From Chlorella sorokiniana (lineage: Eukaryota; Chlorophyta; Trebouxiophyceae; Chlorellales; Chlorellaceae), in contig CP084617.1 of the NCBI GenBank assembly GCA_025917655.1, positions 248,001-312,000 of the forward strand: a stretch of 64,000 nt of DNA, read 5' to 3'. The position numbers were made by a program, and so were the translations under genes. This document shows positions 1 to 64,000 of the stretch, piece by piece (the first letter of the stretch is position 1; every line of letters begins with the position of its first letter). The notes below the pieces were generated by a model, which searched no databases, had not been told where the DNA came from, and saw nothing but the letters and a program-made list of their open reading frames with translations.

Positions 1-123
1 CATGCCCCTGCAGGCCTGCCCTGCCTCCATGCACGACCCGCGTAAGGCGCAGGAGTCGCGCAGGCAGGCAGGCAGGCAGGCAAGGGTGCAGCCCCGGGGA
101 TGATGCAGGAGCGTGGGGCTCAC

Positions 124-3100
124 CCGTGGCAGCGGCCTGCTCTGCGGCCAGCGCCTTCTCCGCCTCCGTCACCTGCTTCTCCAGGGTCAGCACATCGTTC
201 TTGAGGGACTCCACTGCGGCGAACGAGACAGGAGGGCAGCGAGGAAAGATCTTAAACAAAGGGGGGCGCTGGTGCTGGGGCAGCGGGGTGAGGCAGCAAG
301 CAGGCAGGGGCGGCAGCTGGGGACCACGATGCGGTCTCACGGCGGCATCACAGCCACGTGGCATAGCAAGTCCCCCAACAGAGTGAGGAAGAAGGGAGGG
401 GAGCGCACCCGTGGCGTTGGCCGTGCGCAGCTCGCCCTTCAGCCGCTCCACCTCCTGAGCACTGCGCGCCAGCTTGGACTGCGTCTCCGCCAGCTCAGCC
501 TGCCGAGGAAAGAAAGAACATAATAGATGGGTGGTTGAGGTGCATGTAGTGATGGTGGTTGGTGCAGGGTATGGGGTGTGCGATGAGAGAAAGCCAAGCC
601 CCTTGGGCGGCAGCTGGGCTAAGGGTGATGTGAGGCGGATGGCAAGCAGATGCTGATCAAACAACCGCCGTCCAACACACAGCACGACAAACGCAAGCGG
701 CAGAATGATAATCACAGCGGGCAAGCAAGCAGAGGCGGCGGGGGCACAGTTGGGAAGGCGCTCACTTCCAGGGAGGTGATGCGCTGGCGCTCCGACGCCA
801 GCTGGGACGCCACGTCTTGGTACTGCGCGTCGGCCGCGGCACGCTGCGCGGCCGCCTCGTCGGCTTGCTTCTGCGGGGGACAGTTGCAGGGCAGTCGACG
901 GATGCATGTACGAATGCAGGGCGCCAGCTGCAACCACCAGCAAGCTCTGGCCAGGCGCAAACGCGGGGGCTGGCATCACGGGTCGGTCGGGAGGCAAGAA
1001 AGCGCAGCATTGCGCGGCACCAATCTCCTGCATCCTTGGCGTCGCCCTCTGCAGCTCTACGCACTCAGCGGCGCACACGACCCTTGCGTTTTGCACTGGT
1101 GAGTGCCCTCTGGCAGGCCCAGCCGGGGCAGCCCGCTCAGCGCTCCCCCAACCCCCTCCCACCTGCGCCTTGACAGCCATCTCCGCCGACTGCAGCTTCA
1201 TCTGCTGCAGCGCCTCCTTCAGGCCCAGCGTCTCGCGCCCCAAGCGCTCATACGCCGCCCCTTGCCGCTCCGCGGACTCGTTGGCGGCTGCCAAGCGCGA
1301 CTGGAGGTCGGCAGCCGCCGCCTCCAGCTCGGCCACGTTGGACTGCTCGTCCTGCAGGGGAAGCAGGGGGGGGGTGTTAGGGAGGGCGGCGTGTGTGTTA
1401 TTGGTGTAAAGGACGAGAGGAGTGCGGAGAAGGGAGGAAGGCTGACAAGGGAACCCTGCTCGCCAGCCCCGGCCACACGAAAGAACACCACAAAGTAAAG
1501 AAACACATGATGCCCGCCCCCCCCCCCCCCTTCCCCCACACACAAACACACACCACACACACTTCCACCACCACCAGGCACCCACACCGAGACACGCCCA
1601 CCCACCTGCAGGTCCTCCTGCAGCGCGGTGTTGCGCGCGCCCAGGTCGGCGGCCGAGCGCAGCGCCGCCTTCAGCTCGTCCCGCGTGGAGCTCGCCTGCT
1701 GGCCCAGCTTCCTGGCGAACTCGCGCTCGGTGGCCAGAGAAGCGTTCACCTGTGGGAGAGGGTCCAGACGAGGATGAAGATGAGGAGAAGAAGTGGATGA
1801 AGATGGGCAACGCAGGCAAGCGGGGGGGAGGGGGAGGAGGGCGGTGAGGAATGGACAGAAGGGCGCTCGCCTCACAGCCAGCCAGCAAGCGGCCGGGGCG
1901 GGTGGGCCGGCCGGCTGGCGGCGTTCGGAGCGCAGCGGCCACAGCGATGCACAAACAGCACCATAGCGCAGCGCGGCACGACCACAGCGTGCGCAGCATG
2001 GCCACATCGCGACCGCAGCGTTTTTCCCACCTCATCCAGCATGCGCTGCAGCTGCTTGGCCTCCTCGTCAGCAGCATACTTGGCGGCGCGTTCGGCAGCC
2101 AGGGCCTCCGCGGTGGCCGCCGCTTCCTGCAAAGCAAAGGGCAGCAGCGGCGGCGGCGGTGGGCAGGCGGCGGCGGCAGGGTGCTGAGCAGGCGCTGGCA
2201 TTCCTCTGTAGCAGCAGCACTCCGATCGCACTGCAGGAAACAACTCCCGGCGCGGTTTCCGCCCGCCGCAGCTGGCCTCTGCTGCGGACCCCGCCACCGC
2301 GCCTTGGAAACAGCACAGCTAAGCAGGACAACCACCGTCCCCGTCGCCACCGCCCCGCCCCGTGCCTGCTTCACTGCCTCCTTCAGGCGCGTCTCCGCCT
2401 CCAGCGCCCGCTCCACCAAAGACTTCTCCCTGCTCAGCGCCTCCTTGGCCTGCTGCTCCAGAGAGATCTGCGGGGGTGGGGTGGGGTGGGGGTTGAAAAG
2501 AGCGCGTGTGTGGTGATGGGGTATTGAGGGTGTGCGTGTGTGTGCGTGTGTGCGTGTGCGATGCTGGTGGCGCAGTGGACGCAGGATGAAGGAAAGGGGA
2601 CAGCACAAGTCAAGCACGTCATGAATGCCCCCGCCCTCCCCCACCCCACCCCACCCCAACCCCCCGCCTTTACCCCATCCCCCACAGCCCCCGTTTCAGA
2701 CACACACAACAAGCCCGCCCCTCCCGCACCTGGCGGGCCGCAGACTCTGCGGCGGCGGAAGCCTCGCGCCGCAGCTTCTCTGCCAGCTCTTGCTCCCGTG
2801 CCACCGCCTCCTTCACGGTGCCCAGCTGGGTCTCCAGCTGGCTCACCGCGCTGCGCTCTGCAACAGAAGGGAGGGGCGGGGGGACACAAGCACAGCAGGC
2901 AGGTGAGCAGGGGCTGGGTGCATCTGTGTGTGTTGTTTCTTGTTGTTTTTTGTTGGTGTTTAGGGGGAGGGGGCCAGGCTGGCATGCAACACCTCCACAC
3001 CGACCCAGGCGGTGCAGCGCTCACCGCTCTGCAGCTTCTGCTGCAGCTGCTCCTCCGACTCCTGCGCCTCCTTTTTCTGGATGGTCAGGTATCCCGCGAG

Positions 3101-3918
3101 CCCGCCCGCCGCCAAGATGCCCACAAGGTTCAGGGCAGCCAGGCCGCTGCCGCCCACCTCCTCCTCCTCGGCCACCGCGGCGGCGGCAGGCTCGGGCTCC
3201 CGAGCGGGGGCCGCCTCAGGTGGCTCAGGCGCGGCAGGGGGAGCCTCCACAACCACGGCGGGGGCAGGGGCGGGGGCAGGGGCAGGGGCAGGGGCGGGGG
3301 CAGGGGCGGCGGGGGCTTCCTGAGCGGGGGGCCGGGCGGCGGCGGCGGCGGCGGCGGCCTCGGCTGCCCGCTGCCGCTGCGCCTCCAGCTCCTGCCGCAC
3401 GCGCTGCAGCTCCGCGTTTTGGGCCCGCAGGGCCTGCAGCAGCTCAGAGCCGCCGCGGGGCTCCTCCGTGCGCGGGGCCACGGGTTGCTGCGACAAGGGC
3501 GGCAGGTGGGGCGTCAGGCACCACAAAGGGGTCCCACAGGCCACCGCGCCCCCTCCACGCTGCCAAGGCCGGTGCAGTGCGCCACGCAGCAGACGCGTTC
3601 TGGCATGCCTCAATGCGCTGGAACCACGGCGGCCAAGGTTTGCGCGCGGCAAGGGGTGCCCCTGGCTGCAGCCCCACCTCGGGCGACGACGTCAGCGAGG
3701 GAGCTTGGCGCCGCGCGCCTCCAGCAGCCGCTGCAGCTCCGCTGCCTGCTGCTGGCTGGCCGTGCCCAGGCCGGTTGCGTCCGCGGGCAGCGGGTGCAGC
3801 GCCTGCATTGAAGGGCCAGGCAGGCACGGTCTGCGCGAGGGCAAGCGGCGCGACGGCGGCAGCTGGCAGCGGCGGGCAGGGAACCTGCCACGGCTACTAC
3901 CGGTCTGGGGCTGCTCAT
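124..3918 (-). CDS. Membrane-anchored long coiled-coil protein, MFP1-like (3' end outside window)
   Basis: Nine exons can be placed on the minus strand, from 5' to 3': 3487-3025, 2857-2730, 2467-2375, 2126-2031, 1749-1606, 1351-1163, 870-766, 499-409 and 213-124. All have GT-AG ends and compatible phases. The first of these holds a short coil (ALRAQNAELQRVRQELEAQ), a Pro/Ala-rich linker, one hydrophobic segment (GLAALNLVGILAAGGLAGY) and then the start of a coiled coil that fills every later exon with Glu/Lys/Ala/Gln heptads. An upstream exon at about 3690-3918 reads like a plastid transit peptide and ends in another short coil, but I could not fix its frame or donor. One membrane anchor followed by a long coiled coil is the layout of plant MAR-binding filament-like protein 1, a thylakoid-associated protein. 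That assignment is by architecture only. The protein continues beyond the left edge. Confidence 0.6.
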
Positions 3919-4754
3919 CGGTGCTACAATTCGAAATGTGCGAGGTTGGATCGCGGCTACGAAAGCAATGCCAGCCCTGCAGAAGGTGAGGGCTCATGCC
4001 AGCACACACACCAAGCTAGTGGCAGCCAGGGCGCCTAGGAGGGCTCCACGCCAGGGCATTGCAGCTGCCAGATGGTGCACTTCAGATTTGGGCCGATGCT
4101 GAGCCCGGACGACCAGGCACCGAGGCCTGCTGGCCCCTCCATGCTGGCCGGATAGCCTCTGCCCCGGCAGGCGCAGAGCCTGTCCCTGCATCGAGGCAAG
4201 CATTGTTGTACAATGGCAAGGTTGCGGGCCAGCTGCCTCGCCCTCATCTCGGATGAGAGGGCTTGCAAGCAAAGCAGACGCAGCATGCTTGCGGGGCTCG
4301 GAGACAGTGCTTGATTGGGGTGCGCCTGCCTAGACCGAAGATTTCGATCCAAGTCCCTTCAACCCCTCAGCCTGTGGGGCCGACACCCCAAGTTTCGCTC
4401 CCGCTCGTCTGCCGGCCGCTCCTGCGCTGCACATCGTGCGATCGCTCCGTCTCAGGCAAGTCGTTCAGCCATCAGGCATTCCAGCTCTTGCTGCTTTGTT
4501 CTACGCTCAAGTACCGTCGGTCACCGTGCAAGCGGGCGCCCAGCCACCCCAAGCAGACGTGAAGTTGCACGAAACTGTTGAAGGGTGTCGTTCGGAGCGT
4601 GCGTCGACGCCAAACCGGCCTCCTGCCGCTCAGACCAAGTCTGCAGCTGGCCGCCCAAGCGCTGTGCCAGCGCTCGAAAAGGTGTCCGCGCTGCCCTGCG
4701 TGCAGTTTGCATGGCTGGCCTAAACCGGCCTATGAATTGAGTTTTTGGGACGCA
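3919..4754. other. Intergenic, divergent promoter region
   Basis: About 0.8 kb separates the minus-strand coiled-coil gene from the start codon of the plus-strand deacetylase gene. Open frames here show no recognisable protein and no convincing splice pattern. It presumably carries both promoters and 5' UTRs; I see no clear TATA box. Confidence 0.5.
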
Positions 4755-7700
4755 ATGGACGATACAGGGCCGAATGCAGGGCCAGGGGTGAGTCAGGACA
4801 TCTTGCGACGCCTGCGGCACCACACACTTATGAGCGGCAACCGCCTCCCTGCCTGTGTCGACCACTGCGCGTTGTCCCCTGCATGCATTGAATGTTGCTT
4901 GCAGCTCACACTTGACACCCATTCCTGCCACCGGCTGCAGCGCAAGAACCGGGTCGCATACTTTTACGATCCCGACATCGGCCAGTTCTACTATGGTGGG
5001 TGTGACCTGGTGTGCTCTTGCTGCCTGCCCGCCTGCCTGCCCGCCCGCAGGCTGCTGTGTGCTGGTCGCTTGGGGCGTGCAGCGCTGCGCTGCAGCGGGT
5101 CGGCGCAGCGCACGTCAGCTGCAGTCCAGACCGCCCGCCTCCCGCGTGCCCGCTGCAGGCCAGGGGCACCCCATGAAGCCGCACCGCGTGCGCATGGCGC
5201 ACAGCCTGGTGCTGCACTACGGGCTGTACAGCAAGCTGGAAGGGGTGCGTGCTGCTGGCTGGGGGCCGCCGGCTGGGCGCTACCAGCCGGGTGCCGCCGG
5301 CCGGGTGCTGGCCCCAGCTCCGACAAATGTATGCAGTGCGCTCGCAGGCCTTGAATCGTGTCCAGCCCCTCCTCCCTTTGTGAGCGCTGCCTGCTGCCCG
5401 CCAGCTGCAGCCCCGTGGCCCCAACACCGCCACGTGTACCGCTGTGATGCCATGCAGTACTACACGCCGACGCGGGCCACCGCCGAGGACATGGCGGCCT
5501 TCCATGCGGAGGACTATGTGGAGTTCCTGCAGAACGTGTCCCCGGACAACGCGGTGGGTAGACCCGTTGTGGGACAGGTGTTGGCCGGGAGAGCATGGCA
5601 GCGCCGCACAGCAAGGCAGCAGCACGGTTGCAGACACGCACGAGGCAGATGCGCGGCATCGGTGCGGCCGAGGGTGGATGGGAACGCAAGGAGCTGCGTG
5701 CTGGGTTACCCGCTCGCTAGAATGCATCGCGGCACCGGCAGAATGCAGCTTGCGGTCAAGAGTGCGAGGGCCATGGCGGCTGACATGGCGCTGATGTCAT
5801 GCAGCTGTGTGGGCTGTACCTTACCGCTCGGTTTGATGCATTTCCGCCTCTTGCTCACCGTCCGTGCAGTCTCAGTTCAACCGAGAGCTTCGGGAGTATA
5901 ACATGTATGAAGATTGCCCCGTGTTTGATGGCCTCTACCAGTACTGCCAGGTGGGAGCTAAATCGTACTGCGGTACTGCAGCCGGATGCCCGTTGCCCCG
6001 CCGCTATGCCGCCCGTGGTTGCCTGCTTCCCTGCTTTGCGTGGGCCTCCACCTCGGCGAGCCGGCGGCGCATCTCAGCTCTTCTCTGTCCTTTCGCTGGC
6101 GGCTGGGCCGCAGATTTCTGCGGGGGGTCGCTGGGTGCCGCCGTCAAGCTCAACTACCAGACCGCCGACATCGCCATCAACTGGGCTGGAGGGCTGCACC
6201 ACGCCAAGCGCTCAGAGGCCTCAGGTGGGTGGGCTGCCTTGGGAGGTTGTGCTTTTGTGTGTTTGTGTGAGTGTACTTGTGTGTGTGCGGTTGTGTGTGT
6301 CCCACGGTGCCAGGCCTGCTGTCGAAGTTGCAGCTGGTCCTGCCGGCAGCTCATCCGTGGCTTGCACCCCCTCCAGCTGCGGCTGCATACCGTAGTTCTT
6401 CCATTTCGTACCGCAGGCTTCTGCTACGTCAACGACATCGTGCTGGCCATCCTGGAGCTGCTCAAGTACCACCAGCGGTGCGTCCAGCTTCCGCCCAGCT
6501 TCTTGCCAGCGTTGACCTGCTGCCCACCGCCCTGACTGCAGCTGTCCCGGGCCCCGGCCCACCCACACATGCAACCCTCCCGCAGCCCCTTTTCTCCTCT
6601 GCCCTCCTCCCAAGCCCCTTCCATCCTACCGTGCCATAATTCACTCTGCCAGTGCCGTCTTTCCTCGTTTCCCCACTCCTTCCAGAGTGCTCTATCTGGA
6701 CATCGACGTGCACCATGGCGACGGCGTGGAGGAGGCTTTCCTCACAACCGACCGAGTGATGACGGTCAGGTGGGCCGGCCGACCAGCCCGGCCTCCAGCT
6801 TGCGCTGGGGGCAGCAACGGCCGGCAGGGAGGGGCTGGACTGAATGGGCAGGTGGCTGGCAGGCTGGGCGTGCAGCAGCAGGGGACTGACTGCATCGCTG
6901 GGCAGCGCGTGGGGGTCCTGGCTGGCGCCAGCCGCTTCCCCAACAACTAGCCGTTGCTTCGCAGCCGCGACCACCCCCCACCCTGCTCGCCGCCCTCTGC
7001 CCGACTATCGCTGCCGCGCCGCTTGCCTGCCGCACCGCAGCTTCCACAAGTTTGATGGCAGCTACTTCCCGGCACTGGCGACGTCGGCAACATGGGCCAC
7101 GGTGTGTGCTGCTGCGTCCTCGGGCTCATGCTGCCAAGCCATAGGCACATGTGGTGACTCAGCGCTGGGTTCCACAGTGTGCACGCTGCGTGCCTGTGCA
7201 TGGGACACTCCCATGCTTCAACCCTGTTGGCTGTGCAGGCCAGGGACGTGGCTACTCTCTGAACGTGCCGCTCAAAGACGGCATCACAGGTGTGCCTCGC
7301 TGCCGCGCATTCTCAAGCCGCCGCTCCCGGGTTCTCACGCTGCCACACCAGGCAGCCGCGCCCTGACCGCGCCCCCTTCCTGCCAGCCTCGTCTTCCGGC
7401 TGACAGTCACCCAGCGCCGCTGCTCGCGGGCCGACGCTCATGTTCCGTCTGCAACCCATGCTTCCTCCCACTCCCGCCATGCCCTCGCTCCTGCAGACGA
7501 GGCCTACCACTCCCTGTTCAAGCCCATCATGAGCAAAATCATGGAGGTCTACCGGCCAGAAGCCATCGTGCTGCAGTGCGGTGGGTTCCGTTTCGGAGCG
7601 GCGGCGGTAGCGCACACCCGGCACCGTGCATGGCGACCGCTCTGCCAGGCTGCCCTGCTTCACCTCGCAGCTCGAGGGGGCGTGCTTGACTGCGCATTGC

Positions 7701-10187
7701 GTCAGCCTTGCCTCAGCCCTGGAAGCCGCCCAGAAGCTGCCCGGCTCATCGATGCAGGCACCGACTCGCTGGCGGGCGACCGCCTGGGCGTGTTCAACCT
7801 TTCCTCTGGCGGCCACGCCGCCGCCGTGTCCTTCATGAAGGGCTTTGGCCTGCCGCTGATGCTGCTGGGCGGCGGCGGCTACAAGATCATCAACGTAGCG
7901 CGCTGCTGGGCCCTGGAAACCGGTGCGGCGGCAGGCGGATTCCCCTGGGGGGCCGCGCTCCTCCGCATGCGTTGCCGCAGCTTGCTTGCAGTGCATGTGC
8001 GGGATACGCCGCGTGGCCAGGCAGTGGCACGACCTCCCCTGCTGTGCTGCCTGGTGTCCAGGACCGTATCGCCGGTACCGCCGCAGGCCTGGCGGTGGGG
8101 GCCGACATGGAGGAGCAGCTGCCGCCCAACGAGTACTACGACTACTATGGGCCAGGTACCCTTGCAGTACCAACATTGCAGTACCATTGTACGGTACCGA
8201 TCCAGAATGCTCAACCCTCAGTCTGGCCTCCTCACCTTTCCGTTCTGCTCTCACTCTGCTGCTGCAGTCGGCTACAAGCTGACGGTGCAGCCCAAGCTTG
8301 GCTTTGACGATCGCAACTCCTCCGAATATCTGGACGGGCTCAGGTATGCGCTGCGTGCCTGCACGTGCCTGCTTGTCTGATTGCAGTGCCTGCCAGGCCG
8401 CCGCCTCCACCCTGCCAGCCGCCCAGCCCCCGCTGCCACCTCTGGCGCCCCCCCCGCCGCAGGAGCACGATCCTGCAGCGGCTGTCGCAGCTGCAGGGCC
8501 CGCCCTCGGTGGGCTTCCACGAGCGGGCGCCAGATGGCATGGAGCTGGACGACATGCAGGTGCCTGGTGGTGGTGGGGGATAAAGGACGTATCGCCTGAT
8601 TGCTTGCCTGCATCAGGCCCCCCGCTGCTCCTCTTCCCGTGCGCTTCTGACAGCTGCCACTGCCCAGCTCCGGGCTAAAGGGTCACAATGGCGGCACCGC
8701 TGCACCGAACTTGGCCCTCCTCCTGTCCGCCCGCCCTCCGTCGGCACGCCTCAACCGCCCCCTCGCTCCCTTCCCCTGCTCACCGACACGCAACGGCACG
8801 CGCACCTCTCCCCTTTCTCGCGTGCAGCAGCTGAGCATGCAGGATGCAGAGGGGCGCTCCCTGGCCGGCTGTGGGACGGTGAGCTGGACCCGGAGGGGGA
8901 CCAGGAGGAGGAGGGCAGCCCGCGGCGGCGGCCCGACATCAGCAGCAGGTGGGCGTCTGTGGAAATCCCTGTTGGCGCGTGTGTGTGGGTGTTTGTGTGG
9001 GTGGGTGATGGGCCATGCAGTGTGGCTGAGGCAGTGCGGATGTTGAGTGTTGAGGCGGGAGGCCCCCAGGGCGTGAACGGGAGCCCACCCGCCCCGCCAG
9101 CACCCCACAGGCCGGGCCGCCGCTCTGCCGCCGCCTGCAGGGACCCGCGGCTGCAGAACCCTCGCTCACCCAGCATGCTCCGCCCCGCTCGCCCCCGCGG
9201 CTGGCCGACGAAGCCAGCGGCGGCGCGGCGCCCGTCGATAGCTCGCCCCAGCCGCAGCACACGCAGCACACGCAGGGCACCCAGGCCACTCAGGCCACTC
9301 GCAGCAGTCTGGGCACTCAGGGCACTGCAGGTGGGCCAGCGACAAACCGATCCCGTGCCCCCTGCCCTTCCGCTGTGCCGCGTCGGAGGCTTGCTTCGGG
9401 CCTGCTGCTCCAAAGCAGTTTTTGTTTGGTGGAGGGGGCGGGGGCAGCGTCGCTGCAGACACTCGTCGCGCCGTGAAGCTGTTGCTGCTGCCCAGCGATG
9501 ACATTGCTGCTTGCTCGCTCAGCACCGCTCACTCCAGTATGCTCTGAGTATGCCCTGTCCCCCGGCCTGGCCACCCCTCCCACCCCCGCAGGCGGCAGCG
9601 GCGGCAAGGTGTGCTCCAACTGCGGCACCACGACCACGAGCAGCTGGCGGCGGGACCCCGACACGCACGCTGTGCTGTGCTCCGCCTGCGGGCAGTACAA
9701 GAAGCTGAACGGCACCAACCGGCCCGTGCGCCTGCGGCAGCGGGCGTCGGTGACGGGCGACGAGCCGCGGCTGTGCACCCACTGCGGCACCACAGACACG
9801 TCCAACTGGCGGCGGCACCCGTCACGCGCAAGATGCTCTGCAACGCGTGCGGTGCGTCTCTTTTGCCTTCTTTGTTTATGGTTCTATTTTCTATGGGGGG
9901 GAAGGGAACGGGGCCCAGAACCATGGCCGATCCATGCATGCTGGCATGTGCCGCTGCCGGAGCCACCCCTGGCGCTGGAGGAAACTACCCCTGCCGCTGC
10001 CTGATGCAGCGCCTGCGCCGCCAATAATGCAACTCCCCTTTCCTCTCCTCCTTGCGCAGGCAACTACATGAAGCTCCACGGCGAGATGCGGCCGCTGGGG
10101 GCTGGCAGCAGCGGCCCCGGCGGCTCCTCACTGCGCAGAGGCAGCGAGGAGCCTACGGCGGGCGGCGGCGCGGTCTCACAGCGGTGA
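4755..10187 (+). CDS. Class I histone deacetylase fused to two GATA zinc fingers
   Basis: Exon 1 (4755-4787) begins [11 protein letters not shown] and joins in phase to 4941-4995 ([19 protein letters not shown]). Later exons give the whole RPD3/HDA1-superfamily class I core: [50 protein letters not shown] (zinc-binding Asp and His), [24 protein letters not shown] (third zinc ligand) and [16 protein letters not shown] with the catalytic Tyr. It should remove acetyl groups from histone lysines in the nucleus. After ELDDMQ, acidic and Gln/Thr/Pro-rich exons (about 8826-8950 and 9103-9329) lead in phase into an exon from about 9593 with finger 1 (CSNCG...CSACG, 18-residue spacing) and finger 2 (CTHCG...CNACG), then a last exon at about 10061-10187. 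The phases support one fused protein. Single missing bases seem to lie in the G run near 6125, at the CCCGG near 7072, and inside finger 2 near 9828. Exon boundaries around 8560-8950 are uncertain. Confidence 0.88.
9593..10187 (+). other. Paired GATA zinc-finger region of the deacetylase gene
   Basis: Two C-x2-C-x18-C-x2-C fingers. Finger 1 reads [16 protein letters not shown] then VLCSACG. Finger 2 reads [16 protein letters not shown] then, after a one-base frame offset, [10 protein letters not shown], and continues across an intron into [13 protein letters not shown]. The basic tail after the last Cys pair is typical of GATA DNA-binding fingers. The exon starts in the phase left by the upstream Gln/Thr-rich exon, so it belongs to the deacetylase transcript rather than to a separate gene, unless an unseen promoter lies between them. 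Confidence 0.75.
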
Positions 10188-12785
10188 TGTGTGCGTGCTG
10201 CCGCCTGCGCCTGCATGGGGAACCATAGACACCTGTGTGTAAGAACTGCCCCCAGCTTCCCAGTGAAAAGCCGGTGAGCTTGGGCGCATGAGGAAGCTGT
10301 CAACCGTGGCCAGCTGCACACATGACTGCCAACCTGACTGCCAACTGTTCAAGGGGTTTTCACGGCTGGCAGTACTGCCAACCATGCGGCTGCCCGAACA
10401 CCTGCGCCAGGGACCCGTCCGCATGGGTTCGACTTGCTTCTGCCAGGAGTAGGTTTGGGGGATCTGTGGTCAGGGGGCAGGGCGGGCGTTGGATGTTGTT
10501 CGGGGCCACTCCTGCCAACTGCCCCTGCTGAGGTGGCCTCTCTTTGACATGCACAGTTCTCCGCGCATGCCCTGACCAAATAACTTATCCTGCCATCCAT
10601 CATAACCTTGCATACGCGTCAGGACGGAGGAGTGCTGCCCATTGATGGCTGAACTGCCCCGGGTGCAGTCACGCTCTTTCACTTCTGTGGACTAGGATAT
10701 TTGCACTTCACGGCACATTGGGGGTTAGTTGCGCGCGCATGACAGCGAACAAGCCACAGGAGGAACATCAGGATACTCAAGAGTAAGATTGCGAGTTGAA
10801 GAGCTCGCCATTCCCGCAACCAGACATCCCCATGACAGTGATCGGATCCCATATCGACACACTCGGCCCAGCCCCAGCCAGCAACAGTTGCGGGGGCCTG
10901 CCTTGGCCACCGTCCCCGCAGCGTGCCCGGCGGCCGGGGTGCTCCAGCCGCATCCTGCAGCGCCGGCAGCAGCCTCTCTAATCGACGATTTCTGCCTGGC
11001 GCTGGCCGTCCCGGGTGTTGCACTTTGGCTCACGGAGACTGTAAGTCGCCGCTGCCACCGCACGCCCGGCAGCTGCCTGTGTTCCCACCACATGACTCAT
11101 CGACGGCATGGCATGAATTCATTCTGGCGAGGTTCGAACCTCGCCAGATACACGTGTTTGTTGGTTGCTAATGCCTTCGCTCCTTTTCTTTATTAAATCC
11201 CCTCCCGCCCTCCCCGCCCACTACCTCCACCCCCTCCCCCTCACACACACACACACACACACAAAATGTAAATATAAGAAAACCAACGCAAACCACCCAC
11301 CCATGCAGGGCTCTGCCATCCCCCTGCCGCTGGGCACGCTCCTGGCGGCAGCCTCCCTGGGCAGCTGGCAGCTCGTGACGCGGCTTGCCCGCGCCCGCCA
11401 CTCGCTGTGCTGGGCTGTTTTCGGGCTCACAATGCTGGCCCGCCACTGCCTGGCCTGGGCGCATGCGGCGCAGGACCCTCTCCGTCTGTCTGCCGCCTGT
11501 GCTTTTTCCTCAGGTTGGGCGCTGCCAGCAGCCGCATCATGGAGGTTGCCCCTGCAGGACAGGCGCAAACACCTCCGTTGTTGTGCCGCAAGCCAGCCAT
11601 GAACCGAATCGCCGCTGCAGCTGCGAGCTAGCCCGGCAGCTGCAGGCTACCGACGACAGCCTGCTCGCCCCCGGCCTCTGCAGCCTCGTATACATGCGGC
11701 GTGGCCGCCGTCGCGCTGCTGGTTGCCTTGGCGGCACAGCGGCTGGGCGCGCTTGTGGAGCTTGGCGCACGACGGGCAGGCCTCTTGCAATGCCCAGAGC
11801 AGCCAGGTGGGTGCTTCGCTGCGGTCCACGGACAGCAGGCGGAAGGCGCCCGCGCAGCAGCCCGTGCAGTGCCGCCGTGTGTGCTCGACTGCGCCAGTGG
11901 CCCCGCTTCTTGCAGAGTGTGCTGCCACCTGTGCCGCGTGCCAGGCGCTGGGGCAAACGGGGCTGCCGCCGCTGCTGAAAGCTGAGACGCAGCAGGCAGC
12001 AGTGGCCAGCAACCATGGAGGAGCCGTGGCAGAGCTTGAGGAGGACAGCAAGGCGCCCAAATGCTGCCAGCTGGTCTAACCGCGAGCGCCCACAGCATAG
12101 GCAGGCAACCAAAGCCCCTTCCGTCGTGCGCTCATAAGCATGCTTAACGAATCATGGCGGAGCCAGAATCCACCCTCCAACGGGACGCAGCTTGCGCCTC
12201 GCGCTGCCCGCTGTCCCCTCTTCCTGATGCACGCTACGACTGCCGGAGAGCACGCCGTATGGCCGCTGAGTGTGTTAAAAGAGGCAAATCACGCGAAGGT
12301 GCGGCAGGGAGAGCGCCCGCGCCGGTCCGCCAGCCCGGGCGGGCGCCTGCCGCCGCCGCTGCGGGGCCCACGGGATGAATGGAGGCAGGGTGGAGGCACC
12401 GGGCGGCACTGCGAGAGAAGTGGCTGCTGCTGCTGCTGCTGCTGCTGAAAAAAGGGGGCAAACGCATGTGGCAAGCAAACAAGGACGGGGGGGACGTGTG
12501 CAGCGGCGTGACCAAGCCAGGCTGCTACGTAGTGGCTGCTGTGTGCTGTTGGGGGATGAACCCAGGGTTGAGGGCACAGGTAGGGTGGAGGGGCGCCTTT
12601 GGGGGGGCCGAATGCGTGCGTCGAGCGAGCCGGTAGGGCGCTCGCAGCACAACGCACAAGCCCCTTCAAGGCTCCCGCTGCTGCTGAGGCGCTCGCCGTG
12701 GCCGCAGGTTGCCGCCAGGCTGGCCGTGCACGGAACGCTGTGGCAGGCCTGTCGACCCACGGGCGTCGCGCGCGGCGCCGCCGCA
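10188..12785. other. Poorly resolved stretch with a possible small membrane-protein gene
   Basis: No family is recognisable. The best coding hint is on the plus strand. An open frame ends in DDFCLALAVPGVALWLTET at a strong donor (GTAAGT, about 11041) and may join to about 11308, giving PLPLGTLLAAASLGSWQL, a hydrophobic stretch. A pyrimidine-rich acceptor near 11515 could lead to a short C-terminus stopping near 11631. A further plus-strand open frame with several Cys (CRRVCS, ECAATCAACQ) stops near 12079. None of these could be joined with confidence, and the minus strand offers no better reading. A 26-bp perfect palindrome lies at 11123-11148. From 12080 to 12785 I see only downstream flanking DNA of the next minus-strand gene. 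Confidence 0.25.
11123..11148. repeat. 26-bp perfect palindrome centred on TTCGAA
   Basis: The two 13-base halves are exact reverse complements; the core reads GAGGTTCGAACCTC. It lies in the putative intron downstream of the strong donor at 11041. It resembles a tRNA T-arm only superficially, because there is no matching acceptor stem or anticodon arm. Confidence 0.85.
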
Positions 12786-15700
12786 TCACTCGTCGACGAC
12801 GCCGGCGGCGGCAGCCGCCGCGGCGGCCGCCTGGTAGCTGCGCTGCACGGCGCCCATCTGGCGCAGCACGGCCTGCTGCAGCGCCGTGCCCGCAGCGCCG
12901 TGCACGGTGTGCACCTCCACAGCCATGCGCAGGGCAATCTGCAGAGGAAGGGGTGGTGGTGGTGGTGTGTGTGTGGGTGGGGCGGGGGTGGGGTGGGGGG
13001 GGTGGAGGGAGGGTGCCATGGATAAGGGGGTTGCGCAGGAAATGGAGAGGGGGCTGGCTGGCAGGGCAGGCATGCCTGGACCCAGCCACCGCCAACCGCA
13101 GCCAGAGGAGCAAACTGCCCAGGGGGCGGGGCGGGGGGCAGCACCCGCATTCCAAACGCAAGCCCTGGTTGGCATCTTCTCGCCGCCCGCAGCGGCCCAC
13201 GGGAGGCGTCGCCACCAACGTCATAAACACACTTCAGCCCGCCCCTCTTCCCGCCTGCGCGACCCACCTGGCTGGGGAGCAGCGGCTTGGTGAGCATGGA
13301 GGAGCAGACGGCGCGGTGCTGCGCGTACAGCAGGCGGTGGCAGTCCTGGGAGCAGAAGGGGGTGGCCTTGCAGCCGGGGCACCAGGAGGGCGCATGCGCT
13401 CGCTCATCGGGTTGCCGCAGGTGGCGCAGCTGAAGAAGGAAAGGGGGGTGCGTGGTGGTGTGGGTCGGCAGCTATGGACAATCGTGGATGGCACGGCAAG
13501 GCCTGGGGCGGGACGGGCCAGCGGCGGCTGCCCGGGGAGAGGCACGGCGGGGCACCAGGCTGCCGCCCTCGCGAGGCCTCCGCTGTGCGGTGCAATGAAC
13601 ACTCTCGACGCCTGCCTCGCTCGCTGCTGCCTCCCCTCTCTAGCAGCTTTGCTGCAGCAAATGCCCTCTCACCGGTAGTAGAGCGGGCCGCCGCTGAGCC
13701 CGATCTTGGCCGCGCACTCGATCTCCAGCATGCTGCGCCGGTCCACGCCGGCTGCGCAGGGGGAAGCCAGCGGCGAGGCAGACGCAGGCAAGTGAGGCGC
13801 ATGGCAGGCGGGGGGCAGCAGGCGGGAAGCGGCAAAGGCCGCGGCTGGGAGCCGCCGCGGCAACGACTCGGCGCCGCAGCCCGCCCCGCCCACCAGCGCC
13901 CTTGCCTGGTCAGGCGAGCACCCACCTGCGATGTACGAGTCCACGGCTGCGTTGAAGAGCTCCATGCGGCGCTGCTGGTCCTCCAGCGTGATGCTGTCCT
14001 GCTGGTAGTGCCCGTCAGGCAGGAAGTCGACCTGAAGGTGGCGGCACGGGCGGCGGTACGGGGTTGGGGCGAGGGAAGGGCTGGGAGGAGAGCTGGGCTA
14101 GGGGCGGAGGGATGCACGAGTCCAAGGGAGAGCCGGGGCCGCTGAGCCGGCAGAGCGAGTGCGGCAAGGGGCGGCGGCGGGCCGGGCGCAAGCGAGGAGC
14201 GCGGCGCGCGACCACAGCGTGCGCAGCGGGGGCCCACCTGGCCGAGGGCGTGGTAGAAAGCGGGGTCCATGAGCCCGCCCTCCAGCAGCGTGTGGGCAAT
14301 GGCGCGCAGCGGCTTCTGCGCCGCCGCCGCCGCCGCCGCCTGCTGCTGCTGCTGCGCGGCGGCGCGGCCGCCTGCTGCTGCGCCTTGGCCTGCGCGGCGG
14401 CTGCCTGCTGCAGCGCCATCTGCTGCAGCGCCTGCTGCAGCGTGTACTGGGCAGCCGCCCGGAGCCGCCCTGCAGCTGCTGCTGCTGCGCCGCCGCCGCG
14501 GTCGGGGACGCCAGGCTGGCCACCAGGTGCTGCTGCGGCGCGCCCAGCGCAGCCAGCGCGGCCTGCTGCTGCGCGGGCGTGGGCGCGGGCGCGGAGACGG
14601 GCGCGGGCGGCGCCAGCGCTGCCGGCGTGGGCGGCTGCGGAGCGGGGCCGTGCGGCGCCACCGACAGCAGCGAGCCGCCCTGGCCGCCCAGCGGGTTCCA
14701 CCCGCCGCCCAGCCCCAGCGAAACCTGCTGGTCGCCGCGGGCAGACAGCGGCGGGGCCGTGACGGGATCAGAGGCCGACAGCCCGTTCTGCTGCGGCATG
14801 CCGCCCATGGCGGACGCCACCGAGCGCGGCGACAGCATCGCCGCCGCGTCGTAGCCGCCCACAGGGAAGCCGCCGAGCGCGGAGACAGCACGGACGGCGC
14901 CGGCGCCGCTGGCGGCGGCGGCGGCGCTGCCACGGGGCGGCGGGGGCGGCGGGCGCGCGGGCGGCAGCGACGCGACGCGCTCGTCATAGACGGGCGCCGT
15001 GCCGGCGGCGGCGGCGGCGGCGGCCGCCGCCGCAGCCTCCTCCTGCTGCTGCTGCTGCTGCTTCAGAAGTGCCTGGCGGAAGGACACCCCGGGCTGCATG
15101 ATGGCGCTGGGCTGCGCCGGCGCTGCCGGCTTGTCAGCGCCGTTTGCCGGCGCGTCGCCGCCCGCGGCGCCGCCCACCGGCGTGCTTTCGCCGCTGCTGG
15201 CGGTGCCGGCGCGGCCGTTGGCCGCCGGCTTGACGCCGCTGCCGCCGCTGCCTGCCGCGAGGTGCTCCTTGCTCCAGACCAGCTGCTCCGCCGTGGGGTT
15301 GGCGATGGGGTCGTCGGGCTTGGGCAGGCTGGCGGGGATGGCGAAGGGCGGGTGCGGGAAGCGGCACTTGCTGATGTTGCACTGCCCGCGCACCCACTCG
15401 CGGCACGGCGGCGCCTGCCCGCACTTGCAGCTGTCCCACAGCTTGTGGACCTTGCCGCAGTCGCACTGCCAGTGGCCCAGCCACGTCACAATCGCCATCT
15501 CCTTGGGCCCCGCCTGCTCCGCCGCCAGCGCCGCCGCCGCCGCCTGCGCCGCCGCCTTCTGCTTGGCGGCAGCGGCGGGCGGGTTGGCGATGGGGTCTGC
15601 CGGCTTGGGCAGGTGGTCCGGGATCTTGAAGGGCGGATGCGGGAACCTGCCCCGGGGGGGCGCGCGCAATGAAGCGATACGCGCTAGCAGCCAGCAGCGA

Positions 15701-16269
15701 GGACAGCGCCAGGCCCCGCCCCGCTGACAAGGCACCAACAAGGCCTGCTAGGTCTGGGGCGCTGGCATTTGGTGCGTTCAGGCGGAGCACGGCGGCTGCG
15801 CTGTCATCGAGCGGCAGGGCAGCGGTGCAAAAGCGCAGAGCAGAGCAGGTGGGTGCTCACCTGCACTTGGGCAGCAGGCAGTTGCCGCGCACGTACTCCC
15901 TGCAGCACAAGGGACGAAACAACCACAGGAAAGCTGGGACGGGCAGGCACGCAGACTGCTTTGCCAGCCCAGCGCTGGGGGCCGCAAGGGGCAGCAAGCG
16001 GCCGACCCTGCCCGCCAAAGGCGGCAGGCGCAGGGGCCGCAGCTGCGACCCCGGCGGCTGAAGGCCCGGTATACTGGCGTTGTGATCATCCTGAAGCTGT
16101 GTGGACAGCCGGCGACTGCTGATCAGGGCTGCAGGGACCTCCTCATCCAACCCCGCTCAAGCCGCACTCGCCTGCAAGGGCTAGGCTGCCCGCAAGTGCA
16201 TGTGTCCCAGAGCTTGTTGGTGCTGCCGCAGGAGCACCGCCAGTCGCCATTCCAGCCAATAATGGCCAT
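12786..16269 (-). CDS. Duplicated CxC/CCCH zinc-finger protein with C-terminal MYND finger
   Basis: Exons, 5' to 3': 16269-16172, 15899-15861, 15646-14238, 14031-13926, 13751-13673, 13429-13268 and 12938-12786 (stop). The start MAIIGWNGDW matches MAIVTWLGHW at the head of the second module. Each module has a RanBP2-like knot with Cys-x-Cys pairs (WRCSCGSTNKLWDTCTCG; WQCDCGKVHKLWDSCKCG), then a C-x7-C-x4-C-x3-H finger, then FPHPPF.IP..LPKP.DPIANP. A long Ala/Gln/Pro-rich disordered region follows, then conserved helical exons (LLEGGLMDPAFYHALGQ, MELFNAAVDSYIAG). A MYND-type finger comes last: CATCG, WCPGC, FCSQDC, then H-x3-C. The combination suggests an RNA- or protein-binding regulator; its function is unknown. 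Intron 1 has a GC donor (AG|GCGAGT). One-base offsets occur in the polyQ tract (about 14360-14480) and in the MYND exon near 13386. Confidence 0.75.
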
Positions 16270-17711
16270 CGTGCCGCGAGCAGCGCCTGAGCGCGCTACG
16301 ACCGGCATGGCTGCCTGCAGGGTGTGGCACACGATCGCGGCGCTTTTGAGATAGCGAGACACCCCGGAGTGGGGCGTCAAAGGTGCTTGATGCGAGCCGA
16401 GGAGCACCCCTCTCCTGCTGGCAGCAGCAGGCTCTACCTGTTGGCGCTGCAAAGTTTCGTTGGAGGATATGTGAACTGACCTGCAACACGGGGCGCTGTC
16501 GCCTTACTTCTGGCGCCCTTGCCTTTCCATTGGGGGCCTGCCGGAATTGGCAGGGCGTTTCGACAGTCATGTGGCACTTCACGTGCTGGCTCCATCATAG
16601 ATCATGGCATTCCGCATGACCAAATAAGCTCTCTTTCACAGGCTGCCATCGAACATTGCCTGCACCCAGCTGCTGTCGCTTGGGCCGCAGCCGGGCCCCA
16701 AAAATTGTGCGTGGACATATGAAACTGCGAGGCTGCGAATATCACAGTGTTGCAGCGGCGGCGGCTTTTCTGTGCAGGGCACCGCCCAGCACCGGGCAGT
16801 GCAGGCCGCCGTCTGGAGGGACACTTGGGTCGAAGGTTCCATGCACAGGCCCTCAGGCACAGCAAATGATGAGGTGACGCAGAAGGAAACACCAAGTGCA
16901 CAATCAATTAGCTGCGCAACAACGCAGCGGAAGCAAAGAAGCACTGAACAGCAGCGGTCTATGCGGCATGCGGTCATCGTGCTGCGCTGAAGGTTGGTCG
17001 CGCTGTCTCTGACGTTTTGGCACCCTACATCACAAGTGGGGTGCCGTCGCTTGCTCGCCCTCGGCCAGCCAGCTGGCGCCTTCACCGTTGCCTGCAGACA
17101 GCGGAGAAGCGCCAGCGGCCAGCGCCTGAAGGCGGGCATGCATTGGTTGCTTTATGCAATGTATGAAGCTGGGGAGGAGCAGGAGCGCTGGCAACATGGT
17201 GAACGAGTGAGTTTCTCAAGATCAGGGGTGCCGCGCAGACATCCAGAAAGTAACAGATCGGTGGCGCGCCTGCGTCAAAGGCACATGCTGCGCTCGTGCT
17301 GAGCTCCATTCAGGACCCTTGGGCGCCTTCGGCGATGTTCGGCATTCCATCTCAATGTGTACACCGTGGTGTCCATTATCAAGGTCCTCTCATGCTGGCA
17401 GCTCGGTCGCTGCTGTTTCGCCGGGGGCGTCCCACACGAGAGGCGGCTCTGGGGCATGCCTGGCGCCTTTCTGAAGACCATCAGAATCGATATGCACTAT
17501 TTAGCACATCTGATCATTCACCAGAGTCACCCGCATGGATTTTGGTTCAGCGGGAGCGGGGCGCCGCCACGACGGCCACTTGGACCAGCACAGGCACGCG
17601 CCTGGCCCTGCACCCTGCATTCGTAAATCCTGCTTCTGCCTCGCTGGGCTGTAGTTATGCTAGCCTGACAACCAACTGCAGGCGTAGCAAAGCTGGAGCG
17701 GCGCTACATCG
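16270..17711. other. Intergenic, divergent promoter region
   Basis: This 1.4-kb stretch lies between two divergent genes. Composition is less GC-rich than the exons around it, and open frames lack conserved motifs. It may hold 5' UTR or a missing first exon of the RUS-family gene: a plus-strand frame ending just upstream of 17712 reads AKLERRYIDDGSSS, recalling the RY-x-x-D segment that precedes the core in plant RUS proteins. Confidence 0.4.
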
Positions 17712-19617
17712 ATGACGGCAGCAGCAGCGACGGCGCCGCTGGCGGCAGCAGCGGCGCGCGCCGCCGCGCCGCCGTGGCTGTCGCTGCCGCGCTGGCGCCA
17801 GGCGGTGCTGTCGCAGCTGCAGGCCACCTTCCTGCCCTCCGGCTACCCCGACACCGTAGCCCCGGGTACCTGAGCAACACGCTGTGGCAGGCGGCGCACC
17901 ACACGGCTGGCTCCGCCAACGGAGGTGCTCCGCCCATGCCCGCTGTCCCCACCGTCCCCCTTGCCTGCCTGGGTGCACCTTGTTGGGGCGTCGAGCTACG
18001 ACCTTCTTTCTACCCATCAAGCATGCTATTAGGACTCTCTGCGAGCTGTTTCATGGACAACAACCAGCTAGTTGTCCCGGCTGCCTCCCTGCCCCCCCCC
18101 ACCACCCCCACCCACCCACACCGCGCGCAGTGCTGGCCTCCACCTTCCTCCTCTACTCGGTCGGCCTGGGCGCGGGCGCGGTGCCCACCGCGGGCGCCCT
18201 CAACTGGGTGATGAAGGACGGGCTGGGGCAGGCGGGCACGCTGCTGTTCGGCAAGGCCATCGCCCACAACTTTGACGTCTCGCCGCGCGCCTGGTACCTG
18301 CTGGCCTCCGCCAAGCTCAACCTGGCCATGGGGTGAGCGCGGGGGAGGAGCCTTGACTGGGGCGCGGCGCACGTGGCCAGCAAAGGGCAGCAGCGCCGGT
18401 GAGCCTGGCCTGGCTGGCGAGTCTGGTGGTCGCTGCAAGCTGCCTGAGTGTTGATTGGTGGGAGGTGGCCGCCGAGGGGCCCAGCCCGTCCTGGATGCAG
18501 CGAAACAACCGGCGGCCCCGCGCTGCCGCCATCACCACCCTGTCTCCCTTCTGCCCCACGCGCCCCCTCCCCAACCCCCTCGTGCTTTTCAACGGCTGCG
18601 CCCCTCCCGCCCACTCCTTCACCCCCTCCCAACCTCGGCGTTGTCTTCCGCTGCCGCCCTGCCCGTCGGTGCAGGCTGGAGATCTGCACCTTCCTCGCGC
18701 CCTCCTACTTCTTGCCCGTGGGGGCCCTGGCCAACGCCGTCAAGGGCCTGTCCTGGATGGCAGGCGGCTCCACCAAGTCGGTGTTCAAGGTGGGCCGCTC
18801 GCGTGTGTCTGTATGTATAGATGTTGATGTGAGAGGGTGAACTCACACAGCGTTATTGCTGTGTGTTTGTGGTTCGTGCTGCTTGTGAGGGGCGGCATGC
18901 TGCTTGGCCAGCGAATGCCAGGCGATGCACCGCGCTGTGCGTTGCTGCCAGCGGCAGCCGCGACAGGGGCTCTGGTTTCGTGCTGTTTTCCCGGGTCCCA
19001 CCGCGCAGCCACCGCACGCTGCTCCGCCTTGCTGGGCCGCCACGCGAGCGCCCGCCCTCCCGCGCCTGCGGCGTCACGCTGCGCTGCGCACGCTGCGCTG
19101 CAGGTGTCCTTTGCTGCCGACAACAACTTTGGGGATGTGTCCGCCAAGGCCACCAGCCAGACCATCTGCGCATCCATTCTGGGCACATCGGCAGGTGGGG
19201 AGCCGGCATCGTTTGTGTGTGTGTTGGGGGGGAGGAGTGGAGGCAGCCAGCAGGGCTCTCTGCACTATGCTCTCCATGCTCCCAGCTGCACAACTGGCCA
19301 GCAGCCAGCAGCCGGTGGTCGGGCGCCGCTGCGCACACGCTGACTCACCACCATTGCCCGCCTGCTAACGCCTCGCCCGACCATGAACCTCATCGCGCTG
19401 CCGCTGCACCGCTGCCCGCCGCAGGCGTTGCACTGGCTTCCCAGATAGGCCAGTCTGTGGGGCTGGCGCTGGCCTGCTATGCCAGCCTGGCCGCTTTCCA
19501 CCTGTACACGGGATACCTGGCGGTACGGTGTGTCCCGCTGGCTACGCTCAACCCGTCCCGCCTGGAGCTGCTCATCCGGCTGTACCTGCAGCAGCTGCAG
19601 GGTGAAGCGGGAGAGCG

Positions 19618-19648
<31 letters not shown>

Positions 19649-19925
19649 TGCATAGGAACAGCGCAGCGGCAGCAGCAGCAGCAGCAGCAGCAGCCAGGGA
19701 ACAGCTCAGCTGCAGACGCGGCGACGCTCCGCAGCAACGGTGGCGGTGCCTCGGCACAGGAGCGCCCTGGGCGGCAGCACGCTGCTGCTGCGGCTGCGGC
19801 GGTGGTGCTGCCCACGCCTGCTGAGCTGGCAGGGGCGGACCCGGTCTTCCACCGCCCTTCGGTGTGCGTGGGCACCCCGCTGCCCAAGCTGGTGGCGCAG
19901 CTGGGCAGCCAGCTGGGGCGCATCC

Positions 19926-19968
<43 letters not shown>

Positions 19969-20377
19969 CGGGCAACGGCAGGAGCCTGAGGAAATGCGGG
20001 AAGCAGGGCAGCAGCGGCAGCAGCAGTCTGGCACGAGTGCCTCGCTGCAGGCAGAGGGGCTGGCGTGGGAGCCGCCGCCGCGTCACCTGCTGGTTCCCGA
20101 CGGCGGCCGGGTGCACCTGCTGCTGCATGAGCAGGCAGAGGCCGCGGATTGCATCCTTGGATATATGCACGCCTGCCTGCTGCTGCACGAACAGCACAGC
20201 ATGCACAGCGGCGGTGGCAGCGGCGGCGGCGGAGGCAGCTGCGAGGTGGAGCGCATACGGCGTATGCTGCAGCAGGCTCGCCGCTTGCTGCCCGGCCTGC
20301 TGCGTGAGCTGGAGGCGGCCGGCTGGGACGACCAGAAAGTTGTGCTGGAGGCAAAGAAGCGGCGGTACACATGGTAA
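17712..20377 (+). CDS. ROOT UV-B SENSITIVE (RUS/DUF647) family protein
   Basis: Exons: about 17712-17930, 18131-18332, 18675-18789, 19105-19192 and 19425-20377. Conserved RUS core segments are present in order: FLPSGYPDTVAP then GYLSNTLWQ; STFLLYSVGLGAGAVP with NWVMKDGLGQAG; LLFGKAIAHNFDVSPRAWYL; LEICTFLAPSYFLPVGALAN; AADNNFGDVSAKATSQT; and a membrane-like SVGLALACYASLAAFHLYTG. Plant RUS1/RUS2 act in UV-B signalling and vitamin B6-linked responses; other members have unknown biochemistry. The last exon adds a roughly 250-residue tail with several polyglutamine tracts and ends AKKRRYTW. The first exon is open from ATG 17712, but a one-base loss in the CCCGGG near 17870 breaks the frame between TVAP and GYLSN. 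The start is uncertain because an upstream exon with a transit peptide would be expected. Confidence 0.85.
19928..19966 (+). repeat. (CAG)n tract coding for polyglutamine
   Basis: Thirteen uninterrupted CAG triplets lie in the last exon of the RUS-family gene. Shorter CAG runs lie at about 19620-19645 and 19668-19692 in the same exon. All are in frame and would give polyGln segments. Confidence 0.95.
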
Positions 20378-20690
20378 CCACCGGGTACTGCCTCACCGCA
20401 CCGCTCCTCTCCTCATATGTATTCTTTCACCTTCTTGTTGCACACAACCTTTTCATGCTACCCGTTCCTAACACCTCAGCATTTGACGAACACCAGGCTT
20501 TACACTGCTCGCTACGCTTCTTTTGTCACCAATGATTCTGTTTTAACAGGCTCTGCCTCACAAGTGCTCAGCCTTTGCTGCCCTGCCGCCCATGGACGGC
20601 GCAGGGCACGGGGCGCCCCAGCCTGGCCTCTCCGCGTTTGCAGTCATGGTTGCGCCGTGTTCTGACAAGGCGGGAGTCTGCTGGCGCTCC
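20378..20690. other. Convergent 3' flanks
   Basis: About 310 bp between the stop of the plus-strand RUS gene and the stop of the minus-strand membrane-protein gene. It is comparatively A/T-rich and has no coding signal. It must hold both 3' UTRs and polyadenylation sites. Confidence 0.6.
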
Positions 20691-22034
20691 TCATTTTGGG
20701 GGTGCGCCGCGCTCGTCAAACACGCCCAAAAGGATGATGAGGCAGTAGACAGAGATGGCGGCGATGAGGGAGCCGGAGAAGAGCACCTGCGGCAGCAGCA
20801 GGGCAGGGAAACATCCAGGGGACGCGCAGCGGCTGTGGGGCGGTGCGGCGAGCGAGGCCAGGGCTGTATCCTTGCAGTGCCACAGGTTGGTAGTCGGCTC
20901 GGCAGCGCCTCAGGCGAGGGCACGCCGCTGGTCACTTCTTTGAACAGTTGGCAACCGCTGCCACGTCGACACATATGCGCGTCAATGATGTTCGCTCACC
21001 TTTGCGCGCGCTGCCTGGTTACCGCCCTGGGGGCTCGTCTCCCAAAGGCCTAGGAAGGTGTCGCTGCGTGAGAGGGCGGTGGAGGTGAGGGGGCATACAT
21101 GCTGTGAGCAGTGCGGTCTGTGCCGCAGGCTTGAGGGGCAGCCGCAGCTCAGCCACCCTGCGCTGTGACGGCTGTGCCCACAGAGGGCATGCGCAGCTGC
21201 AGAGGCGGTACACGCACCAGGTGTACTGCAGCAGCACCACCAGGTGCACCGCAGCAGCTCACCAGGTGTACTGCAGCAGCACCACCAGCGGGATGAGCAT
21301 GCCGATCAGCCCCATGCGCCACTTGTGCACCCAGCCAGCCGCCAGGAAGACCGGCACGACAAACAGCATGGCGAAGAGGTACCATGTGTGCCACCTGCGC
21401 AGGGCTGGGGCCGGGCAGGGCCTGAGCTGCACTTGCCGCCACCAGCGCGATCGCTGAGTGGCGGCGAGCCAGCAGGCCCCACCAGCTGCCAACATGACAC
21501 CAGCGCTGAACCTCACGGCTGCACCTCATCCTGTCATAGCACAGACAAACACACACGCACGCGCACACACACATCAAACTTTGCGGCGGCACTTGCCAGG
21601 CGTATTGGTAGAACCTGTCGCAGTCGATGGGGGCCAGGTAGCCGGCTGTGCCCGCCACGCCCAGCGAGGTCACGTTGCTGGAGCCGCAGTCCTGTTTCGG
21701 CAAGGTGAGATAGCAGGGGCAAGGGGAATGCTGTAACAGGCAATGGCATGAGAGACGGAAGGGTGGGGACATGCAGGTGGGTGAGAGTCGGCAGCCAACC
21801 CCTGGCAGCCGGGGCCCCCTGCATCTGTCATGGCAGGCAGGACACTTGCTTGCAAGCAGCGGCGCCTGCAGCTGGTGAGGCAGACGGGCCGAAAGCGGAG
21901 CGGTGGCGTGCGGTCAACAGCTCTGGGCAAACCTGCTGCAGCGCCGAGACGCCGCTGAGCATGAGCACCCAGCCAGCGCCCATCAGGAGCCAGAAGAGCC
22001 AAGCCCAGGCAGCAGACGGTGCTTTCACGGCCAT
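20691..22034 (-). CDS. Four-span membrane protein, family member A
   Basis: Exons, 5' to 3': 22034-21933, 21691-21597, 21394-21263, 21063-21000 and 20786-20691 (stop). They give about 161 residues with phases that agree throughout. Four hydrophobic segments are visible: AWLFWLLMGAGWVLMLSG; WYLFAMLFVVPVFLAAGW; GLIGMLIPLVVLL; and AAISVYCLIILLGVF. The first loop carries SALQQDCGSSN and GTAGYLAPIDCDRFYQYAWW, motifs shared with the two neighbouring genes. Intron 2 has a GC donor (TG|GCAAGT), which the join to the conserved Trp-Trp pair requires. I do not recognise a named family. The layout resembles small tetraspan proteins, and the conserved loop Cys may form disulfides. No catalytic motif is seen. 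Confidence 0.8.
21205..21295. repeat. Short tandem repeat across an exon-intron boundary
   Basis: About three copies of a unit resembling ACCAGGTGTACTGCAGCAGC, with variants, span the 3' end of exon 3 of gene A and the start of its intron. Each unit repeats the sequence around the donor, so alternative donor positions exist. I chose the one at 21262 because it gives the correct phase to the next exon. Confidence 0.7.
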
Positions 22035-22553
22035 AGTGCCCGTGTGAACAGCAGAAAGGTTTTGACGGGGCTGGGCGGCGACGCTCGGCGGCTCGCTGCG
22101 CCAGCGGCTGCAGATACAGGAAGCTCTTGCAGTGGGCTGCAAAGGCTTGCACAGGAACGAACGGGGCCCACTGGGACGCCGGCTTGAAAGCGAGGAAACG
22201 GAGGCAGTGTTGAACGCTGCTCTCCCGAAATACCTTGGAACCAATGCTTAAGTCTTTGCAGGAAAACAAGGTAGCTCTGGATCGACAGGGAAGCAGCACG
22301 CCGCCCTGCAGATGCGCCGTGGCCGACACTGACTGCCTTGTCAGCGCCAAGTGGGACAGCGGCAGCACTGGCTGCACGCGGGGAGTTGCCAGCTGCTTGA
22401 GCTTACAATCACACTGCTGACCAGCTACTTTCAATTCCAACAAGAGACAAACAACAACCAGTCATAAGGAGTGGCCACTCCAGGTGCGGAAGTCAAGCTG
22501 GCCCCTTGCCGCCGCCCGACGGCGCCCTTGCCGTCGGCACGACGACGCAGCGC

Positions 22554-24011
22554 TCACTCGACGCGGGCGGGGTATGCGTACGTGGCAGCCTCTGTGGCAC
22601 CAGTGGAGGCGCCTGTTGGCTGGTACACCCCACCCAGAGTCTCGCCCTTGGGCTCGCCTGCGGCAAGGCAGCCAGCAGAGGTGGATGGCAACCTTGCAAC
22701 TGAGAAAGCGGCTGCGGACCCGGCTGGCTTGCATGGCCAGCGCGGCACAAGCTAAGGTGCACTCCCCCAGAAACTCACACACACCTGAGCCCTGCGCTCC
22801 CCACCTCCCACACACAGAAACCCTCGATTCTTGCCTGTGCCGCCGCGGCGCGCCTCGGTGCCGGCCCGCTCGTCAAAAATACCGAGCAGCAGGAGCAGGG
22901 TGCCGAGAGCCACGCAGGCGATGATGGCGCCGGCCAAGGTCACCCGAGCGCGCGCCTTCAGCGTGCCTACGAGAGTGGGCGGGTAGTGAAAGCGGCCGGC
23001 GGTGTGGGGCTCGGGGGCAGTGCGAGGGGCGGCGGAAAGTGAGCAGCAGCAGGGCGCTGGGCGTTTAAGCTATCAGCAGGGAGGATGCTCACCATTCAGT
23101 TCGAGTCCGTTGAAGTAGCTGAACTCCAAGGAAGTGCCATTGCATGAGACAGGAACGGAGAGCAGGGAACCACAGTGGGCAGCGAGACAAAAGTGCGAGC
23201 CGCCTGCGCAGGGCGCGAGAGGCAGCAGGCAGGCAAGAGCCACCCTTGCCAAAATCCGCGATGCGCCTCGCAATGTCCCTCCCGTTGAGGCTCACAAGTA
23301 GGTGTTCGCAGTGTCCATCAGCAGCACCAGCAGCGGGGCCGTGAGGCCCAGCATCCCAGCACGGAAGGTGTGGAAGGCGCGGGTGGCGGCAAAGATTGCC
23401 AGCACGATGAGCATGGCGAACAGGTACCTGCAAGCACTCAGGGCCCGTTGGGATGACTGCAGAAGTGAAAGAACGGTGCACCATGCTGAGCGATGGTTAG
23501 GAGCGGCGCAGCACGTGCTTTCCCAGCACTCTGCTGATTTGGCCGGAACATGCAGCTCACCACGTTATCCACCAGGTGAAGCGGAAGAACTTGCCGCAGG
23601 GCACTGCAGCAGCAGCGCACGGCAAGCGGCAGCGGAATTCAGGTGCGGGCTGAGCGGCAGGCGGGAGCGGAGCGGAGGCACGGGCCGTGTTGCGCTTGCC
23701 TGGCGACAGGTAAGCCACGGTGCCGGCGCCGATCAGCGGGTTGTTCGTGTCGCTGCTGCTGCAGTTGGCCTGCAGGGCAGACACCCCTCTGCGGCAGTGC
23801 AAGGGGAGGGGCTGAAGGGGGAGAGGTGCCAGAGCTGGACACAGCAGTGCAGCTGCTGACTAGGCGGCGGCATTGCCAGCGGCGGCGGCTGGTGGGGAAG
23901 CAGCTGCTGCAGAGCCAGGGGTTCTTACGAGAGAAGGAGCACCCAGGCCGCTGCCAAGAGCAGCCACAGTGGCCAGAAGGCCACAACTTGGCCCTTGGAC
24001 GTTTTTGTCAT
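22554..24011 (-). CDS. Four-span membrane protein, family member B
   Basis: Seven exons, 5' to 3': 24011-23929, 23788-23700, 23603-23561, 23427-23296, 23118-23093, 22966-22835 and 22657-22554 (stop). Their lengths sum to 203 codons including the stop, with every phase consistent. The protein starts MTKTSKGQVVAFWPLWLLL and keeps the family landmarks LSGVSALQ, GTVAYLSPVPCGKFFRFT followed by WW, and MDTANTYFYFN, plus four hydrophobic stretches. The tail (ETLGGVYQPTGAS, ending YAYPARVE) is polar and probably cytosolic. Two introns have GC donors (CAG|GCAAGC after 23700 and ACAG|GCAAGA at 22834). Its start lies only 228 bp from the start of member C on the other strand. Function unknown. Confidence 0.82.
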
Positions 24012-24239
24012 GTGCGAGCAAGGGTGGAATGGCAGTGGAAATCCCGGTGGAAGATAATGAACCGATGCAAAACTGATCAACTTCAGGGGGCAGCGGTGAA
24101 GGAAGTCGTATTGCCATCATCCAAGGGCAATGGGCTCTGCTAGAAAGCCGAAACATTGCGGAAGGGGACATCCCCGCCCACTGGACAGCCCCTGCTGACG
24201 TTGTTAATCGAGCACTGCAACCCTGCAACCCGGGGCAAC
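24012..24239. promoter_or_regulatory. Head-to-head promoter between membrane-protein genes B and C
   Basis: The two start codons face away from each other across 228 bp. There is no room for two long promoters, so the paralogues probably share regulatory sequence and may be co-expressed. I see no TATA box that I would assert. Confidence 0.5.
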
Positions 24240-25861
24240 ATGGAGGCAAGCGGGCTGGCGCACCGAGGCCTGGCCTGGCTGTTCATCCTGTTGGCCTTCG
24301 TCGGCTTTGTGCTGATGCTCTCAGGCGTTTCCAGCCTGCAGCAGGTGCGTGCAAGCGCAGCCCAGCCGTCCAAGGGCATCGACCTGCCGCTGCCCGGTCA
24401 TGGCCGCCGCTGCCGCTTCCAGCTGCTGACGAGGCGAACGCCCTGATGCTGCTGCTCCCTCCTGCACTGCTCAATCGCCCGCTTTGCAGGCCTGCAGTGG
24501 CGGCATGGTCACCACGCTGTCAGACCTGCAGTCGCTGGCAGCCCAGGGCCGCCGCTTGCTCCAGAACCCGATCAGTGTGGTGGGCGGCATCCCTGGCACC
24601 GTGGGCTACTTGGCGCCGGTGGACTGCAACAAGTTTTTCTCGTGAGGGACCACAGAAGTTTGGGAGAAATTATGGGGGTCACAATCAGGAGTGAGGCAGA
24701 CGCAGCGAGGGTCAGTGTGGACCCCAGTTGCGCACCAGTGCCCCCTCACCTCCCTGCCGCTGCCGCCCAGCCCGCCCCCACCCGACAACGCTGCTTCTGC
24801 TGCCCCCCCCCTCCCCCTCCCCCCGCAGCTACGCGTGGTGGATCACCTTCTTCAACATGACGGTGCTGATCCTGCTGGCGGCGGGGGTGACCACCCTGAT
24901 TGGCAGGTTCCGCGGCGGCCTCATCGCCCTCTCCGCCGTCCTGCTCGTGCTGCTGATGGACACGGGTGAGTGGGAGGAAGCGGAAGCGCAAGTGCGCGCT
25001 GCGCTGCAGGGCTTACACAATGCTTAGGGGATGCCGTCGATAGAGAGTCGCCGCACAAACGGACGGGGGGGGCAACTCGTTGGGCCTGGCACACGTTTGA
25101 CAGCTTGCCTGCAGCTGTGGTGTCCCAGCAGTCGTCAAACCCTCCCTGCTGCAGCCAACACCTTCCTCTACTTCAACAACGTGCAAGGCCTGACCAGTGA
25201 GCAGCCAGCCTGCCCCCATCGCTCACCATGAGCCGCGCGTGGACCCCAGCAGGCCGCCGCCCTCACAGCATGCCCCCAGCCTTCCCAGACAGAAAGCATG
25301 CCTGCCTGGCATGCCTCCTTTTCCGAGCGCAACCTGGCCGGGTCGCACGTCTGCCAAACAGGCCAATGGCGCCGCTCCGCCCACCCTCTACTCCCGCGTG
25401 CGCCGCCTCCACCGTCCCCTCACGCCCCTCCGCAGGCACGGTGGCCAGCCGCGCCCGAGTGCTGGTGGCTGGCTCCATCATCTCCTCCATCGCCTACTTC
25501 CTTATCATCGCAGTCGTGGGCTGGCACGACGAGGACGCCGCGCTGCGGCCGCAATACGACACGGAAGGTGGGCGGGAGGAAGGTGGGCGGGCGCCGCCAG
25601 CAGGCACCCCGGCTGCTGCCGGTCCGTGTCTGCTGGCGGCAGCACAGCCAGCCACTCCCTCTCACCACCCTTCCGCCCCGCCACGGCGAGAGTCAGCCCT
25701 GCATTGACTGCACTCCCGTCTGTTCTGCAGCCGCCGGGCACAAGGAGGCCAAGCATGGTGGCGGCGGCGGCCTGCTGGGCGGCCTGCTGGGGCGCAAGAA
25801 GCGCGGCGGGGAAATGGCGGAGGAGGGGCCGGGGCCGGCACGCCTGGCAGCCCTCGCATGA
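24240..25861 (+). CDS. Four-span membrane protein, family member C
   Basis: Exons: 24240-24344, 24490-24641, 24829-24965, 25155-25196, 25436-25567 and 25731-25861. All have GT-AG ends and compatible phases, and the gene appears intact. The first hydrophobic segment is LAWLFILLAFVGFVLMLSG, followed by VSSLQQACSGG. The first loop is longer than in A and B, with SLAAQGRRLLQNP, and then GTVGYLAPVDCNKFF and YAWW. The other spans are TVLILLAAGVTTLI, LIALSAVLLVLLMD and SIISSIAYFLIIAVVGW. The tail is Gly/Lys-rich (GGGGGLLGGLLGRKKRGGE). It is clearly homologous to A and B and lies in inverted orientation to both. Function unknown; a small polytopic membrane protein is all the sequence supports. Confidence 0.88.
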
Positions 25862-26426
25862 TTCAGGTCCCCGTCCGCCTGTGGTGCCTCGGCCGGCACA
25901 AGGCGCCCCGGCCCCATGCAGGGCCCACCCACCGCCGCGACCGGCCCTGTGGCCTACACAACCGCCCCCACAATGCCGGTCAGCAGGCCGGCCGTGCCTG
26001 TCTCAACGGGCAGCTCCCCTGACGCAGCCCCTGGGCTTCTCTACAGTGGCTCGTTCGGGCATGCTGGTGGATCCCATTCAGTGCAAGGATCTCTGCTGCC
26101 CCTCCCCTGTTGGGTCGCTACAAGCCTGAACAAGGGAAGTGATTGTGACATACATCTCGCAGCCTGCAAACTCTCGTAAGAGTGTCTTCTTTTAATGCGG
26201 CGGCGGCAGGCAGCCGCGCTTGTCACGCTTTGCTTGCAAACCGATCCATGCCTGCCTTGGAACAAGAGGGCGGCTGTGGAAGCCACCCAGCAGGCAATTG
26301 AGCTCCGCAAGGTCCAATTCGAACTTCAGCCCTCCACCCGCAACTCGGTAGCGGCCCCCTCTCGAAGCTTTCGTGTAGGCTGCCAGCAGCGGCTTCAAGG
26401 CTTCCCCGGCCTTGCAGCTGCCCGCC
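25862..26426. other. Intergenic
   Basis: 565 bp between membrane-protein gene C and the first SYLF gene, both on plus. The first part is probably the 3' UTR of gene C. The last part resembles the region just upstream of the second SYLF copy: both keep a GCCTTGCAGCTG element shortly before the start codon. Confidence 0.5.
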
Positions 26427-29164
26427 ATGGCCTCCCCCTTGCAGCAGGCCGCCTCCGAGGTGCAAACGCCGCTGTGCCGCCCCAGCCTGACTCGCAGCGT
26501 TGCAGCGGCACCATGCCTCCTGCACACCCTCGCCTCGGGATGTCTGCTCCAGCCCCGCACTGCTGCTGTGTTGCTCAGAGCACCCGTCTGCCTCCCCACA
26601 ACCTTGACAGGCTCTTGACATTGTAGACCGAGTGTCCAAGGTCTGCCGCTCCCGGTTCCAGTGCCCTCCCATGAGCCCCGGCTACATTCAAGAGGCCAAA
26701 GGCATCATCCTGCTGCGCTCCACCAAAGCAGGTGAGGCCCGATGAGGAAGGGAGAGGAAGGGCGAGAAAAAGGCCGGGACGCTCTCACCACAACCGATGG
26801 CGATGCACGTTGCGGGGGCTGCCTGCATTGGCTGCCGGCTGCGCCATATGGGTGTATGCATCCCAGTTCCTGTCCTTCTGATTGTGCAAAGTTAGCCGCT
26901 GAACGCTGGCACAGGGCTGGGCCTGGGCATGCGCGCGGGCCATGGCCTGCTGCTGGCGCGCCTGCCGGCCCGGCGCGACCAGGAGGCGCCCCGCTGGTCG
27001 TCCCCCGTGTTCCTCAGAGTCACGGTGGGCCAGGTGGGGTTCATCATGGGCTATGAGCAGGTGAGAAGCTGCATGCATGTGAGCTGGTGTACATACAACC
27101 CAAGGAGCCATGGGTCAGCACTGGCCCTTGCCTCTGGTTGGAAGGCAGCGACGGCTTTGCTGCAAGCACTGACTCCGTTGCATCCGGAGGGTGGAGCTCC
27201 CTCCCTGGCCTCCCTCCCTCCCTCCATGGAGTCACCCTCGAGGGTGCCTTGCCGGCAGCAGCTGTGTGTATGCAGCTGTGCCTGCTGAGCTTCTGATCTC
27301 CCGGTCCCCCAGGTGGACACCTTCATGCTGGCCATGACCCGCAAGGTGCTGGACCAGCTTCTGGTCGGCAGGCAAGGATTTGCGCTGGCCTGCAGCCTGC
27401 TTTGCGGCGCTGTCAAAAGCACGCCTGCACAAGGGAATGTCCATGCCGCCTCGGCATATGCCATGCCTCGGTTGGGCTGCCGTCTGCACATAATCCCTGC
27501 GCTCGCAGCCAGCTGGGTAGATGCCCCTGGGGATGCAGTCAAAGATGAGTGCATTTAGCCCTCCACTGCACCCCCTTTCGTATGCAGCCACACAGTGTTG
27601 GGGGTGGACCAGTCCTTCATCATGCTGCAGCCGGAGATCGAGGACAAGAGCGACGTGATTGCCGCCGCCTCGGGCAGCGCCGACCTCGTCGGAGTGAGGC
27701 GAGTTTTGTGCTGATGAAGGCACAGCCAGGCCTGCTCTCTTAATGCTCGTGCATGGCCCTGTCTCTGGGCAGGATGGCAAGGGAGGAACAATGTATGCAA
27801 TTGACGCGCTGCCCGAAAGTCAGCTGCCACTTTTTGCATCACTCACATCTGCCGCCTTCCTTCCCTTTGGGACCCCCTGGCACCCCCTGGCAGCCACTCT
27901 ACGGGCATGATGCTGGACTTTTCGCTGTCAGGTGCCCGCCCGACTCCCCCAGCTTCCGCGGCCCGCAGCCTTTGCTCACACATGTGCACTCCCCCTCCTC
28001 CAGTCTCTGAGACCCGGCGGACTCCCACCCTGCCCTGCCATGCTCTGCTGCCGCCTCTGAGCAGCCTTGCCCTGCACATACTTGATGCCGCAGGAGGCTC
28101 CATGAGCGTCAACCAGGCCAAGATGCACGAGGCGTACGGGGAGGGTGTGGGCATGGCTGAGGTCATCAAGTGAGCGGGGTGCAGCCGCTGCTGGGCCCTT
28201 CCTTGAGTGCGGCTCTGCCAGCTCACGGCCAGTCAGCCGTCTCCTGGGCCACACCCCGCCCAGCTGCAGCAAGCCTGCACTGAGGAGCGGCAACCACGAG
28301 ACACTGTCGTGCAGGGATGCGTCGGGAGGCCTTGCCAGGGAGAGGTCCGACGGCATGTGCCCCTCAATGCTGTGTGTTACCCTGATCTCGTTGTGCAGGG
28401 GGTGGTTCCGCCGCACCCGACATGCAGCCGTTGTACATGAGGCTGGATGAGATGGTGGTGGTGAGAGCAGCTGCCTTTCAGAAGGGCCTTTCTCTCTTGG
28501 TCTGGGGTGCATGCGCGGCATGAGCGTGTGGGTGTGTCCTGTCTGCCTCTGGCATGCACGCTGCTGTGTGGGCCCAGCTGGGCCCTGCAGTTTGCTCATC
28601 CCACACAGAGCAGCCCCTGACAAACAGCCCCTGTCCTGTCACATCATGTCGTGAAATGTACATGCAGGGCGGCCACACGGAAAACATCAGCCGCACCACC
28701 ACCAACCTGGAACGCATGACAGCGGGTGAGGGGGAACCTAAGCGGCTCTTCTGGTGGTCCTGCGATGTGCTGAACTTCTGGAAGGTGTGCGTGCACAGTT
28801 GCAGGGCCAGTCTCTCAGTCTCCTGCTAGCCCTTGGCATGTGCAGGGTACGATCCTGAGCGCATGCGCCCCAACAGCGAGACGCTGCTGCCCTCCTCCGG
28901 TTATGAGGGTGGGGGTGGGACCCCGGGCTGGCCACCCGCGCAATTCCTTCGGCACCCCACCCGTCAGCAGGCCCTGCACGCGTGCAGGCCGCCCCGCTGG
29001 GCGGCGGTGTGGCAGCAACCGGCACCATGGCGCATTCCGGGATACCTGCTTCGCAGCCAGGCATCCGGGCGCCTGTTGCGATGTCTGCAGCACAGGTGGA
29101 ACCAGTCAAGATCGTTCCCGCTGCTGGGCAGGCCACCATGCGAGTGGTGCAGCGTGAGGCGTGA
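26427..29164 (+). CDS. SYLF-domain (Ysc84/SH3YL1-like) protein, copy 1
   Basis: The start MASPLQQAASE is followed by exons giving IVDRVSKVCRSRFQCPP, then EAKGIILLRSTKAG, GLGLGMRAGHGLLLARLPA, APRWSSPVFLRVTVGQVG, FIMGYEQ, VDTFMLAMTRKVLDQLL, VLGVDQSFIMLQPEIEDKSD, MMLDFSLSG, and a C-terminal part ending MRVVQREA. The order AKGI...G.G.GLLLAR...W..PVFL...VGQVG fits the SYLF (DUF500) fold, which binds phosphoinositides and actin in yeast Ysc84 and animal SH3YL1. The segment GGHTENISRTTTNLERMTA recalls a t-SNARE-like helix but is not assigned. Two introns have GC donors (GGCAG|GCAAGG and GTGAG|GCGAGT), both required by the joins. A one-base excess in the G run at about 28398 disturbs one exon junction. 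There is no SH3 or FYVE domain. Confidence 0.78.
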
Positions 29165-29671
29165 GCACGGTGATGGTGACAGCAAGCGGCTCCGCATCTG
29201 CCCAGCCAGACTCTAAAGCTGTATCTTGCCTGGCCTTCTTAAGGCAAGCTTGCACATGTGGTAGCTCGGGTGGTCTCAACTATTGTACAGCCATGTGTGT
29301 CAACCAAACTTGCAGCATTCACAGAGACCCTCTCCTGATCAGCGCAGCCGAGGCCGGTGTGTGCTGATGGTGCCGAAGCTTCTGCCGCTGCAGCTGCATC
29401 AGCTCAGATCTGCCCATGTTCTTATGACAGACCTGTGTTTCAGCACCTGGCCTGAGCGGCGGCCGCACTTTCTTCCCTTGTTTGCCAAACACGTTAACAA
29501 GTGCCTTGGACAAGAGGGAGAACCCTTCACACACATCCAGCAGGCTACTCTTCGCCTGGGGCGGTCGTCAGCTTGAGCCACCACCGGCCACTAGCACCCA
29601 TTGAAGTAGTTCTTGGCAGCCTCTCATCAGGCAGAAGCTCAAGTGGCTCACGTGCCTTGCAGCTGTCCGCC
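29165..29671. other. Spacer between tandem SYLF copies
   Basis: About 0.5 kb with no coding signal. It holds the 3' UTR of copy 1 and the promoter of copy 2. The segment just before 29672 matches the equivalent position upstream of copy 1, so the duplicated unit includes 5' flanking sequence. Confidence 0.5.
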
Positions 29672-32509
29672 ATGACCCCCATCCTGGAGCATGCGGCCTC
29701 AGAGGTGGGCAGCCCGCCGCCCAGCATTCGGCTTCCATGCCGACCTGAGCCGCTCGCTGGAACAGCTGCGCCGTCAAGTCTTCATGGACTCGCGGCACCC
29801 CTCTCCCCTCACACCCTGCTCTATATAACCTCCGACCCTTGCGCTGAGCACAGGCTGTGGACATCATCAAAAGGTGTCCAAGGTGTGGCGGTCTCGGCAC
29901 CAGTGCCCGCCCTTGAGCCCCAGCTACATCCAGGAGGCCAAAGGCATCATCCTGCTGCGCTCCACGAAGGCCGGTGGGTGGGCGGATGTATCAATGAGTG
30001 GGCACCGCCAGGCAGGCTGACAGTGCATGCTGTGGTGGCTGACAGCTGCAGCTTGCGTGCGGAATGGAGGGCCTCGGTACGCACCCTCTTCCCCCACCCC
30101 CTTGCCTACCCCAGTCCGCAGGGCTTGGCCTGGGAGTTCATGCTGGGCATGGCCTGCTGCTGGCGCGCCTGCCGGCCCGGCACGAGCAGGAGACGCCACG
30201 CTGGTCGTCCCCCGTGTTCCTGCGGGTCACGGTGGGACAGGTGGGGCTCATCATGGGCTACGAGCAGGTGAGAAGCTGCATGCATGTGAGCTGGTGTACA
30301 TACAACCCAAGAGGAGCTGACCCAGGAGCCATGGGTCAGCACTGGCCCTGCCCCTGGTTGGAAGGCAGCGACGGCTGCTGGCACTGCCTCCGTTGCATCT
30401 GGAGGGTGGAGGGTGCCTTGCAGGCAGCAGCAGGTGTGTGTGCGCAGCTGTGCCCGCTGAGCTTCCAACCTCCCAGCTGCCCCCAGGTTGACACCTTCAT
30501 GCTGGCCATGACTCGCAAGGTGCTGGACCAGCTGCTGGTCGGCAGGCAAGACTGCCGGCCGGCCTGCAGCCTGCTTTGCGGCGCCGTCGAAGCACGCCTG
30601 CACATGGGATGCCGTGCATGCGCCGCCTCGGCACATCGGTGCCTCGGGTTAGGCTGCCGTTGCACAGAATCCCTGCGCTTGCAGCCAGGGTAGCTGCCCC
30701 TGGGGTGCAATCAAACATGAGTGCTGCTGCTGCCCTCCACCGCACCCTTCTCTTTTGCAGCCACACCGTGCTGGGCGTGGACCAGTCTTTCATCATGCTG
30801 CAGCCGGAGATCGAGGACAAGAGCGACGTGATTGACGCCGCCTCTGATCTAGTGGGTGTCAGGCGAGCAGCATCCACAGGATGCAGCTGCTCACACTGAT
30901 TGTGGCGTGCTTCGGCTGCCGTGTGTGTGTGTGGTGGTGGGTGTGTGTGTGTGTGTGGGGGGGGGCGCGCGCGGGCGGCGGCGGGCGGGGGCGGGCGGTC
31001 ATTTGCATTGGCACGCTTGCTGTCCTGGCCTGCTGCAGAAGGCGGTCGCCCCACTGCGATGCCGCATATGCCCACCCTCACTCATGTACGCGCCTAACCC
31101 CTTGCCCCCGGCTAGCGCTCCACCCTGGCAGCCAGTCCTCGGGCGTGATGCTGGACTTCTCGCTGTCAGGTGCCCGCCCGATTCCCGCAGCCCCACACTT
31201 CGCTACCCCTGCTTAAGCTTCTGGCAGGGGCAGGCCGCCTCCCCCGCCTCTCTGCAATGCCGCCATCTTGAGATTTCGAGCCGTCACCCTTCCCATGCTA
31301 CTCCCAGCTTTGGTTACTGGGCACTCTTGCCAGCACACTTATCCTAAAGCAGGAAAATGCTGTCCAGACCAGGAATAGCGAGAGACTGGGCAGTCCCTGC
31401 TTGTAAAACACACAGACGTTTGCATATTACACCCATCCTTTGCAGGGGCTCCATGGCGGTCAACCACGCAAAGATGCAGGACGCGTACGGAGTGAACGTG
31501 GGCACGGCTGAGGTCATCAAGTAAGCGGGGCAAGGTTGGATGTGGGGGCAGAACGTGATTGTTCCATAAGCAACCCACTCTTTGTCCAGGCAGCGCGTGC
31601 TCGTAAGCAGTGTCCTGTTTCTCGCAACAGCGGCATGCTGTGAGGAGCAGCACCGGTATCACACTGCTGTGATGGGCTGGCAGCAGACGACCTGCAAGGG
31701 ACTCTTGACCCACCCCACCGCGGTGTTTCCCGTTGATCTAATTGTGCAGGGGCCTGGTGCCGCCGCACCCGACATGCAGCCGCTGTATGCAAGACTTGAC
31801 GAGATGGTGGTGGTGAGGGCTGCTGCTGTGCCAGCTGGGGGCTTGCAGAGGGGCTTTCTGTTGTTGTGGTTCTTATGCGTGTCAAGGAGGAGCACGCGGC
31901 ATGCTGTTACGACGCGCGAAAGCTGTCATGCATGGGTCCGAGGTATGCTGTCAGTGCAAAAGGGCCCTCCCTGTCCCAACATGGCCACGCGCAGGGCGCC
32001 CACACTGAGCGCATCAGCTTCACCACCACCAGCCGAGAGCGCATGACGGCGGGTAAGGCGGGGCATGCAGCGTGCACGCGCTGGGGCTTCCGCTGTATGC
32101 ACCCTTTCAAACAGATGTGCGTGCGCAGTTGCAGGGCCTGCCTCTCTCAGTCTCCTGCTAGCCCTTGCGATGCCAACTGGCATGTGCAGGGTACGATCCT
32201 GAGCGCATGCGCCCCAACAGCGAGACGCTGCTGCCCTCCTCCAGTTATGAGGGTGGGGGTGGGACCCCTGGGCTGGCCACCCGCGCAATTTCTTCATCAC
32301 CCCACCTGCCGGCAGGCCCTGCACGTGTGCAGGCCGCCCCGCTGGGCGGCGGCGTGGCAGCAACGGGCACCATGGCGCATCCTGGCATACCTGCTTCGCA
32401 GCCGGGCATCCGGGTGCCTGTTGCAATGTCGGCAGCACAGGCGGAACTCGTCAAGATCGTTCCCGCTGCTGGGCAGGCCTCCACGCGAGTGGTGCAGCGG
32501 GAGGCTTGA
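29672..32509 (+). CDS. SYLF-domain (Ysc84/SH3YL1-like) protein, copy 2
   Basis: The same exon order as copy 1. It starts MTPILEHAASE and shares EAKGIILLRSTKAG, GHGLLLARLPA, PRWSSPVFLRVTVGQVG, DTFMLAMTRKVLDQLLVG, LQPEIEDKSD, VMLDFSLSG, DMQPLYARLDEMVV, THTERISFTTT-like sequence and a tail ending RVVQREA. The same two introns have GC donors. Introns remain alignable: the intron after GYEQ begins identically in both copies for about 40 bases. Relative to copy 1, single-base losses lie near 29873 (the AAAAGG before GTGTCC) and at the start of the exon near 31446, and the next junction phase also disagrees. Either this copy is decaying or the consensus has errors. The membrane/actin role is inferred from the family. 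Confidence 0.7.
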
Positions 32510-32885
32510 ACACGGTGAAAGTGACAGCAAGTGGCTCCGCATGTGCCCAACCAGACTCTCAGTGCTGTATGTTGCCTGGCCTTCTTGCACATATGACTGC
32601 TGGAGTAAGTCACAGTTACTGTACAGCTATGTGTGTCAATCAAACTTGAGCATCGATTTGATTGCGATTAATGCGGCGTGGAGCAGCGGCGGGATGAGTG
32701 GCGACAGCGCCGTGCCACCCAGCCACGATTGCAGATCAACGAGGGACGCGGGCAAGATTTTGTCTATCACCGCTGTGTCGGTTGTGGGCGCTGGCAGCCC
32801 CGTCATCCCTTTCGAGGTTCACCCGCACCCTGGAACCGGGCAGCCCGCAGCCTGGGGGGCTTGCAGACGTTTGCAATCGCTTAAA
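32510..32885. other. Intergenic
   Basis: About 375 bp between the second SYLF gene and the lipid kinase start. No coding signal was recognised; it probably holds a 3' UTR and a promoter. Confidence 0.5.
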
Positions 32886-35800
32886 ATGGCATCCGAATCG
32901 CCTCTATTATCCCCAGACAGTAACAGCGCCGATGTGGAGAGGCAGGGCTCGGCCACGACCTTCAGAGCGCAGCTGAAGGGGCGCGGCAGCTTGCTGGAGC
33001 TGTTGATCGAAGGCGACGGCAGTGTTGGAGTCCGTCAGGCAAGCTCGGGGAGCCCTGCCTTCAGGCTCCCGCCGCCGCCGCCGCCACTTCCTTTGAAAAA
33101 CGTGTCGACCGTCTGCAACCTGCTGGCTCTTCTCATGATGCTGCCGCGCCTACACACAGGTGGACGACACAGGATCGCCACCCTGCCCAGCTTTCGTTGC
33201 GGGGCTGTTCCGGCGTGGGGCGGCATCCCGCTGCAGGCGAGTCGAGCTGGGGCCTGCGGTTGCGAGGCTGCCCAAAGCCTCCTCTTTGATGCCGATGAGT
33301 GAGCAGCGCCCGTTGCCTCGCGCCTCGCCCCTCGTCAACAGATCCCTGCAGCGGACGTAGTCGGCGCCACCGCCAGCGGCGCCGAGCTCGTGGTGTGGCA
33401 CGCGCCGCTTCAAGGCCGGGCGGCCGCCTCCGCCGAGAAGCCCAAGCGCGGCCTGCGCCGCACGCCGCCGCTCACGCTGGAGTCGCAGCAGCAGGCGGAG
33501 CGCGCGGTGCAGCTGCTGCGCGCTGCCTGCTGCTCCTGGGCGTCCACGCAGCGCCCGCCGCGCCTGCTCGTCATCGTCAACCCAGCCAGCGGGCCTGGGA
33601 AGTGAGTGTCGGCCTGCCTCCCCCAATTCCCACTCCTTCACCCTCTCCCCTCTGCCAGCCCCCACCTGCCTGCAACCTGCAGCGCGTGCTGTGGCCATGT
33701 CAGCGCGATCGCACAAACCATCATGCGCGTGTGCATGTGTGAATGTGCGCTCACTGTGCCGCCTGCGCTGCCCGCCTGCCAGGGGGCCGGCCATCTACGA
33801 GCGAGAGGTGCGGCCCGCGTTGGAGGCGGCCGGCTGCCAGCTGGAGATGCACCTCACCAAGGCGTCGGGCCACGCCACAGGTGGGTAAGGCGGCCCTGGT
33901 CATGCCCCGCCCCCTCTTCCGCATCCCTTCCTGACTCCCCCTGTGGGCCTGTGCCTAACGACGTGCTGGGTGGCTGCCTGCCCCATCCCCTTGCCTGCAT
34001 ACCCTCCGCCTGCCGCACCCAAACCAACGGCTCCTGCAAGAGTCTACGCGAACATCGCCCCCCCCAACACCCACACACACCCACACACACCCACACACAC
34101 TTCACCCGGCTGCCCCGCCCCTTTACCGCCCCCGGGGACCTGCAGAGCTGGTGCAGCGGCTGGCCCCGGCAGCGTGGACGGGCTGGTGGCCATCGGCGGC
34201 GACGGCACCATGCACGAGGCGCTGCAGGCAGGCTGGCCCTGCTCCTCCCCGCGCCCGCCCGCCTCCGCTTCCTCCCGCCCGGCCCCGCCCGCGCTGCCGG
34301 CGGGCACCCCGGCGGCACAGCCCTTGGCCGTCTTTTGCACATAGCTGCTGCTTACCCCTTCCCTCGCTTTCAAAAACCTGCTGCCCCGTCGGGGGTGTGT
34401 GCCTCTCCTTGTCTGTCCGCGTGCGCCCGACGTCTTTCTGCCTGAAGATGAGCAAGCATGTGTACGCGCGCTCACCCACCCACCCACCCACCCACCCACC
34501 CACCCACATGCAGGGCCTGCTGGCGCGGCCAGACTGGGAGGCGGTGCGGCGCCTGCCGCTGGCGCAAGTCCCTTGTGGCTCGGGCAACGCGCTGGCCGCC
34601 AGCACGGGGCTGTGGAGCGTGCACACCGCCGTGCACGCTGTGGTCAAGGGGCAGCAGCGGGCGCTGGACGTGGCGTCGGGTGCGCGGCGGCGGCGGCGGC
34701 TGCGGCCGCGGCTCTCCCATGCACCGCCGCCGCTGCTTCTGGCGGCCCTGCCAGCCGCCGGCTGCCTGCCCGCTCGCCGTGAGCGTCTTCGCCACACCTT
34801 GCTGTGCGATCACGCCTGCGGCCATGCTCACCCCCGCTCCCTACCCTCCCCTCCGGCCCCCAAGCGCAGTGGTGCAATCTGGGCGGCGCTGCTTCTCCTT
34901 CCTGTCTGTCAGCTACGGGCTCATCACCAACCTTGACATTGGCACTGAACACCTGAGGTGCGTGGTGGCCTGTTTGCTGCTTTTCTGGGGGCTGTGACTG
35001 GAAGAAGGGCTGTGCGCGACTGGGAGGGAGGGGGGCTGTGGGTGGGGTGAAGATCTGCGTGGTTGGAGGCTGCTGCAGCGCGGCGGTCGAGGGCGGGTGG
35101 GTGAGGCACTGGGTGGGTGGTAAAAGGGGGACGGACAGGCTGAGATGGAGCGCGCCAGCCGCCATTCGGCTGCCACCCTCGTTTGCGGCTGCTCTTCTGC
35201 CTGCGCCGCTGGCCACAGCTGGCTGAAGCTGTGCCCCGTGTGGATCGCAGGTGGATGGGGGCACCCGCTTTGTGGTGGGCGCGCTGCAGCAGATCCTGCT
35301 CAAGCGCTTCCACACCGCCCGCGTGGCGCTGCTCGAACCCGACGCGGCGGCCGACGGCGCGGCGGCGGCAGCGGGCCCCCCACCGCCGACGGCAGCGCCG
35401 CGGCAGCCACCTCCGCGCCCACCACAGCGGAGGGCCTGCGCGGCGCGGTGGCGGGGCCGGGGCCGCCGGTGGGGCAGCTGGGCGCGTTTGAGGAGCTGGC
35501 GGCGGGCGGCTGCCGCCCCGCTGGCGCTGGCTGCCCGACGCCAAATTCGCAATCTTCACAGCCACCAACCTGCCCCGCCTGGACATGAACTTCCACCTAG
35601 CTCCCATGGCCACACCGGACAGCGGTGATGCCGGCCGCCGCCCCGCCCGCCCAGCTCCTTACGCCCTGCGCTGGGCCCCGCAGGGCCGCCTCGCCGCCGC
35701 GCGCGCTGATCTCGGGCCCTGCTGCCAGCTCGCTAGTTGTTCACCCAGCTCACTGCTCACCTTCTCGCTGCCTCGCTTGTGGGGCTGGCAGTGGGCAAAT

Positions 35801-36372
35801 ATTTGCGTGGCTGCTGCCCCCTCCCTTACACACACACACACTACCACACCACACCACCCACCCACCCACCCCACAGGCTGTTACGACCTGATTTACACCA
35901 CGCCCTGCTCCCGACTCGAGGGCCTCCAGTTCATGACTGCCAGCGAGAAGGGGCAGCACATGGGGCAGCCCGGGTGCGGCACCGCCGCGTGGCAGCGCTG
36001 GCGCTGGAGCCACGCAGCAGAGGTGGGCGGGCGGGGGCGGCGGTGCGCATGCGGCCGCTGCGCGGCGGGCGAGGTTGCGCGGCGGCGGCGCTCCCAGCAC
36101 TGTCTGTGGATGGCAGCAAAGGCTGCCAGGGAGCGCCCGTCCCACAGCGCTGGACTGCCGCTGCCGGCTTTCTTCTCCGGCTGAGCGCGAGTTCGGTGGG
36201 CTCCCTGCCCCGCTGAGCGAGCATTGTGTGCGTGTGCCGCCCCTCATAACCTGCCGTGCGCCGCGCAGGGACCTGGCTGGTGGTGGATGGCGAGGTGGTG
36301 CCCTACACCACCCTGTTCATGGAGGTGCATCCCAGCCTGTGCAGCGTGCTCGTGGCGCCAGCACCAGCCTGA
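32886..36372 (+). CDS. Sphingosine kinase / diacylglycerol-kinase-type lipid kinase
   Basis: The first exon begins MASESPLLSPDSNSADVE. The joins before 33341 are unresolved; after that, IPAADVVGATASGAELVVWH leads into the catalytic core. Motifs in order: LLVIVNPASGPGK (nucleotide-binding NPxSGxxK), YEREVRPALEAAGC, VDGLVAIGGDGTMHEALQ (GGDGTxxE), LARPDWEAVRRLPLAQVP followed by CGSGNALA, SFLSVSYGLITNLDI, RWMGG, FTATNLPRLDMNFHLAP, CYDLIY, and a C-terminal TWLVVDGEVVPYTTLFMEVH. This matches plant long-chain-base kinases, which phosphorylate sphingosine or phytosphingosine with ATP. The exon after GGDGT ends at a probable GC donor (CAG|GCAGGC). Single missing bases are inferred at about 34169 (CCCC run), 35260 (G run after RWMG) and 35973; the phases of neighbouring exons agree only if those bases are missing. 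Confidence 0.85.
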
Positions 36373-36933
36373 GGGGGCCCCGTGCCGCGTGTAAAGGGTT
36401 ATGCGGCGCGGCGCGGCGGCCAAGGACCGTCGCGGCCGCTGAGCACCGGCCGCCCTACACCCCCGCCTGTGCCCCGTCCGGGCCCGCGGCGGGGTGGATT
36501 GCAACAGAATTTCGCTGAAAGGAGGGAGCGTATGTGAAAACCCAAAGTTTGGCGGGCGGGGGGGCTGGCCTGAGCTTGCGGGGGCAGCTACCGCGCCTGC
36601 TGTCATGCCGGTGCAAGGGGGCTGGTAACTGCTGGGTCACTTCGTCTTCAGCGGCCCTCCCGGTGTGCTATGACTTTTACGACCCCAGAATCGCCATTGT
36701 TCGTGCTCGGATGGCCAGCCGGGGCCGGGAAAACGTTAGGAAGCTGCTCCGGCAAGAGCTCCAGCAGCCCCCAACTGGAAAGGCTGTCGCGAGGTGTCTC
36801 GTGAACGCGGCCAGCCCGTGTGAGAGGCCCTGAAAGTATCTTTTCAAAGGTTTGTCAGGCTCATCCAACCCCTGGGAAGCCTACGCCCCCTTGTCCACTC
36901 CCCAGCAGATGTCCAGGCGGGGCTGAGAGCGCC
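36373..36933. other. Intergenic
   Basis: About 0.56 kb between the lipid kinase stop and the receptor-kinase start. Short open frames have no recognisable content. Likely a 3' UTR plus a promoter. Confidence 0.5.
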
Positions 36934-39900
36934 ATGAGGCTCAAGCAGCCATGCCGCGGGTGGCTGGCGATGATTTTTGTTCTTGCAGGCGCGGCCGCCG
37001 CAGCTGCGGTCGATATGGAAGAGGGTGAGCACTCTGGGTGGCTTGCGGGGTGGCTCAGGAGCGGCTCCTCTCGCCGTTTGTCATCAAAGACAGAGTTCAG
37101 CGGAGCGGGAGATCCTCCAGGGAGAGCCCCTTGCACGTGCCCGAGCCCTAGACCTCTTTTCACCCCGCCGCCTCCGCACAGCGAGCTGCTCGAGGGAGGG
37201 AGTTGCAAGGCTGCGGGGCTCACCCGCTTTGGCTTCCCTCTCATGCAGGCCTGCTCCTTCTGAAGCTGAAGGAAGCAGCAGAGGCCGCCGCGCCCGGCAG
37301 CTGGGACGCCGGCCTGGCCAGCGCCGAGTGCGAGGCGGCGGCTGGCGCGGCGTGGGCGGCCGACACGCCCCCGTGCGGCGACGGCGCCACCGCTAGGTGG
37401 CGCGGCGTGGCTTGCAGCACGCAGGGAGCAGTGACGGAAGTGTGAGTGCCGCTGTGTGCTATCGGAGCGCCCACACGGGCTGGCAGCCGCTCACAGCCCG
37501 CCGACCGGACGGCCTGCATCCCTCCCACCCGCCCGCCTGGTGTTCCGCCCCCCCCCCCGCAGCGTGCTGCCCAACTGCGGCCTGCAGGGCGCCCTGCCGG
37601 GCGAGCTGGCGCAGCTGGCGGCGCTGCGGGTGCTGGACCTGCAGCGCAACTCGCTCACGGGCGGTGTGCCGCCTGCGTGGACCGCCGCTGGGGCCTTCCC
37701 GCGCTTGAGACGCTGCAGCTGGGTGCGTGACACGCATCCTTACACCTTCGCGTTGCTTTCTTGCCAGGCACTTGGTGGAAGATTTTCTTCAGAACCTGCC
37801 CATAAAAGGGCGGCAGCCACGCGGGCCCCACCCGCCTGCATGCCTAACCGCCCCCTGCCGCCGCCCTCCTGCTGCCCCCTGTCCTCCCGCAGCCGCCAAC
37901 CGGCTCAGCGGCGGCCTCGACGACTTCAGCATGGCGGCAGGCGGCTTTGTTGCCTCCATGTCCTTCAACGTGTCCGGCAACGCCTTTGGGGCCAGCAACC
38001 TGCCGGGGGAGTGGTACTCGCCCAGCCTGCTGGCGCTGGATGTGGCGTACACGGGCCTGTCGGGGCCTCTGCCGCTGGACTGGGGGAGCGGTGGCGGGGC
38101 AGCCCTCCCACTTCCCCTCGCTGCAGCTGCTGTACATCCAGGGCAACAACCTGTCGGGTGGGGGAAGCGGCACGTTGTGCGGTAGCGGGGTAGAGGGGCA
38201 GGGAGGAGAGCTGGGAGGGATGGTCTCAGCTGATGCTGGCGCAAATGAAGGCTGGGTGTTGGGTTTGGAGGGTAGTCAGCCTTGGATTTGGTCCAACTCC
38301 CAAACAGCGCATTGGGGCTGGCGAAATGCGTGGCCATGCCGCGCCTGGCCATCCCATGATCCTCACTCACGCCGGCCTCCCGCGCGCTTCCTGGCGCCGC
38401 CTTGTGCGCAGGCCCCGCCGACCCCTGGCCACGGGGCTCCGCCAACATCTTTGCCCCCGACTTCCTGTGCATCGGCGAGCCGGGGAACCCCTACCTGAAG
38501 ATGATGGGGCGCCCGCCCCGACGGCGGCGCAGCCTCGGCCGCCGACGCCGCCGCGCTGCTGGCCTTGAAGGCCGCCGTCGCCAACTGGGACGCGGGCCTG
38601 GCCAGCGAGGGCTGCGAGGCGCCAGCCGGCGCGGCGTGGCTGGCCGGCACGCCGCCGTGCGGCGGCGCCGGCGGCGCGGGCGCTGGCGGGCGTCGTGTGC
38701 AGCTTCGACGGCGCCGTGACTGAGCTGTGAGCTGGCCGTTTCTTTGCTGCAGCAGTCGGGAGAACAGCTGCCTGCAAGCAGCGTGCCCACGCAAACGCTG
38801 CCACGCTGGTACTCACATGCTGTTTCCAACCGTGCCGCTGCGCCTTCCTGCCCCTGCGCTGCAGCCACCTAAGCGGCTGCGGCCTGCAGGGCACCCTTCC
38901 CGGCGATCTGGCCAGAATGCAGCAGCTGCGGGTGCTGGACCTGCAGCGCAACTCGCTCACGGGCGGCGTGCCCAAGGCATGGACCGCCGCCGGTGCCTTC
39001 TCCGCGCTGGAGGCGCTGCAGCTGGGTGCGCGACGGGGCTGCAGAGGGGGCTGCGGCCGGGGCTTGGGCCGTGCGTCGGGAGAGGTTCCCTGCCCACACA
39101 GCCGTGCCTCCTTGGCCGGTTCGCGAGACACTCGCAGGCTGTTTGCAGCGAGTTTGGTTCGCTCCGCGCTGCAGCCGCGCGCACGCTCCAGCTGGCTGTC
39201 TGCGCCTCTCATCCTCCCACTGATCCCTCTCAAAGCTGCCCACACACATGATCCTACCCCCCAACCCCGTGTGCAGCCAAGAACCAGCTCAGCGGCGGCC
39301 TGGACGACTTCTCCATGGATCTTTCCGGCTTCATCGCCACCACCTCCTTCAACGTCTCCACCAACAGCTTCAACGGCAGCGAGCTGCCCAGCGGCTGGTA
39401 CTCGCGCACGCTGGTGAGGGGCCGGGTGTGCCGCCTGCGGAGTCGCTGCGGGGCGGCGGGGACCAGGAGGAAGGGAGAGGTGGCATCGGCGGCGCGTGCC
39501 GAGAGGGCCGCTGGCACCCTCCGTGTGCACCCCTGGGTGCCTTCCGCGGCGGCCGTTGTGGTGCCTGCGTCCGCGGCTGCTCTGCCCGACTGCCTCAACG
39601 GCCCCCAAAGGGCCTCACAGGCGCCCCCAAGCATCGCTGTCGCTGGCGTACCGCCTGAAACTGACGACCCTCGCGGTCAGTGTACCATCCTGTCTGACCC
39701 TCCCCCTCTCCCCCCCTGTACCGCCCTCCCGTACCGCCCCCGTACCGCAGCTGCTCATCGACGTTTCGTACAACGGGGTGTCGGGGACGCTGCCAGTGGA
39801 GTGGGGGAGCCCAAGGCGGGCCACGCGCAGGCCTACCCCTCCGCCTTCCCCTCGCTGCAGCTGCTCGCGCTGGAGGGCAACAACTTGTCGGGTGGGTGCG

Positions 39901-42900
39901 GGAGTCTGATGGGGGTGTGTGCATGGGGGAAGAGGGGGGGGGGGGGGGCGGCGGGGGGGGTGCGTGTGTGTACAGGAAAAAGGGGGGATGCGGGCGCACG
40001 ATTGCAGCCACGGCGCGGATGGGTGTGTATGGAGTGTGTGCATGTGTCTCTGGAGGGAGAGGAGGGGGAGCGGGCGGGCGGGGGGCGGTTACACGGGTAA
40101 GCTGAGACCCCTCTTGTGTTGCCGACTGCGGTTGAGACGGCCCAGCGCAGACGCACATCGAGGTCCCCGGGCTGTTTGGTTGGTGCCTGGACCTGCTGGC
40201 GCAGCCGCGACCCGCCCATCCCTGCTTGCTGCTTGACCGAACCCAGTCTGCCGCCTTGCGCGCAGGCCCCGCCGACCCCTGGCCCCGCGGAAGTGCCAAC
40301 ACCTTTGCCCCCGGCTTCCTGTGCACTTCTGAGCCGGGCAACCCCTACCTGGTGATGGAACATGACTCGGTGGGCAGCCCAGCCGACAGCAGCAGCAGCG
40401 GCGGCGGCCTCCGGCGGCGCCCTCGCCGGCATCATCGTCGGCGCCGCGGCGGGCGTCGCGCTGCTGGCGCTCGCTGCGTTGCTGGTGGTGCGGCGGCGGC
40501 GAGCCGCTGCTGGCTCCTCCGCGGCGCTCAAGGCCGGCCGCCCGTCGCCAACCGACGGCATTGCGGGCGGCGGCGACGTCGAGGGCGGCGGCAAGCCTGC
40601 GTTTCGTGCCAGCGGCGGCGCTGCCAGCGTGGCAGGCAGCGCATATGAGTCCAAGCCGCTGGCCAAGCGCAGCAGCGGCGGCGAGCACCGCTCCGACCTC
40701 TCCTCCGGGGCTCTGCTGGCGGGCAGCGGCTCGGACTGGTTGTCGGCTGCCGGCAGCGGACGCACCTTTGGGTCGGTGCTGGCCGACACCGATGCACGGC
40801 GGCTGCCCGCGGAGTGGAACACGGGTAAGGCGCCGCTTTGGGCTGTTTTGTTTTGTGTGTGTTTTTATTTGGGGGGAAGGGAGGGGTGCCGGGTTTCTGG
40901 GTTTCATTGTCAGCCATGTCAGCTGCCCCCGGGCAGAGACCCGCGGCTCTGCCAGATTCCCCTGCGTGCGGCCCTGCCCCGTTCCCTCACCAAAGCTCTG
41001 TACAGAGTTTCGTTGCGCAAAGTTGCATGCACTGCCCTCTCCACAACCTCCACCCCCCACCCCCACCCCTTCTCTCCCCTCTGCACACGTTGCGCCCCTC
41101 CCTCCTGCCTCAACGTCCCGATTCCTACCCCCATCGCCCACCCACACTTCTGAACGGAAACAACAAAACACCCCATTCCTTCCCCGCAGTTCTGTTTTCC
41201 GAGCTGGAGATGGAGACGTCTGTGGGCTCCGGCTCCTTTGGCTCCGTGTGGCGCGCCAAGTACTGCTCCACCAGCGTGGCGGTGAAGCTGCTGGGCACCG
41301 ACAAGACCCCGGGGGCCAGCGACACGAGCTACCAGCGGCGCATCACGCGCCAGCTGGAGAAGGTGGGTGGCCGGGTGGGGTGACGCGCTTGTGGTGCGTG
41401 TGTGGGTGTGTGTGGGTGTGTTTTGAGGGGAGCTCGCGTGTTGATGGCAGCCTTAATGCTCGAGAAACTGCGGCCGGCCTGGGCGGGTGGCTGGGGTCTT
41501 TTGTGGCGCGGATGCTTGAAGCGCAGCTTGTGCATGGGATGTGCAGCAAGCGCTTGCAGCAACGCTCGCTGGGGGTGCCGCGTCGGCCCCCTCGCCTGCT
41601 GCCCATGCTGTGTTCTAGGGCCGGCGTGCGCTGTGCCCCCACCTCCCCCTTGCTCCCGCCCCCTCCTCTCCTGCCCATGCATCCCTGCCCTCTTCCTTTC
41701 CACCCGCCGCAGGAGGCGGGCATCATGTCCAAGCTGCGCCACACCAACATCTGCCTCTACATGGGGGCCTGCCTCGAGCCGCCCTGCCTACTCATGGTGA
41801 GCGTCCCCCTGCCGCCCTGCCGCTGTGGCCGCCCTGCTGCGATGGGGGTTCTTCGAGGGCCCGCCACCTTGTGAAGCCACCCCTGCAGTTGTGGCTCGCT
41901 TGCATTACCCCTCTTCCCATACAAACCAACTCTTGGAACCCCTTGACCCCACCTAGTACTCCCCACCCGTGCATCCCGCCTGTACCGCAGGAGTACTGCG
42001 CCCGCCGCAGCGTGGACTCCCTGCTTGCACAGGGGCTGAAGGACACTAGGGCAAGTAGCGGGGAAACATTCCGAGCTCTATGCTGTGCAGCTGCAGGCTT
42101 TCCACCAATGAGCACCAGCCCGCGCCCGGCTGCCCCGCCAGTGCAACAGCCCAGCAGGCAGCCACACACATCCCTCTATACCAGTCATCTCGCTGCTGTC
42201 GGCAGTCCCCATCCCGTAACCTCTACCTGCCCGCTGCCCCCCCCTCCCCTGTCGCCCCGCAGGCCGCAAAGCAGCTGTCCTGGCCGCGCCTGCTGTCCAT
42301 GGCCAGCGACGCGGCAAAGGGCATGGTCTACCTGCACACCCGCTCGCCCCCCGTCTACCATCGAGACCTCAAGAGCGCCAACCTGCTGGTCACCTCCCAG
42401 TGGCAGGTCAAGGTGCGGAGGGTGCCTGAGTGGCGCAGGGGCGGGGGTCGCTGTGCTGTTGTGGGCCCCGACGCGTTGGAGCGAAGGTGGCGCAGCTGCC
42501 GCACCCCCGGCCTTTGCCGGGACGCCGCCGTGCGCGCGTTGGTCCGCGGCTGCTGCCAGTGTCACACCCACGCGTGGCCACAGACGCAGCAGCCCCCACA
42601 AGAGGCACCCTGCGGCGGCAAGCAGTCGGCCTGATGCTGACCAGGAGACTGCGTTGGTTTGGGTTTTATGCAGGTTGCCGACTTCAACCTATCGCGTGCC
42701 CTGGAGCCCACCGACATCATGAGCTCCCTCTGCATCCAGAACCCGCGCTGGCTGGCGCCGGAGGTGCTGGCCGGCGAGGAGGGCGGCCTGCCGGCGGGTG
42801 AGCAGGGCTGTGTGGGTGTTTTTGTTGTTTTTTATTTGGGGGGTGTGTGTGGGGGGCGCGTGTGGAGGGCTCATGTGTGCTTGGCGTGGCTGGGGGCCGC

Positions 42901-44098
42901 TGCTGTGTGTGAAGATTTGGGAGGGGAAGGGCTGACCAGGAGGGGAGGGTTGAGAAGTGTAGGGCGAGGTAGTTGAAAGCAATTTGCAGCACCCCCTTCA
43001 GCCCGCCCGCCGCCGCTGCCCACCTCCTCTGCCCCCGCGCTCCCTACCTGCCGCCGCCGCACGCACTCCCTGCCGGCCGCCTACCCCTATGTGTGCCTGG
43101 CAGCGTTTGCTCTCCCGTCCGCCTCTGCCTCCTCCCGCTCACCCGTGCCTCTTCGCCTCCCCGCAGACGTGTGGGCCTTTGGCACGGTGCTGTGGGAGCT
43201 GATGACGTGGCGCGCGCCCTTCGAGGGCATGAACCCGTACCAGGTGCGGCCCCGGCGCCCGCCCACGCCTTGCCTTGCTTGGTGCCGCTTTGCGCGGCCC
43301 AGCCTGCTGCTGCGTATACGTTCGTGTGGGGGCCTGGTTAACAATGCTCTCACGCACGCCTGATCGCACACATCGACCAAACAGAGCCTCCCCCGATCAT
43401 CGCCGCAGATCATCAACATCGTGCAGGCAGCGCCCAGCGGCTCCGGCCTGAAGCTGCCGGCCGCGGAGGAGCTGCCCGCTGGGGAGCTCGGGCAGTACGC
43501 TGCGTACGCTGAGCTGGTGGGCGCGTGCTGGGCGCGGGACCCCGCCGCGCGGCCCACCTTTGAGGAGGTGGTCGACCGGCTGAGGGCCATCATGCAAGCG
43601 GGTGCGCGGCGAGGGCCGGGGGAGGGCTGGCGTGGGCGCCGCCCGCGCTGCTCTCTTCACAGAACATGGTGGTGGCGTGTGCATGGGGGGTGTGAGGCGG
43701 GCGGAGGGGGCCACCGCTGGGCATTGGCGGCTGGGCTGCTTGGCGGGACGCTTTGCTCTGCCTCACCACCTCTCCGCTGGCCCCACCCCCAACCCCACGC
43801 ACACACCGCAGAGATGCGGCGGCACCACAGCTCGTCGTCTCCTCTGGGCAGCGCGCAGGGTGCTGGCTCGCCGCAGCCGACGGTGGCGACGAGCTCGGCC
43901 CCCGCCTCGGCGGAGCCATCGGCGCTGCCGGCTGAGGCGGCCCTGCAGTCGACGCTGGCCAGCTTGGTTGGCACGCACCGGAGCTTCGAGGCCGCCACGC
44001 AGGCGACCAGCCGCGCTTTCCAAGAAGCGCTGCGGGACAGCTTCAGTGCGGAGCGGGACGGCCAGGAGGCGGCCCCGCCGCCTCCAGAGCCGCGTTGA
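36934..44098 (+). CDS. Receptor-like kinase: two LRR-type ectodomain units, transmembrane segment, Raf-like (TKL) kinase
   Basis: The start gives a signal peptide (GWLAMIFVLAGAAAAAAVD). Unit 1 (about 37250-38510) and unit 2 (about 38535-40360) each have a capped N-terminus (SWDAGLAS / NWDAGLAS), LRRs (LRVLDLQRNSLTGGVP, RLSGGLDDFSM, LQLLYIQGNNLSG) and the ending GPADPWPRGSAN, then FLC and EPGNPYL. The transmembrane helix is ALAGIIVGAAAGVALLALAA (about 40414-40490). The kinase spans about 41190-43600: GSGSFGSVWRAKY, VAVKLL (ATP lysine), YHRDLKSANLLV (catalytic loop), VADFNLSR (DFN in place of DFG), WLAPEVL and VWAFGTVLWELMTW. A Ser/Ala-rich tail follows and stops at 44098. It is inferred to be a plasma-membrane receptor kinase; the ligand is unknown. 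Single-base losses near 37707, 38103 and 38670 break the frame in conserved exons. Reading it as one gene rests on exon phases; unit 1 alone has no kinase. Confidence 0.8.
41190..43601 (+). other. Kinase-domain exons of the receptor-like kinase
   Basis: Exons: about 41190-41361, 41713-41796, 41991-42052, 42263-42413, 42674-42798, 43167-43242 and 43409-43601. They encode a complete bilobal kinase of the TKL/Raf-like type. The Gly loop, Lys, HRD Asp and APE are all present. The magnesium-binding motif reads Asp-Phe-Asn; Asp, the essential residue, is kept, so activity is plausible. The IHN-type segment LRHTNICLYMGACLEPPCLL is typical of plant and algal Raf-like kinases. Confidence 0.85.
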
Positions 44099-45015
44099 AC
44101 GCGGGGGCGTCGCGCCGCGCCCGCCTCTTTCTGGGATTCTTTTCTTCTTGCGTGCACCCGTCTCTCCAGTGTCCAAGGCTGACAGCCAAGCTGTTGTGGA
44201 GATGCAGAGCGCCCTGTCTCTGCCCGATCCCGCCGCGCCCCTCACCCTACCCTGTCACTTCTCGGGCCTCCCCCGCTGCAGCGGGGCGGCAGTCACTCTC
44301 GTTTTCCCCTGAGCGCTTCGGCCGGTGACTCTTTTGCTTCCGCCAGGCCGCCGCTGTGGGGCCGATCCCTCTCCCACCCTTCCCAAGCTCTTTTCTTGAC
44401 TGCCCGACACTCTGTCGGGGCTTCTTTGGCATGTGAACCGTTTCCCTCCATCACCCTTCCTTGCAGCGAGTAGCTGCTCAAAGCCACGCCCGTGCACGCC
44501 CAGCATGCTGCCGCACTCGTGCCCAGCTAGTGCTGGCCGGGTGATTGGCGCTCTCACCTGCCAATCAGACTACAAGCCCATCCTATGCATCACAGCATTT
44601 CTCGTTAGTGGCCCCAGGCCTTACCCTGCCTGACTCATGATTTTATCAAGGAACTGTGCTAGCCTGTTGATGATACGCCCCATCGTACCCACCGTGTGCC
44701 GCCTGCCGACTCAACAACCTTGCCTCCTTCAGTCATGCTGGTGGTGTGGCCAAGAATGCTGTAACATACACCGTGAGGCTGAAAGAGAGTGGCTGTGGGG
44801 TGGCAGCTAGCTTAATGCAGTAAGCTTGCCTGTGAGGGTGTTACAGCGAAGACAGCCCTTGGGTGCTGGCTGGGAACGACGTAAGGCGATACAGCATGAA
44901 CCGGCCTGTAGAGGGTAATCTTGAAAATTCACGGCCAGTACGCTCAGCAAAAAACAGGAGAAGGTTGCCAGTGTATGTGGTTTGGAACGCATGCACGCAT
45001 ATCTACATCTTGGTT
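44099..45015. other. Convergent 3' flanks
   Basis: About 0.9 kb between the stops of the receptor kinase (plus) and the E2-like gene (minus). The centre is A/T-richer than the rest of the window. Open frames have no recognisable features. It probably holds two long 3' UTRs. Confidence 0.5.
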
Positions 45016-46515
45016 TTAATGAAGTAAACATGCGATCCGTTGCTTGGCTAGTGACGGTGTGAGTGCACACCTGCAGGCTGCCCCCTGCTGGTCTGATGCC
45101 CCACCTAGCCTCCGTTCCTGTTGTGAACGTTGCGCTCCCCAACTGCAGCGGGGTAGAACTGCCCTGCGTGGGGCAGGTTGGCAAGGCTGGTCACCCACCT
45201 GCCATGTCAAGGTGTCGACAGCATCATGTCCGGCTGTGTGGCAACGGATCGAAAACAGCGGCGATGCACAGCGGCGAGCACTCGCCCCGATGGTTGCGCC
45301 AGAGTGCACCGACCGATGCACCGCCTGCTCAAAGTCGAGGCGGTTGCTGTGCATCAGGCTGCCGGCAGCCGTGTTCAGGGCATCGTCTGCAGGAGGGGTG
45401 CAAGCATTCAGCGAGGCGGGCGAGTTCGGTGAGCAGGCGGGGAGGAAGCAGAAAGCGGCGACGGCTGGCCGGGTGGCATGGCGTGCTTGGCGGCTGGCAG
45501 GCGGCGGCAAAACCTGTGTCTGGCATGAAGAAGAGGCGGTGGAGGCCGTAGATGACGGTCTTGATGCTCCTGCAGCGCCCGCCAAACGAGCCTGCCAACA
45601 CACGTCATGCCGAGCAGCACGTGACGGGCGCCACAAGCTCAAGCAGCATGCCGCCAGACATCCCGGCAGGAGCAAGCGTCGGCCCGGGGCGGGCGGGGCA
45701 GCGCACATGTCGGGCCGCCACTCGTCCCCCAGTAGGCTCATGTCCACGTGCCCCTCCCTATCAATGGCGGGATGGAAGACCTGCAGGGCAGGCTGGAGCT
45801 GGATGGCGGCACAGCAAGCATGCCCACTGGCGGCAGGGCGACAGGCGACAAGCAACAGACACTCCCACAGGTGAGCGCGCATGTATGTGTGTCTGGAGGG
45901 GAGGGGGAGGAGGGGGGAAGGGAGGGAGGGGGGCGCACGAGCCGCATCGACGACCCCAGCGCTGGCATGCAGCCCCCCACCTGCGTCAGACACTGCACCC
46001 TGGGCGGATCGCTGGGGTAAGACTCAGGCACGCGGAAGAGGAACAAGAATGTGCCGCCAATGTAGCAGCCCTCATCTGCACAGGGGGTGCCGGTGGGGTC
46101 CCGCCTGCACCAGCATGCCTCGACGCCGCGCAGGGTGGGTTGTGGGGAGGGCGGATGGCGTGCAGGAGGACCTGGGGTGAGGGCCACCTCGAACTCGCAC
46201 AGCTGATCAGAATCTGGGAAAGACAGGCGCACATTCCGCGGTAGGTCAAGCTCGGATAGGTCTGCAGGGGGCAGGCGGGTGCAGCTTCGGAGTGCGCTGG
46301 TGGCCAGGGCGCACGACGTCATTGGGGCATAGCGCAGTGCCCCACCCTCCAACCCCAACCGCCTCTCCCCGTCGGGCTGTCGAAATGCCGGCATTATCAC
46401 CCTTCTGCAACCTCAACTCCTCAGCCCTGCGGCGACCAGGGGAGGAGACTCGCGCCTTCGGAGAAGGAACAGACGATTCCGACCCCTTTTTGGGTATGTC
46501 GATGACTCTTATCAT
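45016..46515 (-). CDS. UBC12 (NEDD8-conjugating E2)-like protein lacking the catalytic cysteine
   Basis: Exons, 5' to 3': 46515-46401, 46261-46172, 46075-45981, 45780-45707, 45569-45514 and 45385 onward. Phases agree throughout. It begins MIRVIDIPKKGSESSVPSP and has RAEELRLQKGDLSELDLP, FPDSDQLCEFEVALTPDEG, CYIGGTFLFLFRVPESYP and SDPPRVQCLTQ, aligning end to end with UBC12/RCE1, including its characteristic MIR-start N-terminal tail. The active-site exon reads VFHPAIDREGHVDMSLLGDE where UBC12 has HPN and a Cys: Asn is replaced by Ala and the cysteine position holds Asp. The protein then resumes normally (WRPDMSIKTVIYGLHRLFF, DDALNTAAGSL). It should therefore be unable to form a thioester, and may act as a UEV-type partner or decoy in neddylation. 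The C-terminus past FEQAVHRSV is uncertain and may contain a further intron. Confidence 0.75.
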
Positions 46516-46868
46516 ACTTTGTTGCGAATTGAATGGCGGCCGACACGCGGGAGGACCCGTGCTCGGTGTCAGGCCGACGTAGGGCTCTGGGTGAAGCGGT
46601 GCGCAGACATGGGGCGGCACCCCCGATACTAGGAAGGCTCAAGGGACGGAATTGTTGATCACACATGTCGGGGGCGGACAAGCGGGCCCAGAGGAAGAAG
46701 TATGTCGAGGTACAAGGTACCGATAGTGGCTCCTGGTCAAGGCCTCCCCACGCCCTCAACCGCCGCACTCCCGACAACTTACACTCCACTCCATCACCAC
46801 CGTTGCCTCTACCACGTTGCGGGCGTGCTGCACCACCTCGCCTGCGGTTAACTCCCAGCAGCGGCAGT
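46516..46868. promoter_or_regulatory. Divergent promoter between the E2-like and F-box/RCC1 genes
   Basis: The two start codons are about 353 bp apart and face away from each other. An in-frame ATG at 46665 could extend the F-box protein, but the intervening translation is low-complexity, so I treat it as 5' UTR. Confidence 0.45.
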
Positions 46869-49854
46869 ATGGAGGAGCAGCAGGCCGGTCCCAGCAGCGA
46901 GGGACGTATGACCCGCTCTCAAGCCCGCAAGCGGCCATCCCTATCCACCCAAGGCGGCCTGAAGTCCCCGCTCTTGTCAGATTTTTACCAGCCCAGCCGC
47001 AAGCAGGCGCGCACCGCAGCCCATGTCTCATTGAGACAAATAAGGAAGCGTGGAGGGCTGGGAGAAGGTGTCACCCCTGAGTTGACGGGGCACCTCGGAA
47101 CGCTGCCAACCGAGGTGAGCCTCAGGGGATCGCTCCCTTCCCGCCCGGACAGGGGGCTTGATATGTCATGCTTATGATTAAGGTTGCGCGCTGGCCCCCG
47201 CAATTGCTGTCCGCCATCGCTGCTGGGCCCAACCGCACCTGTGCGCGCCTGTGGGGCGCCAGTGGTTGGGTGCTGGAAGACCAACTGCTTATGCGCGTTG
47301 GCCTTCCTTTCAGCCCTGCACTGTAGCGGCATGTACTTTGAGGGTCACATTATATGGTCTGGCACTGCAGACGGTGTTGACACGTCCCCTTTGGTGCACT
47401 GCTCTCGCTCCCGCCTCTTCACCTGCTGTTGTGCGCACCCCTCCCCTGCTGTAGTTGCTGCAACAAGTGCTGGGCTACTGCAGTGCACGGGAGCTAGGCG
47501 CCCTGGAGGCCTCCTGCAGCTACTTCATCAAAAGTGGGCTGACTGACCGCGTTGCCAAGCACTTCCTGAAGGACATTCCGCGCGCCAAGGGGCTGAAGCC
47601 GGAGATCAGGCAAGCTGCTGGGAAGCAAGTCTGCCTGAGCCCTGCGCTTGGCACTGCCCTTCCTGCCACACCCACTGCTAGCCCAAAAATTTTGGTGTGA
47701 CACCCGACTTTGCGGCAGTTGCGGCACGCTTCGCACCTCCTGTGCTGCTGGAAGTCACCTTGTGTGCCGAGTTCTCAGCCCTCCTCCCCCTCCCCCGCCC
47801 CATGCCTCCTCGCAGCAAGGGCGAGTCATACGTCACCCTGCTCAATTTTGTCACCGGGCAGTCCAACGCGGCCGCGCAGGGCACCGCCATCGCGCTGGGC
47901 ACCTACCACACCGTCGGCCTTCTGTGCCGCCCTAGTGAGGACTCCCGAGTATTCCATGTTTGCCATGGGCCGCGGCTTCCACGGCCAGCTCGGCCTGGAG
48001 CACTTTGACAACGAGGACACGCCGCAGCGGGTGAGCCCATGCGTTGGGGGTGTCCTATAGCCCACCTGGGTGTGCCTCCTTGCTGCTCCTGCTGTTTCCT
48101 GCACCCTCTGTTTGCAACGCCCTGCCCCTTTCCTCCCCGGCTGCCTGCAGGTGGACACCGTGGAGCGGGACATCAAGGTACCGCTGTACCAGGGCACCCC
48201 GAAGACATCCATCTGGCGGTCGTGGCCGCCGGCAGCAGCCACTCGGCCTCCATCTCGCGCAGGTGCTTGGGGGTGGGCCCACTTGCCAGTAAAGGTTGCC
48301 GTCCGCTGCCCCTGACCCTGCTCCTTCATCACCCTAAATGGGATTCTGAAGCGCTGTTCTTGATCCGTGCTTTCTTTTTATCCCCCTGCAGAGGCGAGCT
48401 GTACACGTGGGGCCTAGCCAGCAGCGGCGAGCTGGGCCACGGCGGCTGGACCCCCATCGAGGTCGGCGTGCCGCGCATGATCACCTCGCTGCAGCGCACC
48501 CGCATCGTCTCCGTCTCCTGCGGCGCCAACCACACGCTGGCCATCTCCGAAACGGGGCAGCTGTGGTCCTGCGGGCGCGGCCGCCACGGCCAGCTGGGCC
48601 ACGGCCACTTCCACGACGAAGGGCTGCTGATGCTGGTGGAGACGATCCGCCACGAACGCATCGTGTCGGTGGCGGCAGGCCGGGCACACTCCGTGGCGCT
48701 GGCCGCCGACGGCAAGATCTTCACATGGGGCGACGCGAGCAAGGGGCAGCTGGGACACGCGCAGCTGGCAGCGGTCATGCAGGTGGGTGCATGCCTGGGG
48801 TCGGGCGGGGACGCCCTCTGATTTTTGTTGCTTTGTGCTGTCCCCGTGATTATGCTAACCCTTCCCCGCTCCCCCTCGCTGTTCGCGTGCAGGGCCCCAA
48901 CCCGCAGCCGCTCTCCATCCCCTTCCCCCAGGCCATCCAGTCGCTGGAGCCCGCACGGCTGAAGCCGCCCGCCCGCGTCACCGCCATTGCCGCCGGCGGC
49001 GACCACTCCATGGCGGTCACGGTTGTGGGGCGCTCCTGGCCTTTGGCTCGAACAAGCACGGCCAGGTGGGCTGCTGCCGGTCAAGCAGAGCATGGGGCAC
49101 CACACATGGGTAGAGGCCAAGGGTGGCTGCTGCCGAGATTCGGCATCACGTCCTACCCGCCCCTCACCCCCATCGTGCCGCCTCGACCATGCTGCAGCTG
49201 GGCACTGGCGACACTCTGGACCGCATGGTCCCGACCGAGGTCCCGCTGGCCCTGGACAGCGAGTCGGGGCAGCTGGTGCGCGCGATGCAGGTGCACTGCG
49301 GCGCGCAGCACACGCTGGCGCTGGTGCAGGTGCAGGGGCAGCACCAGGTGCGCTCCGTGGGCGGCAACAGCTACGGCGAGCTGGGGCTGGGCGACCGCTG
49401 CGAGCGCCACCGCTTCCAACCCGTCCCTGCGCTGAAGGTGCGAGGGGTGGGCTGGCGGGCTGGGGGATGCGCGCGCAGCCTCAGGCGTGACGTGTCCCTC
49501 CTCCATCGGGCCCTCTGGGTTTGTTTTGGTGCGTGTTGCCGCTGAAGGGCCCTCTTGCCTGACTGCGTGCCTCGCGCTGCTTTCCTGCCGCAGGGCAAGA
49601 ATGTGGTGTGCGTGTCAGTGGGCGACTGGCACAACGCCGCCATCTGCCAGGACGGCCGCGTGTACATGTGGGGCCGCGGCGACTGCGGCCAGCTGGGCCT
49701 GGGCGACGACAAGAACCGCTGGGCGCCGCGGCTGCTGGGCGGCTACACCATCATCCACCCCGACCGCACGCTGCGCCGCAACCGCAAGCCGGTGCTGAAG
49801 GCGCTGCTGCTGAACGAGGAGCAGCCCGGCGGCCGCAGCCGCGCCCGCTCGTGA
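46869..49854 (+). CDS. F-box protein with RCC1-type beta-propeller repeats
   Basis: It begins MEEQQAGPSSEGRMTRSQ with a basic, nuclear-type N-terminus. An F-box spans the first intron: LGTLPTE, then LLQQVLGYCSARELGALEAS. RCC1 repeats follow: MFAMGRGFHGQLGLEHF; GELYTWGLASSGELGHGGW; GQLWSCGRGRHGQLGHGHF; GKIFTWGDASKGQLGHAQL; LLAFGSNKHGQLGTGDTLD; SVGGNSYGELGLGDRCE; and GRVYMWGRGDCGQLGLGDD. At least seven blades form a propeller. F-box plus RCC1 suggests a substrate receptor of an SCF ubiquitin ligase; the target is unknown, and UVR8-type photoreception is not implied. The intron after KPEIR has a GC donor (AG|GCAAGC). One-base offsets near 47945, 48202 and 49032 interrupt conserved repeats. The stop follows GRSRARS. 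Confidence 0.85.
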
Positions 49855-50547
49855 CCCGCATCGTTCGCTCACGGCGGTTGGCGAGCAGCCGCCGCTGTGA
49901 CAGCGCCGTTCAGCAGCAGCCGCAGCCGCAGCCACCCGTGTTTACGGGTGCCTGCAATCTAGCCACGCAGCAAGGCCTGCGCCGTGAGGCGCTGGCCTGC
50001 TTGCCATAGCCATCGCGCTGGCATCGCCGCCGCATTGGTGGTATGCCAACGCCGTTCCTCTTTGTGTACATTGCTTCCCATTTGTCCTCGAATTAGCGAG
50101 GCTCTATGACGTTACTGAGTGCATCTGTCGGAATTGGACCGGCATGATTGGTTGCCGCTGGTTGGGCGTCGCTCTGCGGCACAGAGTGCTGCAACCGCCC
50201 TTGCCAGCGGCGCTGTGTGTTCTGACCCAAACCCTGTCTTGCTCCCTCTATTGTTGTTTGGCAACTTCCCCCAGGCCAACCCTATTCTTTTTTTCTCCTT
50301 GTTCATACCCCCGCTTTCTGCTGCTTCTCATCCCCGTTTACATTCATCGTCTATCTCTCCTCATGCTGCGCCTGCCATTAGCTATGTGCCCCTACCTTTA
50401 CAGCTGCAGTGTAAATTCATACTGCGACATGCTGCAGTGGCAAGCGTTGGCAAGGCAGTGAGTGCAGCACACTCGGAGCAGCATGATCAGCCGTTTGGCT
50501 GTGGCAGCTGTGCTGCGTAGAGAGCAGCAACCCCAGCTGCCCTGGCC
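49855..50547. other. Convergent 3' flanks
   Basis: About 0.7 kb between the stops of the F-box/RCC1 gene and the polymerase gene. No coding signal. The middle is T-rich (around 50280-50340), as expected for 3' UTR. Confidence 0.5.
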
Positions 50548-53500
50548 TCAGGGTGCATCCCGCTCATGAGGCTCCCGGTACGGAATCGCCAGCAGCTCGA
50601 AAACGTCCCTCTCAGTCTTTACGCGGCGGCCCGGCCCCCAGCCTGGCGCCCAGCGCTCCTCCCCTGTGGCATCGATGGGCGGCCGCTCGTCGGGGACGAT
50701 GAACGATTCGCCCTCCATCTTCTGCATCAGCCTGCTCCGGTGTGGGGGTGGGGGTGGTGTGTGCGTGTGGGTGTGGGTGTGGATGTGGGTGTGGGGGGGG
50801 GGATGAGAGCCTGCGTATGTGGATCTTGGTGTGGACGCGGTTGGAGGACTGAAAATTCAACTCCTTCGCATTGCAAGCGAACCCTGGCACGTGCTGGATC
50901 CACGGCAGGAGCCACCTGTGTGAGTTGAGGTAGAGGCCACGGTCCTTGGCGTGCTGCCGCATGAAGCGCAGGTAGGTGCGGGAGCCGATCCAGCCCACCT
51001 GCACAGGGCGGGGAAGAAAGCGCCGCGGGGAGCCATCCGCCAAGCTCAGCACTGTATCGGTATTGCAAGCTCAGCAGTTCAGGGTGAGGAACAGCGCTGC
51101 GCACACGTGCTTTGCAGCGCTGACCACAGTGGGTGGGGGCGCGGCTCCTGAGCCGTTGTGGGCTTGCCTCCTCGTGGCCGCGAGGCCAGACCAGCACCAT
51201 GCTGCTCACCAATGCAAAGGGGAACTCGTCGGGAGGAGCGATGATGACATCCAGGCGCCGCATCTGCACCAGGGCAGCTTCCCAGCCGTGCAATGACAGC
51301 AAGGCCCGCAAGATAGCAGGCTGCCTGGCAAAGCAGCAGCAGGGCCTGCGTGCCCGCTTGCCCTGGTCTGCGCCTGCCCCCACCGCCACCGCCAAGAACC
51401 CAAACCAGGCCAGGCAACTTTTAAAGAGAAAGAAAGGAGCAGTACCTTGCCGGCCGCCGTGCGGAACACTCCATACAGGTGGTCAAACTTGTCCATTGAC
51501 TGGGTGGAGGGCGCAATGTCCACGGTTGCCAAGTGCTCCTCCTTCAGCCGCTGGATGTGGGTGGGCATCAGGCCGCCCTGCAGGCTGCGGCGGGTGGGGG
51601 AAGAGGAAAGGGATGGCTGGCCACGTCTTGCACTCTTTTGTTGCTGAATAAAAGAAGAGCACAGGCCAGGGGAGGCAAACACGTGCTGCGGCATCGTTGG
51701 CAGGGAGCTGTGGGCAGGCTCACAGGCAGAAGCCGTCGGCTGGGGGCACCAGGTGCTCGGCTGCCACCAGATGATCGCGCAGGGGCGGCACCACGCCCTC
51801 AATGGACCGGCTGAAGTGGGTGGTGAGGAAGTCTGCGCCAGGCGGAGGCTGAAGGAGCGGCGTGAAGCGTGGCAGCACCCAGCAGGCAGGCGGATGCTGT
51901 GGAGGTAGCCTTCATAGTCTCCCTTGCTGAGCAGCGGTCGGCTCAGTAGAGCAACGCAGCTCAGCTCTACCATGGCAGTGAAACTGCCAGCAAAGCCGGC
52001 CCACCCGCGTCATGGAAGGCAGACGAGCGGCGGCCGCCGCCCACAAGCTCCAGCTGCCAGCCAGGCCCAGCAACCGCCTCCAGGCCGGCCGCCACTGCCA
52101 TCTTCATCTCCTCCACCTCGCCCCGAGCTGCGAGGGAAGCCGCATGGGTCTTTTGTGAGCAGCAAGGTGATGCTCATGCATGCAACAGGAGCAGCCGCAA
52201 TTAAGAGGCTGTGCGGCTGTTGGAATGCGGCGCTCTGAGGAAAACGTGCCTGCAAGCCGTCATTGCACACCGCTGGTGCAGGCGGCACCAGCGTGCGCAC
52301 TGATGGCTTGCAGGCACGCCTTCTTGAGCGCCGCATTCCAACAGCCGCATTCCAACACCCCTGCTGCAAGCACAGGACAAGACATGAGCTCGTCCTCATC
52401 CAATGAAAAGAGCTCACTGGTGGACTCGGTGAGGTCTTGCCAGTGCTGGAGGGAGAAGCGCTGTTCGGGGTGAGGGGGAAGGGGCCGTCAGGCGCCAGCG
52501 GCCCGCCCGGCTCTGCCGCCACCGACACATCCTCGTAGGTTCTGAGGGGAGAGGAAGTGGCCACAAGCGGGGAAAGGAGCAAGGGGATGGTGAGGCGCGA
52601 TGGAGGGTCCAAGGCTCCAATTACCCAGACAGCTTCCCTCGAAGCGAACAGGCAGCAGCTTGTCAAGCATCCCAGGCCGCTACGTTGCCTGTGGACCTGC
52701 CACCTACGGCTGCTTGAAGCTCATGCCAGTCAGGCCTCCCCAGGCCGCAGCTCTACCAGCCGCTGCCCCCACCTGCACCCCAGCTCCCACCACCGCTTTG
52801 CCGTGTGCACGCCAGTGCCCGGCAGCGCGTGGAAGCGCGCCCGCGTGGCAGCGCCCACGCTGTCCGACCGCCGCTTGCCGCGCGAGTCTGTGACCGGCAT
52901 GTCGGCCCTGCATGGGCTGGCTCCCAGGCAGGGGCGCCTTTTGTTGCGGTGCACAGCTGGAAAGCTGCTGGCGCGGTCAGCTGTGCCCTTCTGCCCGTCA
53001 GCAAGCCAGCAGAACAAGCTATCGCTGCCCTGCTGCCACCCCCTGCTCCTCCCCATGCCCTCCATGTTCCTTCGCCTCGCCTGAAGCACTCCAGAGCCAG
53101 GCAGGTCCCACTCTCCAGCAAATCGTTGACTTGCTCTGCTGTGACCCGCCCCATAAACGGCAGCTGCCCGTCCCGCACCCCGGGACGAAGGCGGTACGCG
53201 CATGCCCGTACAGCAGCGGCAGCCCGGCTGTACCGCAGCGCCTGCAGAGAGGAAGCAGGGGGTCCTGGGGAGGCGCCTTCTGTCGCTGCAAAACTTCAGG
53301 GATGGGGGCAAAAGGTGTCTAGCAACGTTGATGAGCACAGGAGGGTGAAGGGCAGCTACAGGGCACTTCAGGGAGCAACTTACTATCCTGTAAGTGCTAC
53401 AGGCCAGCCAGCCAGCAGCCACCTAACTATTGCAAACCTGCTTACCTTGCGGTCTGCCGCTGCTAAGCCGCACAGCAAGCTGCGCTGAGCTCACCCGGCG

Positions 53501-55305
53501 GTTGATGTCCCGCTGCCCCGTCTTGAGGTCTGTGAAGAAATCCTCGTGCAGGGCGCGCTCGTAGCGTGCCAGCTCGCTGCGACAGGGGGCAGCAATGGGG
53601 GCGGTTTGCGTGTTGAATGGGGCCTTCATGTAAGGGGGTGGCTGGACAAAAGGGCGGGGTTGCATGGGCAGAGGCGGGGCCTTTGTCTCTTTGTGCGCCT
53701 TGCCTGAGTGCCTGCACCACAGGTTCGTTGCCAATTGCCTCACTGCGCTGCCGGGAGTACACGGCCTGCAAAGGCTAAGCGAGATGCAGGACGGGGTGAA
53801 GAGGGGGAGGCTGCGGGCAATCAACAGGGGCAGCCTGGCCGCACGGCAGCCCCTCGCTACAAGCCCCCTGCCTTGCAACTTCCACGCCAGCACCGGGGGA
53901 CACGCACACTTTCCTCAACCTATCCACCCACCTGCAGCGCAAGCTCGTTTTGGCTCATGTCCGCGCAGCGGTCATGCCACAGCTCGGCCCCCAGCCAGCG
54001 CAGGCGGTGCGCTGCCTCGCCGCGCAACAAGCTGCTGGCCGAAGCGGCAGCGCTGCCGATGCTGTCGCCGGTGGCGGAGGGGGACGGCCTGGGGCGGATG
54101 GCCGCCTGGCATGCACGGTCAGCTTCACAGGGTAGAATGGGCTACTAGCCCAGGCAAGTCTGTGCGATGAGCTGCCCACACAAGCCTGGACAGGCAAAGA
54201 AGGTGCCAGAAGTAGCCACTGCACAGCACAATCACTGCAGCACCGGTGACACCCAGCCTGCAACATCCAAGAGCGGCTCAACCCCAGCAAGGAACAGTGC
54301 GTTTCCGCACTGATCGCACCTGGCGTCGACGCGCCAGGCGGCGCATTAGGGTCTGGCGGCGGGTGGTCGGCCGCAGGCAGGAGGCGACGCTGCTCGAGGC
54401 ACTGCTCCAGCCAGGCATGACCCACGTACTGCCTGTCCTGCAAGTCCTGCTTGTACTGCCCACACAGCCCCTGGGGTGGGCCGGCCTGCTGCTTCCCCGC
54501 AAGGCGGGCGCTGCCTGCCGGCTCCTGCTGCTGCTCCTGCTGCTGCTGGGCAGACAGTTGCAGCTCCTGGCCTGTGTGGCCCTTCCAATCGCTGTCTTGG
54601 TAAGGTAGCTGCTGGGTCATGTTTGGCTCGCCACCCTGCCCCGTCATGCCCCCGCTGGTGGCTTCTGCCTGGCCTGCTACGGGTGCTGGGGCAGCGACCC
54701 TGCTTCCACGGCCGCCCGTGCTGTTTAAGGAGCTGGGCTGTGATGGCGCCGCCGCCTTTGCAGCGCTGCTTGTTGGCTGGTCGCCGCCGGGCGGAGCTGG
54801 GGGCAGGGAAGCAAGGCCGCCCTCTCCCACCACCACATGAGTGATGCCGGGGCATTAGGGTCCTGCGCAGCAGCCCAACAGCAGAAGAAGTCGGCTGGGC
54901 ACGCGGGCAGCGCGCATCACCGATTGCACGTGCTCGCAGCGAACACACACAGGCTGCCCCTGCCGTCACCTGCGTGAGGCTTCCCCCGCTTTGCTGACCC
55001 CGCGCCCCACAGGCGGGCCCGTGTGGAAGCAAAGGGAATGCCGCTGCTGGGCACAAACACCTGCATGGCGGCCGGTCAAGGTTGATTGTGACGATGCGGC
55101 GGCAAGAGCGTTGGGCGGCAGCTGGATGGCAGCCACGACAAGGGGGCGGCCTTGGACGGGCGTCTCCACCAACCTTGACGCCTGCCATGAATCTTGAGCC
55201 TGTCCCCGATGCTGCACTGTCTTCTGACAGCACTTTGAGGCGCTTGGGCGGCAGCACCGGCGCCTCCCGGGCTGGCCGCCGGCCAGTTTCCTGATGGCCA
55301 GCCAT
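50548..55305 (-). CDS. Family X DNA polymerase with BRCT domain (polymerase lambda-like)
   Basis: The start MAGHQETGRRPAREAPVLPP is followed by a BRCT domain: FMAGVK joined to VFVPSSGIPFASTRARLWG, THVVVGEGG, then VGHAWLEQCLEQRRLLP after a Ser/Gln-rich insert. The 8-kDa-like domain is ALRYSRAAAAVRACAYRL, LPFMGRVTAEQVNDLLESG. A helix-hairpin-helix follows (FHALPGTGVHTAKRWWELG), then RFSLQHWQDLTEST, GWQLELVGGGRRSSAFHDAD with FLTTH (metal-binding Asp pair), MRRLDVIIAPPDEFPFAL (third Asp), GWIGSRTYLRFMRQHAKDRG and a C-terminal ERDVFELLAIPYREPHERD. This layout is that of DNA polymerase lambda, used in base-excision repair and end joining. Exons are small. A one-base loss at about 52470 (CCCC run) breaks the frame before EQRFSLQHW. 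An intron contains the 136-nt fold-back at 52213-52348. Confidence 0.85.
52213..52348. repeat. Long near-perfect fold-back (hairpin) in a polymerase intron
   Basis: The outer arms (gcggctgttggaatgcggcg and its reverse complement) match exactly. The inner arms (cgtgcctgcaagcc / ggcttgcaggcacg, then ctggtgc / gcaccag) continue the pairing with a few mismatches to a loop of about five bases near 52280-52284. Each arm is about 65 nt. It lies between the exon around 52420-52540 and the exon around 51997-52125. A foldback transposable-element remnant or a small-RNA precursor are both possible. Confidence 0.8.
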
Positions 55306-55593
55306 CTCCCAAGACGAACAGGCAAGCGTTTGTCGACTGACTACACCCAGAAGACACTGCAGGCGAGGCTCGCTGCTCCGATGGTGCGCCCACGTACCGC
55401 TGTACCCTCGCACGGCCGACTGCGAATGGAGCCACGGCCAGTAGGCAAGGGGAGAGGCGATGCGGCTGAAGAGCACCCCGACGCCCCTTTTAGGGAGCCG
55501 CTGGGTGCCAGGTCGTCACGCACAGCCCCTCCGCCTTCCATTCAGGCCCTCTGGGGCCCTCCACCGCCCTTGCCGCCGCGGCGGGCTTCCCCA
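55306..55593. other. Intergenic between two minus-strand genes
   Basis: 288 bp holding the 3' UTR of the methyltransferase gene and the promoter of the polymerase gene. Nothing else was recognised. Confidence 0.5.
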
Positions 55594-58500
55594 TTACAAC
55601 AGTGGCCCAGCAGAAGCGTCACACGCGCAGTGCAACACGTCAGAGCTGCACGGCCGTGACGTTGGGAGCGTGGGCCAGGTCCCTCCACGCATCCTTGTGC
55701 ACAAAGACCGTGTTGTAGTGCCTGCGGGGACGGGACAGTCGCACGTGGGCCCAAGCATGCAGCCGGCGGTGTGGCTGCTTGGCGGGATGCTCGCAAGCCT
55801 GGGCAGTGTTGTATGCACCGCCGGGAGAGGCGCGAGCGCATGCAGGGCTGCCGCATCCTGGCGTGCAAAGGCACAGCATAGGTGCCCCCTCCCAGCCAGG
55901 ATCCCCCTTGCACTCGCCCTCCCCCACCCCCAACACACACACACACACGGCTGTGAAGCAAGCAGCACTGTGCGCCTGAGCTCGGTCCCTGCCGGGTCTT
56001 CCTCGTCGCTGCGCTTGGGCACGACGTCGAAGCCGGCGTCCCGCAGCAGCTGCACGACCGCCGCATCCTTCTCCTTGTTGTGCCCGTCGAGCTCCACCAT
56101 CATCACCCGCACCTGCACCGCAAGCACACGCCCCACAGGCCCTCTGCCCGATACCGACTGCGCTGCCGCCGACGCCGTGTTGCCAGGCCGCCGCGCTGGG
56201 CGGCGGCTTGCGGGGCTGGGCAGCGATGAGGGCGCCAGGCTGGCGCCTGCCCTCCCGTCGCGCAGCGCATGCCCCACCCCTGCTGCCTGCCGTGGTTGGC
56301 GACAGGCGGCGGCCACCAAACAGGAGTGCCTCCCACCTTGAGCCGCGAGAAGTCGACGGTTTTCAGCACTTCCAGCTCAGCACCCTCCACATCCAGCGAC
56401 CAATAGTCGATTTCGGTTATGCCAAAACTGCAGGACGGGCGGTAGAGCAGGTGGGCGGGCCAAGAGCGAACCGCGCAGCCAGAGCAGGCCGGCGGACCCG
56501 GCACACCGCGCCGCCACAATGCAACGTCTCACGGCCAGCATGACTGGCACGCTCGGAAGCGAGGTGCTGCGCGCCGCGCCGCCACAGCTGCCTCGCCCGC
56601 CTGCCTGGGCCCAGAAGACACAGCGACACAGCGACACAGCGTCCCACCCCACTACCAAAGCCATTCAACCCACCGACACAGTTGTGCACGCGCGCCCCCC
56701 ACACACCACCACCACCCCAACCGCCGCCGCCGCCCTGCCTGTCCAGGATGAAGGTCATGGGCACACAGGCCACCTCGGGCAGGCTGCCCGCCTCCACCTC
56801 CGCGTGGAAGGTGTCCTTGAAGCCCTGGGCCATGAACTCCCAGATGCCGCCCACGTTGGCCTGGGGGAGGGAGGGCGGCGGGGATGTAGGGGGTGGGAGG
56901 CTGGGGGAGCAGGATCTCCAGGAAGGAGCTGTGCTGGGGGTGGGGGGTGGGGGAGATGGGAGCCTCCCATTCCCAGCCTGAGGCTGGGGGCGGAGGGCTC
57001 CGGGGAAGCAGGTGTGCTCGGGGAGGTGGCGATGGCAAGGGAGTTTGGGAGGCACGGCAGGCACGCACGGTTCCGAGGTGAGTGCTTCCGAGTGCGGGGG
57101 CGCCCAGGGATGGGCCCACGGCGCAACCAGAGAGTGTGCGTGTATGTGTGTGTGGGTGGGGTGGATGGGATGGGCGTCGTGTGGAAGGGGGGCACTGGCG
57201 CATACTGACGTCTGGCGTGAGCCACGCTTGTCTGAAGAGAGAAAGGAAGAGCCAGCTACGCCTCCGGCAATGGTAAACAGCTCTTCAAGGCTCAGGGCAT
57301 GCCTGGCTGAAGAGCTTGGCTGCAGCGCACCGCAGACAGCCAGTGCACGGTCTGGAACTGGGCGCAGACGGCGGCGTGCACGGCGATGGAGTCACGACGC
57401 TGGCTGGCGAGCGCCGCATACTGCTCTGCACGCAGGAGAGGCAAGAGCATCAGGGGTTGGTGTACGGCTTGGGGCGGTGCTGCGGGAGTTGAACAAGGTG
57501 AAGGTGTTCCTGCGTGTGTGTATTGTGTGTGTGTGGGGGGTGTAGGGGGGGCAGGGGGTAGAAAGGGAGGGAGACAGCCGGAGGGTCAGCACGCCTCAGC
57601 AGCCAGGCCATGGGCAACAATTGCGAGAGCGTGACGGTGACGTCGCCAGCGGGCGGCACAGCAGCGACTGAACAGGTTGTCAGGGGTGGGCGCATGCTGT
57701 TGCTCTTTGCACCGCTGCGCTGGGTCCCGTGCTCCCCTGCAATGCTGCTGGGCTGCTGGGCCACCAACTGCATAACCCCCTCCTCCCCCACACACGCCAC
57801 CCCGATCCGCCCATCCTGGGGCCGTGCCTGGGCAAGCTTCTACAAGCAGGCCGCGCCAGCCCGCTGCACGGTGCAGCCAGAGCGTGTTGGAGAGAGACAC
57901 CCCGTCCATGGCCCCCATCTGTTGAGGGAGGCAGGAGGAACATGCAGCGGAGTCAGAATCCTCCAGGACTGGTGGCCAGCCTGCATAGCACGCCATCCTC
58001 CGCTTGGCCACAGGCGCGCCGCGGTGCGCTGCGCTGACTGGCAGAGCAGGCGTGCGGCGGCTTTGCAGTGGCGGCAGCGACCGGCCAACCTCGAGGAAGA
58101 ATCCGTTGCGCTTGCGCCACAGCAGGTTGTGAACCAGCCACGCGTCCTCGCCGAACTGACTGTTCCAGGGGACCTGCGGCAAGGGGAGGTTGAGGAGGCC
58201 GCCCACCTGATCAGACGTTCGGGGGCGGTCGGGAGGGCAGCAGCCGCGGCGCACCACTGCTGCTGCCCCCCTGCTGTTGCCCCGACCAGCCAATCGTTCT
58301 GGCTTGAGCGCGGCGAACTGTCAGCAACGGGACGTCGGTAAACATGGCGTACGTAAAACACAATGGTGTAGTAAATAAAGCACAGGCAGAAGAACAGGCC
58401 GCTCACCGTCCAGTCAGGCTCTCCATCGGACATCTCGGTGTACCGGCACGGCGCCGCGGGGCACCCCGCCCACCCCGGCACCTGCATCGCCAGGCTGACG

Positions 58501-58680
58501 TCCCCTGCCACATGCTCCCAGCGCGGCAGCAGGCAGCCTGGCGCCGCCACCGCTGCCGGCGTGCGGCAGCAGCGTGCGGCGGGCTGCACCCATAAGTAGC
58601 ACAGCCGCGGCCAGCACTGCGAGCCCGCTCCGGGCCGCTACGTTGACCCGCCGCAGCTTGTGCGGGCCCAGGACGGCCAT
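55594..58680 (-). CDS. FkbM-type methyltransferase with N-terminal membrane anchor
   Basis: It begins MAVLGPHKLRRVNVAARSG with a single hydrophobic helix (GLAVLAAAVLLMGAA), the pattern of a type II Golgi protein. Later exons give WEHVAGDVSLAMQVPGW, VPWNSQFGEDAWLVHNLL, RKRNGFFLE, GAMDGVSLSNTLWLHRAAGW, RGLLVEA (SAM-binding region), EQYAALASQRRDSIAVHAAV, GGIWEFMAQGFKDTF, VACVPMTFILD, ITEIDYWSLDVEGAELEVLK, VRVMMVELDGHNKEKDAAVV and HYNTVFVHKDAWRDLAHAP. E-x-GA-x-DG near the N-terminus and the D-V-E-G-x-E motif are hallmarks of the Methyltransf_21 (FkbM) family, which O-methylates sugars and other small molecules. The substrate here is probably a secreted glycan (inference). A one-base offset lies in the first exon near 58560. 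Exons: about 58680-58436, 58173-58090, 57923-57840, 57425-57340, 56870-56740, 56428-56338, 56113-55985 and 55720-55594. Confidence 0.8.
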
Positions 58681-59283
58681 CTGCACGAGCCGCTGCGGGG
58701 CAAGGCGGCGTCAGCGCGGTGGGCGGCGGCGGCGGGTGTGAAGGCGTTCTGACGGGAGGGGGCGCCAAGCACGCGCCGGCGAGAAGACTTGCCTGATTAG
58801 CAAAGCGTCGGCGGGCCCTCGCAAAACTGGCTCAAACCCCAACGGCAGAAGGCACAGTCCTGGGGTCCGCAAATTGAGAGCCGAGCAGGCAAAACGGCAG
58901 CGAATGAATGAACGTGAGAAGATGATCACGCCATGGGGCGAAAAGACGGTTACTGGGATCGGACGGTGACATTATAGTCCCAACTGGCGCAGCCAGTAGG
59001 GTGGCAGCGCCCTGGCAGCCATCGCAGGCAGCACCTTTGGGGTCTCAAATTCGGCCAGTACGGTTGCTGGGCGCCTGAAACTTACACCTGTGGCTGCTAA
59101 CCACCCCCTGTGTGGGTCTAGCGTTCCTCCTGCCGGCGCTGAACCTTGGACAGTTGCTGGCCACATGAAAGCGCCAGCGGCCTTGCCTGGCTGCAGGTGC
59201 GCGTCGCAGCCGTCCTTCTCGCTCCTCTGAACCCTTACCATGCACGTCACTGTCGAGCGCCATCGGTCCTCCAGCTTGAGGGG
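58681..59283. other. Intergenic, divergent promoter region
   Basis: About 0.6 kb between two divergent start codons. No coding signal was recognised. It should contain both promoters. Confidence 0.5.
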
Positions 59284-61416
59284 ATGGCAACCGGCAAGGA
59301 GCCAGCAGCCCCTGCCAGCGGCGCTCGTGACAGCCTGCACGAGGAGCAAGTGCGCGGAGAGCGGCAGCGGGAGAGTGCGAGCGAGGAGGTGCTCGCCCCG
59401 GTTGCGGCCGCTGCCGCGGCATCCGCCGCCGCCTGGCTGATCCGCCGGGGTGGTGTTGGCCTGGTTCTCGGCATCGCCAGCCTGCTCATGAGGCTGGGCC
59501 TGCAGGGCTTTGTGGCGAGCTGTGCAGCGCGGCTGGCCGCACGTGGGCAGGCAGCCGCGGTGGCCGTGCTGTGCGTTGCAGCGGGGCAGCGCGGCCGCGG
59601 CGCCTTTGTCACCCAGCTGCTGGGAGGGCTGCTGCAGGGCGGCCACGCCTCCGCCGCATCCGCAGTTATGGGTGAGAGGCGGTGCCTGCTGGCATCTTCA
59701 GACATGTATGTACAGCTGCAGAACAGCCTGGCAAGGCCACACGTTCACTCTCGTGTGTATCCGAAGCATGCTGCCTCCTTCACCCCTGGCAGCGGCGTTC
59801 TGGCACGTGGAGGCGGCGACAGGCAGGAGCCCGTGCTCGGCGGCCAAGCTGCTGGCGCCTGCCCTGGTTGCAGCCGTGGATGGCGGCCAAGCTGGCGAGG
59901 CAGCCTCGGCGCTGTGCCTGCTCCTTGCGGCGCGAGGGCAGCCGCTGCTGCTGTGGCTGCTGGTTGTGTTGACGACCTCCAGCCAGCGGCCCGATGCCGC
60001 CGCAGAGCTGGCATGGCGGTCTGCACAGCAGGGCGGCACTGGTGCGCTGTCCTGCCACTTCGACTTCTACACCTGCACTCAGTATCAATGCCTTCTAGCA
60101 GCACGGGCTGCATGATTCGAGCTACTGTGCATGCACGCCTTTCGATCAGCCGCCACCACCCTCCCAAGCCCGCTGTGCAGTCGTGCTGGCTGACCTGTGG
60201 GCTCTCCTGGCCGTCGACCGCCACCACCACGCTGCGGCTGACCTGGCGCAGGCGCTGTTCGACAGGGAGCCCTTTCCCAGCGCGCGGCAGCAGGTGCAGC
60301 GGGGCTCGAGTTTGACGCATGCCATCACCGCTGCTGCCGCTTGTGCCCTCCTGAGCGTCTTAGCGTGCACAGCGCCGCTGCATTCGTCCATGAGCCAGTC
60401 GCTGCGGCCCCTGACAGGTCGCCGATGTGCTGGCTGCGGGGATGGCGCAGGCGGCAGAGGCGGGGCGGCCGGCGGACGTGGTGGAGGTGCAGGGGCTGCT
60501 GTTCAGCGCAGGGCGGCTCGATCTGCTGGCCGCGGTTGCTGCAGCCATGGTGCGCTGCAGGCCGCAGGGACAACAGATGGCGGGGCTGCTGGCCACACGC
60601 CCTGGACTGCGGCCGGTGAGGCTGCGGTTGAGAGGGCACGCTCCCACGTGGCAACTGATGATGGGGCAGGAGGAGGAGCTCCTACGCATCCCTGGCCTGC
60701 CTGGCTGAGCCGTCAAAGCCATCTTCCACCTGTCCAGGGATGCCATGGTTGCTGCAACCTGTCGCCAGCTGCTGATGGATGGGCTGGCCCAGGAGGCGGC
60801 TGTGCTGGCCGCAGGGCTCTACGCTGCCGGCCACCCCCACCGGTCCAGCCACGTGGTGGCGGCGGCTGCGGTGGATGCCGTTGACGGCGGCGCGGCCGCG
60901 GCCGTGGCGGAGGCCCACGTTGCGTTGTGGCGAGCGGGGGGCGCTGCCGCTGCTTCGTGACATGCACCTGGTGGCGGTGCGGCAGGGCTGGCAGGACGCC
61001 GCTGCCGAGACGGCGTGGCGGGTGATGCAGCGGAGGGGTGGGCAGGGGCAGGTGGCGGGCGTGCTGGCAGCCATGCTGCGGCAGGGCGCTGCGCGGAGGC
61101 TGCTGACCTGGCGCACCAGCTGGGCGCCGTGTCGAGCGGCAACCATTTGGTGGCTGAGGTGAGGCTGTCTCCGCTTTCCTCCTGGCCTTTCTCATTCTTT
61201 AAAACAAGAAGGTTTGGCCTGTGCTGACAGGGATCCATTGAGTTGTGTTTGTGGTCACAGGTGTTGGCAGATGCCCTGGGCTCAGCGGTGCAAGCGGGCA
61301 ACGGCGCCACGGCTCGGGCGGCGGCGGCGCTGCTGGAACAGGAGGGCGGCGGCGACCTGCTGCGTGGTGGTTCAGGCAACTCATCAGCAGGAGGCGTGGC
61401 GCTGAAGTCAGTGTGA
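59284..61416 (+). CDS. Ala-rich helical-repeat (alpha-solenoid-like) protein, function unknown
   Basis: The start MATGKEPAAPASGARDSLHE is followed by a string of short amphipathic helices: GLVLGIASLLMRLGLQGF, FVTQLLGGLLQGGHASAAS, AKLLAPALVAAVDGGQAGEA, VVLADLWALLAVDRHHHAAA, VADVLAAGMAQAAEAGRPAD, LLFSAGRLDLLAAVAAAMV, TCRQLLMDGLAQEAAVLAAG and DALGSAVQAGNGATARAAAA. Exons are about 59284-59671, 59793-60038, 60180-60291, 60418-60615, 60737-61158 and 61261-61416. Repeats of roughly 30-35 residues with 'G-x-x-x-x-A' turns recall PPR, OPR or TPR solenoids, many of which bind organelle RNA, but I cannot match a specific motif. One-base offsets near 60737, 60946 and 61090 disturb the frame. Confidence 0.5.
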
Positions 61417-61853
61417 GTGTTGATGGAGCATTTTCCATGTAACCAGGAGCCCAATTGAAGGAGGGGGCCATCCCGTCAATCGGGCGGGCTGTAGGGACAA
61501 CCTGCAGTACACGGGGCCCTTTGGCTTCTGGCTGATTGCTGGGCCGCCATCACAAGCATTTCTTGTAAACCTTTGTCTCAGCGCTCTTTAACGGCGCTTT
61601 CCCACCCCTCCGCTGCCGTCCCTCCAGCCATTGAGTCAGCGCTCGGCGGCCGTGTCGGAAACAATCCCACCCGCCGGCTCGTAGATACCAAGCGCGTTAT
61701 CAACGGTCGGAAGCGCCTCCTCTTTCGTACGCCGTTTGCGGTGGGGGCACCCCTTGATCGCCTTCCGCAACCCTTCCCTGCTTGTGCTCTTGCTGCCCAT
61801 AATTGACCCTCCGGGAATGCTTGCGACATAGCCGGTCTCGGACCCTCGCCGCG
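61417..61853. other. Intergenic
   Basis: 437 bp between two plus-strand genes. Open frames here have no recognisable content. Likely a 3' UTR plus the promoter of the next gene. Confidence 0.5.
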
Positions 61854-64000
61854 ATGCAAGACCCCGCTCAGCGAGCAAGCCGCAGGGAAGGAGGCTTTGG
61901 AGCCGTGCTTGCCAGGCTGAAGGTGAGTCTCGGCAGCCATTCCGGAACGCACTTGCGCCATGACCAGTCCCATGCGGTGCCAACTTCGTGGCCGGGTGCC
62001 CTGGGCCCGCTGCTCTGCAAGCCGAGACCCTTCAACCGTCATCCGCCTGCAGGCTGCACGGCCCCGCAAGGGATCCATGGATGCTTGCGACGGTCGGGCC
62101 GGCGGCGGCGGCGGCGACGCCAGCTTCCCTCGCCAAAGCTCCGACTCCACCCTACACCCCGCGGGCCGCCCCAGCTCACTGCCGAGCGTGCGATCAAGCT
62201 TCGATTCCTGCGGCGGCGACGCACCCATGTCAGACCCAGCCCACAGCCAGCGCGAGAGCTTGGACGAAGGCTGCGCCGCAGCCGCCACCGCTCGCTGCGC
62301 ACCAGCTGGGGCGGCTGCGGCCGCCACAGGCTCTGCACCGCCCAGGCCCGCGCCTGCTGCTGCGCAGCCAGCGCAATCCGGCTTACCGGCCGCCCCAGAG
62401 GCGCAGCCAGGCAGCCTGGGATCTTTTTACTGCAGCCCACCACCCCATCCTTCTGCCAGCCCTGCCACGACTGACTTCCGTCAGCGATGCACCCCGGGCA
62501 GCAGCGGCCCCTGCCAGCCAGATCGGCCAGCGCGCCCCTGGGGCAGGGGGCGGGGGCGGAGCGGCAGCAGACTGCGGGCAACGAGCCTGGCTTTGGGGAG
62601 CAAGGCCCCAGAGTGCTGCCGGGCGCTCGGAAGCCGCTGCTGAGGGGCTGACGATGGCGCGCGGCGGCCCGTCGCAGGCGGCAGCCGGCAACGGCAGTAC
62701 TGGTGTCGATGGCAGCGGCACGCCGCAGCCTCTGGACCTCGGCAGCGGCAGGGAACACGGGCGGCCGCCCATCGACGGCACTCCCGGCCAGGGCAGGCTG
62801 TCGGGCGGCACTCTGCGCCGGCAGCGGCGGCGGGTAGCCCCGCCACCCCGCCGCCCCTCAGTTCCCAGGCGGCCCTGCTGGCGCAGCAGCTGCTGCTGCA
62901 GCAGCAGCAGCAGGCGGGCGGCGGCGCCTCCCCGCACACACGCCACAGCATACATTTGGGCTCGGGCGCGGGGCCCCCCCCGCCGCCGCCCTGGCAGCCG
63001 CCGCGCTCCGCTTCGCTCGACCGCCCCGCGCCTCGCCCAGCCCTGCCCGCTCGCCTCTCAGCGCGGCGCAGCTGCTGCTGGCGGGCAGCGGCGCCAGCAT
63101 GCCGGCGCAGCTGCCTTCGGGAGTCAGAGCATGGGAGCCATCATGGGGCTGGCGGCCATGGATGCCGCCGCCGCCGCCGCCGCGGCGCTGGAGCCGCTGC
63201 CGGAAGCCGTGGTGGAGGTGTCCCCTTTCTCCGCCATCCAAGGCAGGGCTCTGCTTCGTTTTTTGGCAGCGCTGGCTGCAGCAGCATGCCTGCCGCTGGG
63301 CGCTTGCCGCCGCTTGCGTCGGCTGCAAAGCCGCCGCCAGCCCTACCTCCCCTCCCCCCCCCCCCCCGAAGCTGCGCCTGCTTGCTTGTGTCCTGACGCA
63401 GGCACATACGGGTGCCACCTGCTGCCGCCGCAAGATGTGTCAGAGCCGGGTCCCGCGCCGGGGCGACCCCCGGCGGTGGCCCCAAGACCAGCAGCAGGCG
63501 CGCCGCAGCTGCAGCGCGCCGCGCCTGCCAAGCCCCGCATGAGCCGAGCTCCAGCCGCCCGCCAGCGCGCAACGCCAAGCCTGGACTGCTGCGCGTTTGC
63601 CCTGCTGGGTTTGGGAGAGCGGCACTGCTCGCGCCCCGTCCCCTCCCCTTTGACTCCCGTCCTCCCCTCCTTCCTTCTCCCCTCGCCTTCCTTGCCTTGA
63701 TTGTCCGCTCTTTCCTTGTTTCGCCCCCTGCAGAAGCAGCATCGACCTGCTTCTGGATCCTTCCGTGCCGGCCGCCGGCCGTGGCGCCCCAGCCAGAGCC
63801 TGGACACACTGCCGGAGCTGCTGGCGGCGCCGCCCGCCGCACTGGGGGTGAGCGGCGGCGCGGCCCGCCCGCCCGCCCTGTTGTGGCAGCTTGAGCTGCG
63901 CCCGCCAGACTCCCGCGCTGGCTGGAGTGCTGCAGCTGCTGCGCGCCCACCCCGCCTCGGCTTTGCCCAGCCAGAGCAGCGCCTGTGGCTGCGGTGCAGC
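61854..64000 (+). CDS. Large Ser/Ala/Pro/Gln-rich disordered protein (3' end outside window)
   Basis: Exon 1 (61854-61922) encodes MQDPAQRASRREGGFGAVLA then RLK, ending at a strong GTGAGT donor. Exon 2 starts at 62053 in phase (AARPRKGSMDACDG) and is very long. Composition is dominated by Ser, Ala, Pro, Gly and Gln with phospho-site-like patches (SSDSTLHPAGRPSSLPSVRS), a polyGln run (LLAQQLLLQQQQQAGGG), LSAAQLLLAGSGASMPAQ, and SMGAIMGLAAMDAAAA followed by LEPLPEAVVEVSPF. The open frame changes at about 62400-62480, 62860 and 63130, consistent with single-base offsets. The final part (SLDTLPELLAAPPAAL) runs off the right edge. No domain is recognised; a scaffold or transcriptional regulator would be guesswork. 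Confidence 0.5.

Follow-up and report, generated by a model that had tools for sequence, protein, structure and literature searches.

A class I histone deacetylase and a pair of GATA-type zinc fingers, probably encoded by one gene, in Chlorella sorokiniana

The 64-kb window of Chlorella sorokiniana DNA that was analysed (64,000 nucleotides) carries a locus on the plus strand, at 4755-10187, which we consider to be most probably one gene coding for a class I histone deacetylase (HDAC) with an acidic tail, a low-complexity linker, and two C-terminal GATA-type fingers. The initial annotation had placed a class I HDAC and two GATA fingers here, and both are present as judged by matches to HDAC1, PF00850, PF00320, and GATA-1. 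The match scores for the HDAC domain and for the fingers are far beyond chance. The domains, their motifs, and compatible splice signals are observed, and a single mRNA that joins the HDAC to the fingers is predicted from them. An HDAC with its own GATA finger pair in one gene appears to be an unusual combination.

The catalytic half and the finger half

The class I (HDAC1/2/Rpd3-type) catalytic domain is encoded at 4755-8559 on the plus strand. The model was built by hand to fit HDAC1 and has 15 exons separated by GT..AG introns, namely, exon 1 (4755-4787), exon 2 (4941-4995), exon 3 (5159-5244), exon 4 (5459-5553), exon 5 (5870-5950), exon 6 (6114-6224), exon 7 (6417-6477), exon 8 (6686-6769), exon 9 (7041-7101), exon 10 (7239-7289), exon 11 (7497-7580), exon 12 (7758-7922), exon 13 (8087-8155), exon 14 (8268-8343), and exon 15 (8463-8559). 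The starts of exons 4, 5, and 8 in the first model were dropped for 5459, 5870, and 6686 because these keep the length of HDAC1 and the frame; exon 4 has a poor acceptor score (-15.3). A PDB search with the model translation matched human HDAC1 at 2.7e-140, and the best 20 of the 60 PDB rows are HDAC1, HDAC2, clr6, RPD3, and HDAC3, with HDAC8 much lower. The PF00850 match (5.4e-84) covers profile positions 1-294 of 298. GLHHAK, DIDxHHGDG, DSLxGDRLG, and GGGGY, which we take to be the active-site motifs of class I HDACs, are all four found in the translation. The HDAC1 sequence GGGGYTIRN reads GGGGYKIIN in the algal protein, and in the alignment Ile stands in place of R306, presumably the Arg of the inositol-phosphate site, so that this Arg is absent. 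Since HDAC8 also lacks it, an equivalent of R306 is dispensable for class I membership.

The two fingers are encoded in 9592-10187 on the plus strand, beginning at 9612. Exon 18 (9592-9851) codes for all of finger 1 and the beginning of finger 2, and exon 19 (10060-10187) codes for the end of finger 2 and a basic Gly/Ser tail up to the stop codon at 10185-10187. In the raw letters finger 1 is complete and finger 2 is broken. With X placed at the frame breaks, PF00320 matched in two stretches at 5.7e-23 (80.7 bits; cut-off, 26.8), and the zinc ligands follow the GATA pattern CX2CX17-20CX2C. The closest solved relative is the GATA-1 double finger (8.9e-23), which aligns over both fingers, exon 19 included. 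As in vertebrate GATA-1, GATA-3, and GATA-4, there are two fingers at near-equal spacing, but the algal loops have 18 residues instead of 17 and the pair would be joined to an enzyme. Moreover, the Leu residues of TLWRR and ACGLY in GATA-1 are replaced by polar residues. In GATA-1 these positions are, we assume, hydrophobic base contacts, and because both algal fingers are polar there, they may favour a sequence other than the WGATAR of typical GATA fingers or show little preference at all. It is nevertheless plausible that the fingers would tether the enzyme to DNA, as the initial annotation proposed. A Pfam profile search of the protein gave only PF00850 and PF00320 above the cut-offs, and no ELM2 or SANT domain beside the GATA fingers.

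The joint and the frame breaks

The claim that exon phases carry the frame from the acidic post-catalytic segment into the fingers proved only partly right. The acidic frame of exon 16 (8828-8948), which codes for the post-catalytic segment and ends in phase 2, runs through exon 17 (9101-9330; alternative starts, 9111 or 9141), a Gln/Thr-rich linker, into exon 18 by GT/AG introns whose phases agree, and it is open into finger 1. On the other hand, the assembled sequence puts catalytic exon 15 and the acidic frame of exon 16 in different phases, one lost base being required to join them, and finger 2 is broken at ~9819. The assembled sequence thus does not bear out the frame argument, and indirect evidence has to replace it. 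The one-gene reading is favoured by how the splice sites rank, by GC content at the codon positions, and by a TGTAA signal located 51 nt past the stop.

Splice sites were ranked among the 73 GTs and 98 AGs in 8400-10200. The donors at 8560, 8949, and 9331 rank 5th, 3rd, and 2nd, and the acceptors of exon 18 (9591) and exon 16 (8827) rank 4th and 13th. For exon 17 all three candidate acceptors are weak (rank 27 for 9100, rank 60 for 9110, and a score of 3.5 for 9140), and good sites also lie outside the model, the donor at 9609 ranking 4th and the acceptor at 9458 ranking 2nd. Islands of third-position GC coincide with exons 15 to 18 and the sequence between them is flat. Within exon 16 the bias switches frame at ~8850-8870: it is best in the frame continuing exon 15 over 8828-8870 (0.86) and in the acidic frame over 8870-8948 (0.96). 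The acidic frame is stop-free from 8584 to 9498, and its codon score in exon 16 is weak (0.00). Donors 8567, 8570, and 8573 were considered as a remedy for the phase of exons 15 and 16, 8573 ranking one place under 8560; they are judged unlikely because exon 16 is biased, over its initial 43 bases, to the frame that continues exon 15. The fused frame of exon 17 is open and has no Met. Its third-position GC is 0.85-0.95 over 9161-9280; a different codon class is best over 9101-9160 and the final 50 bases are ambiguous. The codon score of this frame is -0.25 over the whole exon, and in the first half both other frames score better. In exon 18 upstream of the break, third-position GC is 0.97-0.98. 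A link of exon 17 to the C6 family through RDPRLQ was set aside as a single short motif noticed post hoc; a search with an N-terminal stretch from C6, which gave 28 matches to E 10, did not return the locus, and one protein of the C6 array had no Pfam match at E 0.01. A PDB search with exons 15-16 for a plant-type HDAC tail gave nothing to E 10.

The frame breaks, judged against HDAC1 and the GATA pattern, are in exon 6 (~6120), exon 9 (~7068), exon 16, and the finger 2 part of exon 18, and all four of these clear breaks are one-base losses at a G/C run. Exon 17 may hold a fifth. Comparable breaks, judged by eye, were found in three of ten other conserved loci, light-harvesting and cyclophilin genes among them, and a sister class I HDAC gene (L171) has three, of which two involve a single base and the third involves two bases (or a one-base gain). 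Because of these breaks elsewhere, the likely explanation is that bases were lost in assembly and not that the gene is dead. Since single bases of this gene seem to be missing from the assembly, the fusion joint is likely rather than proven.

One gene or two

TGTAA, which green algae use as a poly(A)-type signal, stands at 10238-10242, its sole plus-strand occurrence in 4000-11000. Of 17 control loci, 9 have TGTAA within 500 nt past their conserved end, compared with ~2 expected, the background rate being 77 in 278,994 bases of mixed orientation with overlapping loci counted twice. Among 300 3' ends of C. variabilis, 193 carry the signal (PMC3946568).

If there were instead two adjacent genes, an HDAC gene would end with exon 15 or 16, or beyond them, and the two fingers would belong to a GATA gene of their own that starts just upstream of exon 18, for example at ATG 9498, or further up. 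If donor 8560 is not used, the frame runs into a stop at 8581, an open frame leads from ATG 9498 into finger 1, free-standing double-finger GATA genes occur in this genome, and the phase mismatch between exons 15 and 16 sits where a gene boundary would be expected. However, 9477-9591 has no codon-position GC bias (0.59/0.74/0.63) and an intron-like codon score (-0.46), and a strong acceptor stands at its end. The other ATGs, scanned from 8949 to the end of exon 17, do not help either: the reading from ATG 9015 (fused class) is stopped at 9027 and that from ATG 9008 (third class) at 9044, and ATGs 9040 and 9175 are in a frame needing a lost base in exon 17. There is also no plus-strand TGTAA in 4000-10237 for an upstream gene, which is weak evidence as ~0.8 would be expected in 5.5 kb, and about one third of genes lack the signal anyway (PMC3946568). 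Two genes are unlikely. A decaying pseudogene with real mutations is very improbable: although there are four or five breaks in ~1.9 kb of coding sequence, the clear ones are all single-base losses at G/C runs of a kind seen in the light-harvesting, cyclophilin, and sister HDAC genes, neither the motifs nor the zinc ligands are damaged, and GC at third positions remains 0.91 in exon 12, 0.94 in exon 15, and 0.98 in the first half of exon 18.

Relation to known systems and meaning

The one-gene protein shares its whole catalytic domain and acidic segment with HDAC1/2 and yeast Rpd3 but differs in carrying two GATA fingers after the catalytic part. Ash1 of yeast is itself GATA-like. The tails of HDAC1/2 and Rpd3 are not known to carry a DNA-binding domain (PMC2993927). 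Class I HDACs work with GATA-type finger proteins MTA1 and GATAD2 in NuRD (as excerpted from PMC4244562) and with the DNA-binding factors Ume6 and Ash1 in yeast Rpd3L (as excerpted from PMC10224958); these are separate subunits, whereas the algal protein is one predicted chain without ELM2 or SANT. In Sordaria white collar 1, stop-loss RNA editing reportedly adds a putative HDAC domain, but sections of that source describe a 131-residue extension with a weak class IIa match (7.3e-4), compared with the full class I domain in the alga (PMC6794485).

None of the papers listed by a literature search showed an HDAC-GATA fusion in algae; the word 'histone' is absent from a plant GATA survey (PMC11608367), and 'GATA' is absent from a SET survey (PMC5725981) and a class IV HDAC paper (PMC13325672). 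No algal homologue was found in viral contigs searched with the fingers and two catalytic stretches, in genome contigs searched with the two catalytic stretches, or in plasmids searched with the fingers. The genome contigs gave 157 relatives of the catalytic core, the best 80 of these 157 being all bacterial by title, and a catalytic stretch matched one viral contig (L109). An NCBIfam search gave no match, and there are no Rfam or tRNA matches in the 64-kb window. In the same genome double-finger GATA genes form a tandem array, and another frame, at C1:3318555, combines GATA with a SETD2-type SET domain. The HDAC-linked fingers probably derive from the double-finger GATA family amplified elsewhere in the genome.

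Class I deacetylases are thought to owe their choice of targets to partner proteins. In the protein proposed here the fingers would hold the deacetylase on DNA or nucleosomes, where it would deacetylate histones and repress locally with no separate targeting subunit; self-targeted deacetylation is the likely mechanism. We raise more tentatively, as a possible but doubtful generalization, that in this Chlorella-like lineage GATA fingers have become a targeting module that can be plugged into chromatin enzymes, with two of them on the HDAC and one on a SETD2-type histone methyltransferase, with its own fingers directing the HDAC and possibly less reliance on ELM2-SANT/inositol-phosphate partners because the Arg matching R306 is absent. 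If the one-gene reading is true, a natural fusion of enzyme and fingers would do in one chain what NuRD and Rpd3L need several subunits for, and it would offer a direct test of whether a DNA-binding module is by itself enough to direct a class I HDAC.

Catalytic domain and GATA fingers

Fifteen exons at 4755-8559 on the + strand encode a catalytic domain that matches residues 9-382 of human HDAC1 (2.7e-140) and, in a profile search, positions 1-294 of 298 of PF00850 (5.4e-84), which confirms the class I histone deacetylase of the initial annotation. The introns of this model start with GT and end with AG, and the acceptor of exon 4, which has a poor splice score, was picked to keep the length of HDAC1. 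The active-site motifs are all there in the translation, and the one conspicuous change is that GGGGYTIRN of HDAC1 is GGGGYKIIN in the Chlorella deacetylase. In the HDAC1 alignment, Ile (window ~7885-7900) is at the residue matching R306 of the inositol-phosphate site. L109 (IMGVR_UViG_3300025520_000116), a viral-collection contig, encodes at 268-465 a segment that shares 59% identity with the core of the deacetylase.

Exons 18 (9592-9851) and 19 (10060-10187) encode two GATA fingers with loops of 18 residues. Among solved structures the closest relative is the double finger of GATA-1, which aligned across both fingers with 8.9e-23 when X was put at the break in finger 2. The claim of a pair of fingers holds. 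Where GATA-1 has Leu in TLWRR and ACGLY, the Chlorella fingers have Ser/Asn and Gln/Asn, and because of this their target sequence may differ from that of GATA-1. For the divergent finger of MTA1, a review (PMC4244562) considers that DNA binding is likely kept, to another sequence or without specificity.

The window corresponds to C12:248001-312000 in the genome scanned (38.8 Mb, 15 contigs). A photosystem I antenna protein encoded in this genome shares 124 of 132 positions, counted by hand, with chain 7 of PDB 6zzx, a Chlorella ohadii structure, and the source is likely a Chlorella-like trebouxiophyte. The genome has at least three class I HDAC genes, and one of the three found has fingers. 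The other two, C8:2455 (L170) and C1:4909 (L171), were assigned to class I from visual inspection and a tblastn comparison with HDAC1. The genome scan found no GATA match beside either of them, and their inspected gene-strand frames (5.8 and 5.3 kb) did not have the CX2C..CX2C pattern, which could overlook a finger at a frame break and does overlook finger 2 of the HDAC-GATA locus.

Gene structure of the HDAC-GATA locus

It had been argued that exon phases carry the frame into the fingers. As assembled, this frame is discontinuous, exons 6, 9, 16, and 18 each lacking one base at G or C runs, and therefore the exon-phase argument cannot by itself establish the fusion. Codon-position bias switches within exon 16, where 8828-8870 is best in the continuing frame of exon 15 and 8870-8948 in the acidic frame, in which exons 16, 17, and 18 can be joined into finger 1. 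One-base breaks within a conserved stretch were seen by eye in three (L110, L127, L140) of ten light-harvesting and cyclophilin control loci. In L171 the frame breaks three times at G/C runs; two of these breaks involve a single base, and the third requires either two added bases or one base fewer. No clear break was noticed in L170. Base loss at G/C runs occurs in conserved genes genome-wide, for example in L110, L127, L140, and L171. We take the breaks in the HDAC-GATA locus as assembly errors.

From the gene anatomy we infer that the deacetylase and the fingers probably belong to one gene. Splice-site matrices built from 13 introns of the catalytic region together with the one between exons 18 and 19 rank donors 8560, 8949, and 9331 fifth, third, and second among 73 GTs, and acceptor 9591 fourth among 98 AGs, in 8400-10200. 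Third-position GC forms coding islands at exons 15, 16 (8828-8948), 17 (9101-9330), and 18 and is flat between them, especially in 9340-9591, and the acidic frame is stop-free from 8584 to 9498. TGTAA, a signal that PMC3946568 gives for 193 out of 300 3' ends in C. variabilis, lies 51 nt past the GATA stop and is the sole one on the + strand in 4000-11000; at the shuffled rate, the expected number in those 55 nt is about 0.008. On the other side are the exon 15/16 phase, the weak exon 17 acceptors (27th and 60th among 98), the strong donor 9609 and acceptor 9458 left unused, and the weak codon scores of exons 16 and 17, where the fused frame scores lowest of the three over the first half of exon 17; an algal homologue was also not found in the genome, viral, and plasmid collections searched with parts of the locus. 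Separate HDAC and GATA genes would fit ATG 9498, which is open into finger 1, and the stop that would be reached at 8581 without splicing at donor 8560; this arrangement is unlikely. That the locus is a pseudogene is very improbable. Since bases go missing at G/C runs in conserved genes, a broken frame in this assembly should not count as a sign of a pseudogene.

Related fingers in the genome

A genome search with finger 1 and the first half of finger 2 gave 21 matches, 12 of them in a tandem array on C6:2209244-2236513, covering nearly all of the query at 37-43% identity. Among five array frames inspected, RDPRLQ precedes the fingers in three, RDPRLK in one, and neither in one. RDPRLQ is also found in exon 17 at 9139; its frame there would require acceptor 9110 or 9140 together with a further lost base. 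Together this suggests that the fingers and part of the Gln/Thr-rich linker were derived from the C6 family. However, the HDAC-GATA locus was not among 28 matches to the N-terminal stretch of the array, and a Pfam search with one of the array proteins gave no family. The exon 17-18 DNA is single-copy in the genome. The array of double-finger GATA-like genes as a whole spans C6:2207515-2241654 (L172, L173), and its equal-score pairs ~5.57 kb apart suggest a recent block duplication.

At C1:3318555-3318662 (L005, 1501-~2990), a GATA finger that has TSNWRRHP in common with finger 2 lies in a 568-residue open frame that continues into the first part of a SET domain of the SETD2 type. This domain scored 21.0 bits as a single frame, below the 22.4 cut-off, and 6.9e-16 with the next piece attached by X; its best structure matches are SETD2 (1.4e-21). 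It is a possible second candidate for a fusion of a GATA finger to a chromatin enzyme.

Predicted function of the probable fusion protein

In the open-access subset of the literature no algal HDAC-GATA fusion was found, and the gene may already be annotated somewhere. Catalysis and nucleic-acid binding by the fusion protein follow from family knowledge. Most likely, it would deacetylate histones at sites where its own fingers hold it, all in one chain, whereas in NuRD and Rpd3L, as described in PMC4244562 and PMC10224958, the same job is split over separate subunits. We conjecture that the fingers would direct the enzyme to its targets and that the fusion protein would be less dependent on ELM2-SANT partners.
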